NCBI GenBank assembly: GCA_026014735.1 | Contig: JAOZHT010000004.1 | Span: 1-64,000 of the forward strand | Length of the DNA: 64,000 nucleotides | Source of the DNA: Candidatus Bathyarchaeota archaeon | GTDB taxonomy: Archaea; Thermoproteota; Bathyarchaeia; Bathyarchaeales; Bathycorpusculaceae | Direction of reading: 5' to 3' | Shown here: piece by piece, positions 1 to 64,000 of the stretch | Layout: the number at the start of each line of letters is the position of its first letter | Position numbering within the stretch: the stretch's first letter is position 1 | Notes under the pieces: model-generated | The model's input: only the letters and a program-made list of their open reading frames with translations | Database searches by the model: none | What the model was told of the DNA's origin: nothing | Program-made: the position numbers and the translations under genes

Positions 1-2552
1 AGACAAGATTGAACCCCAGACAGCGAAGTACTACCTGAACCGCTAGAAGAAATTGACAAATTATAGTAAACTGGATCCCAGGTGTAATGCGCAACCAAAT
101 TCCCATCAGAAGTCAGCGGAATATTCCCCTGAGCATAATTCTGACCATTAAATGAAAAATAACTGAAAGCATAGTTATGCAACGACTCAACGCTGACAGA
201 GTAGGTTTTACCGATTAACCTCTGATTTCCACAATAATGCGTTTCACCGCCCACGGTGAACTGAGGATATAAAACATCATTTTCATGACCAGACGTATCG
301 CAGAAAGCAGAAAAATTCACACGGGGCTGATAGAGTTTTATATCGGCATTTCCATAAACGGCCATACGGCTATTTTCTCCAGTTGTTGAATTATGCCATT
401 CGCCATCTCTATAAGTCGGCCATAAAGATGTGAAGCCATTCCACAGTGAGGATTCATCAAAATCCGTGTCTCCACTGAACGCGTCATGTGTGGCTAGGTC
501 TAATGCGTTGTGTATTGTATTGTCTTCCGCCAAAGCATGGTAGAAAAAGCGACTCACCCAATACCAATATTGATAACCGCAGTTTTCAACTGTCTCATTT
601 AAGGCAGCAGAACCCATTGGGAAGCCAATGTAGCAGTCAGGCCCATTATCTTTTGTGTATGCATGATAACCATCGCTGCTCATTTCATTAGCCGAAGGGT
701 TACTTACTACTGCCTTGTGCATCCAAGCGAACGGCATACCCTGTGCATGAGTACCGTTTACAAATCCTCCTTCGCCCATCACTGGATACTCAATTCCATG
801 GTATGTATCAACCCACTGGTCGATTCTTGCTGACAAGCAGGTATTTATGAAGGCGAAGAATGTGTTGTCGGTTGTATGATTATAAATTTCTTGATCATAT
901 ACCCCATACTCAGGGTGGTCTGCGGGCTCGGGATGAAAAGTTGTTGTTGTAAAAGTTCCTCGCTGGTCTTCTATCATATAATGGAATTCACCGTTTACTA
1001 TGTTGCCGACTCCGTGGTCAAAGTCAACTACTGCCATCTGAGGATAGTTGGAAGCAAGATAGGTTATTTTGCTCAGAATTGCATCTTTATTTGAGCCTGA
1101 ATTCTGTACTCCTTGATTATCTATTTCTGGACCGGGGAAATTGTAGCTGTTGTTTGTAAACAGACTTGCGATGTATAAGGCAAGGCATTGTTGGGCACCA
1201 ACTTCATCATTTGATTTGCGCCAGCTTTCGCCTGTATTGGGCGGATTTCTTGAGGCTGAGCTTTCAGAACCCCAAACACTTGCACCACCTGTAGCACCCA
1301 TGACTGGCTCCGAGATTACAGTAACCAGAAGAGGGGAAAGTACTAAGAGACAAAGCAATAACCTACTAATTTTAAAACGTCTTAACTTAGTCAGTCCTTT
1401 AAAAGAAAATGGTTTTTTCTCAAGGAGAACATAGGCTGATACTGACGAAAGAAAAACTCCTGTAAATACAGTGAGCGCTATTAGAGGTAATGCCAATATG
1501 AAGGCACCTTCACTTGTTAAGGCCTCGGGTTGCTCTGTTGATGCGTTTTCATTGCCTGCAAAAGGAAGTAGTCCAGTCGGTGGCTCCATTGTTGAAATTC
1601 TTTGATGAATATAGCAGACTTCCTTTGTGTCTGCCCAGACATAAACGTTAAAGCCATAAACGTAACCAGGGTAAAATTTATCCAGGCACACCCAAACGTG
1701 ATACATTGGATAAAGCTCAAGAGCGTCTTGACCGCGTGCTTTGTCAGCATCTACATATATGGACGGAGCAAAGAGTTTCTCCACTATCATGCCGTTGGTT
1801 ACATTAAATTTTATCCCGCCGATGGTTCCTGGTTGCGAACTATCGGGCGAGTAAAGCTTAACTTTAGAAATCGCAATTTCTATTGCTTCTGATTCAGAGA
1901 GAGTTATTTTTGTGTTGCTTATAGGGTATAGGTTCCAGTTGTCAATGAAATATTTGAGGAAGCCATTCTCATAACGCAGGGCAACGCATTTGTTCGGCGC
2001 TTCTATGCCGTTGCACACGTATGTCCATCTAAAGGTCATACCTTCTGATACAGATGTTATGTTTAGCTTGATATTTTGGGAAATTTTTGATGTATTTGTA
2101 TTTATATCCTCTTTTACTATCATACTGCTTAATTCTTGGTAGAAAGAGTTACCAGTTTGGACTTGGTAATTGCTGAGAAAGTCCCGTGCCATCGTGATAG
2201 TATCGGCGCCATGCAATTTTGCTGAGGGCGAACCCTCGTTAGTTGAAACATAAATCATTTGCAATGAGCCTTTTACGAAAGTACAGCGTGTATCCAGATT
2301 GCTGCTTGGGCTACTCAAAATTGTATAGACAGTATCTTGAGGAAGATTCCCCTGATACAAGTCACTAGAATATAGTGATGTTGAGATATTATAGTGTGAT
2401 AAGTCAACGCCCAGAACATTTTCTAAAGTTAGAATTGTCTTTTGTTGACTTGTAGGCTCTGCTGCTTTAACACTTGGAATAGATGTAACTACAATCGAGG
2501 AAAGGATTGAAAGAACAATTATCGACATTATAAGTCGGGTTTTTTTCGTCAT
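1..2552 (-). CDS. Large secreted/membrane surface protein, C-terminus cut by window edge; PepSY-like N-domain and putative caspase-fold C-domain
   Basis: An uninterrupted minus-strand frame runs from ATG at 2552 to the left edge (over 850 residues, C-terminus missing). Residues 1-33 look like a signal peptide (basic MTKKTR start, hydrophobic core, SVKA cleavage-like end). An extracellular domain follows (about 35-330); its FRWTY...NG and late SESEAIEIA motifs recall PepSY-like archaeal surface proteins. Two hydrophobic segments near residues 350-400 should leave both flanking domains outside. The C-terminal part has a strand ending VVDFDHG (His about 513) and a later FINTC (Cys about 572), the layout of clan CD (caspase/gingipain-type) peptidases. 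The surface location is inferred from the signal peptide and membrane segments; peptidase activity is only a hypothesis. It is divergent from the Kelch gene. Confidence 0.8.
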   Translation of the reverse strand, partial: MTKKTRLIMSIIVLSILSSIVVTSIPSVKAAEPTSQQKTILTLENVLGVDLSHYNISTSLYSSDLYQGNLPQDTVYTILSSPSSNLDTRCTFVKGSLQMIYVSTNEGSPSAKLHGADTITMARDFLSNYQVQTGNSFYQELSSMIVKEDINTNTSKISQNIKLNITSVSEGMTFRWTYVCNGIEAPNKCVALRYENGFLKYFIDNWNLYPISNTKITLSESEAIEIAISKVKLYSPDSSQPGTIGGIKFNVTNGMIVEKLFAPSIYVDADKARGQDALELYPMYHVWVCLDKFYPGYVYGFNVYVWADTKEVCYIHQRISTMEPPTGLLPFAGNENASTEQPEALTSEGAFILALPLIALTVFTGVFLSSVSAYVLLEKKPFSFKGLTKLRRFKISRLLLCLLVLSPLLVTVISEPVMGATGGASVWGSESSASRNPPNTGESWRKSNDEVGAQQCLALYIASLFTNNSYNFPGPEIDNQGVQNSGSNKDAILSKITYLASNYPQMAVVDFDHGVGNIVNGEFHYMIEDQRGTFTTTTFHPEPADHPEYGVYDQEIYNHTTDNTFFAFINTCLSARIDQWVDTYHGIEYPVMGEGGFVNGTHAQGMPFAWMHKAVVSNPSANEMSSDGYHAYTKDNGPDCYIGFPMGSAALNETVENCGYQYWYWVSRFFYHALAEDNTIHNALDLATHDAFSGDTDFDESSLWNGFTSLWPTYRDGEWHNSTTGENSRMAVYGNADIKLYQPRVNFSAFCDTSGHENDVLYPQFTVGGETHYCGNQRLIGKTYSVSVESLHNYAFSYFSFNGQNYAQGNIPLTSDGNLVAHYTWDPVYYNLSISSSGSGSTSLSGVQSC

Positions 2553-2713
2553 TCTTTATCACTTCATGCGCTTATTGAAAGCAAACAAGCAAGGTTCTAC
2601 AAGTCAAGATTGCGCATGTCGCTTTTATATTTTACTAATAATTCGTTCAGAAAAACAATTATATTTTTGAACAACATTCAATACTACATACATCGCATTT
2701 AATACATCAAATA

Positions 2714-2725
2714 GTAAAATATATA
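2714..2725 (+). promoter_or_regulatory. Probable TATA box of the Kelch gene
   Basis: The AT-only run TAAAATATATAT lies about 34-45 bases before the ATG at 2759, in the 206-base divergent gap. This suits an archaeal TATA element with a short leader. A GGTGA ribosome-binding match sits just before the start codon. Confidence 0.5.
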
Positions 2726-2758
2726 TCTGCAAACTGAGATTAGAAGATTGGTGAGTTG

Positions 2759-3883
2759 ATGAGAAGAATAGGCGTTCTTTTGCTTGCCATAGTTCTTATA
2801 GTTCCTTGCACGATGATTTTCAACCCTGTAACTGCGGCTACATCGGATGACTCATGGGAAACTAAAGCGCAGATGCCTATTGCTTCCTCCGGTTTAGGCG
2901 CAGCAGTTTGCAATGAAAAGATATACGCTATCGGCGGTTACGATGAAAAATGGAAATTAACTGGGACAAATCAGATGTATAACCCATCAAGCGACAGCTG
3001 GACTATTCAGGCATCGATGCCTACCCCGCGGTCGTTTTTCGGAATAGCAGTTTGCCAAAATAAGATTTATGTTATTGGAGGCGCCAACAAATCCGGACTT
3101 GTTCCCTTTTCAAATATCCTTGAAGTCACTGGAGTGACCAACATAAATGAAGTCTACGACCCCGCAACTAATACTTGGCAGACTATGTCGCCTATGCCTA
3201 CACCTCGAAGCAATATACAGACAAATGTCGTGGAAAATAAAATCTACGTTACGGGGGGATTTACTTTTCCCAATTTTGAACTTATCAATTCTATGGAGGT
3301 TTATGATCCCCTGACGGACTCTTGGTCAAATATGTCACCGATGCCAATCCATCAGAGCAAGTTTTCTTCAGTCGTTTACAACGATAAAATATACTGCATA
3401 AACGATAATATCACCCAAATATTTGATCCTAAAACAGACACCTGGACCTCCGCAAGCCCACCACCCGACTCGGTTTATCAGAGTGCGGCAGGCGCCACAA
3501 CGGAAACGACGATCACACGGTTATATTTCTTCAGTGGAGGGACTAATTTTGATTTAACCCAAATCTATGATCCAGCCCGCAACATTTGGACTCAAGGTGT
3601 CTCTATGCTTTCACCGCGAATCGACGCGGCAGTTGCAGTATTTAATGATACCTTTTTCTTGATGGGGGGAACGGAACCGAATTATGCCAAAATTCTTGCG
3701 GTCAACGAAAAATACCTCCCTGCCGATTATGGAGGCTCCGATGACCAAGAAACCTTGACGGAATCAGCATCCTCCGACCAAACGCAAACCTTCCACACAA
3801 CATTACTTGCAGCCACAGCTGTAGCAATCGCACTCGTGACTATTGGGCTGGCTGCATATTTTAGGAAAAACAAGCACACTTAG
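2759..3883 (+). CDS. Kelch-repeat surface protein with signal peptide and C-terminal membrane anchor
   Basis: Residues 1-27 are a signal peptide. About six Kelch blades follow, each with the pattern ...KIYxIGG...xxYDPxxxxWxxxxxMPxPR, which should close into a beta-propeller. The C-terminus has a Ser/Thr/Gln-rich linker, one hydrophobic helix (about 348-368) and a short basic tail (FRKNKHT), so the propeller faces outside and is membrane anchored. The ATG at 2759 is chosen over the in-frame TTG three bases earlier because GGTGA lies directly upstream. Kelch propellers bind proteins or sugars; the ligand cannot be told. Its divergent neighbour is another surface protein, so the two may share a role at the cell envelope. 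Confidence 0.85.
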   Translation: MRRIGVLLLAIVLIVPCTMIFNPVTAATSDDSWETKAQMPIASSGLGAAVCNEKIYAIGGYDEKWKLTGTNQMYNPSSDSWTIQASMPTPRSFFGIAVCQNKIYVIGGANKSGLVPFSNILEVTGVTNINEVYDPATNTWQTMSPMPTPRSNIQTNVVENKIYVTGGFTFPNFELINSMEVYDPLTDSWSNMSPMPIHQSKFSSVVYNDKIYCINDNITQIFDPKTDTWTSASPPPDSVYQSAAGATTETTITRLYFFSGGTNFDLTQIYDPARNIWTQGVSMLSPRIDAAVAVFNDTFFLMGGTEPNYAKILAVNEKYLPADYGGSDDQETLTESASSDQTQTFHTTLLAATAVAIALVTIGLAAYFRKNKHT

Positions 3884-3913
3884 CAACTTTCAGGCACATC
3901 CCCATCGCCCAAA

Positions 3914-4006
3914 CAGGGGCAGCCAGATAAAATAGGGCAACAGCAACCGCTATCAGGGTAGATACCGCGCAGTTATGGTGGTGCTGTAGCTGGGCGAAAA
4001 GTACAC
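3914..4006 (+). repeat. Dispersed repeat, copy 1
   Basis: This segment matches 52895-52985 over about 92 bases with an indel of about two bases. It includes an identical 27-base core (3974-4000) preceded by a 12-base identical block. No open frame spans both copies, since the shared frames contain stops. It lies just after a surface-protein gene. It could be a decayed mobile element, a small regulatory or structural RNA, or the remnant of a duplicated gene. Confidence 0.7.
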
Positions 4007-4251
4007 CGAACACTCACATTTCGGGTTCGGAAGAAATCCACAGGTCTGGAGGTTTGCCTGCTCAAGCAAGCGCAGTATGTCCTATGCGAGGAGCTTGGCA
4101 AAAAATGGTGTTGAGGTTCCAGTGGAAGAGGGGGTTTTTTGCGGTTTTGCTATCATTTTTGACTATTTGCGCGGTGATGCTGTGGTTTGCATTCCCAAGG
4201 TTTCTAGTCAGGTTCATGTCAACAATTCTTAAATATATAGAAAGCGGAAGG

Positions 4252-4385
4252 TTCGCTAAAGTGATAGTAGCCTAAGAAGGGGCAGACTGGCGGGTCGGAG
4301 ATGGAAGGCGCAAGTGACTCCGGATGGAGCCAGTTAAGCCGAATTCATCCCTCTTGCCCAGTTCCTAGGCAACTATCTTAGCGAA
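4252..4385 (+). ncRNA. Candidate structured RNA or small palindromic element
   Basis: The ends can form a long helix. TTCGCTAA (4252-4259) pairs with TTAGCGAA (4378-4385), GATAGT with ACTATC, and GCCTA with TAGGC: 19 pairs with one 3-base bulge and one mismatch. Inside, ACTGGC pairs with GCCAGT, CGGAG with CTCCG, and GGGCA with TGCCC. A TATA-like run (TTAAATATATAG, about 4229-4240) lies upstream, which favours a transcribed RNA on the plus strand. I could not match it to tRNA, 5S, RNase P or SRP RNA. A MITE-like element is the alternative. Confidence 0.4.
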
Positions 4386-4579
4386 AGTTTAGTTCATTAC
4401 ACTATAAATACTTACCGTTAAATTTTAACAACCCAGACAGCGATTGTTTATTTTCAATATGTTTTCACAATACACTTTAGCATTTCCCACTAATAAGAAG
4501 GCAAACCACAGAAACACAGCGCCCAAAGCACCAAAAAACAGCCGCAGAAGCGCACGGCCAAACAGACTAAAAGAAATTT

Positions 4580-5248
4580 ATGTCCCAACAAACAAATCTA
4601 ACACACAGCAGAGGATGGAAAAGAATGGCGGAGAAACCAATCACGGAACGCAGCAAAGAAACCCTCGCATGGATCCAAAAACAGCAGAAAACAAACGGGC
4701 TAGGCATGGTTGAAACCGAAAAGGTCCCCGACCAAGCCGCCGTGCGTTATCTGCTCCGCAAAGGCGACGTGTTTGAGCCGCAGGAAGGCATGATAAAATC
4801 CATGGCGGAACCCGAATCCGAGGAGGCAGGCGAATTCCCCGACCATGCACCATGGGTCTGGAGAACCCCTAAGCCCAAACGCAAAGGCGACATACCCGAA
4901 CCGTACGAGTATTTGGCTTACCCCGACTGGACGGTGCTGCCCTCTGCGGTGGCGGAGGCACTGCGGGGCATGGGCTTCTCCGGCGCACCCTTCCTCTACG
5001 AGGGCTACAGCTACCGCAAAATGATGGGCGGCGCGCTACGACGCAAGATGGTGGGCACCCACTCTAAAGAGGAACTGCTTGCGGAGCTGAGTCTTCGGGG
5101 CAAGTCAGATGCGGAGGTGGCTGCGCTTAAGCAGAAAATCGAGGATGCCGCTGAGGAATGCAGGGGCAACAAGACGGTCACCGAGGTGGAGGTTGCCGAG
5201 GGCATTGTGTATTACCCCAAAGACGGCAGCGTTGGGTTTGCTGAATAG
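4580..5248 (+). CDS. Hypothetical protein with a possible winged-helix segment
   Basis: The 222-residue protein is not recognised as a whole. Residues about 51-75 (LLRKGDVFEPQEGMIK) resemble the last strand pair of small winged-helix domains, such as the one at the C-terminus of archaeal MCM (inference from the pattern only). A proline-rich middle and a charged helical C-terminal part (about 155-200) follow. Codon use is GC-rich like the chromosomal core genes, so it looks like a real gene. Start alternatives are the ATG codons at 4580 and 4625. It may be a DNA-associated protein, but there is no direct evidence. Confidence 0.65.
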   Translation: MSQQTNLTHSRGWKRMAEKPITERSKETLAWIQKQQKTNGLGMVETEKVPDQAAVRYLLRKGDVFEPQEGMIKSMAEPESEEAGEFPDHAPWVWRTPKPKRKGDIPEPYEYLAYPDWTVLPSAVAEALRGMGFSGAPFLYEGYSYRKMMGGALRRKMVGTHSKEELLAELSLRGKSDAEVAALKQKIEDAAEECRGNKTVTEVEVAEGIVYYPKDGSVGFAE

Positions 5249-5305
5249 TGCAAGAAGTGTTAAATATGGAAATCACTGATTAACTGATGTTTATCTTAGC
5301 TGCGG

Positions 5306-5665
5306 ATGAATAGTATGAAGCCAAATTTGCTGACGTTTGATGACGTTATTGTTTCTCAGGGCGCCAAAAAAGCGAAGACCCCACGAGTCGGGAAAGTAGA
5401 GTTTAAAAGCATCAGGGTGAAGGGTAAAACCCTCAAGTTTACCGAGGCTATAGTCGCCGATGTTTCTTCAGAGGGTAAAGTGTATTCTTGTACGAACAGG
5501 GATTTCGGCATCGTTGTAATGTCCCCTAACTTGCAGGACTGCATAAGAAGCTTCGAGGATGAAATACGCTTCATCTACAGCGAATATGCATTAGAAAGTG
5601 ACGAAAAGTTAACGGCTGATGCAAGAGACCTCAAGAGTAAGATACTAAGCCGCGTTAAATCTTAG
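5306..5665 (+). CDS. Putative antitoxin-like partner of a HicA-like protein
   Basis: A 119-residue protein with a beta-rich N-terminal half (FKSIRVKGKTLKF...AIVADV) and an acidic helical C-terminal half (residues about 75-119). It ends 11 bases before a HicA-like gene, the usual spacing of a toxin-antitoxin pair. It is longer than a typical HicB antitoxin and I see no clear ribbon-helix-helix motif. Calling it an antitoxin rests on its position, not on recognised homology. The second ATG, at 5315, is an equally possible start. Confidence 0.6.
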   Translation: MNSMKPNLLTFDDVIVSQGAKKAKTPRVGKVEFKSIRVKGKTLKFTEAIVADVSSEGKVYSCTNRDFGIVVMSPNLQDCIRSFEDEIRFIYSEYALESDEKLTADARDLKSKILSRVKS

Positions 5666-5676
5666 GCGTTGCTTGC

Positions 5677-5961
5677 ATGGCAACTCTTAAGGCAAGAGAA
5701 GTAATCAGCAGCCTAAAAAAGAAGGGTTTCCTCCAATCTGAGGGCGACCACACCTACTTTGTTTTACACGTCAGCGGTAAAAAAACTTCAATCCGCACAA
5801 AAGTAAGCCATGGAAAAACCGAGTTGGATGAGTATCTGCTGCATATGATGTCACTCCAGGTTAAACTGGAAAAAAGACAGTTCGCTGATTTGGTTAATTG
5901 CCCACTTTCAGCACAAGATTACCTGAGAATTTTAGAGGCACAGGGCTACCGTTTTACTTGA
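5677..5961 (+). CDS. HicA/YcfA-like toxin-family protein
   Basis: The 94-residue protein begins with the HicA pattern: a helix (KAREVISSLKKKGF), a strand with GDHTYFVLHV and a basic KKTSIRTKVSHG stretch. HicA toxins are double-stranded-RNA-binding-fold mRNA interferases that use a histidine in this region; the His of GDH (about residue 25) is the likely counterpart. A C-terminal helical extension (CPLSAQDYLRILEAQG) makes it longer than the usual 60 residues, as in some archaeal members. It is the second gene of a two-gene operon with the putative antitoxin. Toxicity is inferred from the family. Confidence 0.65.
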   Translation: MATLKAREVISSLKKKGFLQSEGDHTYFVLHVSGKKTSIRTKVSHGKTELDEYLLHMMSLQVKLEKRQFADLVNCPLSAQDYLRILEAQGYRFT

Positions 5962-6050
5962 GGCTTTATTTACATACAGCGCACTGTTGCTTTGATAAGG
6001 CTTAATAGTTTCTTGCGCCGAGTACATCTAAACTGCCAGTGTGACTTGTC

Positions 6051-7334
6051 ATGGTTGATGTTTGGTTACCCTACGGAAAAACCGACGTGTGCGTACGTGT
6101 CCCAGCCCGCAACCTGCTCGGAACCATCGAGCCTAAAGAGACCGCTGCGGCGCCGGACCAGAAAGCCGAAATAGAACGGGCCCTGCATGAACCTATCGGC
6201 GCCAAGCGCCTATCGGAAATCGCCACGGCTGACTCTAAAGTCGCCATCGTCGTGGATGACCACACCCGCAAAGCCCCCAGCGAGCGGATGCTGCTGCCTG
6301 TGCTATCGGAGCTTAACTTGGCAGGCGTCAAAGACGAGAACGTCACAGTAATTTTTGGCTGCGGAACCCACCGCGCCGTCACAGCCGAGGAAGCCAAGGA
6401 GCTGCTAGGCGAAGAAGCCCTAAGACGCGTCAAAACGGTGAGCCACTGCTGCACCGGCGAGGACGCCGTGTATGTGGGCACCACCAAAACCTACGGCAAC
6501 AAGGTCTACGTTAACCGGGTTTTCGCGGAAGCCGACGTTAAGGTGCTGCTGGGCGATGTGAATTACCATTACTATGCGGGTTATGGGGGAGGCAGAAAGA
6601 GCCTGCTGCCCGCGGTTTGCAGCCAGGAAACCATCAAGCAGAACCATGCCCTGCTGCTTTCTGCTGCTGCCAAAACAGGCAACCTTGAGGATAACCCTGT
6701 GCATGTTGATATGATGGAGGCGGCGCGGCTGGCGAAGGTGGATTTCATCGTTAACGTGGTGGAGAACAAGAAGGGCGAGATCGTGCGGGCATTCGCCGGC
6801 GACTTAGAAGCCGCCTTTCTGGAGGCTACTAAGCTGGTGGATGAGATGTACCGCGTCACGGTGGATCGACGCGCCGACATCGTTGTGGTCAGCGCAGGCG
6901 GGCACCCAGCCGACATTAACCTCTACCAGGCCTACAAGGGACTCGATAACGCGTTGGATGCGGTGAAGCGGGGCGGCGTCATAATTCTTGTGGCGGAGTG
7001 CCCCGAGGGACATGGCAACCAGGTTTTCTATGACTGGATGATTAAGCTGCCCGACATCAAAGCCATGGAGCGCGAGGTTAAACGCAACTTCGTGATGGGG
7101 GGACACAAAGCCTACTACCTGCTTAAGGCGCTGCAGAATCACCCCATAATCCTGGTTTCCTCGCTGCCGGATTACTACGCCACCAGCATCTTCAAGCTAA
7201 AAACCGCACGGGCCGTCAACGACGCCTTAGGCGAGGCTTTCAAGATTGCGGGGTCGGCTTCGAGGGTTTGGGCGATGCCGCAGGGCAGCTACACCCTTGC
7301 CGTGTTTAAAGCCCCCGAGGAAGGCAAAGCTTAA
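6051..7334 (+). CDS. larA: Nickel-dependent lactate racemase family protein
   Basis: A 427-residue LarA (DUF2088) protein. LarA interconverts L- and D-lactate, or related 2-hydroxy acids, with a nickel-pincer nucleotide covalently held by a lysine. Seen here are the DDHTRKAPSERMLLP motif, GCGTHRAVT, and the cofactor site HYYAGYGGGRKSLLP, with the GGGRKS lysine the likely cofactor attachment and histidines before it. The cofactor makers LarB, LarC and LarE are not in the window. Many LarA homologues act on other hydroxy acids, so the substrate is uncertain. The ATG at 6051 gives the expected N-terminus. Confidence 0.9.
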   Translation: MVDVWLPYGKTDVCVRVPARNLLGTIEPKETAAAPDQKAEIERALHEPIGAKRLSEIATADSKVAIVVDDHTRKAPSERMLLPVLSELNLAGVKDENVTVIFGCGTHRAVTAEEAKELLGEEALRRVKTVSHCCTGEDAVYVGTTKTYGNKVYVNRVFAEADVKVLLGDVNYHYYAGYGGGRKSLLPAVCSQETIKQNHALLLSAAAKTGNLEDNPVHVDMMEAARLAKVDFIVNVVENKKGEIVRAFAGDLEAAFLEATKLVDEMYRVTVDRRADIVVVSAGGHPADINLYQAYKGLDNALDAVKRGGVIILVAECPEGHGNQVFYDWMIKLPDIKAMEREVKRNFVMGGHKAYYLLKALQNHPIILVSSLPDYYATSIFKLKTARAVNDALGEAFKIAGSASRVWAMPQGSYTLAVFKAPEEGKA

Positions 7335-7400
7335 ACTCACCGCCGCATGGTGTATGCCGCCTGTATGTTGCCTGCGTTAAGCGTAACCTTTAAGTTTCAA

Positions 7401-7409
7401 CATATAAAT
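7401..7409 (+). promoter_or_regulatory. Probable TATA box of the acetyltransferase gene
   Basis: CATATAAAT sits about 25 bases before the ATG at 7431. That spacing predicts a very short leader. It also argues against the longer frame that would start at 7347, upstream of the promoter. Confidence 0.55.
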
Positions 7410-7430
7410 CCTGTTAGGCAAGGCGAAACG

Positions 7431-7910
7431 ATGCAAGAAACCTTTACCCTCCGCAAATTCGGCCCAGACGACCTGCAAGGCGTCATGCAAATCAACCGCG
7501 TCTGCCTCCCCGAGAACTACACAGACTTCTTTTTCGTTGACCTCCACCAGCGCTTCCCCGAAACCTTCATTGTGGCGGAGGAGAACGGCAAAATCGTAGG
7601 CTACATCATGTGCCGCATAGAAGTGGGCTTATCTAACTTCGGCTTCGGCGGCTTGGTCCGCAAGGGACATGTGGTTTCCATCGCGGTTATGCCGCAGGCA
7701 AGACGCAAGGGCGTGGCGAAGGCTCTGATTAATCGGGCGCTGCAGGGTATGGAGTACTATAAAGCTAAGCAGGGTTTTCTGGAGGTCCGCGTAACCAACG
7801 ACGCCGCGATTACCCTGTATAAGAATTTGGGCTTTGAGATTACCCGCACCATTAACGGCTACTACAGTGACGGCGAAGACGCCTACGTTATGACTAAGCG
7901 TTTATCTTAG
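7431..7910 (+). CDS. GNAT N-acetyltransferase, RimI/archaeal N-terminal acetyltransferase type
   Basis: A 159-residue GNAT enzyme that transfers acetyl from acetyl-CoA, most likely to protein N-termini. Visible features are an N-terminal LRKFGPDDLQGV segment, strand 4 HVVSIAVMPQARRKGVAKAL with the acetyl-CoA pyrophosphate loop (RRKGVA), and the late LEVRVTNDAAITLYKNLGF motif that is typical of RimI and archaeal Ard1. The ATG at 7431 is preferred over the 84-base-longer frame because of the TATA box at 7401 and an AGGCG match just upstream. Confidence 0.88.
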   Translation: MQETFTLRKFGPDDLQGVMQINRVCLPENYTDFFFVDLHQRFPETFIVAEENGKIVGYIMCRIEVGLSNFGFGGLVRKGHVVSIAVMPQARRKGVAKALINRALQGMEYYKAKQGFLEVRVTNDAAITLYKNLGFEITRTINGYYSDGEDAYVMTKRLS

Positions 7911-7952
7911 CCTAAAGAAACACATAAATTACTTAATTGCCGCTCTTAGGGT

Positions 7953-9134
7953 ATGGCAACAGACCCAGCTTTCTTTATCCTGTTCGAGGTTGGGTTGTTA
8001 ATTGTTATTTCTTCCCTCGGCTCAGAGCTATTCAAGAAGCTTAGACTCCCCGGGGTAATCGGCGCCATCTTAGTCGGACTCTTCATTGGGGGCCCGGGAG
8101 GATTGGGGCTTGTAACGGACTTGACAGTAATTAACATATTAGCAGCGTTGGGTTCGATTTTAATCCTCTTTGTCACGGGTTTAGAGTTTGATGCTGCAGC
8201 CTTTTGGAAGGTAGGCAGCAAAGCCTTCCTGCTTACCACCATCGGGGTGATTCTATCAATCGTCCTGGGATTTGGAATCGGGTTGGCGCTGGGGTGGACC
8301 TGGCAAGCCGCCATCCTTTTAGGAGCCGTATTAGCACCCAGCGGAACCAGCGTGATAGCCGCGGTTCTCAGCTCCGAGGGCGCCGTAGATTCAAAAGTGG
8401 GGTCAACACTGATAACGGCAGTTATCCTCGATGACATAGAGGGCATCCTTATCCTAACCGTGGTGCTGGGAATCATCACGGAAAACACGTTCTCAACCGC
8501 CAGTCTGCTGCGAGTAGGCGTCATTGCTACCCTGTTTATCTTCGTATCAATCTACATAGGCAGCAAAGTTTTTCCGCTGATAATCAAACGATTCGAACGC
8601 GTCCTATCAGATGAAGTCTTATTCGCGGTTCTGCTGGGCTTGGGGTTAATGCTGGCTTTTGTCGCCACACAAGTCGGATTAGCAGCAGTAACTGGAGCAT
8701 TCATCATGGGCGCAATTATCCCCCACGCGAAAATAGGCGAGAAACTGGCAAACAGACTCTCCATGATGAAGGAAATCTTCGCGGCGGTTTTCTTCACCAG
8801 CATTGGGTTGGTGATTAGCCCCGCAGGCATCCTCGTGATGCTTCCAGTTGGCCTTCTAATTTTGGCAGTGGCGCTTGCAGCCAGATTCGGCGGCGGATGG
8901 ATTGGCGGCCGATTAGCAGGATACAGAAATAAAACGTTGTGGGCAGTAACAGTCGGGCTTGCGGTGAGAGCGGAAATGTCCTTTATCATCGCCTACGAAG
9001 GGGTAGCAACGGGTATCGTGGGCACGGAATTCTTGGCTTTAACAGCCATAGTTGTGATTGGCTCAATGATAGTTGTTCTGCCGCTCTTTACTCGCCTAAT
9101 TAGAGCCGTCACAGCAGCAAACCCCCCTAAGTAG
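7953..9134 (+). CDS. CPA2-family cation/proton antiporter
   Basis: A 393-residue protein with 12-13 hydrophobic helices throughout. The N-terminus has LPGVIGAILVGLFIGGPGGLG and the middle has the two adjacent aspartates of ILDDIEGI. This pair marks electrogenic CPA2 exchangers such as NapA and Kef-type proteins. There is no C-terminal regulatory TrkA-N domain, so this is the transport unit alone. Function is likely Na+/H+ or K+/H+ exchange at the cell membrane. It overlaps the 3' end of the convergent membrane-protein gene by 8 bases. Confidence 0.88.
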   Translation: MATDPAFFILFEVGLLIVISSLGSELFKKLRLPGVIGAILVGLFIGGPGGLGLVTDLTVINILAALGSILILFVTGLEFDAAAFWKVGSKAFLLTTIGVILSIVLGFGIGLALGWTWQAAILLGAVLAPSGTSVIAAVLSSEGAVDSKVGSTLITAVILDDIEGILILTVVLGIITENTFSTASLLRVGVIATLFIFVSIYIGSKVFPLIIKRFERVLSDEVLFAVLLGLGLMLAFVATQVGLAAVTGAFIMGAIIPHAKIGEKLANRLSMMKEIFAAVFFTSIGLVISPAGILVMLPVGLLILAVALAARFGGGWIGGRLAGYRNKTLWAVTVGLAVRAEMSFIIAYEGVATGIVGTEFLALTAIVVIGSMIVVLPLFTRLIRAVTAANPPK

Positions 9135-9765
9135 CTTGCAGAGCCAGATAGGGCTTAGATGCAGAAAACAGGCGCTTTATGGTTAAAGGAACAACAAAAT
9201 CCAACACAACAACTACGGCAAGCAACCCAAACCGCACATCCACCGCTAAAGCAGCAGTGTCCACGAAAACCTGGAAGTTCTGGGCGCCCGCCACCAGATT
9301 CATCGACGCCATCCAAAGCGTCAAAGCCGTCAGCGGCACAGCGGCGATGAGTGAAATTTTTTCTTTTAGCCGAAAAAGCAGCACATAGGAGAACGCCAAC
9401 ACGGGACCATAAAATGCCAGCGCACCCAGGATGCCCAGGGGCCAGCCCAGCGGGTTAAGCTCGATGGCAAGGCCTGTGACGTTGATGGCGTAGAAGGTAG
9501 TTATCAAATCCAGGCTCCAGAACGCCAACGCGGCGCCTTGGAAGGCAAAAAGCAGGTTATGCCAGCGGTGAGGGTCAGCTTTTTCTGGATGTGCCTGTGG
9601 GCGGAGTTTGAGGAGGGCTATGCTGGAGGCTGCAAGAATCAGAATCAGCAGGTAAAGCAGGCCCAGCCAGGCGTCTCCGCCGCGGATAAGCGCAGCCACA
9701 TTGAATATCCAGACGATGCCGGTGGCGACTAGAAAGCCCTGGGCTAAACTTTTGATTGCCCCCAT
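9127..9765 (-). CDS. Polytopic membrane protein, unknown function
   Basis: A 212-residue protein with about six hydrophobic helices and a short polar loop (PQAHPEKADPHRWHN, about 55-69). No family is recognised. It is convergent with the antiporter, overlapping its 3' end by 8 bases, and divergent from methylglyoxal synthase. The ATG at 9765 precedes a typical first helix (IKSLAQGFLVATGIVWIF). Confidence 0.7.
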   Translation of the reverse strand: MGAIKSLAQGFLVATGIVWIFNVAALIRGGDAWLGLLYLLILILAASSIALLKLRPQAHPEKADPHRWHNLLFAFQGAALAFWSLDLITTFYAINVTGLAIELNPLGWPLGILGALAFYGPVLAFSYVLLFRLKEKISLIAAVPLTALTLWMASMNLVAGAQNFQVFVDTAALAVDVRFGLLAVVVVLDFVVPLTIKRLFSASKPYLALQAT

Positions 9766-9901
9766 GTGAAGTATTCTCCCCAGGTTCCGCTAGGCAGCCG
9801 GCGGTAATAACTTTTATTCCCAAAAGCAGCCTGCAGGCACCTGTAGGACAACGCAACATATTAAAGCCGCTTGCCAGACGCGTATCAAGAGGAGACAACA
9901 C

Positions 9902-10363
9902 TTGGTTAAGACCGCCCTGATTAAAACCAGAAAACGCATCGCCCTAATCGCCCACGACAACAAAAAAGAGGACATGCTGCAGTGGGCAAAATATAACTTG
10001 GGCACGCTCCAGAAACATGAGCTCTACGCAACAGGCACCACAGGCACGATGCTGCAAAGGGAGCTTGGGCTCAGCATTAACATTTTAGAGTCAGGCCCCT
10101 TGGGCGGCGACATGCAGGTTGGCGCACGCATAGCAGACGGCGACATTGATTTCCTGATTTTCTTCTGGGATCCCCTTGCACAGTTGCCCCATGACCCCGA
10201 CGTAAAAGCTCTTCTGCGGGTAGCCGTGGTCTGGAATATCCCGGTGGCGTGTAATCGCAGTTCAGCGGACTTCTTGATTTCTTCACCGCTTATGTGCGAG
10301 GACTACGTGCGCAAAATCACTGACTACGAATGCTACCGCCACCGCCTCGACAGGCAAATTTAG
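9902..10363 (+). CDS. mgsA: Methylglyoxal synthase
   Basis: A 153-residue enzyme that converts dihydroxyacetone phosphate to methylglyoxal and phosphate in the cytoplasm. It follows the bacterial family closely along its length: ALIAHDNKK with the active-site His, the phosphate-binding ATGTTG, GPLGGDMQVG with the catalytic Asp, and FFWDPLAQLPHDPDVKALLR. The start is TTG at 9902 behind a strong AAGAGGAG 7-8 bases upstream. This enzyme is common in bacteria and uncommon in archaea, so transfer from a bacterium is plausible. With larA nearby it could feed a lactate-forming bypass (inference). Confidence 0.93.
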   Translation: MVKTALIKTRKRIALIAHDNKKEDMLQWAKYNLGTLQKHELYATGTTGTMLQRELGLSINILESGPLGGDMQVGARIADGDIDFLIFFWDPLAQLPHDPDVKALLRVAVVWNIPVACNRSSADFLISSPLMCEDYVRKITDYECYRHRLDRQI

Positions 10364-10441
10364 CCTCTGCCCTATTGGCGGTCAATACAGGATGCAAACC
10401 ATTAAATAACCTCCCAACTTATCTTTTTTAGGGATGTTATT

Positions 10442-10762
10442 TTGGATTTCTTATCAACCCTTCAGATAGTGATACCTACTGACCCCGCTACTTTGCTGTG
10501 GATACTTATCGCACTGATAATCGTTGGGTTAGTCGTGATTGTCGTCATCGGTTTCCTACTTGCTTTTCCAATCGCAGTGTTGGCAGCGGTTCTGGTCTGG
10601 TTCCTTACAGGCGGAGACCTATTCTTGACTGCGGTGACTTTTCTGGTGGTTGCTTTAGTTTCGGCGATAGTGGGCAAAGCATGGCGTGCCAGCCGCCACA
10701 ACCATGACCATACCCATGAACATGAACATGAACACGAGCATGAACATGAGCACTTAGACTAA
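10442..10762 (+). CDS. Small membrane protein with His/Glu metal-binding tail
   Basis: A 106-residue protein with three hydrophobic segments (about 15-35, 36-58, 60-77). It ends in a tail of alternating His and Glu (HDHTHEHEHEHEHEH, with HLD at the very end). Such tails bind divalent metals, often nickel, zinc or cobalt. Start is TTG at 10442; an ATTAAATAA TATA-like run lies about 35-40 bases upstream. A perfect palindrome with a T tract follows the gene. No family beyond the tail is recognised. The nickel enzymes implied elsewhere (LarA, Hyp genes) make a nickel role conceivable, but this is inference. Confidence 0.7.
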   Translation: MDFLSTLQIVIPTDPATLLWILIALIIVGLVVIVVIGFLLAFPIAVLAAVLVWFLTGGDLFLTAVTFLVVALVSAIVGKAWRASRHNHDHTHEHEHEHEHEHEHLD

Positions 10763-10894
10763 CACTTGATGCACAGACACAGCTTTCTTCTTTGTTCCGT
10801 AGAAAACGCAACTGTTAATCAATCCTGTAGACACCCGGCTATAGCAAAACGAGGCTATGTATGTATCTAAAGGTTAAGAGATAAAAATGGCGTA

Positions 10895-10920
10895 AGCCCG
10901 ATCGGGCTAACTCAATTTTT
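10895..10920 (+). terminator. Palindrome plus T tract
   Basis: AGCCCGATCGGGCT is a perfect 14-base palindrome followed by CAATTTTT. It lies between the convergent His-tail gene and uL10. It can act as terminator for the plus-strand gene; a separate T-rich run on the minus strand follows uL10. Confidence 0.5.
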
Positions 10921-10940
10921 AAGAAAAGGAAAGGGGTGGG

Positions 10941-11795
10941 TTAAGCTGCTGGCTTAACTTTCTGGTTGATGCAGGATGCTTCTGCGTTGGCTTTGCGGAT
11001 GAGGTCACCGATGGTTTCTTTAGTTGGGATGGCTGCGCCCACGGAGAGCGAGACTGCTTTCTGGTGTGCCTGCTGGAGCAGTGGCTTGATTGTGTCTTTG
11101 CATGGGTAACCGACGCTAAGCGCCAAAGCGAAGGCTTCCTGGTTGCTGGACTCCACCTGTCTGCGGGTGGCTGCAACGTCAACCTTGAGTTGGTCGCCGG
11201 TGATCATTAATCCGTTATCGAAGACCGCGCGCATGGATATGCCTAATTCAACGGCTTTTATGCCCAGCTTCGAGAGGACACCTGCCAAACGCTCGTTGAT
11301 GGGTTCGCCTCTGCGGACAACCAACGTGTCTTTGCTGACCCAGACGCTACCGTTTTCGATGCGTGTAGGTAACCCGACTGCGTTAAGTTGACTGATGACT
11401 GGTCCTGGAGGTTGACCGGTGTTGCTTGCGGGAATAACCACATCGTCTGCGGCTATGTCGCCGGCTTTAGCGGTGGTTTTTACTTTGCCGCGTTCCAAAA
11501 GCAACGCAAGCTTGAAGGGGTTAAGGTCGGTGAAGAGGAAAACGTTTGATCCCTCCAAGTATTCCTCGAGCTTCTTGAGTTCAGATTGGTTGAGTTCTTC
11601 GATGGCGATTTTAATTAGTGTGTTCTTGAGGACGCGCAGGTAAACTTGTCCGTGCATCGATTTCTTGAGTTCCTGCAGCTGTGAAGCGCGGACCTTCTGG
11701 AGGCTGGCGATGCCAACGGATTTGTATTCCTTAAAGATGTCTTTAATGGCTTCTACTTCGCTTGCTTTTTCATCTAATACTTGTTGGGACGGCAT
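10941..11795 (-). CDS. rplP0: Ribosomal protein uL10 (P0), with no acidic tail
   Basis: The base of the ribosomal stalk, binding rRNA with uL11 and carrying L12/P1 dimers. The protein begins MPSQQVLDEKASEVEAI and contains the family's RVLKNTLIK and the KVDVAATRRQVESS segment. Start ATG 11795 is preceded by AGAAGAAG; a 14-residue extension from an upstream codon is unlikely. At 284 residues it is shorter than usual archaeal P0 (about 330-350). It ends KVKPAA without the acidic linker and LFG-type tip seen in most archaea. It is the last gene of the secE-spt5-uL11-uL1-uL10 operon, and the usual next gene, L12, is not there. Confidence 0.93.
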   Translation of the reverse strand: MPSQQVLDEKASEVEAIKDIFKEYKSVGIASLQKVRASQLQELKKSMHGQVYLRVLKNTLIKIAIEELNQSELKKLEEYLEGSNVFLFTDLNPFKLALLLERGKVKTTAKAGDIAADDVVIPASNTGQPPGPVISQLNAVGLPTRIENGSVWVSKDTLVVRRGEPINERLAGVLSKLGIKAVELGISMRAVFDNGLMITGDQLKVDVAATRRQVESSNQEAFALALSVGYPCKDTIKPLLQQAHQKAVSLSVGAAIPTKETIGDLIRKANAEASCINQKVKPAA

Positions 11796-11811
11796 GATTC
11801 TTCTTCTCTGT

Positions 11812-12462
11812 TTATGGTTTAATTTTGACGGGTTCACCCATGCTGGTCTTGATGAACGCGTACTTTACGTTTTTGAGGCCACGTTTAAGTTTTCCATCCA
11901 GCATACGGAGAACAACCATGGTGTTGTCGGTCAGGTCCTCGTCGCTCATCTTCTGAGAACCAACAGACACCTGAATGATGGGTTGGTTACGCATGCGGAC
12001 AACCACCGTTTTGCGGTGCTTACCAATCAACGCAGCGATGTCGGCGTTAGGTGGAACAGGAACAGGCATTTTGCCTCTTGGACCCAGAACGGGACCCAAA
12101 ATCCTACCGACCAGAGGCATCAGAGGCGCTTCAGATATGAAGACGTCGTAGGTGGATGCGATTTTACGCAGTTCCTTCTTTTTGCCGTTTAACGCATCAA
12201 GATCGGCGCGTTCTATAACATGGTCAGCTTGAGAGTTCTTCGCTTTGAGGGCAAACTCGCCTGAAGCAATAACGCAGACCTTATTTGGTTTAAGGGTGTC
12301 GTGCGGAAGCTCAACAACCTCTTGGATTTTACCTTCTGGCGCCTTCATGTCGATTTCCTGAATGTCCAGAATCAGGTCTATGGTCTGGTTGAATTTTTTG
12401 TCTCCAGCTTGAGATTTTGCCTGTTTTATCGCTTCAGATATAGTCTTGTTGTCTAGGGGCAT
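11812..12462 (-). CDS. rpl1: Ribosomal protein uL1
   Basis: Forms the L1 stalk of the large subunit and in archaea can repress its own operon by binding its mRNA. The N-terminus MPLDNKTISEAIKQAK and the RNA-binding core (GRILGPVLGPRGKMPVP) are clear. I choose the ATG at 12462. An in-frame TTG at 12480 would add MARGLK, but the ATG fits family starts. It ends 16 bases before uL10. Confidence 0.95.
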   Translation of the reverse strand: MPLDNKTISEAIKQAKSQAGDKKFNQTIDLILDIQEIDMKAPEGKIQEVVELPHDTLKPNKVCVIASGEFALKAKNSQADHVIERADLDALNGKKKELRKIASTYDVFISEAPLMPLVGRILGPVLGPRGKMPVPVPPNADIAALIGKHRKTVVVRMRNQPIIQVSVGSQKMSDEDLTDNTMVVLRMLDGKLKRGLKNVKYAFIKTSMGEPVKIKP

Positions 12463-12520
12463 TTTTAAGCCTCGTGCCAATAGGGGATAAGAAACCCATT
12501 ATAAAAATATTCGCCCAACA

Positions 12521-13009
12521 TTAGTCGCTACCAAATAGGTTATCATAGTTGCCAGCGTCGATTTCTTTCTGGACATCTCGGGGGTCTTTGCCTTCAACGG
12601 TAACGCCGATGCTCACGCAGGTACCCAATAGCTCTTTGGCTGCATCCTTAATGTTCGAAGCCAAAAGCTGGGGACTCTTGATTTTGGCGATTTTAAGAAT
12701 CTGCTCCATCGTGAGGTCGCCTGCTTTAACGGTGTTGGGAGTTCCGGAGCCCTTCTCGATTTTCAGTTCAGCGACGATGAGGGCGGATGAAGTGGGGGTG
12801 CCCACGGTTACCTCGAAGGTTTTATCTTCGGTGTCAACACTGACCTTGACTGGAACCTTCATTCCAGCGTATTCCTTGGTGACTTCGTTGATTTTGTTGA
12901 CAATCGCCATGACGTTGACGCCTAAAGGACCCAAAGCTGGACCCAACGGGGGACCGGCGTTGGCTTGTCCGCCGCTAACGATTACTTCTACAACTTTCTT
13001 TTCTGGCAT
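12521..13009 (-). CDS. rpl11: Ribosomal protein uL11
   Basis: A 162-residue component of the GTPase-associated centre, binding 23S rRNA and the stalk base. The N-terminal [22 protein letters not shown] block is diagnostic. The C-terminal domain with KIKSPQLLA and [15 protein letters not shown] is complete. It lies between spt5 (13 bases upstream) and uL1 (58 bases downstream) in the conserved archaeal order. Confidence 0.96.
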
Positions 13010-13022
13010 GTTTGTTTTCTCC

Positions 13023-13496
13023 TTATGCTTTTGCTTTTTCTACGAGTTTTACATAGTCTGAATGGACTGTAATGGGCAAAGTGAAGGTTGCCTCAAGCAA
13101 CTCCAAGGTAACTTCGCCTTTAGATTTGTCGAGTCTTGTGATTTTCGCGCGCATTCCTTTGAAGGGTCCACCGGTGATTTCGACGACGTCGTCTTCATTG
13201 AGGTCCTCCATGACGGGTTTGCGGACGATGTAGCGTTCAATTTCGTTAAAGCTGATTAGCCCCGGAATTCGGCTGCGAACATGCCTGACTCCTGAGATGG
13301 CTTCCTCAACTAGGTGCGGTCCGTCTGCCTCTATGAAAACATAGCCTTTGAGGGTGTCGGGGACCAGAAGAGCCTTGATGGGTATATGGGTCATTTCTAC
13401 CTTTGAGGCAATAAGCCGTGCCACGTTGCGTTCTTGACCTGTGGTGGTTTTCACTGCGAAAATCTTTACCTGTGAGAGCTCTTCTTTTTTATCCAT
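13023..13496 (-). CDS. spt5: Transcription elongation factor Spt5 (NusG family)
   Basis: A 157-residue archaeal Spt5: the NGN domain ([19 protein letters not shown] ... GYVFIEA) followed by a KOW domain ([16 protein letters not shown]). It clamps RNA polymerase and pairs with Spt4, which is not in this window. It sits between secE and uL11, the classic secE-spt5-uL11 arrangement. Confidence 0.95.
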
Positions 13497-13512
13497 GACG
13501 CCTATTCCTTCT

Positions 13513-13687
13513 ATCCTGTTGCGCCGCCTAAAGCGAACGATAATAACTTTATTATAAAGCCGATTAAACCAATAGCGCCGATACCTAAGAAACTAATTTT
13601 TATGGATAACCAGAGTTCTTCGCGGTCCGGTTTCACAGCTAGCTTTAACGTCCTTGCCGCCTGCGTTAGCCAAGATTTTATACCCAT
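13513..13687 (-). CDS. secE: Preprotein translocase subunit SecE (Sec61 gamma)
   Basis: A short gene of about 58 codons, read by hand. It opens MGIKSWLTQAARTLKLAVKP, continues with the amphipathic DREELWLSIK helix, and closes with one membrane helix (ISFLGIGAIGLIGFIIKLL) and a short tail. This is the archaeal SecE/Sec61-gamma layout. It directly precedes spt5, as in many archaea. End coordinates could be off by 1-2 bases because they were counted manually. It forms the translocon with SecY, encoded at 36-38 kb. Confidence 0.88.
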
Positions 13688-13804
13688 ATTTACCGCACAC
13701 TCAAGATTTCATCAGCTATAATAAACATTGCTGTAATGTTTAGGTTTAAAAAACTACGGTGCCCCCACTTTTAAAGCTTCCCAAACAGGCGTACTTGAGG
13801 GGGC

Positions 13805-14659
13805 TTATATTTTCTGGTACGGCAGCCCCGCTGCCTCCAAAGCCGATAGAAGCCCAGGTTTATCTTCGCTCAGAATGCCCTTCCAGTCAAGCACTGCTAA
13901 ACACACGTGTCCACTGGTTTTATCTATGCATTGCCGCAGCATATCCTCGTCGATCCTGGAAACAGCATGCTTGGGAACCATATGCCCAAACGCGGCTTGC
14001 CCCATAAGCGCCATAAGCGTGAACTTCTGGTTGTAATGGGTTCCGCCTATACCTAAAGCCACTGGAGAAGCAGCCTCGGTGAAGGTGGCAACTGCCGTCA
14101 TGGCGCTATGAGCCACCGCCTCCGCCGCTTTGACATCCCCCCACTGAGCCTCAGAGCTGCCCAGCTCCACAAACATCGTGGGCAAATCCAAGCTGGGGCC
14201 ATGGTGGGTGCACTCGTAGGAAACTTCGTATTGGAAAACGTTGAGGGGATCTTTGTAGTGGACGAGGGCTTTAAGGGCGGTCTGCATCGCCGTGGCAGGC
14301 GCCATCGAGAGGGTTTTTGATAAGCCGCCCAGTTCAGCGTCGCCAAAGTTACCTGTTGTATGGACGGAGAGGGTGGGTTTGCCGCTTTGGCTGCTGTGGC
14401 GCGAGAGAAAAACGCATAGGTCAGCTTTGGGAAAATCAGTTTGGAGATACTGGGCATTGACGGTTTCCTCTTCAAGGGTGATGAAGGTTACGGGGTGGTT
14501 GTTGATTGTGGCTTGGTAGATGGGGCTTTTCTGGTAGGTCTGAGGGGTTCGGGTGAAGTTGTACTGGGTAAGGATGGTTTTAGCGATGTTTACTCCTGCG
14601 GGGTCAAGGCTTGAATGAACAAGTAATATCACATCAGGCACATCCAAGTATCTATACAC
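13805..14659 (-). CDS. dtdA: D-aminoacyl-tRNA deacylase, archaeal/plant type
   Basis: A 284-residue DTD2/GEK1-family enzyme. It hydrolyses D-amino acids from mischarged tRNA, as a zinc-dependent enzyme in this family. Seen are LVHSSLDPAGVNIAK, the FLSRHSSQSGKPTLSVHTTGNFG block, SYECTHHGPSLDLPTMFVELGS and GIGGTHYN, with the conserved histidines. The start is probably GTG at 14659; later in-frame GTG codons are possible. In plants this enzyme also removes aldehyde-modified D-aminoacyl adducts, relevant for a cell that makes methylglyoxal (inference). Confidence 0.93.
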   Translation of the reverse strand: MYRYLDVPDVILLVHSSLDPAGVNIAKTILTQYNFTRTPQTYQKSPIYQATINNHPVTFITLEEETVNAQYLQTDFPKADLCVFLSRHSSQSGKPTLSVHTTGNFGDAELGGLSKTLSMAPATAMQTALKALVHYKDPLNVFQYEVSYECTHHGPSLDLPTMFVELGSSEAQWGDVKAAEAVAHSAMTAVATFTEAASPVALGIGGTHYNQKFTLMALMGQAAFGHMVPKHAVSRIDEDMLRQCIDKTSGHVCLAVLDWKGILSEDKPGLLSALEAAGLPYQKI

Positions 14660-14756
14660 TTACAGCTAAAAAAGCTGTTTGGGTCAACTGCAAATGGAAG
14701 CTGCCATAAAGCTTATTATTGAATGCCCGATTGACCCTAATAGAGGCGCATAAAAG

Positions 14757-15668
14757 ATGCATCTGCTCAACTTCAAGCAACTCCAAGGCAAAGACCTCCT
14801 AGACCTCGTTGATTTAGGCATACAAACCAAACAGAACCCCAAAAAGTACCTTAAAACCTTCGAAGGCAAATCGGCAGCGCTGATTTTCCAGAAAACAAGC
14901 ACCCGCACCCGCGTCAGCTTCGAGGTTGCCATGACGCAGCTGGGGGGACATGGGCTTTTCATCGACTGGAGAAGCACCAACTTTACCTTAGCAGACATCG
15001 GCGACGAAATGCAGTACTTAAGTCGTAACGTGGACTGCATAATGGCACGTTTGCTCTACAACAGGGACCTCCAAAAGATGGCGGCGGCTTCTAAGGTGCC
15101 CGTGGTTAACGGCTGCGACGACATGTACCATCCCAGCCAAGCCCTCGCCGACCTCATCACCATCAAAGAGAAACATGGCAAACTGGAGGGGGCAAAGCTG
15201 GTTTACATCGGCGTGCACAACAACGTCACTAACAGCTTAATTGAAGCCTGCACCAAAACAGGCGTGAAACTGACCACTGTTACCCCGATTTTCAATGAGG
15301 CAGCACGAGACGAAGAGTTGCTGGCTGCCGCAAAAAAAACTGGGCTGTGGGAGTCAACGTTGGATGTGAAGGCGGCGGTTTCAGACGCAGACTTCGTTTA
15401 CACCGACACATGGATCGACATGGAATTCTTCACTGACCCCAAATTCGAATCGGAAAAGGAGAAGCGCATCAAACTCATGATGCCCTACCAAATCAACTTA
15501 AAGCTGCTCAGCGGCTGCGACCCCTACATCATGCATGATATGCCCATCCACCGCGGCTACGAAATCAGCGCCGAAGCCATCAGTAACGCAAAATCAGTTA
15601 TTTATCAGCAGGCGGAGAATCGGCTGTACTCGGCAAAAGCTATTTTCCTAAAGTTAATCGGCGCTTAA
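14757..15668 (+). CDS. Carbamoyltransferase of the ornithine carbamoyltransferase family, substrate site altered
   Basis: A 303-residue protein with full OTC architecture and an intact carbamoyl-phosphate motif (KTSTRTRVSFEVA..QLGG). The motifs that hold ornithine differ: the usual HPCQ is HPSQ, the SMG loop is DTWIDMEFF, and the usual HCLPAHRGEE is HDMPIHRGYE. It is therefore a transcarbamylase whose amine substrate may not be ornithine. If it is ornithine, it would make citrulline for arginine synthesis. No other arginine gene is nearby. It is divergent from dtdA. ATG at 14757. Confidence 0.85.
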   Translation: MHLLNFKQLQGKDLLDLVDLGIQTKQNPKKYLKTFEGKSAALIFQKTSTRTRVSFEVAMTQLGGHGLFIDWRSTNFTLADIGDEMQYLSRNVDCIMARLLYNRDLQKMAAASKVPVVNGCDDMYHPSQALADLITIKEKHGKLEGAKLVYIGVHNNVTNSLIEACTKTGVKLTTVTPIFNEAARDEELLAAAKKTGLWESTLDVKAAVSDADFVYTDTWIDMEFFTDPKFESEKEKRIKLMMPYQINLKLLSGCDPYIMHDMPIHRGYEISAEAISNAKSVIYQQAENRLYSAKAIFLKLIGA

Positions 15669-15728
15669 TTGGCGATTTATTAAATCGCTGAGTGTCCGCT
15701 TTGGCTGTCCGAAAGGGTTTTTGAGGAA

Positions 15729-16343
15729 TTATCGCGCCAGAATTGTTAGCGATGCTTCTTTGGTGATTAGTTCTGAACCGTGACTGAGCACTTTTCTAGC
15801 GGGCACTCCAGCTATGGTTATTCCCGGCTCCAGAAAAGATTTGGATACATAGGCGTTTGCGCCTATAGCTATTCCGTTAGCTATCGTAATCGGGCCAACC
15901 ACCACAGCGTTAGGCCCTATGAAAACATGGTTGCCTATCTTAGGGGCTTGTTCATCTTTCGGTGAGCGACCCACTAAAACCCCCATTGAGATTCTGCAGT
16001 TTTCACCTATCGAGGCAGATTGGTTGATAACGATTGGCCCAGTGTATTGAGCTATGGATAAACCGGGGCCGCAGACATTTAACGGAATGTAGAAGTGCAG
16101 TTTCATGCTTAAATGGTAAAGCCTATAGCGAAGCCACTGAAAGTACAGTTTAGAGAGGAAGCCCTTTTTGCAGTTATTGTAGTATTCAGCTTTACGGAGA
16201 GCACGCTGGAATTTCCAGATGTCGTCTCCTACTAGTTTTGGTTTTTTACGTCCATGAAGAGTGTCACCAAGGGCTAAACGGTCTGCTTCCAAGAAAAACT
16301 CGTATTCATCTTTTGAAGAGATAACACGATTCATTTTAGTCAC
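15729..16343 (-). CDS. Left-handed beta-helix acyltransferase, serine acetyltransferase-like
   Basis: The C-terminal half (about residues 90-195) shows hexapeptide repeats (IVINQS ASIGEN CRISMG, then IGNHVFIGPNAVVVGPITIANGIAIGANAYV) and ends with the AGVPARKV motif of CysE/NodL-type enzymes. The helical N-terminal part is basic and tyrosine-rich. Such enzymes transfer acetyl groups to serine or to sugars. The neighbouring WbqC-like gene favours a surface-sugar role (inference). Start is GTG 16343 or ATG 16334. Confidence 0.82.
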   Translation of the reverse strand: MTKMNRVISSKDEYEFFLEADRLALGDTLHGRKKPKLVGDDIWKFQRALRKAEYYNNCKKGFLSKLYFQWLRYRLYHLSMKLHFYIPLNVCGPGLSIAQYTGPIVINQSASIGENCRISMGVLVGRSPKDEQAPKIGNHVFIGPNAVVVGPITIANGIAIGANAYVSKSFLEPGITIAGVPARKVLSHGSELITKEASLTILAR

Positions 16344-16375
16344 TCAGGCTAACGTTGAGTTTTGTTTATAAAAGC

Positions 16376-16528
16376 TTATTCCCAGCAAAAGCCGATAATA
16401 AGATACCGCTTTACCAGATTTAGAAAGATACCAGTGACCACCCAAGAGAAAAGAAGCGGCGTAAACCATGACCTCTTGATCTTCAAAAGTTCAAAAGAAT
16501 AAAACAAGGGATAACACGCAAATAACAC
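16376..16528 (-). CDS. Possible 50-residue membrane protein or gene remnant
   Basis: Hand-read frame from GTG 16528 to TAA 16376. It has two hydrophobic stretches (LFACYPLFYSFELL and SWVVTGIFLNLV) separated by KIKRSWFTP. It lies 21 bases after the WbqC-like gene on the same strand. The pattern resembles the last membrane helices of sugar transferases, so it may be a remnant. There is no clear ribosome-binding site. Confidence 0.3.
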   Translation of the reverse strand: MLFACYPLFYSFELLKIKRSWFTPLLFSWVVTGIFLNLVKRYLIIGFCWE

Positions 16529-16549
16529 TAGTCACAAAAATATGCGTTT

Positions 16550-17377
16550 TTAGCTGTTCAGGTAGTTGGCGCTGTATTCGGTGCCGTTAATAATCACTTT
16601 TATGGGTTCCCGGCGGATGTTTAGGACCTCAAGAACCTTGTCAGCGGGATACTTCATAATCGGGGTAAGCATCGAAACCGTAGCGTAAGGAGCGGGTGGA
16701 GTGTAGGTGACTACGGCGGTTGTAGAATGGGTTAATCGCTCATATTTTTGTACATCAAGGTATTCGAGGCTGCCTTTACCCGCGAGGTAAACAACAGAAC
16801 CATAACGGCTAAACTGAGAAGCTATCCGCTCGGTGGTGTCAGAGCCCTCGCTGCCGTAGGAAATGGAAAGGTATGTTTTGATGCCTAAAAGATCCCGCAT
16901 CCATATTATCAGACGCAGATTAAGCTCCCAGAGGCGGCTGTAGCTAAAGAAAACCTCCTTTAAATCTTCACGGTAGGTGCTCCAAAGGGGGTACTTGCCG
17001 TATACCCGTTCAAGTTCCGCCCAGCGGCTAGGCATCAAATGCGCTTTTAGTTTTGCGTCCTTAATGGCGCAGCCGGCGGAGGCTTCGATGGGCAGAGTTA
17101 GCCATCGCCATTGGTTGTCCGTTCCGATTTTGACGCGGTGCACGAAGCGGTCGCTATGTCGGCTAAGTGGGTCGTAGGGGCAGATATCCATGATGTTTGA
17201 GTGGAACATGCGGTAAAAGAACCCGGGGTAGGGAAGAAGCGTGGGTTGGTGACCACTGAGAATCAACACGTCGTCTAAACAGAGATGCTCAACTTGCTCT
17301 GATGCTCTCTGAGTATCTTGGAGAGCCAATTGGCAATCAGTCTGCAAGAGAACCACTCTAGTCAATAAGCCTGGCAC
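16550..17377 (-). CDS. WbqC-like family protein
   Basis: WbqC-family proteins occur in O-antigen and other surface glycan clusters; their exact reaction is poorly known. The signature SGHQPTLLPYPGFFYR starts near residue 42. Later come WRWLTLPI and the conserved SYGSEGSDTTERI. The protein proper may begin at a GTG just before LILSGHQP, since family members start with this motif. The first 40 residues would then be spurious. It is the upstream gene of a minus-strand pair with the hexapeptide acyltransferase. Confidence 0.8.
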   Translation of the reverse strand: MPGLLTRVVLLQTDCQLALQDTQRASEQVEHLCLDDVLILSGHQPTLLPYPGFFYRMFHSNIMDICPYDPLSRHSDRFVHRVKIGTDNQWRWLTLPIEASAGCAIKDAKLKAHLMPSRWAELERVYGKYPLWSTYREDLKEVFFSYSRLWELNLRLIIWMRDLLGIKTYLSISYGSEGSDTTERIASQFSRYGSVVYLAGKGSLEYLDVQKYERLTHSTTAVVTYTPPAPYATVSMLTPIMKYPADKVLEVLNIRREPIKVIINGTEYSANYLNS

Positions 17378-17500
17378 CTATTCAGGGTTAGACAATAAAT
17401 CAAGCCATATAAATCTATGTATTGACACTCAAGCAACAACTCAAGACATACAGCTAAACAGGAAAAAGCAGGCGCCAGCGGTTTTCCTCAGCGCAAGAGG

Positions 17501-17989
17501 CTATTTCCGGTTTGGCACCCAACGAGCCTTATCCCACTGAGCCTTACTGACTTTCTTTTGGGGTTTTTCTCCCTGATAACCGCAAACATAGCATTTTCCG
17601 TCATGCACCGAAACCACGTCGCCGCAGCTTGGGCAACGATACTTCTCAGCTTGGCTTTCAAGGAACGCCTCCATGCCCTTATCCCTGATTGCCTTGAGGT
17701 TTTCAACCATACTCATGCTATAGCGTAGACGGTAATGCTCGTCTAAGTGGGTTAACCTCGCGCAGGGCATATCGGTGCATAGATGACATGAACTGATTTG
17801 CTGCTTCCGAATTTTCTCGCAGTCCCGCTTTAGGAATGCGCAGTTCTTGTTTCTTTCACGGCAGCCGCTGCAATGCGACACTTCGCCCTTCTTTTTGGGC
17901 ACGCCCCGAGAGTAGGCAAGGTAGGCTTTGCAGACGCCGCAGTTCATGCCGCAGGGCGCGATGAGGTCAGCGTTTAAACGGTTTTCCAT
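17501..17989 (-). CDS. DUF3795 zinc-binding protein
   Basis: A cysteine-rich protein typical of DUF3795. It has IAPCGMNCGVCKAYLAY, a CSGCRERNKNCAFLKRDC block, CHLCTDMPCARL, and a C-terminal zinc ribbon CPSCGDVV...CYVCGYQG. The four cysteine groups probably bind zinc or an iron-sulfur cluster; the biochemical role is unknown. ATG 17989 places the CGMNC motif at the usual position; the longer frame starts with TTG. The C-terminal tail is basic. Confidence 0.85.
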   Translation of the reverse strand: MENRLNADLIAPCGMNCGVCKAYLAYSRGVPKKKGEVSHCSGCRERNKNCAFLKRDCEKIRKQQISSCHLCTDMPCARLTHLDEHYRLRYSMSMVENLKAIRDKGMEAFLESQAEKYRCPSCGDVVSVHDGKCYVCGYQGEKPQKKVSKAQWDKARWVPNRK

Positions 17990-18086
17990 GTTATTGGCAT
18001 AGTCTTCGAGGGCAATTATAGATTTTGCACTTGAATCCAGCAAACGCTATAAGGTCAACTATACCCCATCTGATTGGCGATTAGGC

Positions 18087-18560
18087 TTGGAGAAAACACC
18101 AAAACTTCTGCGCTTAAACCCCATGCACGCAGCATACGTTTACTCGTTAAGCCAAAACCCCGAGGAAGAAGCGCTTTCCAAAATAACCCAATTGAAAATC
18201 AGCGGTGGTTTGGGTGGGCGTTTGTTTGGCAGAAACATTTACCCCACCGACCAGCCTGAACCCCACGGATACGAATATTATCTAACTGTAGAAGATAAGG
18301 GCAAGCTTAAGGTCCAACCTATAGTGGGGGAAGTCCCGGGTGGATTATACGCGGTTTTAGACGGTGTAGGCTTGTTTAGCTTAAGCGAAGATTGGAAGAA
18401 ACTTTTCATGTGGGTTGAAGCCAGCGGCTATGGACCACTCGGTGTAAAGAAAGGTGTGCATGGCTGGGTAAACAGCGCCTTTGAAGAATTCATAAATTGG
18501 CAGGAACAGAAACCGCCGAACGAATGGGTTTTTCGCCTCATGGTTCAAGTAAAAGAATAA
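18087..18560 (+). CDS. GyrI-like small-molecule-binding protein
   Basis: A 157-residue protein resembling the GyrI/effector-binding fold: repeated strands ending in GYEYYLTVEDK...VQPIVGEVPGGLYAVL and a later WKKLFMWVEASGYGP helix. These domains bind amphipathic ligands and occur alone or fused to MerR/AraC regulators. Here there is no DNA-binding domain. The apparent start is TTG 18087, with ATG 18123 possible. The 3' end overlaps the convergent membrane gene by 16 bases. Confidence 0.65.
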   Translation: MEKTPKLLRLNPMHAAYVYSLSQNPEEEALSKITQLKISGGLGGRLFGRNIYPTDQPEPHGYEYYLTVEDKGKLKVQPIVGEVPGGLYAVLDGVGLFSLSEDWKKLFMWVEASGYGPLGVKKGVHGWVNSAFEEFINWQEQKPPNEWVFRLMVQVKE

Positions 18561-18778
18561 CCCAAATCCCTTACACTGCTGCTTAGCGTAGGTTTTGGCT
18601 TTCTTTGTTTATCCTTAACGTATCCGTAGGTGACATAGGACAGCAGCAGCAAGAAAATTGCCAGCATGAACGCTGCCATAACTGTTTGTCCGCTCTTCGC
18701 TTGACCCATTGCGGCCAGCAGGAAGCAACCGCAGAAAAAGATCAGAATGCCCTTGGCAACGTCGCCTGTGGTAGTCAT
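18545..18778 (-). CDS. Small two-helix membrane protein
   Basis: A 77-residue protein with two hydrophobic helices (ILIFFCGCFLLAAM and AAFMLAIFLLLLSYVTYGYV) and a basic C-terminal tail. No family is recognised. ATG 18778 opens MTTTGDVAKG. It is convergent with the GyrI-like gene. Confidence 0.6.
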   Translation of the reverse strand: MTTTGDVAKGILIFFCGCFLLAAMGQAKSGQTVMAAFMLAIFLLLLSYVTYGYVKDKQRKPKPTLSSSVRDLGYSFT

Positions 18779-18936
18779 AAGAACACGGCTGCTTTGCCCC
18801 TTAAAGTTCTTACGTATTTCTAATCAGCAAACCTTCCGGTATGCTCTTTGTGTCTATTATTTCTGAACGTTGCCTTTTGGTAGCTGCATTTTAAAAAGAA
18901 ATATCTCTACCGCCGAGCATCTAGAATGGGATTTCC

Positions 18937-20163
18937 ATGTCTGCTAAACCTTTTGTTTTGTCTCCGAACGTTTACTGGGTAGGCGTCAACGACTCGGACA
19001 TTAAACTATTCGAGGGCCTCTGGTCCATCCCCGAAGGCGTATCATACAACTCTTACTTGGTGGTGGGCAGAGAGAAAACCGCGCTTATCGACTGCGTCCA
19101 CGAAAGAAAAGCTCAGGAGCACTTTGAGAAAATCAGCCAAGTCCTCGACATCTCCAAAATAGACTACTTAATCATCAACCACATGGAACCCGACCACACC
19201 AGCGCCATCCCCCAACTCCTCAAGAGGGCGCCCAACATCAAAGTCATCTACACCCCAATGGCACAAATCATCTTCAAGAAATTCTACCAAAACGACCCCG
19301 CCGCTATCCTCACCAAAGGAGATGACATGACCCTCCCACTGGGCGACAAAACCCTCCGGTTCATCCAGACGCCGTGGCTGCATTGGCCCGAAACTATGAG
19401 CACCTACCTCCCCGAAGACAAAATCCTATTTTGCTGCGACGCCTTTGGAGCCTTCAACGTTCTGCCGGATGGCGCAGTATTTGAATCAGATATAGTTGAC
19501 AAACAGGACGTTTGCTCATGTTCACAGAAGTATTTTGCTTCGGTCTTTAATGGGCAACGTGAATGGGTGCTTAAAGCCATAGAAAAATTCAGCAAACTGG
19601 GTTTGGAATTTGATGTGTTAGCGCCAAGCCATGGGCCAGTCTTCAACCAGACTGCAAAGCAGAAGCTTGCTGACTGGGCAAACTGGAGCCGGGGCAGCTT
19701 CAAGAGAAAGGTGGTGGTTGTTTACGGCTCGATGTATGGCTTTACGGGGCGATGCTTGGGCGCCGTAGAGGAGGGCGTGGCGGAGGCAGGTGGAACAGTT
19801 GAGATTTTTAATCTTTCCGAAGATAAAGCAGTTGATGCCCTAACCGCCCTAGTTGAAGCACCCGCCTTAATCGTTGGTTCCTCCACCTATGAGCATGAAA
19901 TCTTCCCCAAAGTCGCCGACTTCCTAAACATGCTGAAAGTCAAAAAATACGCTGACCGCATAGCAGCTACCTTTGGCAGCTTCGGCTGGAGCGGGGAAGC
20001 AACCCGAAAAATCGCCTCTGAACTGACAGCGCTGGGTTTTGAGTTGGCAGGTCCGCCGATTCCGGTGTATGGGAGCCCAACGCAGGAGAGCCTATCGGAA
20101 ATTAAGCGGTTAGCTAAAGCCGCAGCGGAGAAGGCCTTCCAGAAATATAAAGCCACAGGCTGA
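18937..20163 (+). CDS. fprA: A-type flavoprotein, F420H2 oxidase / flavodiiron protein
   Basis: A 408-residue two-domain enzyme. The N-terminal beta-lactamase-like domain binds two irons: HMEPDHT (about 84-90), HWPET, CDAFG and the late SHGP supply the ligands, all intact. The C-terminal flavodoxin domain (from about 255; VYGSMYGFTGRCLG) binds FMN. Archaeal FprA reduces oxygen to water with reduced F420; bacterial relatives reduce nitric oxide. It protects strict anaerobes from oxygen. It appears monocistronic, and the organism should then have F420. Confidence 0.93.
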   Translation: MSAKPFVLSPNVYWVGVNDSDIKLFEGLWSIPEGVSYNSYLVVGREKTALIDCVHERKAQEHFEKISQVLDISKIDYLIINHMEPDHTSAIPQLLKRAPNIKVIYTPMAQIIFKKFYQNDPAAILTKGDDMTLPLGDKTLRFIQTPWLHWPETMSTYLPEDKILFCCDAFGAFNVLPDGAVFESDIVDKQDVCSCSQKYFASVFNGQREWVLKAIEKFSKLGLEFDVLAPSHGPVFNQTAKQKLADWANWSRGSFKRKVVVVYGSMYGFTGRCLGAVEEGVAEAGGTVEIFNLSEDKAVDALTALVEAPALIVGSSTYEHEIFPKVADFLNMLKVKKYADRIAATFGSFGWSGEATRKIASELTALGFELAGPPIPVYGSPTQESLSEIKRLAKAAAEKAFQKYKATG

Positions 20164-20283
20164 GCTGGAGAGGGCTGCGCGGTTCAGCTAGGTTAAGGCA
20201 GGTTGATGCATAAGTATCATGGAGTTCGGTAACATAATTCTTAAATCGCCCATCTGCTAGATGGTTGGCTGAAGGTACTTAAT

Positions 20284-21345
20284 ATGGTTAAACTGGATTT
20301 CGGTGGCGTCAAAGAGGACGTCATCACCCGCACAGAGTTTACAGTGGCGCAAGCCCAAAAAATCCTAAAAGACGAAGTCGTCGTCTCCCTTGGCTACGGC
20401 ATACAGGGAGCAGCCCAATCACTTAACATGAGAGACAACGGCGTAAAAGTAATCATTGGACAAGAAAAAGAAGGCATATTCAAGAAAGAATGGGACAAAG
20501 CAGTCGCAGACGGATGGATTCCAGGCAAAAACCTCTTCCCACTCGAGGAAGCAGCAAAGATGGGAACCATCAAAATGTACCTGCTTACCGACGCAGCCCA
20601 GAAAGCCCTGTGGCCCAAAGTCAAAGCCACCCTCAAAGCTGGCGATGCACTCTACTTCAGCCACGGCTTCAGCATCGTCTACAAGGAACAAACAGGCGTT
20701 ATCCCACCTAAAGACATAGACGTTATCCTCGTTGCCCCCAAGGGCAGCGGCACCAGCGTCAGACGCAACTTCGTTGACGGCTCAGGCATCAACTGCAGCT
20801 TCGCGGTTTTCCAGGATGCAACCGGCAAAGCCATGGACCGCGCCAAGGCACTTGGCATCGCCATCGGCGGAGGCTACCTGTTCCCAACCACCTTTGAGAA
20901 AGAAGTCTACAGCGACCTAACCGGCGAACGCGGCACACTTATGGGCGCATTAGCAGGCATCCTTGAAGCCCAATATAACACGTTGCGCGCGAACGGTCAC
21001 AGCCCAAGTGAAGCCTTCAACGAAACCGTCGAGGAACTCACCCAAAGCCTCATCCGCCTCGTTGACGAGAACGGCATGGACTGGATGTACTGCAACTGCA
21101 GCGAAACCGCCCGCATCGGCGCCCTACGCTGGAAAGAACGCTTCCGCAGCGCAACCCAACCAGTCTTCGACAGCCTCTACGAGCTCGTGGCGGCAGGCGA
21201 AGAAACCCGCATCGTTCTCGAGAAGAGCAAGGCAGCGGATTACCGCCAGAAACTCGCTGACGAACTCAAAGAGATGGGTCAAAGCGAGATGTGGCGTGCA
21301 GGAGAAACCGTCCGCAGCTTACGTCCCAAGCAACCCAAGAAGTAA
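20284..21345 (+). CDS. ilvC: Ketol-acid reductoisomerase
   Basis: A 353-residue class I-like KARI, the second step of valine and isoleucine synthesis: isomerisation and NAD(P)H reduction of acetolactate. Seen are the VSLGYGIQGAAQSLN nucleotide site, the FSHGFSI and PKGSG motifs, and the C-terminal knotted metal-binding part (SDLTGERGTLMGALAG...ETVEEL, CSETARIGA). No other ilv or leu gene is adjacent. TTAAAT upstream may be its TATA box. ATG 20284. Confidence 0.95.
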   Translation: MVKLDFGGVKEDVITRTEFTVAQAQKILKDEVVVSLGYGIQGAAQSLNMRDNGVKVIIGQEKEGIFKKEWDKAVADGWIPGKNLFPLEEAAKMGTIKMYLLTDAAQKALWPKVKATLKAGDALYFSHGFSIVYKEQTGVIPPKDIDVILVAPKGSGTSVRRNFVDGSGINCSFAVFQDATGKAMDRAKALGIAIGGGYLFPTTFEKEVYSDLTGERGTLMGALAGILEAQYNTLRANGHSPSEAFNETVEELTQSLIRLVDENGMDWMYCNCSETARIGALRWKERFRSATQPVFDSLYELVAAGEETRIVLEKSKAADYRQKLADELKEMGQSEMWRAGETVRSLRPKQPKK

Positions 21346-21470
21346 GCCTTCGCCCCTTTCCCTTTTCACTTCTTTTATTTTTTAACCTCAAGCATATTCA
21401 TTCTGGCTTGCCGACTTCGCTAATTTTTTATAGTTGACCCAAGTGCCTGCTTTGTTATGCGAGGCTCCCT

Positions 21471-22820
21471 TTGGACTACATAGCTGCAGCGGCACTGTCT
21501 ATTTTTGCGGTAACGCTGGTTCTGATGCTTAAGCGTCCATGGGGTATACGGCTGGGCTACGCTGCGGCAATCGGAGCAGCTGCCTCGCTGGCTCTGGGCA
21601 CCGTTACCTTGGGGCAGGCGGCGCAGTCTTTTTTGAGTATTTGGGATGCGGCGTTGGCGTTTGTGGGCATCGTGGCGCTCTCGGTGGTTTTGGATGCCAT
21701 GGGCTTTTTCAGGTGGGCGGCGCTGGGAGTAGTGCGGCTTGCGGGCGGCAGCGGCTTACGGCTTTACTTCTACGTGACGCTGCTGACGGCTGCGGTGAGC
21801 ATCCTGTTTGCCAATGACAGCGCCGTGCTGATCCTGATCCCTATCGTGCTGGAAATAGTTAGCCTCCTCGACATCGGCTCCAAAGGCAAACTCGCCTACC
21901 TCTTCAGCGCAGGCTTAATCGCCGACACCGCAGCTATGCCACTTATCACCAGCAACCCCATAAACATCCTCAGCGCCGACTACTTCGGCTACAGCTTCCT
22001 AGACCACCTTGCCTTCATGGGACCCATCGCAGTAGCCACCATAACCAGCAGCATAGCCATCCTGTACTTGTTCTTCCGCAAGGGTATCCCCAAAGCCTAC
22101 AACCCCGCCGCCGCAGAAACCCTAACAGCCGGCAAGCCCCCGATTTCGCGGGCCCTGCTACGGGTCTGCATTGCCACGTTGGTTGCGGTGGATGTGGGCT
22201 ACGTGGTGACTTCGCTTCTGCGGGTGCCTGTTTCGCTGGTGATTTGCAGCGGTGCAGTTTTTCTTGCGGCAGCCTACGGAATCAGCCTAAAACAAAACGG
22301 CTCCGTAAGCGGCGAGCGCCGGGGGCTTTTTGGGTTAGCCCGCGACATCAACTGGGACATCCTGCTCTTCATGCTCGCCATCTTCATCGTGGTGCAGGGC
22401 CTCGAGGCAGCAGGCATCACCAACCTCCTCGCAGCGGCGCTCGATGCTTCCAGCAGGTTGCCCTCGGCTCTGGGAATCTTCGCCCCCAGCATGGTCGTCA
22501 CCGTCGGCGCATCCTTCATGAATAACTGGCCCATGACGATCCTTGGCATGCTATCTATCCAGCACATCGGCGCCTCAGGCACGCAGCTCACGGGGCTGGT
22601 GTTTAGTAACGTCATAGGCAACAATTTGGGACCCCACTTTTTCCCGCTGGGTTCACTGGCGATTTTGATGTGGCTGGAAACCATGCGGCGGCGGGGCGTC
22701 AGCATCAGCCTGTGGAGTTACCTGAAAGTCGGCGCGGTTCTCTCCATCGTTGAGGTGGCGGTTGCGTCGCTGGTTCTTTGGGTGGAGATTGCCTTTTTTG
22801 GGTTTAAGCTTTTTATTTAG
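21471..22820 (+). CDS. ArsB/NhaD-superfamily (ion transporter) permease
   Basis: A 449-residue protein with about 11-12 membrane helices. ILFANDSAVLILIPIV and the mirrored SFMNNWPMTILGM mark the two inverted halves of the ArsB/NhaD/CitM superfamily. TSNPINILSADYFGY is close to ArsB sequences. It could export arsenite or exchange Na+/H+. No arsR, arsC or arsA gene is adjacent, so the substrate stays open. Start is TTG 21471 with GAGG six bases before. Confidence 0.85.
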   Translation: MDYIAAAALSIFAVTLVLMLKRPWGIRLGYAAAIGAAASLALGTVTLGQAAQSFLSIWDAALAFVGIVALSVVLDAMGFFRWAALGVVRLAGGSGLRLYFYVTLLTAAVSILFANDSAVLILIPIVLEIVSLLDIGSKGKLAYLFSAGLIADTAAMPLITSNPINILSADYFGYSFLDHLAFMGPIAVATITSSIAILYLFFRKGIPKAYNPAAAETLTAGKPPISRALLRVCIATLVAVDVGYVVTSLLRVPVSLVICSGAVFLAAAYGISLKQNGSVSGERRGLFGLARDINWDILLFMLAIFIVVQGLEAAGITNLLAAALDASSRLPSALGIFAPSMVVTVGASFMNNWPMTILGMLSIQHIGASGTQLTGLVFSNVIGNNLGPHFFPLGSLAILMWLETMRRRGVSISLWSYLKVGAVLSIVEVAVASLVLWVEIAFFGFKLFI

Positions 22821-22834
22821 AAGCCAACAGAAAG

Positions 22835-24085
22835 ATGAGGCAGGTGGCTAAGATGCTGGTTAGTAAAGGAAAATTTGGGCAACAAACCCTCAGAGACGAA
22901 GTCATTGTGGTTACGGGCGCAGGCCGCGGAATCGGCTATGAAGCTGCAAGGGCACTTGTTTGGCTGGGCGCCAAAGTAGTCGTCGCCGAAATCGACGAGA
23001 TAAACGGGAAAGCCGCAGAAGAAGCCCTCAGCGCAGAGTTCGGGGCAGACAGGGCGTTTTTCGTTAAAACTGACATAGGAAGAGAAGGGGACATCGAGAA
23101 GCTCTCGGAGGCGGCGCTGAAAAAGTATGGCAGAATCGACGTAGTTCTAAACAACGCCACTGTTTTTCCAATGGCAGCGGTTGTGGATTCCCAAATAGGC
23201 AAATGGGACCTCAGTTACAACGTGAACCTGCGTGGACCCGTGCTGTTAGCCAAAAAATTCGTTCCCGACATGCTCAAGCGCAGACACGGCGTCTTCGTCT
23301 GCGTTTCCTCCTCGGGCGCAGCCCCCTTCATGGGCCCCTACGAGGTATTCAAGACTGCTCAGGTGGAGCTATCAAACACCCTCTCCGCGGAGCTGGAAGG
23401 CAGCGGCGTGTATGCATTCACGATTGGCCCCGGCATCTCCAAAACCCCCGGGTTCATCGAAGGCGGAGGCAAAGTGGCGGAGCTTATGGGCATGAGTCTT
23501 GATGAGTTGTTTGAACTTAACAAAAACGCGCAGATTTCCCCTGAGGCGGCGGGCGCGGGGTTTGCTTTGGCTGTTGCCCAAGCACAGCGTTATCATGGGC
23601 AGGAAACCAGCTCTATTCAGGTGCTGCGGGAAGCCAACATACCCTTCGAGCAGGACGCATCCGAGGCACCGCAGCCAACGCCGCAGGAACCGCAGCGCCA
23701 GCCAGAAAAGACCCCGCAGACGCGAAGGCTAAGGGAACTCTACGAGAAGGTGCTTAACAGCTTCATGGAGCAGTCGGAGGGCTGGAAGAAACGCAACCTC
23801 TTCGAGCGCCAGTGGGTTGCCAGGGACTTTAAGAAAACCACCGGTATGTCGATTGATGAAATGCAGACCAGCATAAAAGCGGCAGGCGACGCCATAAAAG
23901 CGGGCGCTTACACGGCTGAGCATAGGCAGACCGCCAGCAAAATCGCAGCGTATTATCTGCATCAGCGAGAGCAACTGATGGGTTTCGAGAAAAACCCCCA
24001 GAAACTCGAGCAGAACCTCAAAATCCTCGACGGCTACATAGAAGACGCTAAAGCTCTAACCGAGGCACTGACGATTCAGCACTGA
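22835..24085 (+). CDS. Short-chain dehydrogenase/reductase with extra helical tail
   Basis: Residues about 20-275 form an SDR Rossmann domain: TGAGRGIG cofactor motif, VVAEID after strand 2, NNAT for the usual NNAG, a catalytic SSSG and YEVFK (YxxxK). The following acidic residue after strand 2 suggests NAD rather than NADP. A proline/glutamine linker leads to about 110 charged helical residues (LRELYEKVLNSF... to the end) that SDRs do not normally have. It is 14 bases after the ArsB-like gene and overlaps the convergent E1-like gene by 10 bases. Substrate unknown. Confidence 0.85.
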   Translation: MRQVAKMLVSKGKFGQQTLRDEVIVVTGAGRGIGYEAARALVWLGAKVVVAEIDEINGKAAEEALSAEFGADRAFFVKTDIGREGDIEKLSEAALKKYGRIDVVLNNATVFPMAAVVDSQIGKWDLSYNVNLRGPVLLAKKFVPDMLKRRHGVFVCVSSSGAAPFMGPYEVFKTAQVELSNTLSAELEGSGVYAFTIGPGISKTPGFIEGGGKVAELMGMSLDELFELNKNAQISPEAAGAGFALAVAQAQRYHGQETSSIQVLREANIPFEQDASEAPQPTPQEPQRQPEKTPQTRRLRELYEKVLNSFMEQSEGWKKRNLFERQWVARDFKKTTGMSIDEMQTSIKAAGDAIKAGAYTAEHRQTASKIAAYYLHQREQLMGFEKNPQKLEQNLKILDGYIEDAKALTEALTIQH

Positions 24086-25113
24086 GAAATCTCACCAAAA
24101 ACCTCGCTGTACGCATCCAACGCCTCTTTTTCATCTTTAACGCCCTTAATCAGCATGCGTCCGCCCCCAAACAAGGTAACCTCAAAACCGCGGAAAACAA
24201 ACCTCAACGCCAATTTGCTCTTCAGCAACACATCAAAATGTTGCCTGACGCGCTCATAGACGGCTTCGAGGGGGATGCTCAGGGGTTTTTGGGGGTTAAT
24301 GTTGGCGGTGTCTTCGCCGCAGAGCCAAACCAGCCGACTTCCCTCCGCCGCCGATTTGGATTCTCCGCGGCAGACTGGGCACTGTGGATTTGCATGGAGG
24401 GGCAAAACGGTGAAGTTCATATCGGTGAAGTCGCAGACCAGCAGTTTGCCCAGAAGCGGCTCACCTATGCCAGTGATTAACTTGATGGTTTCTAGCGCCT
24501 GCAAGGTGCCGATTGCCCCCGCGGTTGCGCCCAAGATGCCTCGGCGGTTGCAGGTGTCACGGTCCATGTGGTCTGCATCTGCATTGTTGGGCATGAAGCA
24601 TTCCAGGCAACCTGTTTTGGGGGGATAAAACACCGATAAGTTGCCTTCAAAGCCTATGGCGGCGCCAAAAACATAGGGCACCCCCAGCTCCGCGGCGGCG
24701 CGGTTAACAATGTGTCGTGCAGATACGTTGTCGAGTCCGTCAACCACCACGTCGACGCCGCTTAGCAGGGTTTTTGCGTTGTCTTGGTTTAGGTTCTCTG
24801 AGGCAGCATCCACTTGGATGAGGGGGTTGTGTTCAAGGAGTTTCTTTGCGGCCACTTCAGCTTTGGGGTAACGGAGGTCGCTTGGGCGATAGAGGATTTG
24901 GCGGTGCAGATTGTGGGGTTCAAGCGTATCTTGGTCGATTACTCGGATGTAGCCCACGCCCGCCAAGGCAAGGTAAAGCGAAGAAACGCTGCCTAAGCCG
25001 CCGACGCCGACTACCGCTACCCGCGCGTTTGAGAGCTTTTCCTGTCCGGCTTCTCCAAGTTCTTTTAGCACAGTTTGTCGGCTATAGAACACTTCTTTGA
25101 AGTCTTTCTGCAT
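24076..25113 (-). CDS. E1-like ThiF/MoeB-family adenylyltransferase
   Basis: A 345-residue protein of the enzymes that adenylate the C-terminus of ubiquitin-like sulfur carriers (MoaD, ThiS, SAMP). Seen are VVGVGGLGS, the IDQDTLEPHNLHRQIL segment with the ATP-contacting Asp and Arg, DGLDN, and paired zinc ligands CLEC and CPVC. A cysteine in DTCNRRGILG is a candidate thioester site. The last about 85 residues form an added domain lacking a rhodanese signature. No ubiquitin-like partner lies in the window. Confidence 0.9.
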   Translation of the reverse strand: MQKDFKEVFYSRQTVLKELGEAGQEKLSNARVAVVGVGGLGSVSSLYLALAGVGYIRVIDQDTLEPHNLHRQILYRPSDLRYPKAEVAAKKLLEHNPLIQVDAASENLNQDNAKTLLSGVDVVVDGLDNVSARHIVNRAAAELGVPYVFGAAIGFEGNLSVFYPPKTGCLECFMPNNADADHMDRDTCNRRGILGATAGAIGTLQALETIKLITGIGEPLLGKLLVCDFTDMNFTVLPLHANPQCPVCRGESKSAAEGSRLVWLCGEDTANINPQKPLSIPLEAVYERVRQHFDVLLKSKLALRFVFRGFEVTLFGGGRMLIKGVKDEKEALDAYSEVFGEISQC

Positions 25114-25245
25114 CTTGCTATTCCTCTGGGCGTGTGTTTGCCTTTAACGTGGAGGTGCCTATCATAGATTTCCCTTTGCACTATGGGGGAGACGCTTTCA
25201 CTTTCGGTGACCCCTCCCCTGCCAGGTAATGTTGTTTCGCCGTTG

Positions 25246-25255
25246 ATTTAAATAG
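25246..25255 (+). promoter_or_regulatory. Probable TATA box of the RadA-like gene
   Basis: ATTTAAATAG lies 26-35 bases before the GTG at 25281. This predicts an almost leaderless transcript. There is no strong Shine-Dalgarno match before that GTG, which agrees. Confidence 0.55.
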
Positions 25256-25280
25256 GCAAAAGCGGGGTAACTGGTTTTCC

Positions 25281-26036
25281 GTGAACAAGATGCAGCAACA
25301 AGAACTCCTCTTCAGAACTCGGCAGATACAAAAGAATTCGGTCCTGCCACGGTTAACCTTTAACGAGCCAGACATAGACGGGCTTTTCCCAGGCTTCAAG
25401 GCAGGCGACTTCGCAGTTATCTACGGCTCACAAACAGTTAACTCCCAGGTTTGTCAACTCTGCGTTCAAGCACAGATTCCAAAAGAGTTCGGTGGACTCG
25501 AAAGCAAAGTGGTCTTCATCGACGCAGCAACCAGCCCTTCCATTTCAAGCCTGCCACAGGCGATGCAGCTAAACGTCACCAAAATGCGTGCCTACACTGC
25601 ATATCGGTTGGCTTCAATCGTGACTGAGCAGCTAGAGCAAGCCATCGTTGAATCCGACGCAAAACTCGTTGTTATCTCAGACATTGCGGGTCCATTTCTA
25701 AGCGGCAACGTCGATGACCAGGAAGCCAAAGCAGCCTACAGCCAAGTTATGGGTTACCTCGCAGACTTAGCAAAGAAGCACCGAATCATCCTTGTTGCAA
25801 CTTATCTTTCACATGAAAGCAACCAGAGAAACAGCATGCTGCAGCAGATAAGCTCCTCAAAAGCATCTGTTGTGCTTCGCTTCACCAAGACGCCTTATAC
25901 CAGCGAAGTAGAGCTGGAGAAGCATCCAACCTATATGCTGGGCGTTGCGGAGTTCACGGCCGAAGTGAAGACGTTAGCTGACTTTTCAGCTGTGCCAGCT
26001 ATCGCTGTTGCCACTTTAAGCGTCAGGACGCTATAA
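25281..26036 (+). CDS. RadA/RecA-like protein with degenerate P-loop
   Basis: A 251-residue protein with the RecA-core layout: PDIDGLFPGFKAGDFAVIYG matches the strand leading to Walker A in RadA/KaiC-type ATPases. However, the P-loop itself reads YGSQTVNSQV instead of GxxxxGKT/S. The Walker B-like strand LVVISDIAG and a later IILVATYLSH remain. It therefore probably binds partners or DNA without hydrolysing ATP. Archaeal RadB/RadC-type paralogues modulate recombination; that role here is inference. GTG start at 25281 or ATG 25290. Confidence 0.75.
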   Translation: MNKMQQQELLFRTRQIQKNSVLPRLTFNEPDIDGLFPGFKAGDFAVIYGSQTVNSQVCQLCVQAQIPKEFGGLESKVVFIDAATSPSISSLPQAMQLNVTKMRAYTAYRLASIVTEQLEQAIVESDAKLVVISDIAGPFLSGNVDDQEAKAAYSQVMGYLADLAKKHRIILVATYLSHESNQRNSMLQQISSSKASVVLRFTKTPYTSEVELEKHPTYMLGVAEFTAEVKTLADFSAVPAIAVATLSVRTL

Positions 26037-26046
26037 AATCCTCAGA

Positions 26047-26060
26047 GCCCCTTTTGGGGC
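26047..26060 (+). terminator. Hairpin between convergent genes
   Basis: GCCCC TTTT GGGGC is a perfect 5-pair stem with a 4-base loop. It lies 11 bases after the RadA-like stop codon and just before the stop of the convergent TPR gene, so it may end both transcripts. Confidence 0.5.
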
Positions 26061-26067
26061 AAGGGGT

Positions 26068-26469
26068 TTAGGAGAACAACGAGAAGGAGGATTCTTCTTC
26101 AGGTTCCTCGTTTTTCTTGTTGAATTCCGCGATTTTCTTGTCTAGTTCCTCGGCTTCTTTGGTGTTGCCAAGTGCTTTTTGGCTGTCCCGCGCGTTTTCC
26201 AGTGCGCTGATGCCGTAGCGTTCAAAGCCCTTCGCGAAGGATATGTCGCTGGATTTGGTATATAGTTCAACTGCTTTCTCGTATTCTTTGAGGTTAAAGC
26301 TGCATTCAGCTGCTTTATAGTTCATTTCGGCTGCGCCGAAGTAGTTCTGTCCTTTATAGTAGAGGTCAGCGACTTTTACGAAGAGGTCGCGTGCTTCGGC
26401 TAGTTTGCCGTTTTCCATAATCGCCATGGCGTCTTTGTGGAGTTTAATGGGGTCTTCTTTTACACTCAT
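26068..26469 (-). CDS. TPR-repeat (SNAP-like) protein
   Basis: A 133-residue all-helical protein from ATG 26469 (MSVKEDP). Three tetratricopeptide-like repeats can be read (NGKLAEARDLFVKVADLYYK, NYFGAAEMNYKAAECSF, EYEKAVELYTKSSDI), then a charged tail ending ESSFSLFS. TPRs mediate protein contacts; the partner is unknown. The conserved-looking short tail could be a docking motif (inference). Confidence 0.75.
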   Translation of the reverse strand: MSVKEDPIKLHKDAMAIMENGKLAEARDLFVKVADLYYKGQNYFGAAEMNYKAAECSFNLKEYEKAVELYTKSSDISFAKGFERYGISALENARDSQKALGNTKEAEELDKKIAEFNKKNEEPEEESSFSLFS

Positions 26470-26688
26470 GATCATCAACTGCAAAATACTCTGCTTGTAC
26501 TCCCATTTAGAATTTTCCCTCCCCCAAATATCCCTAGCGCCTGTTTTTTTTTCTATACCCCCTTATTTATAGGCTCAACATATGCATAGAAGAAGGGGTT
26601 TTTTGTCTGCATCCTCTAGTTTTCGCTGGGAAAGAAGGCTGCCTGCTGATTTAATCTATGTGTGTCTAGGCAATTGCCCCGGTAGCAT

Positions 26689-26718
26689 CATCGATAAGAG
26701 ACCTTTTTGTCTTCGATG
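26689..26718 (+). promoter_or_regulatory. Leader hairpin upstream of the ECF gene
   Basis: CATCGA (26689-26694) pairs with TCGATG (26713-26718) and GAGAC with GTCTT around a CTTTTT loop. It sits in the 319-base gap (26470-26788) before the ECF S-component gene. The rest of that gap shows an AT/C-rich stretch and no gene. A riboswitch is possible but I recognise no known aptamer. Confidence 0.35.
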
Positions 26719-26751
26719 CATGAGTTGATAAGCACGCAAGCAGCGTATCAT

Positions 26752-26784
26752 TTATAGCTGATAAGTATGTACCTACAGCTATAA
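26752..26784 (+). promoter_or_regulatory. Perfect inverted repeat abutting the ECF gene start
   Basis: TTATAGCTG (26752-26760) and CAGCTATAA (26776-26784) are perfect inverted 9-mers around a 15-base spacer, ending 4 bases before the GTG at 26789. It could be a repressor operator overlapping the promoter or a hairpin controlling start access. The outer TTATAG/CTATAA may double as a TATA-like element. Confidence 0.5.
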
Positions 26785-26788
26785 CACC

Positions 26789-27343
26789 GTGATGACCATG
26801 AGTCAAAAACAGGAAAAGCAGTCCCCCGATAGGAAACGCTTAACCGTAATCCAGGTTGCAGTCTCAGGAGTCATGGCGGCACTAGTCATAGTCGCCACCG
26901 TCACGTTTCAGATACCAAACCCCGTCACACGGGGCTACACAAACATAGGCGACATCATGATTTTCGTCAGCGCCCTCACCTTTGGCCCAGTCGTCGGCGG
27001 CATCGCGGGTTCGGTGGGTTCAGCACTCGCCGATGTAATTTTGGGCTACGGCATCTTTGCACCCTTCACCTTCATCATTAAAGGAGCAGAAGGTACAATC
27101 GCGGGGTTAATCTCCAACCAAAAACGGCTCTGGCGTGACATATTAGCAGTAACGGTTGCCGGCGCAGAAATGGTCCTTGGGTACCTGCTGATTGAATATT
27201 TTGTGCTGGGGCTGGGCGTGGCTGCATTCGCCGAAATCCCCGGCAACGTCTCGCAGGTAGTTGTCGGCGGCTTGGTCGGTGTCCCCATCGCTCTGCTGCT
27301 TCGAAGAACGCTGCCTAAAAGTTGGAGAGCGCAACGCACTTAA
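26789..27343 (+). CDS. ECF transporter S component
   Basis: A 184-residue membrane protein with about six helices, the substrate-binding S subunit of an energy-coupling-factor vitamin importer. Typical are the first-helix AALVIVATVTFQIP, the NIGDIMIFVSALTFGPVVGGIAGSVGSALAD loop region and a basic tail. The EcfA/EcfT energising module is not adjacent, so it must share one. The start could be GTG 26789, ATG 26792 or ATG 26798. The downstream AIR-synthase-like gene is 26 bases away. ThiW/HmpT-like transport of a thiamine precursor is one option; the substrate is unproven. Confidence 0.85.
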   Translation: MMTMSQKQEKQSPDRKRLTVIQVAVSGVMAALVIVATVTFQIPNPVTRGYTNIGDIMIFVSALTFGPVVGGIAGSVGSALADVILGYGIFAPFTFIIKGAEGTIAGLISNQKRLWRDILAVTVAGAEMVLGYLLIEYFVLGLGVAAFAEIPGNVSQVVVGGLVGVPIALLLRRTLPKSWRAQRT

Positions 27344-27369
27344 AAGCTAGAATAAACAGAGGATAAAGT

Positions 27370-28377
27370 ATGAAGCTACCGACTGGAAAAATCCCCATTG
27401 AACTGCTAAAAGACATAGTTTTCAAGAACCTGGGCGCTCCCCGAGGCGAAGTCGTGCTTGGCCCAGCCGCCGGGGTAGACGGCGCCGTGCTGGATGTAGG
27501 CACCAAAAACGCCATCGTCTCCATGGACCCAATAACGGGGGCGGTGGAACGCATCGGCTGGGAAGCCATCAACGTCAACGCCAACGACGTCGCCACATTC
27601 GGGGTGGAACCAGCATTCTTCTTCAGCTGCATCATGCTGCCCGAGGGCGCAGACAGCAAAATCGTGGAAGCCATCAGCAGCCAAATGCACCACGCCGCCG
27701 CGGAGCTAGGCATAGCCATCGTGGGCGGCCACTGCGAATCCACGCCGGGGCTGACAAACCCCATTGTGGTAGGCTGCATCATGGGCTTAACCGAGAAGGG
27801 CAACTACGTGACGGCTGCGGGGGCAAAACCCGGCGACAAAATCATACTTACCAAATCCGCAGGCATCGAGGGCACGGCGATACTTGCCACAGACCGCGAA
27901 CTCCAACTGCGAGAGGTCTTCAGCCATACCATGCTCGACGACGCCAAACACTTCTACAGCCAAATCAGCGTCGTCAAAGACGCCTTAACCGCCTACCACG
28001 CGGGCGGAGTCCACGCCATGCATGACCCCACCGAAGGCGGCATCCTAAACGGCATCCACGAGATGGCAGACGCCGCAGGGCTGGGGGCAAGGGTGTCTGC
28101 GGAGAAAATCACGGTGGAGCCGGAAACCGCGAAGATCTGCCGCTTCTACGAAATCGACCCGTTGCAGCTCATTAGTTCAGGGGCGCTTCTGATTGCCGCT
28201 GCTCCGGAGGCTGCGGAAAAAATCGTTGATCGCCTCTGCAGGGAGAGAATTTACGCGGATGTCATCGGCGAATTCACGGGTAACGTTAACAAGCGGTTGC
28301 TGATGAAGGCGGATGGCTCAGCGGATATGCTGCCACGTCCCGTTTCAGACCATCTTTGGATAGCGTTAAGCCGATAA
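27370..28377 (+). CDS. AIR synthase-related / HypE-like ATP-dependent protein
   Basis: A 335-residue member of the PurM/ThiL/HypE superfamily, which phosphorylates or dehydrates substrates with ATP at a two-domain fold. It starts like HypE (KIPIELLKDIVF...GVDGAVLDVG). It keeps the metal/ATP residues (SMDPITG, NANDVATFG, VGGHCEST, HDPTEGG). It lacks the C-terminal cysteine (ends WIALSR) that HypE needs to carry the cyanide precursor, so it is not the hydrogenase protein; the true HypE is at 53.6 kb. Its place behind an ECF S component suggests cofactor salvage, such as a ThiL-like kinase (inference). Confidence 0.85.
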   Translation: MKLPTGKIPIELLKDIVFKNLGAPRGEVVLGPAAGVDGAVLDVGTKNAIVSMDPITGAVERIGWEAINVNANDVATFGVEPAFFFSCIMLPEGADSKIVEAISSQMHHAAAELGIAIVGGHCESTPGLTNPIVVGCIMGLTEKGNYVTAAGAKPGDKIILTKSAGIEGTAILATDRELQLREVFSHTMLDDAKHFYSQISVVKDALTAYHAGGVHAMHDPTEGGILNGIHEMADAAGLGARVSAEKITVEPETAKICRFYEIDPLQLISSGALLIAAAPEAAEKIVDRLCRERIYADVIGEFTGNVNKRLLMKADGSADMLPRPVSDHLWIALSR

Positions 28378-28384
28378 GAAAACG

Positions 28385-29140
28385 TTAGGTTTTATGCAAC
28401 CCATTGCGGAAGCCGTTGAGCGGCAGCTGCAGAGCCCAATACAAAAAGAACACCGGATAAAACAGCACGTACTCGTAGAGATGAGAGTAAACAAGGCAGC
28501 AGCGTAACTCCACGATTGATTGGCTTAAGCCGTTTTTTAGGCTCCAGTTATCCGGCGGCTTATCATGCAGACAATAAGCCTCCGACGCCACCAACACCTT
28601 ATAGCCGCGCCGCTCAATTAAGCGCACCAAATACGCATCCTCGTAGGCATGGAGTTCCTCAGGAATCCGAATCCCCGCCACCGCCTTATGCAGAATCAGC
28701 GTGTCATGCATTCCGCCCCGCAGCTTAAAGCATCGCCGCGCCACACGCATCTGAACCTTGAGAATATGCCGGTTTTTGACGTTAGGCAAAAGATCGATGT
28801 TTACTCCCCAAACCGCTCCAACGCCCTTAGAGGCATCGGATTGGATTTTACTAAACCAGCCTCGGCTAAGGATTACGTCGCTGTCCACAAACACAAACCA
28901 CTCCGTGGTCACTTTAGCTATGCCTGCGGTGCGTGCTCTGGCTCTTGAACCCTCCATCTGGAAAAGCTTGACGTTGCCGTATCTGCGGTTGAATTCGTCA
29001 AGGATTTTGAGTGTGCGGTCGCTGGAGAAGCCATCGATGACGATGAGGTTTTTGATGGGCACGTTTTGGTAAACAGAGGTTAAGCATTTGCGTAGGAGAT
29101 GCTGGCTGTTTTTGGTCAACAAGACGACGTCGACTTGCAT
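28385..29140 (-). CDS. Family 2 glycosyltransferase
   Basis: A GT-A fold sugar transferase: VDVVLLTKNS start, VIDGFSSDRT, ARARTAGI and the DxD-like FVDSDVILS. A C-terminal hydrophobic segment (YVLFYPVFFLYWALQL) may touch the membrane. It is a close paralogue of the next gene, with shared phrases such as LIVxDG and NRRYGNVK. ATG 29140 is behind GAGGGC; an in-frame TTG at 29152 is less likely. It is the last gene of a methyltransferase-GT2-GT2 set. Confidence 0.9.
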   Translation of the reverse strand: MQVDVVLLTKNSQHLLRKCLTSVYQNVPIKNLIVIDGFSSDRTLKILDEFNRRYGNVKLFQMEGSRARARTAGIAKVTTEWFVFVDSDVILSRGWFSKIQSDASKGVGAVWGVNIDLLPNVKNRHILKVQMRVARRCFKLRGGMHDTLILHKAVAGIRIPEELHAYEDAYLVRLIERRGYKVLVASEAYCLHDKPPDNWSLKNGLSQSIVELRCCLVYSHLYEYVLFYPVFFLYWALQLPLNGFRNGLHKT

Positions 29141-29219
29141 AGGTGCCCTCAATGTAGTAGCTACATGTTAATGGTTACCTTTACCCTTAAAAATATGTAA
29201 CCTAAGCTTTTGTTTTCGT

Positions 29220-29957
29220 TTAGGGCGAGAGCATCTGGTAGATTGAGTAGGCAGTATAGAAGCCGTAAGCCAAGATTAGCCTGCTGATTAATCGGGGGTT
29301 CCCAAACCGGAAGGACTCCGCCATCAGATCTAAACTTCCCCTCAGACTCCAAACGGTCTCGGGGCGGTAATGGATACAGAAGGGGCTATAGCAGGGCACA
29401 ACACGGTAGCCCTTGGCGGTTATCCAGTCTTTGATGTAGGCGTCCTCGAATACATGCAGGTCAGGGGGGATATGTATGTCCCGCATGAGGCTACTTCGGA
29501 TGAGAGTGTCATGGGTGCCTCCTCGAACCTCAAAAATCTTGCGGGTGGTCGTGAGAAACAGCCGCAGCGTCTTGGGCTTGGTTATGGTGGACCAAACCTC
29601 AATGCCCCATACTGCCCCAACGTCGGGTCCGATGTATTTTTTGGCTTTCTCATACCAGCCCTGGCAGAGCACCACGTCGCTGTCCACAAACATAAACCAC
29701 TCCGTTTCAACGTTTTCAATGCCTCGTTGGCGCGCGGTGGCGCGGGTGCCCCCATCGAGGATTACTTTTACGTTGCCGTATCTGCGGTTGAAGTCCTCAA
29801 GGATCCTGTGGGTGCCGTCGACGGAGTAACCGTCCACCACAATCAATCGTGCAACCGGCACGTTCTGGTAGATGGATTCGATGCAGCGGCGAAGCATACG
29901 CTGGCTGTTTTTGGTTATCAGGACCACATCGATTGAGTCATCAGCCACCGCATTCAC
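29220..29957 (-). CDS. Family 2 glycosyltransferase, tandem paralogue
   Basis: A 245-residue GT2 enzyme with IDVVLITKNSQRMLRRC, VVDGYSVDGT and FVDSDVVLCQGW (DxD-like). It is clearly related to the downstream gene. Start GTG 29957 overlaps the methyltransferase stop by four bases (GTGA), which implies coupled translation. It presumably adds a sugar to a lipid- or protein-linked glycan together with its neighbours. Confidence 0.9.
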   Translation of the reverse strand: MNAVADDSIDVVLITKNSQRMLRRCIESIYQNVPVARLIVVDGYSVDGTHRILEDFNRRYGNVKVILDGGTRATARQRGIENVETEWFMFVDSDVVLCQGWYEKAKKYIGPDVGAVWGIEVWSTITKPKTLRLFLTTTRKIFEVRGGTHDTLIRSSLMRDIHIPPDLHVFEDAYIKDWITAKGYRVVPCYSPFCIHYRPETVWSLRGSLDLMAESFRFGNPRLISRLILAYGFYTAYSIYQMLSP

Positions 29958-30616
29958 TTCCTTGCCGCTATCCTAACGGTTAATCCATACGTTGGAAAGC
30001 GAAACGACCTAAAAAACAGCTTGCCCCCAAACCGAGCAGCCAAATCATAGAAGGACTCCACAGATAAAGCCCCAAACCCTAAACGTCCAGTAACTGTTTC
30101 CCACTCCGCCTGCGTTCGGGTGCTTATGTGTGTTTGGTCGTAGTCCCGCATCAGCCTACGCAGGGGCTTCTCCACCTTCCGGTTTGGGGTGGTGCAGACA
30201 AGTACGCCTCTGCAGACCTTAAACATGCCGTATAGCGCCTGCTCAGGATGGGGCAGATGCTCCAGCACATCAAAACACGTGACCAAATCAAACGTATCGG
30301 CCTGAAAGGGCAAAGCGGTTTGGGCGTCGCCGACCAAAAATTCGCCGCTGCCAGCCTTCGCCTGCCTCGTGCCCCATGCGGAAACATCCATGCCCACGGC
30401 TTGGTAGCCTGATTCTGAGAGGGCCTGCGTGGTGAATCCGTAGGCGCAGCCGACGTCTAATGCTTGTTTACCCTGACCGTTTAAAAGGGGCATGTTGAGG
30501 GTTTGGGAGGCCCACTGTAATACTTCCAGTACATGCCGCTTAACCAGCTGCTGTTTTAGCGTGTACTTTCTTGTTTGGAAGTAACTCTGGGTGTATGCCA
30601 ATCCGGTGCCCGCCAT
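29954..30616 (-). CDS. SAM-dependent methyltransferase (class I)
   Basis: A 220-residue methyltransferase. Motif I is ALDVGCAYGFTTQAL, the acidic residue after strand 2 is in VGMDVS, and motif IV is FDLVTCFDVLEHLPHP. This type often methylates sugars or lipids in glycan clusters. It is the first gene of the GT2 operon and overlaps the next start. The C-terminal part is basic and ends IAARK. Confidence 0.9.
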   Translation of the reverse strand: MAGTGLAYTQSYFQTRKYTLKQQLVKRHVLEVLQWASQTLNMPLLNGQGKQALDVGCAYGFTTQALSESGYQAVGMDVSAWGTRQAKAGSGEFLVGDAQTALPFQADTFDLVTCFDVLEHLPHPEQALYGMFKVCRGVLVCTTPNRKVEKPLRRLMRDYDQTHISTRTQAEWETVTGRLGFGALSVESFYDLAARFGGKLFFRSFRFPTYGLTVRIAARK

Positions 30617-30774
30617 TATCTTTTATGCGGGGTTGCTTTTATGTTCAAGCCCAAATCACCCTGCCCGCGGCACAGAGGAAAACAACAAAAACACAGGTGC
30701 AACTGATAACGGTTTTATAGTTGTCCAGACTGAATACTCTAAACAAAAAGTTAAGCGGCAGTGAAAATTAAGGT

Positions 30775-31809
30775 TTGACAACGGGCATAAAAAAGGCATT
30801 ATCCATCGCGAGGCGTTCCTTGGCTTCAGGTAAACCCCATCATGCACAGTGGCTAGTTACCAGAAAATGCAACTACCGCTGCGTAGGCTGCAACGTCTGG
30901 AAAGAACAGGATCCCAATGAACTGTCAACCGAAGAAATAAAGAAGGGGCTAGACATCCTCAAAAACGCAGGCATAATCGAGCTGGTTATCTCAGGCGGCG
31001 ACCCCCTGCTAAGGCCCGACATCGGCGAAATCCTCGATTACGCCTCAGAGCGCTTCGTCACAACCGTCTACGATAACGGCAGCATGGCGGCAAAAAAAAT
31101 TGATCTGCTGCGCAAAGTCGATTTTGTCGCGTTATCCATCGACAGCCTAGATGAAGCCAAGAACGATTACATCAAGGCGGTTCCGGGCGCCTGGAAAAAC
31201 GCCATGGCAGCCGTCGAATTGCTCCAGAAGGAAAAGCTCCCCGTGAGCGTTACCCCCACGATTAGCCAAAAGAACCTCTATGAAATCGTGGATATAACCA
31301 ATTACTTCACCGGCAGGGGCGTCCCAGTGTGGTACTGCCTCTACAGCTATGACACCTCCGAGGACAGCAAGCAGCTCTTCAGGATAGGTAAAGCAAACGA
31401 CGAATTCGTAATAACAGACAAAAAAGCCATGGTGAACCTCTGCAACCAACTTATCGAAATGAAGAAAACAAACAAGAACATACTGATGACCACCAAGCTC
31501 CTTGAGACACTCCGCAGCCTCTTTGACGAGGAACAGCGAACCTGGAAATGCCAAGCACTCAGCAGCTTCTTGGTGGTGGATCACCTCGGCAGAGTTGCGC
31601 CTTGCCACAGCAGAAACTATTTGGGCAGCGTCTTTGATTTACCGCAGAAAATGAAAAGCGAAGAGTTCAAGGCTCTACGCAAGGACCTCCATGACTGCAC
31701 CCAATGCAACTACCTCTGCTACGTATTCTACTCCCTATACGGCTCCCCCAGGGGTCACATTGCCCTAGCAAGGGAACAGTGGAAAAACGCCAAGCTGCTC
31801 CTCAAGTAG
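30775..31809 (+). CDS. Radical SAM protein with SPASM-like C-terminus
   Basis: A 344-residue enzyme with the 4Fe-4S motif CNYRCVGC (Cys 32, 36, 39), the SGGDPLLRPD SAM motif, and LSIDSLDEAKN. Further cysteines (WKCQAL, APCHS and DCTQCNYLC) near the C-terminus should hold an auxiliary cluster, as in SPASM/twitch proteins. These modify peptides, proteins or small molecules. The substrate is unknown; divergence from a glycan operon gives no firm clue. Start TTG 30775 has only a weak AGG upstream. Confidence 0.88.
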   Translation: MTTGIKKALSIARRSLASGKPHHAQWLVTRKCNYRCVGCNVWKEQDPNELSTEEIKKGLDILKNAGIIELVISGGDPLLRPDIGEILDYASERFVTTVYDNGSMAAKKIDLLRKVDFVALSIDSLDEAKNDYIKAVPGAWKNAMAAVELLQKEKLPVSVTPTISQKNLYEIVDITNYFTGRGVPVWYCLYSYDTSEDSKQLFRIGKANDEFVITDKKAMVNLCNQLIEMKKTNKNILMTTKLLETLRSLFDEEQRTWKCQALSSFLVVDHLGRVAPCHSRNYLGSVFDLPQKMKSEEFKALRKDLHDCTQCNYLCYVFYSLYGSPRGHIALAREQWKNAKLLLK

Positions 31810-31814
31810 CTTGC

Positions 31815-32060
31815 CTATAGCTCCAAGTTCTGGATCGCGGAGAAGCACCCCGTGAACATACTTGCCAGCTGCCGACTGTTAGGCTGCGGCGCCTCCATAT
31901 CTGCAACGCAGGCAATACAGATCAAAGATATGTCATTGCTTATCAATCTTGGGCCGGCGTCACGGGGCCGCCTAAGCTCTATGGCAGCGGGCAAAAACAG
32001 CAGTGAACCCATAAAAGCCGAGGTACCCACCAAAGCAGCAACCACCAATTCTATAGCCAA
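31815..32060 (-). CDS. Small hypothetical membrane-anchored protein
   Basis: An 81-residue frame with one hydrophobic helix (IELVVAALVGTSAFMGSLLFLPAA) followed by ELRRPRDAGPRLI and a cysteine-containing C-terminal part. It is directly after the large GT2 gene, and the open frame reaches back past that gene's stop, so translation may be coupled. The chosen start is TTG 32060 behind GAAGAAGAG. No family is assigned. Confidence 0.5.
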   Translation of the reverse strand: MAIELVVAALVGTSAFMGSLLFLPAAIELRRPRDAGPRLISNDISLICIACVADMEAPQPNSRQLASMFTGCFSAIQNLEL

Positions 32061-32088
32061 CTCTTCTTCGCCTCGCAGGTTTGGTTTT

Positions 32089-33327
32089 TCAGCATAATCT
32101 CTCTCCTTTACCAGAATGCACAGTTTTTACCCAACCATGCTGCCGCCGCCTCAGTTTCGCCGCGGCTAAATCAAAGATGGCAAGCATACAGATGGGCATG
32201 TTATAGAGGAAAGTCACCATGGATAATGGAACCAGCCACTGCGTTCGCCTCCGACCGTCCAGGTATAAGCCTACGCTGACCTCAAAGAAGGGTGCAAAGT
32301 TGCCTACGAAGCTGTAGAGGGACAGGGGAAGAATGATTGTTAAAGCGAAGAGGTAATAGCTGTTTAGAAGCGGATTCATGTTGGAGCAAATCAGAATTAA
32401 ACCCATAATGAAGGAAGCAAACACCAGAATCGGCATAAAGTAGATGTTAAGCAGCAGCAACCCATCGATTTTCTGCTTCACATCCAGCTTGGTGGTGCAG
32501 AGCACACTCCAAAAATGCTTAAAGAAGCATTGCATATGCCCCTTTGCCCAGCGTTTCCGCTGCCGCCAATACGAAGCCCAAGTGTTAACGGCTTCTTCGT
32601 AGCATTCAGCGTTAACGTCATATTTTATTCGGTAGCCAGACAGGTAAATCCTAAAAGTCAAATCAGTGTCCTCCGCTAAAACCCCCTCATCCCATCCGCC
32701 CAACTGCTCCAGCACACAGCGGCGAAAACCACCCACGGTGCCCCCGAACTGCGTAATCAACCCCAAAATATCCCTTGCCTCCTGATCAACACGGTAACCG
32801 CCCACACGCTCCAACGCCACCAGGCGAGTTATCGCATTCTCAGGCTCATTTAGCACCACCACTCTACCCTGGACCGCCCCGACTTTGAGATCAGTGAAGG
32901 CGGCGGTAAGTTGCCTGACAATCTCTATGGATGGGTAATAGTCAGCGTCAAAGCAGAGGATGATTTCGCCGCGAGCGCCTTTGAAGCCCTCGTTCATGGC
33001 GGCGGCTTTGCCAATTCCACCGTGGGAGCCGCGGTGCAGCACCTCCATGTAGGGGTAATGTTTTTGGTAGTCGTCAGCGATTTTGCCCGTGTGGTCAGTG
33101 GAGGAATCATCGATAACGATGATCTGCAGTTTATTTTTGGGGTAGGCCACCTCGGTGAGGCGCTGTAGCAGTCGCCCAAGGACTCTTTCTTCATTTCTAG
33201 CGGGGATAAGGATGGATACAGTTGGCTCAAAGGGGATTGCGGCGGCGGGGACGGTTTTTGGTGGGTTGTTGGCTTTTTTTAGCACCGCCAAAGTGAAGAT
33301 GTAGTGGCGGATGAGGTAGGCAAACAT
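32089..33327 (-). CDS. Membrane-bound processive-type family 2 glycosyltransferase
   Basis: A 412-residue enzyme resembling cellulose/hyaluronan synthases: VSILIPARNEERVLGRLL, DDSSTDHT, CFDADYYP (DxD), LAEDTDLTFR (ED) and the QRKRW acceptor motif, followed by four or so membrane helices. It likely extends or exports a polysaccharide. The ATG at 33327 cuts into a hydrophobic helix that begins earlier in frame (IEAIEFFFIALSVL), so the real start may be a non-ATG codon near 33369-33375 overlapping the upstream stop. Confidence 0.9.
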   Translation of the reverse strand: MFAYLIRHYIFTLAVLKKANNPPKTVPAAAIPFEPTVSILIPARNEERVLGRLLQRLTEVAYPKNKLQIIVIDDSSTDHTGKIADDYQKHYPYMEVLHRGSHGGIGKAAAMNEGFKGARGEIILCFDADYYPSIEIVRQLTAAFTDLKVGAVQGRVVVLNEPENAITRLVALERVGGYRVDQEARDILGLITQFGGTVGGFRRCVLEQLGGWDEGVLAEDTDLTFRIYLSGYRIKYDVNAECYEEAVNTWASYWRQRKRWAKGHMQCFFKHFWSVLCTTKLDVKQKIDGLLLLNIYFMPILVFASFIMGLILICSNMNPLLNSYYLFALTIILPLSLYSFVGNFAPFFEVSVGLYLDGRRRTQWLVPLSMVTFLYNMPICMLAIFDLAAAKLRRRQHGWVKTVHSGKGERLC

Positions 33328-33364
33328 GAGAACGCTTAGAGCGATGAAGAAAAATTCTATGGCT

Positions 33365-33760
33365 TCAATTATCAGCTGCTATCACCTGCGGGGCCCGGAA
33401 GCGTAGAAACGTTAGGCTAAGGGACCAAAAAGAGATAACTAGAAACGAGTTGAAGAGGGGATAACTTATGGTGTAGAGGACTTTGAGGGTGGAATCTGAA
33501 ACTAAGTTGATGCTGGCGACTGAAAGGGTAAGCGCGTGGAAGAGGCAGTTCCATGTGGCGAATAGTATGTTGCCGGCGGTTATCAGGCCCAGTTTGGTGA
33601 GGGGGTTGCCTTGGAGTCTGGACATGAGTGAGATGAAGAGTGCGTTGAAGATTAGCAGGGCGATGGTTGATTGGAAATCTGCTTGAAGGTGGGTTATGAG
33701 GAGGGATAGCAGGATTATTTCCACCAGTAGGAATTCGGCTAGCCGCCTTATCAGTTGCAT
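33365..33760 (-). CDS. Four-helix membrane protein
   Basis: A 131-residue hydrophobic protein with about four helices, a short basic loop (MSRLQGNPLTK) and a polar C-terminus. It immediately precedes the membrane glycosyltransferase and probably overlaps its true start. It may be an accessory subunit of that enzyme (inference). ATG 33760. Confidence 0.65.
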   Translation of the reverse strand: MQLIRRLAEFLLVEIILLSLLITHLQADFQSTIALLIFNALFISLMSRLQGNPLTKLGLITAGNILFATWNCLFHALTLSVASINLVSDSTLKVLYTISYPLFNSFLVISFWSLSLTFLRFRAPQVIAADN

Positions 33761-33854
33761 GCTTCTCCCTTCCCGTTTCTCCAGTAATAAGTATTGATAA
33801 AGGGCTATTGCATGTTTTGTGCTTTTAAAGGTGCGGAAACTATGTTTTAGAAGA

Positions 33855-34493
33855 TTAATCTTCTGAATCTGAATCAGATTTTGTAAGAACTAATTTGTCG
33901 ACCACCCGACAAAGCACCTCAAACACTTCCACCGCATTCAGACTGTTAGTGTCCAAAACAAAATCAAACGGCGAAAGATCCTCGCCTAAAACAAAACCAT
34001 AAAGCTGCAGATAAATCGCTTTAGTATGATCCTCTTTCTCCTTAAGCATCTTAACCGCCTGCTCCAAAGTCAAGTTATCCCTCTGGGCAACCCTTGCAGC
34101 TCGGTTCTCAAAAGAGGCTTCCAGCCAAATCTTAAAGCCGCCGCCCTTATAGAGCCAAGGCATAGTCCAGCTGTCCAGCAAAACATTCCCCTCCGAGGCA
34201 TACTGAAGCAGCTTATCGTCAACAGCCTTATCGAATTTGGGGTTGCTGACGCGTTCTTTTAGAAATTTTATGCCAACAGGGTTTTCCCACCAGCCCTCGA
34301 TGGTTATGTCATATCCCTCATCTTTAGCTAGGGCTTTGAGTGCATCGCCGCCAGAGTAGTAGCGGAGCCCATATTTCTCTGCGATTTTCTTTGCCAGAGT
34401 GCTTTTGCCCGTGCCCGCCATGCCAGAGATGCATATGACCATTTTAGGGGTGGCTTGGCAGGTGTGGTTGGGTTGGGGCATGTTAGGGGTCAT
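33855..34493 (-). CDS. cmk: Cytidylate kinase, archaeal type
   Basis: Phosphorylates CMP/dCMP with ATP. The P-loop SGMAGTGKST is at about residues 23-32, YYSGGDALKALA follows, and DSWTMPWLY and the RDNLTLEQAVKMLKEKEDH lid region are complete. Family members usually start at MVICISG, so ATG 34442 is a good alternative start that removes 17 residues. In archaea cmk commonly follows the DUF106 gene downstream of secY, exactly as here. Confidence 0.92.
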   Translation of the reverse strand: MTPNMPQPNHTCQATPKMVICISGMAGTGKSTLAKKIAEKYGLRYYSGGDALKALAKDEGYDITIEGWWENPVGIKFLKERVSNPKFDKAVDDKLLQYASEGNVLLDSWTMPWLYKGGGFKIWLEASFENRAARVAQRDNLTLEQAVKMLKEKEDHTKAIYLQLYGFVLGEDLSPFDFVLDTNSLNAVEVFEVLCRVVDKLVLTKSDSDSED

Positions 34494-34506
34494 CTCTATC
34501 GGGGAG

Positions 34507-35418
34507 TTACTGTTCTATGGGCATGACGCCTATTATGCGTTGGGACAGCAGCCCCAGGAATACTGAAAGCAGCGGGTAGAGCCACACAACGGGCAATGGA
34601 CCAATCCCGGGCAGATATGCCAGCGAGGTGGTTCCGAAGACTGGAATAAGCACCAGGAACCATACGATGAGGTAAACGAAGGATATGCCGATTTGCAGCA
34701 TCTGCGGCTTGAACATTTTGGCCTGCATGTTGTTTATTTGAGATTGCCTCTTCTTGAGCTTCTCCATCTGCTTCTTATCCTGTGCCCGCGCTGCAGCCAT
34801 GCTTTCCCGGCGGAATTCAGCCATTTCCTTCTGCATAACACGGTACTGCGCCCAGCCGATGAAGTAGTTAATTAGAACACGGTTTATCCCTGTGTTCAAG
34901 AATGCAATGCCCGCAGCAATGCCCAGTATCGCCAGTACGGGAAGGAACGTGACAATGTTCACTTGAAAGCTTACATCGTCAATTTGAACTGTAGATGTGG
35001 CGGTGGATGCATCTGTAGCCCACGTGTAGTTCCCTGCTACGACAGGGTTGGTTGCGTCGAACGTAAAGGTTAGGCTTTGCCCCGAACTTAAGCCTTGGCC
35101 AGATGGACTCAGGTAGAAGACGGATTCCTTGCGGGTTATGGTCCATGACTGCGAGGCAGGCTGCTGGGTTATAGCTGGGTTGGCTATGGCGCTGTAGCCT
35201 GCGGGAATCGTGACGTTGATGTTGGTTAAGGTGCTATTGTTGGCTGCGTTGGTGATTACGCAGGTGTAGGAGGCAGCTTGATTTACGCCATCATTGTTTG
35301 ACGAGACGGAAAGAGAATAGTTTGAAGCTGCCTGGGCAGCGGCGAAAGCACTCACCGCATAAATCACAAATAACGCCACAGTTGCAAGTAAGATTATTTT
35401 TTTGTTTAACGCCTTCAT
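34507..35418 (-). CDS. DUF106 (EMC3/TMCO1/YidC-like) insertase with added extracellular domain
   Basis: The C-terminal half (about 150-303) is the archaeal DUF106 membrane-insertase: first helix (FLPVLAILGIAAGIAFL), a basic coiled-coil (MQKEMAEFRRESMAAARAQDKKQMEKLKKRQ) and two final helices. This family helps insert membrane proteins. Unusually, the protein begins with a signal peptide (1-29) and about 120 residues of Ser/Thr/Asn-rich beta-type sequence (NYSLSVSSN...YTWATDAS), which would lie outside the cell. Archaeal DUF106 proteins are normally about 170-200 residues. It lies between the flavodoxin and cmk. Confidence 0.88.
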   Translation of the reverse strand: MKALNKKIILLATVALFVIYAVSAFAAAQAASNYSLSVSSNNDGVNQAASYTCVITNAANNSTLTNINVTIPAGYSAIANPAITQQPASQSWTITRKESVFYLSPSGQGLSSGQSLTFTFDATNPVVAGNYTWATDASTATSTVQIDDVSFQVNIVTFLPVLAILGIAAGIAFLNTGINRVLINYFIGWAQYRVMQKEMAEFRRESMAAARAQDKKQMEKLKKRQSQINNMQAKMFKPQMLQIGISFVYLIVWFLVLIPVFGTTSLAYLPGIGPLPVVWLYPLLSVFLGLLSQRIIGVMPIEQ

Positions 35419-35637
35419 TCTCGGGGCTCTCTTTTTGCGTGGTTATGTCGTTTATGGCTACATGTTCCTCGTTAATAACCATTTTTGCTTCTTAAGAGCC
35501 AAAATGAGCAAAACCAAGTTTCTCAATCGACCAAAAAGTCAGCTTTCAAAAGCCTCCATAGCCAACCTGCAAGCTGGAGCGGGCCAGAAACCAAACGGGC
35601 CATAGCCCAGGCCCTCTGGGAGCCTAAAGCATCTTGC

Positions 35638-36183
35638 CTATTCTGCCTCATTAACTGCTTTAGCAAGCGAACGCGCCCAAACCTCTATGCCTGCCCAGTC
35701 GCGAGTGTCATGGATGCGGGTGGTATCTAAACCGTTTCTGCGTAGGCTTTTGCGGTTAACCCTAACCATGATGTCAACGACTAAGCCGTGGCTATGACTG
35801 AAATCTAGGTAGCCGCCAAAATAGCCTAAGGCTAAAGGCTGCAAACCGTGTTCATCAGCGGTTTTTTGCAGATATTGACATTTTGCTTCTTCACGTTTTT
35901 GGTCCTTGCGGTCGGCCATCTGGCAGCTGACAAACAGCGCGGTCTTTTTGGTTTGAAGCGTCTGCTTGTTTTTGCTGAGGAACTCTATTGATTCTTTAGT
36001 CCATTTGTCCGCTCGCATCCCGCTACCCACCACGATTAAGTCGTAGCCGCCTATGTCTGAGGGGGCATCTTTTGCGTCGACTATTTCGGCGGGGATGCCT
36101 TCATCTGATAACGCTGCGCCGATTGCCTGTGCCACCTTAACGGTGCCGCCCCATCTTGTGCCATAGATTACAAGAGCCTTCAT
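35638..36183 (-). CDS. Flavodoxin-domain protein (protoporphyrinogen-oxidase-like)
   Basis: A protein of about 181 residues with the FMN-binding IYGTRWGGTVKVAQAIG loop, DLIVVGSGMRADKW and LFVSCQMAD strands, like HemG/flavodoxin_5 proteins. ATG 36183 (MKALVIYG) is the natural start; 36195 adds four residues. It sits where adk usually lies after secY, separated from secY by a terminator-like hairpin, and 219 bases upstream of the DUF106 gene. I see nothing else in that 219-base gap. Confidence 0.85.
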   Translation of the reverse strand: MKALVIYGTRWGGTVKVAQAIGAALSDEGIPAEIVDAKDAPSDIGGYDLIVVGSGMRADKWTKESIEFLSKNKQTLQTKKTALFVSCQMADRKDQKREEAKCQYLQKTADEHGLQPLALGYFGGYLDFSHSHGLVVDIMVRVNRKSLRRNGLDTTRIHDTRDWAGIEVWARSLAKAVNEAE

Positions 36184-36281
36184 CGTGTTTTCCAACGTTC
36201 ATTGCAGAATTAGCCATAGTTCAGTTTAAAGTGGCATATTAAGCATGTCATGAAGATGAGAATAAAGCGATGAATAGCAAC

Positions 36282-36316
36282 AAAAAGTGAAAAGGGGAAC
36301 CCGCGGCTTTGCGGGT
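36282..36316 (-). terminator. Terminator after secY
   Basis: On the minus strand ACCCGC (36316-36311) and GCGGGT (36304-36299) form a 6-pair stem, followed by TCCCCTTTTCACTTTTT. It begins 7 bases after the secY stop. It should end the uL15-secY transcript. Confidence 0.6.
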
Positions 36317-36322
36317 CGAGGC

Positions 36323-37756
36323 TTAATCGCCCAGGATTCGTCTGAACGCTGGGAACATTTCTGCGGCGCGTTCACGCATCAGCAGCTCATAGTACTGGTA
36401 TATGATGCCCACTGATAGCAGGATACCGGTGCCTGTACCGAAGGCGCCTAGGAAATCCGATAGCCCAGCTAAGAGACCGACGAATATGCCGCCCAGCACC
36501 GTCACGACGGGGATGTAGCGTTTAAGTATGGCTTCGATGGGACGTTCGCTGCGGCGGTAACCGGGGATCTGCATGCCGCTGTCCATGAGTTGCTTAGCGA
36601 CTTTGCTGGGACCTAAGCCGCCGACTTCCAGCCAAATCAGGGAGAACACGGCACAGAAAGCCACGATGATTGCGAGGTATGCGGCTGCCTGCAACGGGTC
36701 AGCTAGGACACCTTGTATGTTACGCGGAGCCGTCACGTAGTAGGCTAAGCCGCCCACAGGTTGAACACTGACGCTGCCATCGGACCCGACGGTTTGGTTG
36801 TAGTCGCCGATTATTTGGAAAAAGAGATTGGTGCCTGGTGCGGGTGTTCCAAGTTGACTCCAAAGTAGCTGGCTGAAGAAGTAGACGTTGGCGAATAATG
36901 CGGAGGCGAAGATGACGGGTAGGTTGCTGACGTAGAGGAGTTTGATTGGGTAGCGGCTGCGGAAGCCTTTGTAGCCGGCGTAGCTCATGGGGAGCTCAAC
37001 GCGGACACCCTGCAAGTAGATAACGATGAGGAACACAACGATGGTTGCGATTAACCCTATTAGGGAGGGGTAAACGCCGCCTGCGGTGCCAAACACCCAT
37101 TCTAGCCCTGTTATGCCGCCGCCGAGTAGCTGTGATAGTGCACCGACGAATAAGCCGGTGGGCGGCGCGAACATAGACCAGAGTATGCTCTGGGCGACAC
37201 CTGCCATGATGAAGAGACTGATACCGCTGCCTAGACCCCAGCCTTTCTGGACAAGTTCATCCATTAACATAACGATTATACCTGCGGCTAGGAGCTGCAC
37301 GAAAATCACAATTATTACCCCGAATCCCAATTCGTCCAAAGTACCATACATGCCGCTGAGGATGTAGGCGCCGCCTTGAACTGCGGTGAGGATTATGCTG
37401 AAGACTTTGCTGGCTGAGGTGAATAGTCCTCGGTCTTCAGGGTTTGATAAATCGCATTTTATGATGCCGGAGCCTGCGAGAAGCTGGAGAATTAAGCCTG
37501 CCGTGACGATGGGGCCGATGCCAAGCTCCATCAGTGTGCCCTGGTTTGAGGCGAAGATAACGCGGAGTTGACCGAATCTGTCTGAGGCGGTTGAACTTAC
37601 GCCGTAGAGTGGAATCTCGGTCATCACTAGGAAGACGACTAGGACAAGGGCGGTCCAGAAGATTTTTTCGTTAAAGCTAACTTTGCGTGCGGGCTTTTTG
37701 ATTTCAGGTAAAACTCTGCCTACAGGCTTGAATAGGCTGAGGAATCTTCCGGCCAT
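36323..37756 (-). CDS. secY: Preprotein translocase subunit SecY
   Basis: A 477-residue, ten-helix channel subunit of the Sec translocon. Seen are the N-terminal PEIKKPARKVSFNEKIFWT, the plug region TEIPLYGVSS, GIGPIVTAGLILQLLAGS, and the conserved cytosolic loop MSYAGYKGFRSRYPIKLLYVSNLPVI. It starts 9 bases after uL15. Its partner SecE is encoded at 13.5 kb. Confidence 0.97.
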   Translation of the reverse strand: MAGRFLSLFKPVGRVLPEIKKPARKVSFNEKIFWTALVLVVFLVMTEIPLYGVSSTASDRFGQLRVIFASNQGTLMELGIGPIVTAGLILQLLAGSGIIKCDLSNPEDRGLFTSASKVFSIILTAVQGGAYILSGMYGTLDELGFGVIIVIFVQLLAAGIIVMLMDELVQKGWGLGSGISLFIMAGVAQSILWSMFAPPTGLFVGALSQLLGGGITGLEWVFGTAGGVYPSLIGLIATIVVFLIVIYLQGVRVELPMSYAGYKGFRSRYPIKLLYVSNLPVIFASALFANVYFFSQLLWSQLGTPAPGTNLFFQIIGDYNQTVGSDGSVSVQPVGGLAYYVTAPRNIQGVLADPLQAAAYLAIIVAFCAVFSLIWLEVGGLGPSKVAKQLMDSGMQIPGYRRSERPIEAILKRYIPVVTVLGGIFVGLLAGLSDFLGAFGTGTGILLSVGIIYQYYELLMRERAAEMFPAFRRILGD

Positions 37757-37765
37757 TTAGCAGCT

Positions 37766-38188
37766 TTACTCCTCGAAGGCTTCTGCTTCTGCTTCTGGGA
37801 GAACCAGCTTGCCGCCGGCATCCTCGATTTTCTGCTGGGCAGATTTAGAGGCTGCAGCAACCTGCACGGTTAAGGCTCTGGTTATTTTGCCTGTGCCGAG
37901 CAGTTTAGTGTAACCGAGTTCGGTTAAGTTGATTTCGGCGCCTTTTGCCAACTGGTCGAGTTTCTGCAGGTTAATGGTGCTTTCATATCGGTTTATGCTC
38001 TGCGGAGAAGTGAATCCGTGTTTCCCAAAGTACCCTGGGTCAATGTTTTGGATTTTGCTCCAGAGGTGCTTGTGGCGTCCAACTCTGCGGTTGCCTTTGC
38101 TACCTGAATCTCGGTGTTGCCCGATTCTTCCGTAACCTTGTGTTCGTGAACCTCGGAATTTCCTGATTTTTCTAAGTTTATGGGGCAT
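37766..38188 (-). CDS. rpl15: Ribosomal protein uL15
   Basis: A 140-residue large-subunit protein with the typical glycine/basic N-terminus (KFRGSRTQGYGRIGQHRDSG, then GNRRVGRHKHLWSKI) and the C-terminal GTGKITRALTV fold. It ends in an acidic LPEAEAEAFEE. It overlaps the upstream Hsp20 gene by 11 bases, so its ribosome-binding site lies inside that gene. uL30, its usual neighbour, is more than 4 kb upstream. Confidence 0.95.
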   Translation of the reverse strand: MPHKLRKIRKFRGSRTQGYGRIGQHRDSGSKGNRRVGRHKHLWSKIQNIDPGYFGKHGFTSPQSINRYESTINLQKLDQLAKGAEINLTELGYTKLLGTGKITRALTVQVAAASKSAQQKIEDAGGKLVLPEAEAEAFEE

Positions 38189-38615
38189 GGTGATCGGCTT
38201 TTCCTATAGCTGTTGATTCAGCTTTTTTTAGCTTGATTTCTAGCACGCCGTTCTTGAACTTGGTGTGCGTTTCGTCTGGAATCACTACCTTCGGTAAATT
38301 TAAACTTTTATAATAACGGCGTTCTTTTGATTTGGCGGAGAGGGTAATTTTCTGGTCTTTCACGTTAATTTTAAGCGAATCTCTGCTAAAGCCCGCTATC
38401 TCAGCGATTATCGTGATGTTATTGGTGTCTTGGAAGATGTCAATTAAGGGTTTTGGCTCTTGCCCCCTGCGTTTGGCGTAGCTGTTTTGCGGGCGGAGGC
38501 TCGGCGGCGTCGGAGCGGATTTTTGGCTTGTTCGCTGTTTTTTGGGTGGACTTAGCTCGTTTAGGTTTAGCCATTTTCGGTTCTTGTTGGTTCTTCGCCA
38601 TTTTGCACTCATCAT
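38178..38615 (-). CDS. Small heat-shock protein (Hsp20) with basic N-terminal extension
   Basis: The alpha-crystallin domain occupies about residues 55-140: DTNNITIIAEIAGFSRDSLKI, ITLSAKS, and the closing KFKNGVLEIKLKK. This domain holds unfolding proteins as oligomers. The first 55 residues are unusually basic and Ser/Pro-rich (RRTNKNRKW, PPKKQRTSQK). ATG 38615 lies 3 bases after a strong GGAGGGGG; a TTG at 38627 would precede that site. The gene overlaps the start of uL15 by 11 bases. Confidence 0.85.
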   Translation of the reverse strand: MMSAKWRRTNKNRKWLNLNELSPPKKQRTSQKSAPTPPSLRPQNSYAKRRGQEPKPLIDIFQDTNNITIIAEIAGFSRDSLKINVKDQKITLSAKSKERRYYKSLNLPKVVIPDETHTKFKNGVLEIKLKKAESTAIGKADHHAP

Positions 38616-39180
38616 TTCCCCCTCCAATTAACTAACGGATTTCTCTGTGGGGATTATAAAATGTATCGCACATAAAGGGTGATAAAAACCCTGAAGAACA
38701 GGTTGCTGTTAGCTAGCGAAAAATGCTCAGCGGGGGAGTAGATAGCAGGAAACGGCTGCTTTTTTGTGACATAACGGCTTATTTGGTGGCTGCCCAAGCT
38801 TTATTTGGCTGTTTTCAGGTACAAGAAGCCGGAGTTTTCTCTCGGGCGGTTTTGCGTAAATTATAATAGGCATGGATATGCAGTGCTAGATGAGGGTGGA
38901 GCCAAGCTCGAAGCCTAAGCATTGATGGCTCAGGCCACAGGCAAAGCACGAGGACTGGTTTCAACTTACCGCAAATAGCATTGAGAACTTTGCTATCAAC
39001 ACCGAGGGAAAAAAAGGCTCCAAAACCTCTCCCTCCTTTTTCTGGCAGCACAACCACAAACCCCACTGTAAAGCTTGAAAGGTGATTTTTGATTGTTCAA
39101 TTATTAAGGGGTTTCTTGTTACCCTAAAAACGGCATAAAGACTGCCATATACGTTAAGTGAAAGAAGGTAGCTCGGTTGC
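38616..39180. other. 565-base gap without a gene
   Basis: No open frame here has family features or a good start. The only structure I see is a small GGGT/ACCC hairpin near 38676-38689. It probably contains the promoter for the Hsp20-uL15-secY transcript (TATAAAAT-like sequence near 38655 on the plus strand) and otherwise looks like inserted or decayed DNA. Confidence 0.4.
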
Positions 39181-39486
39181 TTATATTTCTGGCACATCGT
39201 TGAAGTTGTCTGCGGCTTCGGGTTTCGCATCGGTGCGCAGAAACTCTTCCCCGTTTACTGTGACAACGCGGACATCTTCGCCTCGCCTCCACTTGCCCAG
39301 CATAGTCCGGAAAACCGTGGCGTAGCTGATGCCCTGTTTTATGTTGGCGATAACTTGCTCACGTGACTCAATGCTTGTTTCGCAGACTAGGCAACCGAAG
39401 TCGCTGTGGACTTCTACGCAACTGATTTTGGCGGAGCCAGTTATAGATTTGACTCCTGAAATGAGATAGTCTGCCCACTTCTGCAT
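39181..39486 (-). CDS. DUF3892 family protein
   Basis: A 101-residue protein with the DUF3892 pattern: KWADYLISGVK at the start, SREQVIANIKQGISYATVF in the middle, then GEDVRVVTVNGEEFLRTD and a closing DNFNDVPE. The function of this small domain is unknown. It lies alone in the segment inserted between uL15 and uL30. Confidence 0.8.
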   Translation of the reverse strand: MQKWADYLISGVKSITGSAKISCVEVHSDFGCLVCETSIESREQVIANIKQGISYATVFRTMLGKWRRGEDVRVVTVNGEEFLRTDAKPEAADNFNDVPEI

Positions 39487-39680
39487 GCCATCACCTTTTG
39501 CACCAGAAATTTCATTGTACTATTTAACAGTTATTGCATCGGTCTTTGACATTTAAGTAGCCACCTTATGAGCAGGGTGAACAAGAATGCAAACGCGGCT
39601 TGAAAAACCGATTTTTGATATTCTTTGGGAAACATTTATTTGCGGAAAGTTGGGGTTATTAGGTTGGAAGGGAGAATATC

Positions 39681-40319
39681 ATGAGGGGAAAACAAATTGC
39701 CCTAGTAACAATGATAATTGTAGGCATAGCGCTTCTTTTTTACAGCCTCTACATCGGAGTTATGATCGGCGCAGACTGGTACGGTAAAGACGCCACTTTT
39801 CAATGGCACATGAACAACTACATCGTTATGGATGCTCAATACGCATACAGCATCTTTGGACTCGCCACCATGGCCATAGGGGGGTTAGCAACCGGATTAG
39901 CGATGGCTGCCTTCTTTAACTTCACCAAAACCAAAAAACACATCCTCATACTGCTAACGCTCTTCTTCGTAGCCATAGCCACCTCGGGTTTGGGCTTCAA
40001 CACGCTTGATTTCATGCTGGGATGCTTCTACTGGACCAACATGGCTTACCCCGCGCCTATCCAAGTGCTACTCTTCTCGGTGGATGTGTGGAACTTCTAC
40101 TTCTTCTTCTTCGTGGTTCCACTTTGGGCAAGCGGGTTCTTGATGGGTATAGCGACAACCTACTTCGCCTTCGTGCACCGACACAGACACGCCGCGGCGG
40201 CATATGCAGCACAGGGGAACCTGGCGGACACGCTAAAGACGCAGGATTACGTTGTGGAATCCAAGGTTTTCTGCAGAACCCGCAGAAGCACAGAGCAAAC
40301 CTTCACAAACACCAACTAA
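39681..40319 (+). CDS. Four-helix membrane protein, unknown
   Basis: A 212-residue protein with about four membrane helices (ALVTMIIVGIALLFYSLYIGV, GLATMAIGGLATGLAMAAFF, ILILLTLFFVAIATSGLGF, VWNFYFFFFVVPLWASGFLMGIA), an aromatic-rich outside loop and a His-rich cytosolic start of the tail (HRHRHAAAAY). No family recognised. GGAAGGGAG lies just before ATG 39681, and a TTTATTTG TATA-like run is 45-50 bases upstream. It is the only plus-strand gene of the insertion. Confidence 0.7.
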   Translation: MRGKQIALVTMIIVGIALLFYSLYIGVMIGADWYGKDATFQWHMNNYIVMDAQYAYSIFGLATMAIGGLATGLAMAAFFNFTKTKKHILILLTLFFVAIATSGLGFNTLDFMLGCFYWTNMAYPAPIQVLLFSVDVWNFYFFFFVVPLWASGFLMGIATTYFAFVHRHRHAAAAYAAQGNLADTLKTQDYVVESKVFCRTRRSTEQTFTNTN

Positions 40320-40653
40320 CCCTTTTTTCCTCAGAAACATCTAGCCCGAGAACGCCGGCTTTCTTCATTTCTTGTGAATAGGCGAGTCATAATTGTGGAG
40401 GAAGTCACCGCCAGCCATACCCGTCATTTCCGGGCAAATCAGTAGATTAATGGTGTTCTGCTTGTGGCGGATTGCACAACCAATCTGCAATGCGCCTTAA
40501 AACCCGTTTCCAAAATGCATTGTTTTCTGCAAATCACTGGTTGTTGTTGTGTAAAGAGGGGCACCCACCACAACAACTATACAAAAACAGGTTAAAGCAG
40601 AAAAATGTGCTCACTAGAATAAGAGGGGGAGGGAGGTACTTCCAGGCGGGACG
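40320..40653. repeat. Gap with a 9-pair inverted repeat
   Basis: This 334-base gap between convergent genes has no gene. GTTGTTGTG (40543-40551) and CACAACAAC (40569-40577) are perfect inverted copies with a 17-base loop. It could terminate either transcript or mark an insertion boundary. Confidence 0.4.
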
Positions 40654-42303
40654 CTATGCCTTCAGTTTCTCGTCAACAAGCCGCTCAAACTCAGCTTCGT
40701 TCTCAACCTTAAATATCCTCTTAGGCTTCTGCCTGCCCATCGCGCGACCCTCCTTGAGACGCCGCTTTACCTCGCGGTCTATAACGCCGTAAGCCTCCGG
40801 GCGCGTAATGGCAACTTCGATGAGTTCCTTATGGAGAACGCCGTGTCCATTAACCGATGTGCTGTCAAGCAGGAACTGTCGACCAGTATCAACCGCATAG
40901 AACTCGACGAAGGTTTTGGTAAGCGACGACAGGATTTCCCCCTTAAATTCGGGCTCGTTTTGGACGGGGGCTTCGGGGATTACCAGAAAGATGAATCTGC
41001 CGGGGGATCCCTTGACATGATAGAGTTCCCACCAGCGTATGTTGCTGATTTTGAAGAGGGCGTCATTTATCTGTCTGGAGTAGACTTTAAAGCCAAAGAA
41101 GTTACCGGATTGGTCTCCGGAATCGAAGTCGACGGCGTCAGTGGCTCTTCCAAGAGACATTATAGCCGGCAACGTAACAGTTAGCGATGCTGTTTCTAGC
41201 TTGACGGTGAAGGTGTAGGCGGGATCCATGACTTCAATCATGTCACCTGTGGGGTACCGTATCAGGGGAAGACATTCGTTGGGACGGGTTAATATTAGCT
41301 CGCCACGCAAGCCCTTTTTCCATTCATACCAGGGTGTTGTTTTGGGTATGTAGGTTGGGTCCTGTTTGGCTTTGATGACTTCTTCGGGGTTAGCAATCTC
41401 GGGAATAGAGTAACGCAGAAAGAAGCTGAGCCAATCATGCTCGGTGGAAACCTGGATTGCCTGAACCCACTGCTCGGTTGCGCCGAACACGTCATGCATC
41501 TCCATAAGCGGATAAGCTTTATGGATTTTAGGCAGATACGGCGCGAGCGCTTCAGCGTGGGAAAAGCCCAGCCTCGTCTTAGACAGGGTTTCTGCAAGGT
41601 TGGAATAGTCGATGCCCCGCATTAGATACTTGCAGATTAACCATGACAACCCCGGAACCTTAACCTTATCCTTCACTATCTTCTGCACTATCTTCTCGAA
41701 TTCGCCGGGGTGATGCGCTATCTTGTGGATAACAAGGTAAAGCCATGTGACACCAACCGTAACATCGATACGTTCAAGCTTAGAGGCCTGCCTCAACGCT
41801 TTGATAACATCCATTTCGCTGGCCAAAGTAGAAATCAAACCGGTTAAACCATACTTTTTTAGGACAAGCCCAAAGAGGGTATCGCCGCCAGTGGAAGTGA
41901 AAACCCAGGGGCTATCCGTGATGCGTACGCCGCTAAGGTAGAGGAGCTCGAGAAAACCCTGCGCGATGACATCTAGGTCGCCTTCTCCGTAGTAAACTTT
42001 TTTCTGTTTGCCCGTGGAGCCAGAGGTGTACCAGAATATGGCGGGTTTTTTAAGAAGCACCTTCTCGGGGCCAATCCGATCGAAGAGGTCCTGAATCTGC
42101 TCATAGGAGGAGAGGGGAAGCTTGCTTAGCTGCGAGATGTCAGTGACATGTTCGATTGAAGCGTAGGCGGGTGAGCGGCTGGCGCTTGAGGTAATCTGGT
42201 CAAGCATTTCTGAGTGAAGCTGTTTTAGTTCACTGTACGATAAAGTGAAGTCCCGCAGAATCGACGCTTCAACCTCATCTACTAAAGCTTGGTTTAGGGG
42301 CAT
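40654..42303 (-). CDS. GH3/PaaK-like acyl-adenylating enzyme
   Basis: A 549-residue protein of the ANL-type adenylate-forming enzymes. The ATP loop reads WYTSGSTGKQKKVYYGE (about residues 90-106), FGATEQW is the likely A5-type motif, and RYPTGDMIEVMD contains the ATP-ribose Asp (A7-type). Such enzymes activate carboxylic acids as acyl-AMP and often pass them to CoA or an amine. Overall layout recalls GH3 and phenylacetate-CoA ligases. ATG 42303 (MPLNQAL) is preferred over the upstream frame start. It lies in the DNA separating uL15 and uL30. Confidence 0.82.
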   Translation of the reverse strand: MPLNQALVDEVEASILRDFTLSYSELKQLHSEMLDQITSSASRSPAYASIEHVTDISQLSKLPLSSYEQIQDLFDRIGPEKVLLKKPAIFWYTSGSTGKQKKVYYGEGDLDVIAQGFLELLYLSGVRITDSPWVFTSTGGDTLFGLVLKKYGLTGLISTLASEMDVIKALRQASKLERIDVTVGVTWLYLVIHKIAHHPGEFEKIVQKIVKDKVKVPGLSWLICKYLMRGIDYSNLAETLSKTRLGFSHAEALAPYLPKIHKAYPLMEMHDVFGATEQWVQAIQVSTEHDWLSFFLRYSIPEIANPEEVIKAKQDPTYIPKTTPWYEWKKGLRGELILTRPNECLPLIRYPTGDMIEVMDPAYTFTVKLETASLTVTLPAIMSLGRATDAVDFDSGDQSGNFFGFKVYSRQINDALFKISNIRWWELYHVKGSPGRFIFLVIPEAPVQNEPEFKGEILSSLTKTFVEFYAVDTGRQFLLDSTSVNGHGVLHKELIEVAITRPEAYGVIDREVKRRLKEGRAMGRQKPKRIFKVENEAEFERLVDEKLKA

Positions 42304-42455
42304 ACGTGTAAAACCCAAAGTGTGATGCAATAGATTCCATATGAAAGTATTAATAGATATGGCAAACCGGCGCCTGAAACATCCACCTAACCATCATGCA
42401 CCCGTAAGCAACAAGACTATACGCTGACGATAAAACCAGTTTACACAAAGCAAAC

Positions 42456-42485
42456 TAAAAACAAAAATCAAAAGGAAAAGAAAGG
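42456..42485 (-). terminator. T-rich terminator after uL30
   Basis: The minus strand reads CTTTCTTTTCCTTTTGATTTTTGTTTTTAG just after the uL30 stop. Several T runs in succession are the usual archaeal terminator. This supports the end of the uL22-to-uL30 transcript here, with uL15-secY transcribed separately. Confidence 0.6.
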
Positions 42486-42494
42486 TTACGCAGA

Positions 42495-42983
42495 TTAAAT
42501 CATGCGTTTAACGAGATCGTTGATGGCTTCGCCGCGGTACCCAGCTTCGCCGCCTGCATTAAAGGCCTTCTTAGTTAAGCCCTTGTAGCCCTTTGATGGG
42601 GGATGCAGCTTAAAGCGGGGTTCGATGTCGGGTAGGCTCTTGTATGCAACCTTGCAAGATAGGAGGGCATCGGCGAGTTCCTCGATGGAGCCGTAGCCTG
42701 CCTTCTGCAGGTATTCAGCGGTGAGTTTTTTGGCGCCTGCGAGTCTGCCGCGTTTCTGCAGCATAGCTGTGATGGTTTCCTTGGAGACTTCGCCCCAGGT
42801 GACATAGTTGCTTGCGCGCTGCAGCATGCCTTTGTAGGCGGGTCTGCTGTCGATTATGACTGCGTGGTTAGTGTGTGTGAGCCTGAGCAGTTCGAGGGTT
42901 TCGCGGGTTTCCTTCATTGCGCTGACGGTTCCGCGGACTCGGACCACGACGAGGCATTTGCATTCTTCAGTTTTCTGTGACAT
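42495..42983 (-). CDS. rpl30: Ribosomal protein uL30
   Basis: A 162-residue archaeal-length uL30: CLVVVRVRGTVSAMKETRETLELLRL, NHAVIIDSRPAYKGMLQRASNYVTWGE, then PPSKGYKGLTKKAFNAGGEAGYRGEAINDLV. Start ATG 42983 has GGTGA seven bases upstream; the TTG at 42998 would precede that site and lie inside uS5. It is the last gene of this transcript. Confidence 0.95.
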   Translation of the reverse strand: MSQKTEECKCLVVVRVRGTVSAMKETRETLELLRLTHTNHAVIIDSRPAYKGMLQRASNYVTWGEVSKETITAMLQKRGRLAGAKKLTAEYLQKAGYGSIEELADALLSCKVAYKSLPDIEPRFKLHPPSKGYKGLTKKAFNAGGEAGYRGEAINDLVKRMI

Positions 42984-42985
42984 GT

Positions 42986-43651
42986 TTACTTCACCCAATC
43001 TGTGGTTGTGATTAAGTTGTAGGTTTTGGTTAAGCCGTCAAAGATCGCGCGGGCATAGGAGGGCACTGTTCGGGTGGAGCCGTAGCTTCGCATCCAAAGG
43101 TCCTTCACGCCAGCAAGACCCAAAATGACCTTGGCGACTTCGCTGGAAACTAGACCTAAGCCTCTTGGACCAGGCACGATGACTACGCGGACGCCGCCAC
43201 ATTTGCCTTCCACTTCGAAGGGGACACTGTGGGGTTTACCGCAGCCGCATTCCCAACTGCCGCAGCCCCGTTTAACGGGAACGATGTTTAGGCGTGCGTT
43301 AGCTGCTGCTTTCTCGATGGCGTTGCGTACTTGACCGGCTTTGCCTTGGCCTAGGCCGATGTAGCCGTCTCTGTTGCCGACTGCGACGATGGCTTTGAAA
43401 CGTGATTTTTCGCCGGCGTCAGTTTGCTTCTGAACCAAGTTGACGTTGATGACTTCTTCTTGCAGGTCAGGAATCAAAGAGTCCACGATTTGGGGCTCGC
43501 TGATTTTGATGCCTGAGAGGAAAAGGTCTTCGATAGTGGTGATTTTGCCTTCCTGAACCATTTTGCCCAGACGGGTCCTTGGAACCCACTGTTCTAGGCT
43601 AGCTTGGCGTCTTTCGCTGTCTCTACTTCTATCTCTTGGATTTCTGCTCAT
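42986..43651 (-). CDS. rps5: Ribosomal protein uS5
   Basis: A 221-residue small-subunit protein involved in decoding accuracy. The N-terminal WVPRTRLGKMV, the dsRBD-like FKAIVAVGNRDGYIGLGQGKA, and GLGLVSSEVAKVILGLAGVKD are complete. Between them is CGSWECGCGKPHSV, the archaeal cysteine segment. Its ATG overlaps the uL18 stop (ATGA). Confidence 0.96.
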   Translation of the reverse strand: MSRNPRDRSRDSERRQASLEQWVPRTRLGKMVQEGKITTIEDLFLSGIKISEPQIVDSLIPDLQEEVINVNLVQKQTDAGEKSRFKAIVAVGNRDGYIGLGQGKAGQVRNAIEKAAANARLNIVPVKRGCGSWECGCGKPHSVPFEVEGKCGGVRVVIVPGPRGLGLVSSEVAKVILGLAGVKDLWMRSYGSTRTVPSYARAIFDGLTKTYNLITTTDWVK

Positions 43652-44482
43652 TCTTCTTTTCCACCCTTCTTAGCTGCCTTTTCTTTTGGTGCAGCTTTCT
43701 CTTTTGCCGGTTTCTCTTTGGCAGGTGCTTTCTCTTTAGCGGATGCTTTCTCGGCTTTTTCTGCAGCGGCCGCCTTTACAGGGGCTGCTTTTGCCTGCGG
43801 CTCAGCTTTAGCTTTTGCCTTAGGCGCTGCCTCCTTCTCTTTTGCGGCGGGTTTCTTGGGCGCTTCCTCTTCTTCTTCCTCTGCTACTTTAGCGCCCTTA
43901 AACGAGCCGACCATATCAGCTTTCACTTTGCTGAAGTGTTCAGGCAGTTTTTCGGGGGCTACACCCTTGGCTTTGTACTGGGAAAACAACTCGCTAGCTT
44001 CCTCAGATTCTGAGCTGAGGCTTTTAGCGTACTTAGCGATGTGATCGCCTTTGTTGCGTTCCTTAACCAGTTTTCCTTCGCCATGGGGAATCTCTATGCC
44101 AGCGTCGAGGACGCCGTTTAGGACAGCAAAGATTTTTGCGCCTTTAGTGGGAGTGATTAAGCCTATGTCGAGGATGGCTTGCTCAACGCCTGCTGCTTTG
44201 GCTTTCAATCCGCAGAGCAAACCGGTCAGGTAGGCTGCAGGGATGTTGCCGGTGGGAGCTTTCCAGCCGTATTTCTTGATGAGTTCGCGGCTGTTGGCTG
44301 CTGCCAGCACTTGGTCGCCGATGGGTTTTGCCATGATGATCTGTGCGGTGACGTTTTTGTTTGAGGTTCGGGTAACAAGCCGGGGTCTACCGGATATAAC
44401 CATTGCCTTGCGTGCTTGATAATCTGTTTTTCCAGAGCGTCTGCGTCTTAACTGTACGCGGTAATTACTACTATTTGCCAAC
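43648..44482 (-). CDS. rpl18: Ribosomal protein uL18 with long Lys/Ala/Glu tail
   Basis: A 5S-rRNA-binding large-subunit protein. The core (YRVQLRRRRSGKTDYQARK, RPRLVTRTSNKNVTAQI, AYLTGLLCGLKA) is canonical and reaches about residue 185. About 80 further residues are nearly all Lys, Ala, Glu and Pro (KPAAKEKEAAPKAKAKAEP and so on, ending KKGGKEE). I choose TTG 44482 because GGAGG lies eight bases upstream inside eL19; an ATG at 44505 would start before that site. Confidence 0.94.
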
Positions 44483-44938
44483 TTAACGTTTCCTCCATAG
44501 GTCATGTTCTTTGAGGTTGCGCTCTAACTCTGCGATAGAGTTGAATCTGCCGCTGCCAGCCATACGGTAGTACTGAGTATAGGTGGCTTCGGTGATGACG
44601 CGGCTTGCTTTCAGAGCCCGCAACTTGCGTCTCAACGAGCGGATTTTCAGCATCCAAGCGTCTTTCTGGGTGACTTTTGCGAAGCCTGCGCCTGTAACGC
44701 TGCCCATGCCGCTGCGTCTGCCAAGGCGTTTTTTGCCGCGGATGACTTTTGCTCTTGAGCGGCTTACGCCTTTCTGAGGCAGTGAAACGATGACTTTCTC
44801 GTGAATCAGTTTGCGTACTTCTTCACGTGTGATGGCGCCATCTACGTCGTCGATGCGGTCTGGGTCTATCCAAACGCGGTTCTGGCCGATTTTGAGAATC
44901 TGCGCAGCGAGGCGTCTTTGTCCACTTAGGTTAGTCAT
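44483..44938 (-). CDS. rpl19e: Ribosomal protein eL19
   Basis: A 151-residue archaeal/eukaryotic protein: QRRLAAQILKIGQNRVWIDP at the start, GRRSGMGSVTGA (the eL19 signature region), and a helical C-terminus ending HDLWRKR. It ends immediately before the uL18 start and begins at the stop of eL32 (one-base overlap). Confidence 0.96.
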   Translation of the reverse strand: MTNLSGQRRLAAQILKIGQNRVWIDPDRIDDVDGAITREEVRKLIHEKVIVSLPQKGVSRSRAKVIRGKKRLGRRSGMGSVTGAGFAKVTQKDAWMLKIRSLRRKLRALKASRVITEATYTQYYRMAGSGRFNSIAELERNLKEHDLWRKR

Positions 44939-45603
44939 TACTTCTTCTTCTCCTTCTTTTTGGGTTCAGCTTTCTTTTCCTTCTCTTTCTTTTTAGCAGC
45001 AGCCTTTTTCTTCTTCGCTAGCTCCTTCTTCCGCTTTTCCCGCTCTTTCTCTTTTTCCTTAGCAGTCTTCTCTTCTACCTTAGCTTTCTTCTTGGGCTCA
45101 GCCTCAGTAGCCTCAGCGGTTTCTTCCTCGGTTTCTTCACCTTCAACCTCTTCCACTTCTGCGCCCTCTTCCGCTTCTTCCTCTGCCTCTTCTGCTTCGG
45201 CTTCAGCGGAGACTTTGATGTTGAGGATTTTAAGGTTTAGCTCCTTGGCTTTAGCGATGATTTCGGCGCGTTTGCGTTTGCCGACGGTGTGGGCGATGCG
45301 TACTGCGTCAGTTGCGGGGTTTATGGTTGCGAGGTCAGCGACGTTGTAAACTAGGACTTCGCGGTAGCCTGAAGGGTGTAGTCCTCGGGCGATTTTTGGT
45401 CCTTTGTAGCCAGTGCTTGGTCCCGGCGGCCAACCCTTGATTTTTCTGCGGATTTTGTTGTCGAGTCCGCGGGGTCTGCGCCAGTTTTCGCTGAAGCGGT
45501 CGAACCGCCAGCTTTCTGCCCGCACGAATTTGGGTTTCTTGTTTTTGGCGCGTGCCCTAACTTTGAGTGCTTTCTGTGAGGGGGAAACTTTCTTTTCTGC
45601 CAT
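44938..45603 (-). CDS. rpl32e: Ribosomal protein eL32 with acidic-then-basic tail
   Basis: The core eL32 (FVRAESWRFDRFSENWRRPRGLDNKIRRK, GPSTGYKGPKIARGLHPSGYREVLV) ends about residue 130. The last 90 residues are low-complexity, first acidic (EAEEAEEEAEEGAEVEEVEG) and then lysine-rich (AKKKKAAAKKKEKEKKAEP). Most archaeal eL32 proteins are 125-140 residues. Its ATG overlaps the uL6 stop. Confidence 0.95.
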   Translation of the reverse strand: MAEKKVSPSQKALKVRARAKNKKPKFVRAESWRFDRFSENWRRPRGLDNKIRRKIKGWPPGPSTGYKGPKIARGLHPSGYREVLVYNVADLATINPATDAVRIAHTVGKRKRAEIIAKAKELNLKILNIKVSAEAEAEEAEEEAEEGAEVEEVEGEETEEETAEATEAEPKKKAKVEEKTAKEKEKEREKRKKELAKKKKAAAKKKEKEKKAEPKKKEKKK

Positions 45604-46148
45604 TATGCCATTCCTTCGTTTCTTTCATAGGTGTATATGCCGTCGAGGAAAACACGGGGGTCTTTTCGCCGGACCTTGGTTAATTGTTCGATGTTGGCGG
45701 CGGTTTGGCTGACGTCTTCAAGGTTTATGCCTTGGATTGTGATGTCTTCAGGATCGATTTTGACTTTGACGTCGCCTACGATTTTGATTTTGCGTGCTCT
45801 GCGTTCACCGGTGAAGTTTTCGATGAGGATGGATTTGCCCTGTTGCTTGACGGATATGGGGAAGTGAGAGAAGACTATCTTGAGTTTGTAGGAGTAGCCT
45901 TTAGTTACGCCGGTTATCATGTTTTTGATGTGTGACTCGATGGTTCCTACCAACGCGGCTTCTTTTTTGCGTGGCCACTTTGCCCATATTCGGACGTTTT
46001 TGCCTTCGCCCTCTATAGCTACGGTAGCATAGGAGAAGTCGCGGGTCAGGTTGCCTTTAGCGCCTTTGACAGTGACTACTTTGCCGTTTAAACTTACATC
46101 TACGTCTTGGGGAACTTCGATGGTTCGGGTTACTTCTGGAAGCCGCAT
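45603..46148 (-). CDS. rpl6: Ribosomal protein uL6
   Basis: A 181-residue protein of two related beta domains near the factor-binding site. Seen are EVPQDVDVSLNGKVVTVKGAKGNLTRDF and the second-domain VKIDPEDITIQGINLEDVSQTAANIEQLTKVRRKDPRVFLDGIY. Standard length and no tail. It follows uS8 by 12 bases. Confidence 0.96.
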   Translation of the reverse strand: MRLPEVTRTIEVPQDVDVSLNGKVVTVKGAKGNLTRDFSYATVAIEGEGKNVRIWAKWPRKKEAALVGTIESHIKNMITGVTKGYSYKLKIVFSHFPISVKQQGKSILIENFTGERRARKIKIVGDVKVKIDPEDITIQGINLEDVSQTAANIEQLTKVRRKDPRVFLDGIYTYERNEGMA

Positions 46149-46160
46149 AAGTTTTCACTC

Positions 46161-46544
46161 CTAATACACGAAGGCTAAGAGCCTTCCTCCAATATTGCGT
46201 TCTTCTGCATCCTTGTGGGCGATAACACCCTGCGATGTTGAAACAACCATGACGCCGACGTCGCGGGAGGGAAGGAACTTCTTTTCCCAGTCCTCGTACT
46301 CGGTGGATTTCACGGCAAAGCGGGGTTTAACGGGGCCGCATTTGTTGATTCTGCCGAGGAGTTGAACTTTGAATTTTCCCTGGCGGCCGTCATCGATGAA
46401 TTCGAATTCGCCTATGTAACCGTTGAGCTGCATGATGCGTAGGACGCGTCCCAAAAGTTTAGAGGCGGGGCTAATGATGCATTCGCGTTTGTTGCGTGTT
46501 TCGTTGTTTATGATGGTGATCAGACCATTTGTTAAAGTGTCCAT
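46161..46544 (-). CDS. rps8: Ribosomal protein uS8
   Basis: A 127-residue 16S-rRNA-binding protein. [23 protein letters not shown] and the C-terminal [32 protein letters not shown] are diagnostic. It lies 15 bases after uS14 in the usual archaeal uL5-uS14-uS8-uL6 order. Confidence 0.96.
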
Positions 46545-46559
46545 TTTCTTCTTTAGCTC

Positions 46560-46724
46560 CTACTCATATTTTTTGAAACCTAATTTTGGTGCAGCTTCTC
46601 TAAAACAATGCCTACACAGATATAAATCGTAACGTCGGATAACTGGACCATACGAGCCACATCTTACACATGGACGTGAACCTTTGCCGTATTTTCGTGT
46701 TTTCTTAACTTGCGTTTTTCCCAT
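46560..46724 (-). CDS. rps14: Ribosomal protein uS14, zinc-binding
   Basis: A 54-residue gene read by hand between uL5 and uS8. It opens [17 protein letters not shown], has the zinc ligands in [10 protein letters not shown] and YLCRHCFRE, and ends [10 protein letters not shown]. All four cysteines are present. Size and position match archaeal uS14 exactly. Confidence 0.96.
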
Positions 46725-46739
46725 ACATTCCACTCAGCC

Positions 46740-47282
46740 TTAGACGATTTCGACTCCTATCGTTTGTTTTATGAAGAGAATTGACTCTTCAGGTGTAAGC
46801 ACATGTTTTGGCCCCAGCGGCTTGCTTTGGCGCTTGCGGATCTTGATTCGTTGACCGGGGCGGTTAACTGTAACGCAGATGTCCATACCGAAGATGCCGA
46901 TTTCAGGGTCATATTTGACGCCCGGGATTTCGATGTGTTCTTTGAGGCCGAAGCTAAAGTTTCCGCGGACATCGAAGGCTCGCCTTGCAAGCTTGTTGTC
47001 GACGACGGGGAAGATTTTCTTCAGAAAAGCCACGGCTTCTTCGTGACGCAGCGTAACCATGACTGCGATGGATTCGCCTTCGCGTATGCCGAAGTCACGG
47101 ATGGATTTTTTGGCTTTGCGCTTGACGGGGTTGTGTCCGGTGATTTCCTCAAGGACCTTGTTGGCTTTCTCAAGGGGTTCACCTGATTTGCCCACGTTAA
47201 GGTTAACCACGACTTTCTCGATGCGGGGCTTACGCATCGGATGTTCATTCCAGCCCTGAATGATTGCTTCGTCCTCAGACAA
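46740..47282 (-). CDS. rpl5: Ribosomal protein uL5
   Basis: A 180-residue 5S-rRNA-binding protein. MRKPRIEKVVVNLNVGKSGEPLEKA and the GNFSFGLKEHIEIPGVKYDPEIGIFGMD block are diagnostic. The start is probably TTG 47282, which overlaps the eS4 stop by eight bases; ATG 47237 (MRKPRIEK) is the alternative but would lose a plausible N-terminus. Confidence 0.95.
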   Translation of the reverse strand: MSEDEAIIQGWNEHPMRKPRIEKVVVNLNVGKSGEPLEKANKVLEEITGHNPVKRKAKKSIRDFGIREGESIAVMVTLRHEEAVAFLKKIFPVVDNKLARRAFDVRGNFSFGLKEHIEIPGVKYDPEIGIFGMDICVTVNRPGQRIKIRKRQSKPLGPKHVLTPEESILFIKQTIGVEIV

Positions 47283-48039
47283 CGTTGAATGCCTCCAAAG
47301 TGTTAATCATAGGGGCGGTTTCGCCGATGGAGAAGACAAAGTCCAGGATTGTTTGGTAACGAGCGCCCTGCGAGTCCTCGATGACGACGAGGGCTTGGCG
47401 CCGTTTTTTCGCTTCGGTTTTTTCGATTTCGATGATTTTGCCTTGTTTGCCGATGTTTTTGCCGCCTGTGATGATGGCTATGTTGCCCTCTTTGGTTTTA
47501 AGTGTCTGGGTGACTGTTTTGTCGGGGAAGGTGATTTTGAGGATGTCGAAGGATTCGTATGGAACTTCAACTGGGTTTTTTGGGTCTGCGACTCTTATGA
47601 GTATGTTTGAGCCGTCGTGTAATGCAACTTGAACGCCGTTGCTGACGGCGGTTTTGTCGTCCACACGGACCAGTTTGACGCTGGCTTCTTCTTTGCTGAT
47701 CGGAGCCAGAATCAATCCTTTGTGTGAGGGCATGACACGGTAGTATTTGCCCATTTCCGGCATAGAGATAACGTCCATTAAGCCGACTGGGGAATCGTCT
47801 TGTTTGCGGATTTTTCCGTCGACTAGAACTTTGCCCTGTGATAGTATGAGTTTGCCTTCTTTGCGTGTTTGAGCAACACCTAGCATATCCCGGAGAACCA
47901 AAGTCATAGGTAAACATTCTTGAAGTGAATGTGAACCCGAAGAGGGCTTCACTACCCATGCTTTCTCTTTCCGATGAATCTGCCAGAATGCTGGCGCTGG
48001 CTTACGTTTCAGCCGTGCAGTTTTTCCTTTTCTACCCAA
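47275..48039 (-). CDS. rps4e: Ribosomal protein eS4
   Basis: A 254-residue small-subunit protein with an N-terminal basic stretch (RKGKTARLKRKPAPAFW), an S4-type RNA-binding domain (EGKLILSQGKVLVDGKIRKQ) and a KOW-like C-terminal domain (ITGGKNIGKQGKIIEIE). TTG 48039 gives the expected MGRKG N-terminus. It is two bases from uL24. Confidence 0.96.
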   Translation of the reverse strand: MGRKGKTARLKRKPAPAFWQIHRKEKAWVVKPSSGSHSLQECLPMTLVLRDMLGVAQTRKEGKLILSQGKVLVDGKIRKQDDSPVGLMDVISMPEMGKYYRVMPSHKGLILAPISKEEASVKLVRVDDKTAVSNGVQVALHDGSNILIRVADPKNPVEVPYESFDILKITFPDKTVTQTLKTKEGNIAIITGGKNIGKQGKIIEIEKTEAKKRRQALVVIEDSQGARYQTILDFVFSIGETAPMINTLEAFNVV

Positions 48040-48041
48040 AT

Positions 48042-48695
48042 TTATTCTCCTCCTTCTTCTTCAGAGGCTTTCTTTTTAGCGCGCGGTTTAGCTGCGGCTT
48101 TCTTTTCCTCTGTTACTTTTACAGGTGCCTTTTTCGCTGCGGTTTTCTTAGCCGGTGCCTTCTTGGCTGCTGGCTTTGCCTCTTTTACAGGTTCAGGCGC
48201 TGCTGCTTCGACTTCTTCTGCTGCTACTTCTGGTGCTGCTTCTTCAGTGACTGGCTCTTCTTTAGCTTTAGCGGGTGCCTTCTCGGTTTTCTTTGCTTTG
48301 GCTTTCGGCTCCTTCTTTTCGGGGGCAGCTTTGCGTGGCAGAATGGTTTCTTTGCGGTATTTATCGTCGAGGTTAAGGGTGCGTATCTGTACCTTTGAGG
48401 GGTGGACAGCTAGAAAGATGTTTGTGCCATCTACTTTTTCGCGGGTTAACCCTTCCATGTAGATGCGGTAAGCTTTAAGGTCGATGCGTGAAACTTTGCC
48501 TTCAAAGCCCTTGTTGTCGCCGCGGAGAATACGTACTGTGTCGCCTTTGCGGACAGGCAGGGTTTTTGCGCCTTTTGAGGCGGCAAGCTCGCTGGATAGG
48601 GGAGCAGCCATCTGCTTGTGGCGTATGTGGGCGGGGGCGTTGAAGTGCCGTTTTCTTTGTTTACGCGGATTTTTTACTCTGTTAGTTTGTTGCAT
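48042..48695 (-). CDS. rpl24: Ribosomal protein uL24 with long histone-H1-like tail
   Basis: The core has RHFNAPAHIRHKQMAAPLS and the KOW motif VRKGDTVRILRGDNKGFEGKV, ending near residue 115. About 100 residues of Ala/Lys/Pro/Glu repeats follow (AAKKAPAKKTAAKKAPVKV, then KAAAKPRAKKKASEEEGGE), resembling histone H1 tails. ATG 48695 has GGTGA directly upstream; GTG 48704 is an alternative. The core-only length would be typical for archaea. Confidence 0.94.
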   Translation of the reverse strand: MQQTNRVKNPRKQRKRHFNAPAHIRHKQMAAPLSSELAASKGAKTLPVRKGDTVRILRGDNKGFEGKVSRIDLKAYRIYMEGLTREKVDGTNIFLAVHPSKVQIRTLNLDDKYRKETILPRKAAPEKKEPKAKAKKTEKAPAKAKEEPVTEEAAPEVAAEEVEAAAPEPVKEAKPAAKKAPAKKTAAKKAPVKVTEEKKAAAKPRAKKKASEEEGGE

Positions 48696-48704
48696 GATCT
48701 TCAC

Positions 48705-49148
48705 CTATACAATTATGCTGGAGGCACTTGCGATTCTGGGCCATCTCTCAGCTGCTTCTCTTGCTACTGGACCACGGATTTCCGAGCCCTTCATTTCTCC
48801 TTCAGGGGTAATAATGACGGCTGCGTTGTCCTCGAATTGCACCCAGACGCCGTCGATTCTGCGGAAGGTTTTCCTTTGGCGTACAATTACTGCCTGGAAG
48901 ATCTTTTTGCGCATATCAGGTGAGCCCTGGCGGACTGAGACGGTGACTTTGTCGCCGACGGTCGCGGAGGGGTAGCGTCTTAGGCGTCCCTTGTAGCCCA
49001 TGGCTTGGATGAGGCGTAGGACGCGTGCGCCGGTGTTATCGGTGCATTTCATTTCTGAGCCTGCCTGTAGACCGCGGCTAACTTTTTGGCCGTGGCTAAG
49101 CATGCCTTTTGCTGTGAGGGCTCTTTGCTTTGCCTTCGCTGCACACAT
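48705..49148 (-). CDS. rpl14: Ribosomal protein uL14
   Basis: A 147-residue large-subunit protein at the subunit interface. [33 protein letters not shown] and [37 protein letters not shown] are canonical. It follows uS17 by one base. Confidence 0.96.
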
Positions 49149-49149
49149 T

Positions 49150-49470
49150 TTACTTTTCCTCTCCTATTTTCTCGACGACTACAAAGGAAACTGTTTTGCT
49201 TAGTGGTCTGCATTCTGCGATTTTGACGCGGTCGCCTTCTTTGACGTCTAGGCAGGGTGGGTTGTGGGATGGGATGTGTCCGTGTCGGCGTTCGTAACGC
49301 ACGAATTTCGAGGAGAACTGCATGAATTCTCTGTCTACGATAACGGTTTTATCCATCTTTGCTGTGTGCACGGTGCCTTCCAGTACACGGCCTCGGACAG
49401 CGAGGGTTCCGTGGAATGGGCAGTTGCGGTCGTCACAGGTCTTTTTCGGTCGCTTGAAAGTCATCGACAT
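49150..49470 (-). CDS. rps17: Ribosomal protein uS17
   Basis: A 106-residue protein. [33 protein letters not shown] and [43 protein letters not shown] are diagnostic of archaeal uS17. The cysteine pair in [10 protein letters not shown] is present. One base separates it from rnp1. Confidence 0.96.
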
Positions 49471-49471
49471 A

Positions 49472-49753
49472 TTACCATAACCTCTTCATGTTTTTCTTAA
49501 GTCGGTTTTCGGGTCTACCGACAAGTAGTTTACCGTCAATTTCAACGACTGTGCCGTCGCTGAAGGTAAAATCGAAAGTTGAGGATTCCTTGATTACCCG
49601 GCGGGGTTGCCCCGTCGCCTGGAAGAGAAAGCTGTTTTTTGTTTCGCCGACTACAAGGCCGCCTACGCCGATGCTGTCCCGGTTAAGGGAAGAAGCGACT
49701 AGGCCCTGTGCGCCGATGAATTCGTAGCGGATTATGTCAGGGGTTATTTTCAT
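49472..49753 (-). CDS. rnp1: RNase P protein component 1 (Rpp29/POP4)
   Basis: A 93-residue Sm-like barrel protein that helps RNase P RNA cut the 5' leader from pre-tRNA. RYEFIGAQGLVASSLNRDSIGVGGLVVGETKNSFLF and the closing GKLLVGRPENRLKKNMKRLW match. Its place between uL29 and uS17 is the standard archaeal one. It overlaps the uL29 stop by four bases. Confidence 0.94.
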   Translation of the reverse strand: MKITPDIIRYEFIGAQGLVASSLNRDSIGVGGLVVGETKNSFLFQATGQPRRVIKESSTFDFTFSDGTVVEIDGKLLVGRPENRLKKNMKRLW

Positions 49754-50037
49754 TGGGAAGCTTTCTCCTTGGATTCTTTCTTGGCTGCGGCCTTCTTGGG
49801 CTTCTCCTTTGAAGCCTCAGGTGCCTTGCGTTTGCCAAGTTTCTGCTCGTTTTCTACCGTGAGGATTTGCGCGATGGTTTTGCGGAGCTGGTGGATGCGA
49901 GTTGGGTTTTCTACTGCGCCGCCTGCATTAACCATAGTGCGTATCCGGGCGAGTTCGACGCGTAAGTCGATTAGTCGCTGGGCGCGGTCCTCAGGGGATA
50001 GCGCGGCAATGTCTTTCATTCTCATGATTGGCGCCAT
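49750..50037 (-). CDS. rpl29: Ribosomal protein uL29 with lysine-rich tail
   Basis: A helical hairpin protein next to the exit tunnel: MKDIAALSPEDRAQRLIDLRVELARIRTM and NPTRIHQLRKTIAQILTVENE. The last 25 residues are Lys/Ala/Glu (KEKPKKAAAKKESKEKASQ), extending beyond the usual 65-70. ATG 50037 overlaps the uS3 stop; internal ATG 50025 is possible. Confidence 0.94.
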   Translation of the reverse strand: MAPIMRMKDIAALSPEDRAQRLIDLRVELARIRTMVNAGGAVENPTRIHQLRKTIAQILTVENEQKLGKRKAPEASKEKPKKAAAKKESKEKASQ

Positions 50038-50831
50038 TACGCTGAAGCCTCCTCGGATTTTGCCTCTGCAGCCTCAGGGGCAGCTTGTTGAGGTGCTGCC
50101 TCTTGGGGTGCTGGCGTGGGCTCTTCAGCTTTGGGCTCAGCTGGGGCTTCTTCTTTGGCTTTTGCTGGCTCTGCGGGGGCTGGAGTAGCCGCTGCGGGTT
50201 GGGTTGGAGCAGCCGCGATTTCTGCTTCTTCGGGCGCCGGCTCCATAATTTGGACTTTATCTGGGAAATATGCATCCGGCGGCATAATTTTAACGCGAAC
50301 TCCGATGATGCCGGGTTTCAGTTGCACGTGGGCTTCAGCGGTTTTCATCGCGCGCAACGCGGGTTCACCGCACCGTGGGAAGTAGCCTGCGCGGAACTTT
50401 TCGAAGCGTGCACGTTCAGTGGTGAGTTTGCCGCTGATGACGATTTCTGCGCCTAAGGCGCCTGCTTCCATAACTTGGTTTAGTGCCCAGAAGCCTGCGC
50501 GTCGGAAGTGGACGCCGCGTTCAAGTGCCGAGGAAACGCGGTTGGCGATGACGTGGGCGTTGAATTCGGGTACTTCGATTTCTGATACGCTGATCTGTGG
50601 GTTGGTTACTTTGAAGTTTCGTTCCAGAGAAGCGGCGAGTTCCTTGATGGTTTCTCCGCCTCTGCCGATAACGAGGCCTGGACGCATAGCGTAGATGACT
50701 ACGTGTGTGCCCAAGGGTGTTTTGGATAGGTTAACTCCGCCGTATCCGGCGCGTTCAAGTTTTTTCTGCAAAAACTCGTCGATTTCAGTTCGTTTAATCG
50801 ATTCAGTTATAAAACGTTTAACTATGCTCAT
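50037..50831 (-). CDS. rps3: Ribosomal protein uS3 with Ala/Pro/Glu tail
   Basis: A 264-residue mRNA-entry protein. The KH domain (THVVIYAMRPGLVIGRGGETIKELA) and the C-terminal domain (GAEIVISGKLTTERARFEKFRAGYFPRCGEPA) are complete. The final about 65 residues are Ala/Pro/Glu-rich (PAKAKEEAPAEPKAEEPTP), mostly acidic, unlike the basic uL18 and uL24 tails. Confidence 0.95.
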   Translation of the reverse strand: MSIVKRFITESIKRTEIDEFLQKKLERAGYGGVNLSKTPLGTHVVIYAMRPGLVIGRGGETIKELAASLERNFKVTNPQISVSEIEVPEFNAHVIANRVSSALERGVHFRRAGFWALNQVMEAGALGAEIVISGKLTTERARFEKFRAGYFPRCGEPALRAMKTAEAHVQLKPGIIGVRVKIMPPDAYFPDKVQIMEPAPEEAEIAAAPTQPAAATPAPAEPAKAKEEAPAEPKAEEPTPAPQEAAPQQAAPEAAEAKSEEASA

Positions 50832-51317
50832 CTACTGTTCTCCTTGAGTGGCTTTTTCTTCCAGCACAATTTCAACATGTGAAGTGATATCGTACTTCGG
50901 TGATGCCCTGCCATGTGCACGCGGGGTATAACGTTTAAGCTTCATACCCGGATAAGCAGCGGTGTGAACGATTTTTAGGCGATCCACATCTAAACCCTTG
51001 TTTTCGGCGTTAGCTTGAGCTGCCTGCAGAACCCGAAGGACCTGCTCAGCGGTTTTTATGGGAAACCTGCCGACTCCGCAGTCCGCCATGCCGCCTTTGT
51101 GGCCGAGTTTTTTAGTGTACCTTCTGTATGGAATTGGTTTTTTGAGTGCTATAACATCGCGCAGGTACTGTTTTGCCTGAGCGAGATCCATGCCTTTTAT
51201 GGCTTTAGCGACTTCCCGTGCGGCTTTGTGGGATACTTTTAGTTCTCTTCCGCTGGCTATCGCTGTTTTATCTGGATTAAGCATTTCCTGTTGGATAGAG
51301 TATCCCCATTTTGGCAT
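50832..51317 (-). CDS. rpl22: Ribosomal protein uL22
   Basis: A protein of about 161 residues lining the exit tunnel. KWGYSIQQEMLNPDKTAIASGRELKVSHKAAREVAKAIKGM and the loop/strand part RYTPRAHGRASPKYDITSHVEIVLEE are clear. ATG 51317 (MPKWGYS) with GGAG about nine bases upstream is chosen over 51338. It is the first gene of this transcript; the usual preceding genes uS19, uL2, uL23, uL4 and uL3 are absent here. Confidence 0.94.
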   Translation of the reverse strand: MPKWGYSIQQEMLNPDKTAIASGRELKVSHKAAREVAKAIKGMDLAQAKQYLRDVIALKKPIPYRRYTKKLGHKGGMADCGVGRFPIKTAEQVLRVLQAAQANAENKGLDVDRLKIVHTAAYPGMKLKRYTPRAHGRASPKYDITSHVEIVLEEKATQGEQ

Positions 51318-51338
51318 TTTTATTTCTCCGATGCGCAT

Positions 51339-51804
51339 TCAAACACGTAAAAGCAATTTATATGGCTTTCCGTATCACAACTAAGATTTTACTCTTAACT
51401 GGGCTAATGAGTGTCCCTGCGAGGGATCCAATTCGAACGCGTGAGGTGTACAGTTTTTGGATTACGTTTAACCTTTTATAGTTTGCCCAGAAATGGGGCT
51501 AAACAAAGAAAAAACAGGGCTCCCACGCCTCAAAAATGCACCCAGCAGCAAATCGAAAAAGAAAAACTGGGCATAGGAAGGCCAGCCTCTAAAGCTCATG
51601 CGCGGGCACGGGTCCACATGAAAAGGACAAGAAGAGCAGCAAATGACCAGACAGCAAACAAGCACCCCACACCCTTAAACGTAGAGCAACAACCCCCACC
51701 AATTGCCCACAACTTGGTTAAAGGCCCTGATTATCCCAATCTGCAAAGCAAGCGATGACAAAAACTAAAAGCGTAAACAGCCCACTATCGCGTGGGAGTA
51801 GCGT
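51339..51804. other. Gap upstream of the ribosomal cluster
   Basis: The 466-base gap holds the minus-strand promoter near 51359 and a short TCCCT/AGGGA hairpin at about 51414-51426. A T-loop-like GTTCGAATT (minus strand, about 51430) has no matching tRNA arms. Open frames here have no gene-like features. Confidence 0.5.
51355..51363 (-). promoter_or_regulatory. TATA box of the uL22-uL30 ribosomal transcript
   Basis: On the minus strand ATATAAATT lies about 38-46 bases before ATG 51317. Transcription would begin near 51333, leaving a short leader that contains the GGAG site of uL22. This also supports uL22 as the first gene. Confidence 0.65.
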
Positions 51805-52026
51805 TTGAATCAAAAAGCCATCAGTTTACCTTTAGTTTTAATCGGTGTTCTATTGATAGTGGTTGGCTGTGTGGTGGCGGTTGTTAATTTGGGGATGACT
51901 GTGGACCAAATAAACTCCGCTGACTCCATGAACCAGATTTTTGGCGACTACTTCTTAAGGTATGGCTTGGCGTTTCTTTTCGCCAGCATCGGCGCAGTGA
52001 TTGTGGGCATAGGATTAAAACGATAA
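51805..52026 (+). CDS. Small two-helix membrane protein
   Basis: A 73-residue protein with two hydrophobic helices (LPLVLIGVLLIVVGCVVAVVNLG and GLAFLFASIGAVIVGIGL) separated by a polar loop and ending LKR. TTG 51805 behind GGGAG at 51791-51795 is the likely start. No family recognised. Confidence 0.6.
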   Translation: MNQKAISLPLVLIGVLLIVVGCVVAVVNLGMTVDQINSADSMNQIFGDYFLRYGLAFLFASIGAVIVGIGLKR

Positions 52027-52382
52027 CATGCAAACTGATTTCAAATGCTGCCCAAAATTTTATTCGGAATTAGGATAGGCAATGTTGCCAATTCCGCATG
52101 GGGGAGGCTTGTGGTGGGGTCGGCGGCGTCTGCCTAGAAAACTCTGCTTAAACCCTGCGGACGTTCAATGCGGCTGATTCCAGGTCGATGGTTGCATAGG
52201 GAGTTTGGCGGACTTTATGCGTTTGCACTTAGTATAAATAGAGGGGGGATAGAGCTGGTGGAGCAACAGATGCCTTTGAGGGTTTATGATGCCACCTAAA
52301 TGCCAAAATAGAATAAGCCAGATTTTTCTGCAATTTGCTCGGCTGCGGGAGCGAAAAGCCGGCTTGCTGGGATAAAAAGGGT
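52027..52382. other. 356-base gap with a stem structure
   Basis: No gene is seen. CGGAATT (52065-52071) pairs with AATTCCG (52090-52096) and, inside it, GGCAA with TTGCC, giving a 12-pair hairpin with a 6-base bulge. A strong TATA-like TATAAATAG lies near 52234-52242 on the plus strand, but no gene follows it, so a small RNA is conceivable. Confidence 0.4.
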
Positions 52383-52703
52383 TTAGGCAGTTTCCTCGTT
52401 GAAAGTTTTTTCGATTTCGTTTGCTGATGTTTCTTCTGGGGGGATGCTGCCATCGTCTTCTTTTGCTGGGGTTTCTTGGGCGCTGCGGGTTAATGCGGAA
52501 ACTATCAGGGCGGATACGGCGAGTAGCAGGTAGGGCAGTATGACGTTTAGGATGTTGAAGGCGTAGTATTCGGCGGGGATGGTTACGCCGGTGTTGACGA
52601 TGCCTATGAGGATGTAGGTGCAGATGGCGGATAAAGCGGTGAATAGGAAGGCGGCTGCGGAGATGTAGAGGGCGATTTTGCTTAACAGTTTTGTTTTGTT
52701 CAT
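52383..52703 (-). CDS. Small membrane protein with acidic tail
   Basis: A 106-residue protein with two membrane helices (IALYISAAAFLFTALSAICTYILIGIV and YAFNILNVILPYLLLAVSALIVSAL) and an acidic C-terminal tail (PAKEDDGSIPPEETSANEIE). GGAG lies 6-9 bases before ATG 52703. No family is recognised. Confidence 0.65.
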   Translation of the reverse strand: MNKTKLLSKIALYISAAAFLFTALSAICTYILIGIVNTGVTIPAEYYAFNILNVILPYLLLAVSALIVSALTRSAQETPAKEDDGSIPPEETSANEIEKTFNEETA

Positions 52704-52894
52704 GGAACTCTCCTGATTGAGGAGATGCCTGCTTGCTATTTAACCTATGCCCGAATCTTCCGGGCACCTTTGTCCAATGCTTTCCGAAGAAACCCTCAAA
52801 CGCCGCCCGATCTCGACAGTTCTCAAGATGCAGTCTAGATATACGGGCATTACTCGCTGTTCAAGTTGTACTTATGACGGCGCCAGACAAAGAT

Positions 52895-52985
52895 CAGGGG
52901 CAAGCAGGAAATGGGGCAGCATCCACCGTTACCAGGGCAGATACCGCGCATCTATGGTGGTGCTGTAGCTGGGCGAAAATTACAC
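52895..52985 (+). repeat. Dispersed repeat, copy 2
   Basis: Matches 3914-4006, including the identical 27-base core from TATGGTGG to GCGAAAA. It lies in the 423-base gap 52704-53126, where I see no convincing gene. The frames at 52733-53002 and 52747-52968 end within or after the repeat and differ from the frames of copy 1. Confidence 0.7.
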
Positions 52986-53126
52986 GGTGGATTTGCAGGT
53001 AACCAATCTGACGATGGACACTTAGAGAAGCCGTATAGCGTATAAATCTGCCGTGTAGTCTTTTTGTCGTATTTAGGCAGGGGTAATTGGGCAAAAAAGT
53101 GCAGAGAGACAGAAAAGTATGGAGAA

Positions 53127-53551
53127 TCAAGGTGGCGGCTTAACTTGTTGGCCGCAGTGGGGGCAGAATTGGGAGTCCGCGGTTAGGGGTCCGCCGCAGA
53201 GTCGGCAGTAACCCTCGATTTGGGGCTGGGTTGGCTGCGTGTAGGGTTGGTAGGGCTGTGTGGGCTGGTTGGGAGTTGGGTTGTGGGTGAGTGCGAGTGC
53301 GCCTCCGATGAGCCCTAAAACGTTGATTCCGGCCAAAATCGAGAGCACGATTATGTAGGTGCCGTATTTGAGTGCTCCGTGGGCTGCGCCATCAGCCTCT
53401 GCGCATACAGGATCATCAGGGCGTTTGCGATGATTATCCAGATGCCCACTAAGATAAACAGGAGAACCACGCCGAGGCATATGCCCAGTATGCCGCCGAT
53501 CAAGGTAAGATAGTACGCTGCCTCAGGTTTACTTACTTGCTGCCCATACAT
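53127..53551 (-). pseudogene. Frameshifted membrane protein with C-terminal zinc ribbon
   Basis: Two frames make one protein. From ATG 53551 the first frame gives MYGQQVSKPEAAYYL, two hydrophobic segments and AQRLMAQPTEHS. The second frame continues KYGTYIIVLSILAGINVLGLIGGALAL, a Pro/Gln/Thr linker and a zinc ribbon (CRLCGG...CPHCGQ) to 53127. The junction is a short A run (TCAAATACG) near 53372; one more A would restore EHSKYGTYIIV. Intact relatives of this layout (hydrophobic segments, EHS-K-G junction, zinc ribbon) are known in archaea, so the break is a real mutation, a sequencing error, or slippage. Confidence 0.7.
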
Positions 53552-53645
53552 TTCTGCTCATGCCCCACAATACGCAGATTATTGAGGCAGGTGTTCTTAA
53601 AAAATTTTGGGCTAGCTGCGATTTGTTTATGTTTCACGGTAAGAA

Positions 53646-54743
53646 ATGATAGGTACTGTTTGTCAGGATGGCTTTGAAATGGCATCTAAAGATGAGAAAA
53701 TCACTATGCTGCATGGCGCAGGCGGCACCGTCATGCATGACCTCGTCAAAAACTACGTGGTGAAAGCCTTCGGAGGCATCGGCAACGCAGAGGTCCCCTT
53801 GGAAGCCATGGATGACGCCGCAGTCGTGGGCGATGTGGTCTTCAAAAGCGACAGCCACGCGGTGAAGCCCATCTTTTTCGCCGGCGGCGACATAGGACGC
53901 ATCGCCATATCAGGAACCGTCAACGACATCAGCTGCCTAGGCGCCCAGCCCTTCGCGCTTGCATGCGGCCTTGTTCTTGAGGAGGGGCTGCTGCTCAACG
54001 ACTTAGAACGCATCCTATCCAGTATGCGGCAAGCCTGCCTTGAAGCCGACGTGGGAGTGGTGACAGGCGACACCAAAGTGGTTGAGAAGGGCGCGCTTGG
54101 CGGCTGCGTCATGAACGTCTCAGGCATCGGACGCCGCACCGAAGCATTGGACAGCAACCTGGGGGTCGTGCGTAGAACCCGCGAGCTCCAATCCCGCTGG
54201 CTACTGGACTCCAACCTTGCAGTAGGCGACAAAATCATCCTTTTGGGCAGCATCGCTGACCACGGCGTCGCGGTGCTCTCCGCTCAGCAGGGACTAAGGT
54301 TTGGCAGCGACATCAAATCCGACGTTAAACCCCTAAACCGCATGGTGCAGGCGCTGCTAGGCACAGTCGGCGGAGTAGTCGCCATCAAAGACGCTACCCG
54401 CGGAGGCTTAGCTGACGCCCTAAACGAGTGGACCGAGAAATCCAAAGTCGGCATCCTAACACAAGAAGACAAAATCCCCATCCATGACGACGTGCGGGCG
54501 GCCTGCGAGATGCTTGGCTTGGACCCGATGGAAATCGGCAACGAGGGCAAACTCATCATCGGAGTAGTCCCCCAGAAAGCCGAGGAGGCACTGGCGTTTC
54601 TAAGAGGCACCAGCGAGGGCAGGGAAGCCCAGATAATCGGGGAAGCCACATCCGAGTTCCGCGGCGTGGCGATGCAGACGGTGGTGGGCGGCAAACGGAT
54701 TGTGGCGCGGCCAGTAGGCGACCCCGTGCCCAGAATCTGTTAG
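53646..54743 (+). CDS. hypE: Hydrogenase maturation protein HypE
   Basis: HypE dehydrates the thiocarboxamide on its C-terminal cysteine to thiocyanate, the source of cyanide ligands of [NiFe]-hydrogenase. The protein ends VPRIC with that cysteine, and has ITMLHGAGGTVMHDLV, MDDAAVVGD, GTVNDISCLGAQP, TGDTKVVEKG and DATRGGLADALNEW. The start may be ATG 53646 or ATG 53679 (MASKDEKI). It is on the opposite strand from hypF-hypC-hypD, 1.6 kb away, separated by a small surface-protein gene. Confidence 0.96.
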   Translation: MIGTVCQDGFEMASKDEKITMLHGAGGTVMHDLVKNYVVKAFGGIGNAEVPLEAMDDAAVVGDVVFKSDSHAVKPIFFAGGDIGRIAISGTVNDISCLGAQPFALACGLVLEEGLLLNDLERILSSMRQACLEADVGVVTGDTKVVEKGALGGCVMNVSGIGRRTEALDSNLGVVRRTRELQSRWLLDSNLAVGDKIILLGSIADHGVAVLSAQQGLRFGSDIKSDVKPLNRMVQALLGTVGGVVAIKDATRGGLADALNEWTEKSKVGILTQEDKIPIHDDVRAACEMLGLDPMEIGNEGKLIIGVVPQKAEEALAFLRGTSEGREAQIIGEATSEFRGVAMQTVVGGKRIVARPVGDPVPRIC

Positions 54744-54830
54744 CTTTAACAGATTGTGCCCACAAAGAATTATATCGGCATCTTCACCCCTTTTTGTTTA
54801 ATTAGGGTGGTATAGAAAGGAGTTTTTGTT

Positions 54831-55229
54831 ATGAATCGAGCAGTGGCAGCGGTGGCGGTTATCGTGATTATTGTTGTTGCGGGCTTTGCGGTTTATGCGG
54901 GTTTAACGTATCCCAGAGAAACCCTAAATGTCCCCGCGTCCTTCTCGGTGGGCGCGGATTCCCAGACAGCCTCCCTTGACCAGCCTTTCCTGATGGATAA
55001 AGCGCAGGTTAAGGTAGATGTTCAAAGCGGCATCGCGGTTTGGAGGGTTCAAATACTTAGCGGCGACCAGGTGATTTGGGAGCATACCTCCGCGCAGGGT
55101 GGACAGGTGACTTATACCAGTGAATGGATAGAGTTGCCTATGGGAAGCTATAACCTCACTTTGGCGCTGGTCGGCGCGGGGTCGCTGGATGCGACGGTTG
55201 CCGTGACATCGAAAGGCGGCTTCTGGTAA
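54831..55229 (+). CDS. Small membrane-anchored extracellular protein
   Basis: A 132-residue protein with an N-terminal helix (AVAAVAVIVIIVVAGFAVYAGL) acting as signal anchor and a beta-rich outer domain (about 30-132) with VQILSGDQVIWEHTSAQGG and MGSYNLTLAL. AAAGGAG precedes ATG 54831. The pattern resembles a small beta-sandwich domain. No function is assigned. Confidence 0.7.
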   Translation: MNRAVAAVAVIVIIVVAGFAVYAGLTYPRETLNVPASFSVGADSQTASLDQPFLMDKAQVKVDVQSGIAVWRVQILSGDQVIWEHTSAQGGQVTYTSEWIELPMGSYNLTLALVGAGSLDATVAVTSKGGFW

Positions 55230-55277
55230 GCCAGCAGACAAACCTTCAGGTTTCCCTCAGCCCTAACAGTCCATAGG

Positions 55278-56369
55278 TTACTGATTGTTAGCAGCAACGT
55301 TTTTTGCCCAAACCCGGCAGGTGCCTTCGCTGCTCACCATGCATGCGCCCACGGGCTTAGCGGGCACGCAGTCCTTCAGAAACAGGGGACACTGGTCGGG
55401 CTTGATTTTGCCGACTATGACAAGGTGGCATTGGCAACCCGCATGGATATCTTTGCCCTGAGCCGCTTTGAGACCATATTTTTTGCGTGCATCCAATCCG
55501 CTGAGGTTGCTGCGGAGCTGCAGGGCGGAGTGGTCGAGTTTGCCGATGCCCCGCCAGTTCCCCGCCGTCACCTCGAAGGCGCGGCTCATCATTTCCACTG
55601 CACGGGGGTTACCGTGGGCTTTGACGACGCGGCTGTACTCGTTTTCGACTTTGGCGTCGCCTTGGCTGTGCTGTTTTAGAAGCATGTAGAGTGCCATCAG
55701 TACGTCGTTGGGTTCGAAGCCTGCGACGACTGTGGGCATATGGTGTTTTTGGGCGAAGACCCCGTAGGGTTGGGTGCCGATTATGGCGCTCACATGCCCC
55801 GGAGCGATGAAGCCGTTGATTTGCAGGTCCTCTATGCCCAGCAGCAGCTCCATGGCGGGGGGAATGAGGCGATGGGAAACAAGGAAGCTGAAGTTTTTAG
55901 GCAAATCCCCCAGCGCCTCAAGCGCCGTAATGGGGGCAGTGGTCTCGAAACCCACGGCATGGAACACAAACTCCTTCTGCGGCTCCTCACGCGCCATTTT
56001 CGCCGCGTCGGAGAGGGCATAAACAATCCGCACATCCCCGCCGGCGGCTTTGGCTTCCAGAAGCGAGGACTCACTGCCGGGCACACGCAGTAAATCCCCA
56101 AAGCAGGCTATCACCTTGCCGTCTTTGGCGAGCGCTATGGCTTCGTCGATTTCTGAGGCGGGTACAATGCAGACGGGGCAGCCTGGGCCAGCGATGACTT
56201 CCACGTTGGATGGCAGTAGGCTGCGTAGGCCGAAGTGGGTTATGGTCCACTCGTGGGTGCCGCAGACGTGGCAGAACTTAACAGTGCCCGTTTTGGGTGC
56301 GACTTCACGGATTTTTTGGGCTATGGCATGTGCGGTTTGGGGGCTTCGGAACTGCATGTTCTGGGTCAT
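55278..56369 (-). CDS. hypD: Hydrogenase maturation protein HypD
   Basis: HypD carries the 4Fe-4S scaffold on which Fe(CN)2CO is built with HypC. Seen are CHVCGTHEWTI, GPGCPVCIVP, CFGDLLRVPGS, HAVGFETTAP and the C-terminal cysteine cluster (CQCHLVIVG, CPLFLKDC, GTCRVW). It starts nine bases after hypC, last in the hypF-hypC-hypD operon. Confidence 0.97.
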   Translation of the reverse strand: MTQNMQFRSPQTAHAIAQKIREVAPKTGTVKFCHVCGTHEWTITHFGLRSLLPSNVEVIAGPGCPVCIVPASEIDEAIALAKDGKVIACFGDLLRVPGSESSLLEAKAAGGDVRIVYALSDAAKMAREEPQKEFVFHAVGFETTAPITALEALGDLPKNFSFLVSHRLIPPAMELLLGIEDLQINGFIAPGHVSAIIGTQPYGVFAQKHHMPTVVAGFEPNDVLMALYMLLKQHSQGDAKVENEYSRVVKAHGNPRAVEMMSRAFEVTAGNWRGIGKLDHSALQLRSNLSGLDARKKYGLKAAQGKDIHAGCQCHLVIVGKIKPDQCPLFLKDCVPAKPVGACMVSSEGTCRVWAKNVAANNQ

Positions 56370-56378
56370 GCCGCTCGC

Positions 56379-56603
56379 CTATTCTTGCCCAGCCGCGAGC
56401 ACGTCTTTCCAGAGGCTCAGCGTCTCGAGGGCTTCCTGCTCTTCCACAACCTGGATCGCGTAGCCGGCATGCACCAGCACATAATCGCCCAGCTTAGCCG
56501 ACACCAGCGAGGTATCTACCTCGCGTAGGACGCCCTGCCCAAAATCCACTTGGGCTTTGGTGCCTTCAAGCGACATTATTTTTGCGGGGATTGCTAAGCA
56601 CAT
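56379..56603 (-). CDS. hypC: Hydrogenase maturation chaperone HypC
   Basis: A 74-residue protein beginning MCLAIPAKI, whose Cys2 binds the iron cofactor precursor and the hydrogenase large subunit. VLVHAGYAIQVVEEQEALETL completes the family pattern. The open frame extends further upstream, but those residues are out-of-frame hypF shadow. It lies between hypF (49 bases) and hypD. Confidence 0.96.
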   Translation of the reverse strand: MCLAIPAKIMSLEGTKAQVDFGQGVLREVDTSLVSAKLGDYVLVHAGYAIQVVEEQEALETLSLWKDVLAAGQE

Positions 56604-56652
56604 AAACATCAACCCCAAAAAATGGGGGCTGGAGCGATAAAAACAGATTGGT

Positions 56653-58935
56653 CTAAAACTCCGTAAATGATGCTGCAACCGCCTGACCAAATGAGACGCC
56701 GCCATCGCCCGCCGGAACCGCCTCATGCACGAAAAACCGCAAGCCAGCAGCCTCCACTTTGGATCTGATGCAGCCGGCGAGGATTTGATTGCAGGCGGCG
56801 CCCCCCGTGAAACCCACATTAGCGCTGCCCACTTCAGAGGCCTTCTGGATTGCCAGCTCCGCTAAGCCCTCGGCCAGATAGCGATGGACGCTGTAAGCTA
56901 AATCTGCAGCGGAAACCCTACCTAAATTGGCATAAATCTCCCGCATCATGGCAGTAGTGTCCAAAACATCGCCGCTTAGCCGGGGTTTTAGGTGCAAAAT
57001 ATCCCGTCCGTGCAGCGCCAACGATTCGAGTTTCATGGCGGGTTCGCCCTCGTAGCTTCGCCGATAGCAGACGCCCAGCACCGCAGCGGCGGCATCGAGC
57101 ACGCGTCCGCAGCTGGTGGTTTGGATTGCCGAGGTGCCGGTTTTAAGTTGGTCAGCTATAATTTTGGCTTCGGCTTCGCCGTGGGGCAGGTGCCTACTGT
57201 TGCTTAGAAGCCATGCCTGCGCGTCCACGCCTACCTTGGTAAGCATACCCGCCGCCATACGAAGGGGGTAGCGGCTGGCTAAGTCTCCGCCTAACAGCGG
57301 CTGTGGTTCTAAGTGGGCAAGTCGCTTAAACTCCGCCGAGCCCGCTTCGCAGTAGAGAACCTCACCGCCCCATGCACCACCATCAGAGCCGTAACCGTAG
57401 CCGTCGCAGGTGACCGCCACGATGTCCTCTATGCCGTGTTCTGCCATGAGCGCCGCGGCGTGGGCATGGTGATGCTGCACCCGCACCAGCCTCAGCCCCT
57501 GCGTCTGCGCCATATCCATCGCCAGCTGGGTTGTGTTGAATTTGGGGTGCAGGTCGCAGGCTATGACTTCGGCTTGGGTGTTGGTTAGGTGCATCAGGTG
57601 TTGGGTGGCTTCTTGGAGGAACCGCTGGGTTTCGATGTTTTCTACGTCGCCGATATGCTGGCTGATAAACGCCTTATCGCCCAGCAACACAGTTGAGGTG
57701 GTGTTGAGTTCGCCGCCTAAAGCCACCACGCAGCGCTTCGAGTGCAGCTTGAGTTTGAGGGGGGCGGGGGCGTAGCCGCGGCTTCGGCGCAGAAATACAT
57801 GGTAGCCGCCGTGGAGGCGCATGACGCTGTCGTCGCATCGCTGCGCAATTAGGCGGTTATGGAAGAGAAAGTAATCCACTGTGCCGCCCAGAATCTGCAG
57901 TGCCTCGTCGTTGTCTTTAACGATGGGTTGGTTAGCGGGGTTGGCGCTGGTCATAACAAACGAGGCGTCCGCCACCTCATCGAAGAGCATGTAATGCAGG
58001 CCCGTGTAGGGAAGCATGACGCCGACGTTGTGAAGGCCCGGCGCAACCAGCGGCGAGAGACTATAATCCGCGGCTTTGTTTAGCAGCACGATGGGGCGCT
58101 GGGGCGAAGCGAGGAGTGTTTGCTCCTCGATTCCAACTTCGCCGATGACTTTCGCCGCATCGAGGCTGCGCGCCATAACCGCAAAGGGCTTCTCGCGGCG
58201 ATGCTTAGTCTCCCGAAGCCTCTGCAGCGGCGCCTCCAACGTGGCTGAAGCGGCGATGTGGAAGCCACCATAGCCTTTCACCGCCAAAATTTTTCCCTCG
58301 GAAAGCAGCTTGCCCGCAAGCCGCACGGGGTCATCAGCCTTTATGGCTTCGCCCTTGTTTGTGGTCAAATACACCTTTGGCCCGCATGTCTGATCCGCCA
58401 CCGTCTGCGCATGAAAACGCCTATTCGCGGGGTCGCTATACTCGCTTCGGCAGAAGCTGCACATGGGGAACTCGTTTAGGGTGGTGTTTTCTCGGTCGTA
58501 GGGCAAGCGCTCGATGGTGGTGAAGCGGGGTCCGCAGTCGGTGCAGGTTATGAAGAAGTAGTCGAAGCGGGGGTTTTGGGGGTCCCGCAGCTCGGCTAGG
58601 CAGGGGTTGCAGATGGCTACGTCGGGGGGGATGACGGAGCCCTGGTTTTCGGCTTGGGGGCTGCTTTGGCGGATGGTAAAGTCGCGGTGCTGGTTGCTAC
58701 CCGAGAGCTCATGGCGACTGACGTGGTAAATCTGCGCCAGCGGCGGCTTCTCACGCGTTAAATCCGCCAAAAACGTCTCTATCGCCCCCACCTCGCCCTC
58801 CAGCAGCACCTCCACGCCTGCGTCGCCCCGGTTAAGCACATAGCCCGCTAAGCCATGCCGCACTGCAATGCGGTAGATGAAGGGGCGGAAACCGACGCCC
58901 TGCACGATACCTGAAACAGTGAGTTTAACTCGCAA
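56653..58935 (-). CDS. hypF: Carbamoyltransferase HypF
   Basis: A 760-residue enzyme that makes carbamoyl-AMP from carbamoyl phosphate and passes it to HypE. Domains in order: acylphosphatase (GIVQGVGFRPFIYR, residues 9-22), two zinc fingers (CNPC...CTDC and CSFC...CGP), a YrdC-like domain (KGYGGFHIAA, MTSANPANQPI) and a Kae1-like domain (VQHHHAHAAALMAEHG, CDGYGYGSDG, GGAACN). All motifs are intact. ATG 58935. Confidence 0.97.
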   Translation of the reverse strand: MRVKLTVSGIVQGVGFRPFIYRIAVRHGLAGYVLNRGDAGVEVLLEGEVGAIETFLADLTREKPPLAQIYHVSRHELSGSNQHRDFTIRQSSPQAENQGSVIPPDVAICNPCLAELRDPQNPRFDYFFITCTDCGPRFTTIERLPYDRENTTLNEFPMCSFCRSEYSDPANRRFHAQTVADQTCGPKVYLTTNKGEAIKADDPVRLAGKLLSEGKILAVKGYGGFHIAASATLEAPLQRLRETKHRREKPFAVMARSLDAAKVIGEVGIEEQTLLASPQRPIVLLNKAADYSLSPLVAPGLHNVGVMLPYTGLHYMLFDEVADASFVMTSANPANQPIVKDNDEALQILGGTVDYFLFHNRLIAQRCDDSVMRLHGGYHVFLRRSRGYAPAPLKLKLHSKRCVVALGGELNTTSTVLLGDKAFISQHIGDVENIETQRFLQEATQHLMHLTNTQAEVIACDLHPKFNTTQLAMDMAQTQGLRLVRVQHHHAHAAALMAEHGIEDIVAVTCDGYGYGSDGGAWGGEVLYCEAGSAEFKRLAHLEPQPLLGGDLASRYPLRMAAGMLTKVGVDAQAWLLSNSRHLPHGEAEAKIIADQLKTGTSAIQTTSCGRVLDAAAAVLGVCYRRSYEGEPAMKLESLALHGRDILHLKPRLSGDVLDTTAMMREIYANLGRVSAADLAYSVHRYLAEGLAELAIQKASEVGSANVGFTGGAACNQILAGCIRSKVEAAGLRFFVHEAVPAGDGGVSFGQAVAASFTEF

Positions 58936-59153
58936 CTTAGCTTCACCATCTCTTAGAAACGTGTTCTCTTATAGGTTTCCCAAAACTGGCCCCAGCTAAT
59001 GAAAGAATAAACTAGGGGATCACTAAAACCTGCTTTTCAAGTAACCGATTTGCCGAGTAGTGTGTTCCGCCGGGACTTTTGGGGTGCAGAACAGTCTGTT
59101 CTAAGCGTTAGAATTATCTTTGACGCTGCCCACTGTTGGGTGAGGAGAGAGAA

Positions 59154-59573
59154 GTGACACAAACAAAAACCAAAATGCTTATGGTGACAGCCGTTATTTT
59201 GGCGACGGTTGTCGTTTGCTCCTTTGTTACGGTTGCATGGTGGAATAACATAGGGGGACTATCGGGCTTAAACATCCAGTCAACGGCGTATTTCCCCCAG
59301 ACCCAAACGGATCCCTCGTTTATCCTTAACGCCAAAGTTGACTTGTCCGATGGAATGAGCCTCGCCGAGGCAACTAGCGTGGCGACGGGCGTGTTTTCAA
59401 GGGTAATAGAAAACGCTTCCTGCACAGTCCAAACTGCAACCTCCAGCGCTGACGGCATCTGGACAGTTAACCTGAATTGGGAAACCAACACACATAGCCA
59501 GCATGTGGGCACGCATATTTTCGGCGTGGAAATAAACCCTGCAGAACAAACCGCCATCTATAGCCGCTACTAA
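59154..59573 (+). CDS. Small secreted or anchored protein
   Basis: About 139 residues: a hydrophobic N-terminal helix (MLMVTAVILATVVVCSFVTVAW) and an outer domain with YFPQTQTDPSFILNAKVDLSDG and INPAEQTAIYSRY. Start GTG 59154 follows GAGGAGAGAGAA, a very strong ribosome-binding match. The fold is unknown; it resembles archaeal pilin-like or small surface proteins only in layout. Confidence 0.65.
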   Translation: MTQTKTKMLMVTAVILATVVVCSFVTVAWWNNIGGLSGLNIQSTAYFPQTQTDPSFILNAKVDLSDGMSLAEATSVATGVFSRVIENASCTVQTATSSADGIWTVNLNWETNTHSQHVGTHIFGVEINPAEQTAIYSRY

Positions 59574-59609
59574 GAAAAAAATAAATCCGCATCCGCCTAT
59601 TTGGGTGCA

Positions 59610-59834
59610 ATGAAACCCATTACCTTTGCCGCAGCATTTGCCCTCACCGTCTGCCTAATCTTGGCAGGCGTCATCCTTTACCCCGACGTGCTGGGCAAAG
59701 CAGCAACCCAGAACAACGAAATCGTCTTCGGATTCTTCCTAGGGCCATTTGTGGTATTGCTGTTTTTCAGCTGGCTAGGAGAAAAAATAGTGCTGAGACT
59801 ACTCAAGAGAAAAGACGTGCCTAAGCAAAATTAG
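59610..59834 (+). CDS. Small two-helix membrane protein
   Basis: About 74 residues with two membrane helices (AAAFALTVCLILAGVILYP and GFFLGPFVVLLFFSWLG) and a basic tail (RLLKRKDVPKQN). ATG 59610 is used; TTG 59601 would add three residues. The last four bases overlap the end of the convergent SLATT gene. Confidence 0.6.
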   Translation: MKPITFAAAFALTVCLILAGVILYPDVLGKAATQNNEIVFGFFLGPFVVLLFFSWLGEKIVLRLLKRKDVPKQN

Positions 59835-60337
59835 GTCATTGTGTAACCCATCTTTGCCAGTTCTTGTTTAAGCTGCGCCTGCACTTGACCGTGAACTCTA
59901 TCATGTATATCCTGCGGGATACTTGGGGCCTCTAAGTCAAGTGCATCCCATTTTAGCCGTAACTGCTTCATGGTTTCTGATTCACACTGCTGAGTGGTAA
60001 AACATTGAACTTGCTCTATTTCTCGACGCAGATTCCCGTACTTAACTGCCGCGGATCGGTGGCGCTCTGCGAGTTCACCGTAATTCAGAAAGGTGTAGAC
60101 GCCTGAAAGCACCGCCGCCGTGATGCTCAGTACCCCCGCGGTTATTTGTAGCGGAAGAGAATATTCCGTGGAGGCTATCGAGGTGAACACTGTTGTTCCG
60201 ATTATTGCTGTTAGAATAACCACTGGGATTCCAAAGTATCTGTTTAGCCGCGTGTAGCGTGTTGCGGTTTCGATATGTGAGTTATGCGCTATTTTGACGC
60301 CGGCGCGCCAATGAGCCAAACGTTCTATGCTATCCAA
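59831..60337 (-). CDS. SLATT-domain two-helix membrane protein
   Basis: A 168-residue protein in which ATRYTRLNRYFGIPVVILTAIIGTTVF begins the first helix, PLQITAGVLSITAAVLSGVYTFL the second, and the amphipathic AERHRSAAVKYGNLRREIEQ follows. This is the SLATT layout, named for predicted pore-forming effectors that accompany nucleotide-sensing (SMODS/SLOG) immunity modules. Here no such sensor gene is adjacent. The C-terminal third is helical and charged. Function as an effector is inference from family. Confidence 0.72.
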   Translation of the reverse strand: MDSIERLAHWRAGVKIAHNSHIETATRYTRLNRYFGIPVVILTAIIGTTVFTSIASTEYSLPLQITAGVLSITAAVLSGVYTFLNYGELAERHRSAAVKYGNLRREIEQVQCFTTQQCESETMKQLRLKWDALDLEAPSIPQDIHDRVHGQVQAQLKQELAKMGYTMT

Positions 60338-60443
60338 TTTATCCCCAAGTTGAAGAGCACACTTCCCCTATAAAAAATATACATACCCAATTAGAGCAGC
60401 CAACGCTTCCACCAGCCCCGCCGATGAGATTTTAGCTCTTTTA

Positions 60444-62051
60444 TCACTTGAGCTGCCGCCGCAGAACCTTTCCCGCAGCACTAAGGGGCAACTCCGCTCT
60501 AAACTCCACCTCACGGATCGTCTTGTAAGACGCCACCTTGTCATTAACAAAAACCATCAGTTCCTGCGCCGAAACAACACTGCCCGCCTTGAGAACAATG
60601 TATGCCTTGGGAACCTCACCTGTCGCCGCATCAGGTTTGCCCACGACCGCGCACAGTTTCACCGCTGGGTGCTCGTAGAGTACATCTTCGAGTTCGCGTG
60701 GGTAGACGCTGTAGTCTTTGTGTTTGATGAGGTCTTTTTTGCGGTCCACCACATAGAAGTAGCCGTCGCTGTCCATGCGGGCGATGTCGCCGGTGAGCAG
60801 CCAGCCATCTTGAAGCGTCGCTGCGGTTTCGTCGGGGCAGTTCCAGTAGCCCAGCATCACCTGCGGACCCTTCACTGCTAATTCGCCTACTTCGCCGGCG
60901 CCGAGGGTTTTGGTGGCTGTTTCTAAATCCACGATTTTGGCTTCGGTGTCAGGCAGGGGCAAACCAATCGAGCCCACCCTAAGCGGCGCCATGCGGGCCA
61001 CGGGGCTGCAATGTGTAACCGGAGAAGCCTCCGTGAGCCCATATCCCTCCGCCAACAAGCCGCCCGTGGCATCCATGAAGAGATGCTGCACCTGCGGCGG
61101 CAACGAAGACGCCCCTGAGATGCATACGCGGATTGAAGTTAGGTCGTAGCTTGGCAAGGCGGGGTCGGCGAGGAGCATCTGGTACATGGTGGGGACGCCG
61201 CAGAACACCGTTACCTTATGCTGCGCGATGGCTTGGAGCGCTTTGGCTGCTTCGAATTTAGGGAGCAGCACCATCGAGGCGCCTACGCTGACTGGAACGG
61301 TGAGGCTGGTGGTCATGCCGTAGATGTGGAAAAGTGGCAGCGCAGTCAAAAAGATGTCGTCGGGGGTGGCTTGGATGGCGGCGGCGAATTGCTGCGCGTT
61401 TGAGGTGAGGTTGCGGTGGGTGAGCATGGCGCCTTTGGCGGTTCCGGTGGTGCCGCCGGTGTATTGGAGCGCGGCTAAATCGGAGGGACTGACGGGCATG
61501 TTAAGTGGGCGTGTGGATGCGGTGAGGAGTTCTTGGAAGGGAACTGTATCGGGAGGGGCCCAAGCGGGGGTTTTTTGGGCGCCGAATTCTGTTATCCCCG
61601 TAACTATGACATGCTGCAGGGGAGTCTTCTTCTTTGCCTCCTCGACGACTGGGTGGAGGCTGTCGAGTGTGATGAGGGCTTTGGCGCCTGAATCAGATAG
61701 TTGATAGGCGACTTCGCGTTGGCGGTGCAGGGGGCTTATGGCTGTGACTGCGGCGCCTGCTTTGAGGGCTCCGAAGTAGGCGATTATGAACTGTGGGATG
61801 TTGGGCAAGTTGAGCGCGACGCGGTCGCCTTTAGCTATGCCTAACCCGCAGAGACCATTCGCGAATCGAGCGCACAAAGAATCCAAATCCGAATAAGACA
61901 AGGTTTCGCCAGCAAAAACCACTGCTGCCTTTCCGCCGAACCGATGCGCCGACGCCTCAAGCAGCCCCTGAAGCGGCACAGAAGAATAAGACAGGCGCGT
62001 GGGAACAGCCGCAGGCCAGCATCTGAACCATGGCGCGGTTCCGTCGCTCAA
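60444..62051 (-). CDS. Acyl-CoA synthetase (AMP-forming)
   Basis: A 535-residue ANL-family enzyme that activates a carboxylic acid with ATP and CoA. The ATP loop is YTGGTTGTAKGAM (about 180-192), with GYGLTEASPV, GWLLTGDIARMDSDGY, VDRKKDLIKHKDYSVYP and the C-terminal catalytic lysine in PLSAAGKVLRRQ. It resembles long-chain and 4-coumarate-type ligases; the acid is not known. Start TTG 62051. It is 20 bases after the YbjQ gene. Confidence 0.93.
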   Translation of the reverse strand: MSDGTAPWFRCWPAAVPTRLSYSSVPLQGLLEASAHRFGGKAAVVFAGETLSYSDLDSLCARFANGLCGLGIAKGDRVALNLPNIPQFIIAYFGALKAGAAVTAISPLHRQREVAYQLSDSGAKALITLDSLHPVVEEAKKKTPLQHVIVTGITEFGAQKTPAWAPPDTVPFQELLTASTRPLNMPVSPSDLAALQYTGGTTGTAKGAMLTHRNLTSNAQQFAAAIQATPDDIFLTALPLFHIYGMTTSLTVPVSVGASMVLLPKFEAAKALQAIAQHKVTVFCGVPTMYQMLLADPALPSYDLTSIRVCISGASSLPPQVQHLFMDATGGLLAEGYGLTEASPVTHCSPVARMAPLRVGSIGLPLPDTEAKIVDLETATKTLGAGEVGELAVKGPQVMLGYWNCPDETAATLQDGWLLTGDIARMDSDGYFYVVDRKKDLIKHKDYSVYPRELEDVLYEHPAVKLCAVVGKPDAATGEVPKAYIVLKAGSVVSAQELMVFVNDKVASYKTIREVEFRAELPLSAAGKVLRRQLK

Positions 62052-62071
62052 AGCAGACCCAGCCGGCAGCG

Positions 62072-62512
62072 CTACACAGATGCGCCCTCGGAGGTTTCAG
62101 GCTCCAGTACAACGGCGGTTCCAGTCGCCGAAAACAGTACGATGCTGGTTTGCCCTATGCTTGAGGTCTCCACGTCCAAGCCGATGATGGCGTTTGCGCC
62201 CATGGCTGCAGCGCGGGCTTTAGCGCGGTCGATGGCGTCCCAACGTGCCTTCTCCATCTCAGTGGAAAAAGCCGTGACTTCGCCGCCGACCATCGATTCA
62301 AGTCCCCCTACGAACTGGCCGAAGATGCCTCGGGTGCGGGGAGTCATGCCTGTGACGACGCCGAGGACTTTTTTGATTTTGTAGCCTGCAACCGTGGGAG
62401 TGGTTACAATCAGGAACTGTGAGGGGGTGGTTTGTTGGGCGCCGCATTTGGGGCAGAAGCCTGCGCCGTCGGGAACGTTGTTGCCGCATCGGATGCAATT
62501 CAAAGTATACAC
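62072..62512 (-). CDS. Zinc-ribbon YbjQ (UPF0145) family protein
   Basis: The N-terminal 30 residues form a zinc ribbon (CIRCGNNVPDGAGFCPKCGAQ). The rest is a YbjQ/DUF74 heavy-metal-binding-like domain (VLGVVTGMTPRTRGIF, ARAAAMGANAIIGLDVETSS, SATGTAVVL). The biochemical role is unknown. It directly precedes the acyl-CoA synthetase gene. ATG 62512. Confidence 0.85.
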   Translation of the reverse strand: MYTLNCIRCGNNVPDGAGFCPKCGAQQTTPSQFLIVTTPTVAGYKIKKVLGVVTGMTPRTRGIFGQFVGGLESMVGGEVTAFSTEMEKARWDAIDRAKARAAAMGANAIIGLDVETSSIGQTSIVLFSATGTAVVLEPETSEGASV

Positions 62513-62668
62513 CGTCCTCTTCTATGGATGGGCACCTTAAAAGCTATGCGCAAATTTAGCTATCTGATTCTTTGCTTTAGCGTTTGCAGGATTCCCCACT
62601 GGCAAACGTAAAGCTGGGCAGGTTAAACCAAAAAGTTAAGTGCCCACGCCGCCATCTGCATTCCGGTG

Positions 62669-63679
62669 ATGCCTCTGAACGATTGGAAATCTGCCCTGAA
62701 GGCCGACCCTACAGATTGGCTCTTAGAACCAGAGAACCCCTCTGTCCGCTACTTCACCCTAACCGACATCCTACAAAAACCCCCGCAGAGCCCCCAAGTC
62801 CTTGAGGCTAAAGCAGCAATCATGCAAGCTGGCGCGGTCCCCAAAATCCTCGCAAGAATGCAAAGCGGCGGCTACTGGGAAACCCCGCAGTCGCATTACA
62901 CGGCTAAATACAAAGGCAGCGTCTGGCAACTCATCATCCTAGCCGAACTCGGCGCTGACTCAGCCGACAGTAGGGTGCAAAGTGCCTGTGAATTCCTTCT
63001 CCAGAACAGCCAGCACCTTGGCAGCGGGGGGTTTTCGATGGCCCATTCGGAGAGGGCTGGGGGAGGCAGAGAAAGCGGCGTTATCCCATGCTTAACGGGC
63101 AACATGGTCTTTAGCCTAATCCGCTTAGGCTACTTAGACGACTCTAGAGTGCAGAAGGGGATAGAGTGGATTAACGCTTACCAGCGCTTCGATGACGGGG
63201 AAGGTGCACCTAAAGGCTGGCCATACGATAAATACGTCATGTGCTTTGGGAAACACAGCTGCCACATGGGAGCTGCCAAAGCGCTGAAAGCTCTATCAGA
63301 AATCCCGGCGGAAAACCGAGACAGCAAAACCTCAGCCATCATTGAGGCGGGCGCCGAATATTTCCTCAAACACCACATCTACAAAAAAAGCCACGACCTC
63401 AACAAGGTCTCCAAACCCGGCTGGCTTAAATTCGGGTTTCCCTTGATGTACCAAACCGATGCCTTGGAGTTGCTGGGTATCCTAACAAAACTCGGCTATA
63501 AGGACGAACGAATGCAGGAGACAGTTGACCTTGTGGTTTCAAAGCAGGATCAGCGGGGCTACTGGAAGCTTGAATCCACATTCAACGGCAGATTCCAAAC
63601 CAGCATCGAACGCAAGGGTGAACCCAGCAAATGGATAACCCTAAAAGCGCTAAGCGCACTAAAGAGATACTACAGTTAA
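62669..63679 (+). CDS. Alpha/alpha-toroid (prenyltransferase/terpene-cyclase-like) protein
   Basis: A 336-residue helical protein with repeats such as GSVWQLIILAELG, SACEFLLQNS, NMVFSLIRLGY and KGIEWINAYQRFDDG, and late GYWKLESTFNGRFQT. This is the repeating toroid of squalene-cyclase/prenyltransferase relatives. No DDTA-type cyclase motif is seen, so a binding role is as likely as catalysis. Cysteines and histidines (CFGKHSCHMG) could bind a metal. ATG 62669, with an in-frame GTG just before. Confidence 0.75.
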   Translation: MPLNDWKSALKADPTDWLLEPENPSVRYFTLTDILQKPPQSPQVLEAKAAIMQAGAVPKILARMQSGGYWETPQSHYTAKYKGSVWQLIILAELGADSADSRVQSACEFLLQNSQHLGSGGFSMAHSERAGGGRESGVIPCLTGNMVFSLIRLGYLDDSRVQKGIEWINAYQRFDDGEGAPKGWPYDKYVMCFGKHSCHMGAAKALKALSEIPAENRDSKTSAIIEAGAEYFLKHHIYKKSHDLNKVSKPGWLKFGFPLMYQTDALELLGILTKLGYKDERMQETVDLVVSKQDQRGYWKLESTFNGRFQTSIERKGEPSKWITLKALSALKRYYS

Positions 63680-63699
63680 GTCACATGACGGGAAATGCC

Positions 63700-64000
63700 A
63701 TGAAAACACTCTTAGTGGTCTATTCATATCATCATAACAATACTCAGAAGGTCGCCGAGGCCATAGCTCAGGTTCTGGACGCCCAAACACAGACGCCACA
63801 GCAAACAAACCCCCAAGACCTCCAAGCCTACAGCCTCCTCGGCTTTGGCGCAGGAATAGACAGCGGAAAACACTACAAGCCCCTGCTGGACTTCGCGGAT
63901 CAACTGCCCAGCGGCAACGGCCAAAAAGCGTTTATTTTCTCAACCAGCGGCGTCTCAAACCCCAAATACCAAACAAAAATCCACAAGACCCTACGCGAGA
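63700..64000 (+). CDS. Flavodoxin-like protein, cut by window edge
   Basis: The first 100 residues are visible: KTLLVVYSYHHNNTQKVAEAIA contains the FMN-phosphate loop. LLGFGAGIDSGKHYK and KAFIFSTSGVSN are the next flavodoxin strands. The frame is open to the window end. ATG 63700 is used; ATG 63685 in the same frame is possible. It follows the toroid protein by 20 bases and may share its transcript. Confidence 0.85.
   Translation, partial: MKTLLVVYSYHHNNTQKVAEAIAQVLDAQTQTPQQTNPQDLQAYSLLGFGAGIDSGKHYKPLLDFADQLPSGNGQKAFIFSTSGVSNPKYQTKIHKTLRE

Follow-up and report, generated by a model that had tools for sequence, protein, structure and literature searches.

What does an archaeal surface protein do that joins a PepSY-like domain to a putative caspase- or gingipain-like domain? 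This question is raised by a gene at the edge of a stretch of 64,000 nucleotides (the window), which is the start of contig C4 of an archaeal genome of 2.9 Mb. Comparison of sequences points to a probable answer: a secreted clan CD cysteine peptidase and a membrane-tethered, propeptide-like partner, acting as an inhibitor or a foldase, would together form a two-part precursor.

The fused gene and its truncation

The gene is encoded on the minus strand and diverges from a Kelch-repeat neighbour. The features of the locus are as follows.

3..2552, minus strand: fused surface protein, 850 aa from the ATG; 3' end lost at the contig end
2463..2552, minus strand: N-terminal signal peptide, aa 1-30, with its site between PSVKA and AEP (from sequence)
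1587..2480, minus strand: N-domain, aa 25-322, PepSY/FTP propeptide-like, predicted extracellular (from profile and Foldseek comparisons)
1422..1508, minus strand: transmembrane helix 1, aa 349-377 (from sequence)
1362..1421, minus strand: basic loop, aa 378-397, predicted cytoplasmic; positive charge in 47/47 fused homologues
1311..1361, minus strand: hydrophobic helix 2, aa 398-414, internal signal-peptide-like (from an AxA-type site after the helix)
318..1283, minus strand: predicted clan CD (caspase/gingipain-like) peptidase domain, aa 424-745 (from conservation and profiles)
1014..1016, minus strand: His513, putative catalytic His (from conservation)
837..839, minus strand: Cys572, putative catalytic Cys (from conservation)
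3..317, minus strand: start of the C-terminal region, aa 746-850, cut off (homologous to the paralogue G000:C1:1135618-1138176)
2756..3883, plus strand: Kelch-repeat surface protein with a C-terminal TM, divergent neighbour (from a Kelch match)

By translation, VVDFDHG occupies aa 508-514 and FFAFINTC aa 565-572, with a spacing of exactly 59 residues between His513 and Cys572. The positions of about 513 and about 572 given by hand translation in a preliminary description of this DNA were exact, and each of the two residues follows a hydrophobic segment, as claimed there. Two hydrophobic helices (aa 349-377 and 398-414) and an N-terminal domain indeed stand ahead of the His/Cys domain. The same genome has two fused paralogues; one of them runs into the end of contig C1 and is interrupted there at the codon at which the window gene also breaks off. 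Moreover, about 53 identical bases are common to the contig ends G000:C4:1 (window 1-55) and G000:C1:1138178. Therefore, the window gene was most likely truncated when the assembly broke at a repeat within the sequence for the C-terminal region, and the true ends of both genes are missing.

The N-domain and its pairing with the peptidase domain

Later searches for homologues used the peptidase domain alone as query, and hence pairing with the N-domain was not built in by the search. Among 99 non-redundant homologues, the peptidase domain follows an N-domain in one chain in 47. In 45 others, a separate peptidase gene is located directly upstream of the N-domain gene on the same strand, with gaps of -91 to +29 nt and one of 174, and in three it is located directly downstream. 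No partner is seen at four loci. In three of them, L081, L149 and L180, at least one end of the stretch is no more than 250 bases away; in the fourth, L082, the stretch continues for 638 bases past the ORF. The peptidase domain is thus never alone where this can be judged, and the N-domain is its obligate partner, fused or adjacent. This obligate pairing is new here: no description of the peptidase family or of the pairing was found in the literature searched, which mostly left out subscription journals. In about half of the loci the N-domain is a separate neighbouring gene, which refines the earlier picture of a fused protein only. Outside the class or family, an N-domain-like neighbour gene was recognised by profile in L248 and L251, and by layout and eye only in L245-L247. 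On the tree, two-gene forms are basal and fused forms fall mainly in one clade, with at least five changes between the two. This suggests that there was likely one main fusion event.

The fused proteins retain what looks like a trace of the two-gene arrangement. In a positional test, an AxA-type site was found after helix 2 in 46 of the 47 fused homologues and after helix 1 in 16. A laxer test for signal-peptidase sites, which helix 1 passed as well in 32/47, was dropped in favour of the positional one. Between the two helices, fused proteins have a loop with a net charge of at least +4, and the peptidase domain begins a few residues past the AxA-type site. Helix 2 is thus most likely a cleavable internal signal peptide, the former signal peptide of the peptidase gene, and the peptidase may consequently be released. 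The preliminary description placed the domain behind two membrane helices; both are present, and the second is refined here to a likely signal peptide. In the window protein the AxA-type site (V-M-G before A, or M-G-A before T) is poorer than in relatives, so the window enzyme might stay tethered.

The PepSY-like character of the N-domain is seen in its relatives, weakly, and the window's own domain has no Pfam match to PepSY. Among 45 N-domain members, Pfam matched PepSY in four (best E 5e-4) and DUF4901 in three. Of 41 genomes, a single one had a PF03413 score above the cut-off of 24 (24.5 bits with neighbours), and this match fell within the gene of an N-domain partner; hmmscan of the same partner protein gave 20.7 bits, below the cut-off. 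The best PDB profile match of the N-domain is 3nqy, the propeptide of the metalloprotease MCP-02 (E 0.12), and 3nqy also ranks fourth (E 0.017) when a model of the N-domain of low confidence (pLDDT 48) is compared by Foldseek. Since these separate tests agree, each of them weak, the N-domain weakly but repeatedly appears PepSY/M4-propeptide-like at the family level. In M4 peptidases, the propeptide acts in cis for a zinc metalloprotease, from which it is removed by cleavage. The N-domain resembles the FTP-PepSY propeptides of this family (thermolysin/vibriolysin) weakly in profile and Foldseek comparisons, but unlike them it is predicted to be membrane-tethered and is paired with a putative cysteine peptidase. 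We know of no described case in which an M4-type propeptide module serves a cysteine peptidase. A double-PepSY protein of DPANN archaea, cls.004634, may be comparable to the N-domain; the paper that describes it names no target protease (PMC6393860).

The N-domain is also found in another setting. Proteins with an ArsR-like winged HTH (wHTH), a membrane helix and an N-domain were found in the window genome and its relatives (L216:4506-5810, L217:4217-5542, and also L033, L034, L035, L038 and L040). From their architecture, they would be one-component membrane regulators with the N-domain outside the cell. This raises the alternative of a surface signalling pair, in which the peptidase cleaves PepSY-like sensors, including these membrane-bound regulators, or is sensed by them. 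We consider it unlikely, because the stretches fetched around the regulators contain no peptidase gene of the family, and the N-domains that are fused to or paired with a peptidase carry no wHTH.

A third gene recurs at these loci. A Kelch gene is located in the fetched flanks, many of which are short, of at least 29 of the 99 non-redundant loci, window included, and in none of 37 control loci and none of 12 loci with an N-domain only. Kelch_1 repeats have 18 matches in the whole window genome. The Kelch protein of the window (2756-3883) ends in a C-terminal hydrophobic helix.

Conservation of the peptidase domain and its probable relationship to clan CD

In 35 close homologues, His513, Gly514, His524, Asp529, Asp553, Ser574 and others are invariant (His513 35/35), and Cys572 is kept in 34/35. 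The full set of 99 non-redundant homologues retains Cys572 in all but one, which makes it the most conserved of 238 well-filled alignment columns; His513 is kept in 89 and Asp553 in 88. Loss of the His or the Cys among homologues had been named beforehand as evidence against a peptidase of this type; both are retained, with few exceptions. Distant homologues have motifs such as FYTGHGF...VIWACFQGN and FFVGHGY...FLHSCYQGH, with the general form FYxGHG...LWxCxQG, which gives them the canonical look of clan CD (GHG and xCxxG).

The His is replaced in ten of the 99 homologues. Nine of these (L152, L157, L160, L172, L174, L175, L183, L184 and L194) form a side branch in which VGD or VGN replaces GH, that is, the His is changed to Asp (Asn in one), while neither the Cys nor the partner gene has been lost. 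The tenth, L149, has GP. These homologues are possibly pseudo-enzymes or have altered chemistry. A further copy, L083 of the fused clade, is decayed: the Cys is lost, and N-domain and peptidase are in separate frames. It could be argued that the whole family has the clan CD fold but is inactive and serves the surface layer for binding or as a structural module, and the His-less side branch, which is coherent and goes back to one change on the tree, fits such a role. This is nevertheless improbable for the family, in which the Cys is the most conserved residue and the His is so widely kept.

Whole-genome searches, with the domain and then with the profile, revealed the peptidase domain in 50 of 257 genomes of the class; it is rare in other classes of the phylum. 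In L142:575-3220, L046 and L076 the domain is attached to further surface modules, DUF2341 in the case of L142, or is part of a chain that can reach about 2100 residues. Scans of viral contigs matched a single contig. A contig classed as viral, L091 (IMG/VR contig 3300050582_000205), carries a Kelch gene together with a fused peptidase gene. An adjoining gene (4340-5068) looks capsid-maturation-like by eye. This suggests a provirus edge or viral carriage. The spread of the family is patchy, with several divergent copies per genome (up to nine matches). Such a distribution, together with an anchored partner encoded immediately after the enzyme gene, would suit a secreted peptidase toxin with a tethered immunity protein that archaea employ against one another. 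However, nearly half of the family are single fused chains, no toxin-delivery domains were recognised, and a Kelch partner is atypical for such systems, so we regard this explanation as quite unlikely.

To which peptidases is the domain related? Searches of the window protein against Pfam, NCBIfam and PDB sequences gave no match for the peptidase domain. PF01364 (Peptidase_C25), PF03415 (Peptidase_C11) and PF00656 (Peptidase_C14) had no Pfam score in the window protein or in 49 members, and CHAT had no Pfam score for the domain either. The domain is thus outside C25, C11 and C14 by their Pfam models, and membership in the gingipain family (C25), for which there was no Pfam score, was not adopted. 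Profile-profile comparison gave a different result. With hhalign, the domain profile aligned with a profile of C14, CHAT and C25, built from loci of the same class, with a probability of 69%, E 4.4e-5 and a score of 40.4. Against C14+CHAT the score was 36.1, compared with at most 14.9 for shuffled controls on the C14+CHAT profile; with a slightly smaller domain profile, the reversed C14+CHAT profile scored 12.8 and the unrelated N-domain 11.4. In the printed alignments (C14, C14+CHAT and C25), His lies on His and Cys on Cys. C14 is the closest single family (E 1e-3). C25 alone was not significant (E 0.019), although its alignment covers 155 columns and matches His to His and Cys to Cys, and neither was C11 alone (probability 0.25%). 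Significance came with the profile of 99-101 sequences and C14/CHAT; small profiles gave none against C25 or C11 alone. The profile search suggested in the preliminary description thus bore out the relationship to C14, CHAT and C25 combined, but not a match to C25 or C11 alone or to any Pfam model. An AlphaFold model of the peptidase domain from a four-sequence alignment had a pLDDT of 41, and Foldseek found no match with this low-confidence model.

Because the His and Cys are conserved, distant homologues have GHG and xCxxG, and the profiles align, the peptidase domain is very probably kin to clan CD, which supports the original caspase/gingipain-like idea. That the domain is instead unrelated to clan CD, with convergent motifs on a different fold, as the lack of a curated profile match and of a confident model would allow, is very unlikely, given that shuffled and reversed controls score far lower in the profile-profile comparison and that the catalytic residues align. 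As in the window family, C14 (orthocaspases/metacaspases) and CHAT, which gave the best profile-profile match, have a hydrophobic strand leading to (G)HG and then a strand leading to Cys and small residues. Unlike them, the window family is predicted to be secreted and surface-bound, and has the 59-residue spacing with a conserved H/ED insert. A separate CHAT/C25-like protein of the window genome, L133 (G000:C2:836882-837346), has no signal peptide by eye and is probably cytoplasmic.

A proposed surface proteolytic system and its significance

From these comparisons we infer that the domain is proteolytically active, that signal peptidase cleaves the chain and that the N-domain inhibits the peptidase or acts as its foldase. 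In the proposed two-part precursor, the FTP/PepSY-related N-domain would be exported by Sec and held by one membrane helix. The peptidase would carry its own signal peptide inside the chain, where signal peptidase would cut, and the mature enzyme would be freed outside the cell. The tethered N-domain would bind the peptidase like a propeptide, to fold it and/or to hold back its activity at the surface until the enzyme is required. About half of the relatives would produce the same two parts from adjacent genes, the peptidase and then its anchored partner. Export, folding with the tethered N-domain or retention by it, and release or activation at the surface are expected because of the known behaviour of clan CD peptidases (PMC4357240) and of PepSY/FTP propeptides. 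A wider reading, which we put forward tentatively and with less than even confidence, is a lineage-specific surface proteolytic system of three parts: a new clan CD family, an obligate tethered PepSY/FTP-like propeptide, acting in trans or as part of a polyprotein cut by signal peptidase, and a Kelch propeller partner.

Known systems resemble this arrangement in part. Gingipains (C25) are secreted cysteine peptidases with a large inhibitory N-terminal prodomain (PMC4357240). Like them, the window family in its fused form combines a predicted secreted cysteine peptidase with an N-terminal partner domain; the alignment with C25 alone is not significant. C25 also occurs in the same archaeal class as the window family. 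To our knowledge, the prodomain of gingipains is not PepSY-like and has no membrane anchor. In the lipase system, the gene for the enzyme is followed by that for the foldase. Secreted lipases have a dedicated membrane-anchored steric chaperone, the lipase-specific foldase (lipA-lif/lipH) (PMC13381987, PMC7046727). The likeness of this pair to the peptidase and N-domain is by analogy only, and the peptidase and its partner are often encoded as a single polyprotein.

If the three-part reading is true, this would be the first case known to us of an M4-type propeptide with a cysteine peptidase. If the enzyme is active, PepSY-type propeptides would be linked to cysteine peptidases, and the family would offer a clear genetic pair for inhibition by a propeptide in trans. 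Surveys of Bathyarchaeota, which relied on MEROPS searches, found no extracellular peptidases and asked how protein digestion starts (PMC9534799, PMC10477458). Bathyarchaeota belong to the phylum of the window genome, Thermoproteota, and perhaps also to its class, which is probably Bathyarchaeia. The family described here has no match in the curated libraries that we searched. If active, it would provide several candidate secreted proteases per genome, and the question of extracellular digestion would become testable. The family may thus explain protein digestion outside the cell by archaea that were thought to lack secreted proteases.
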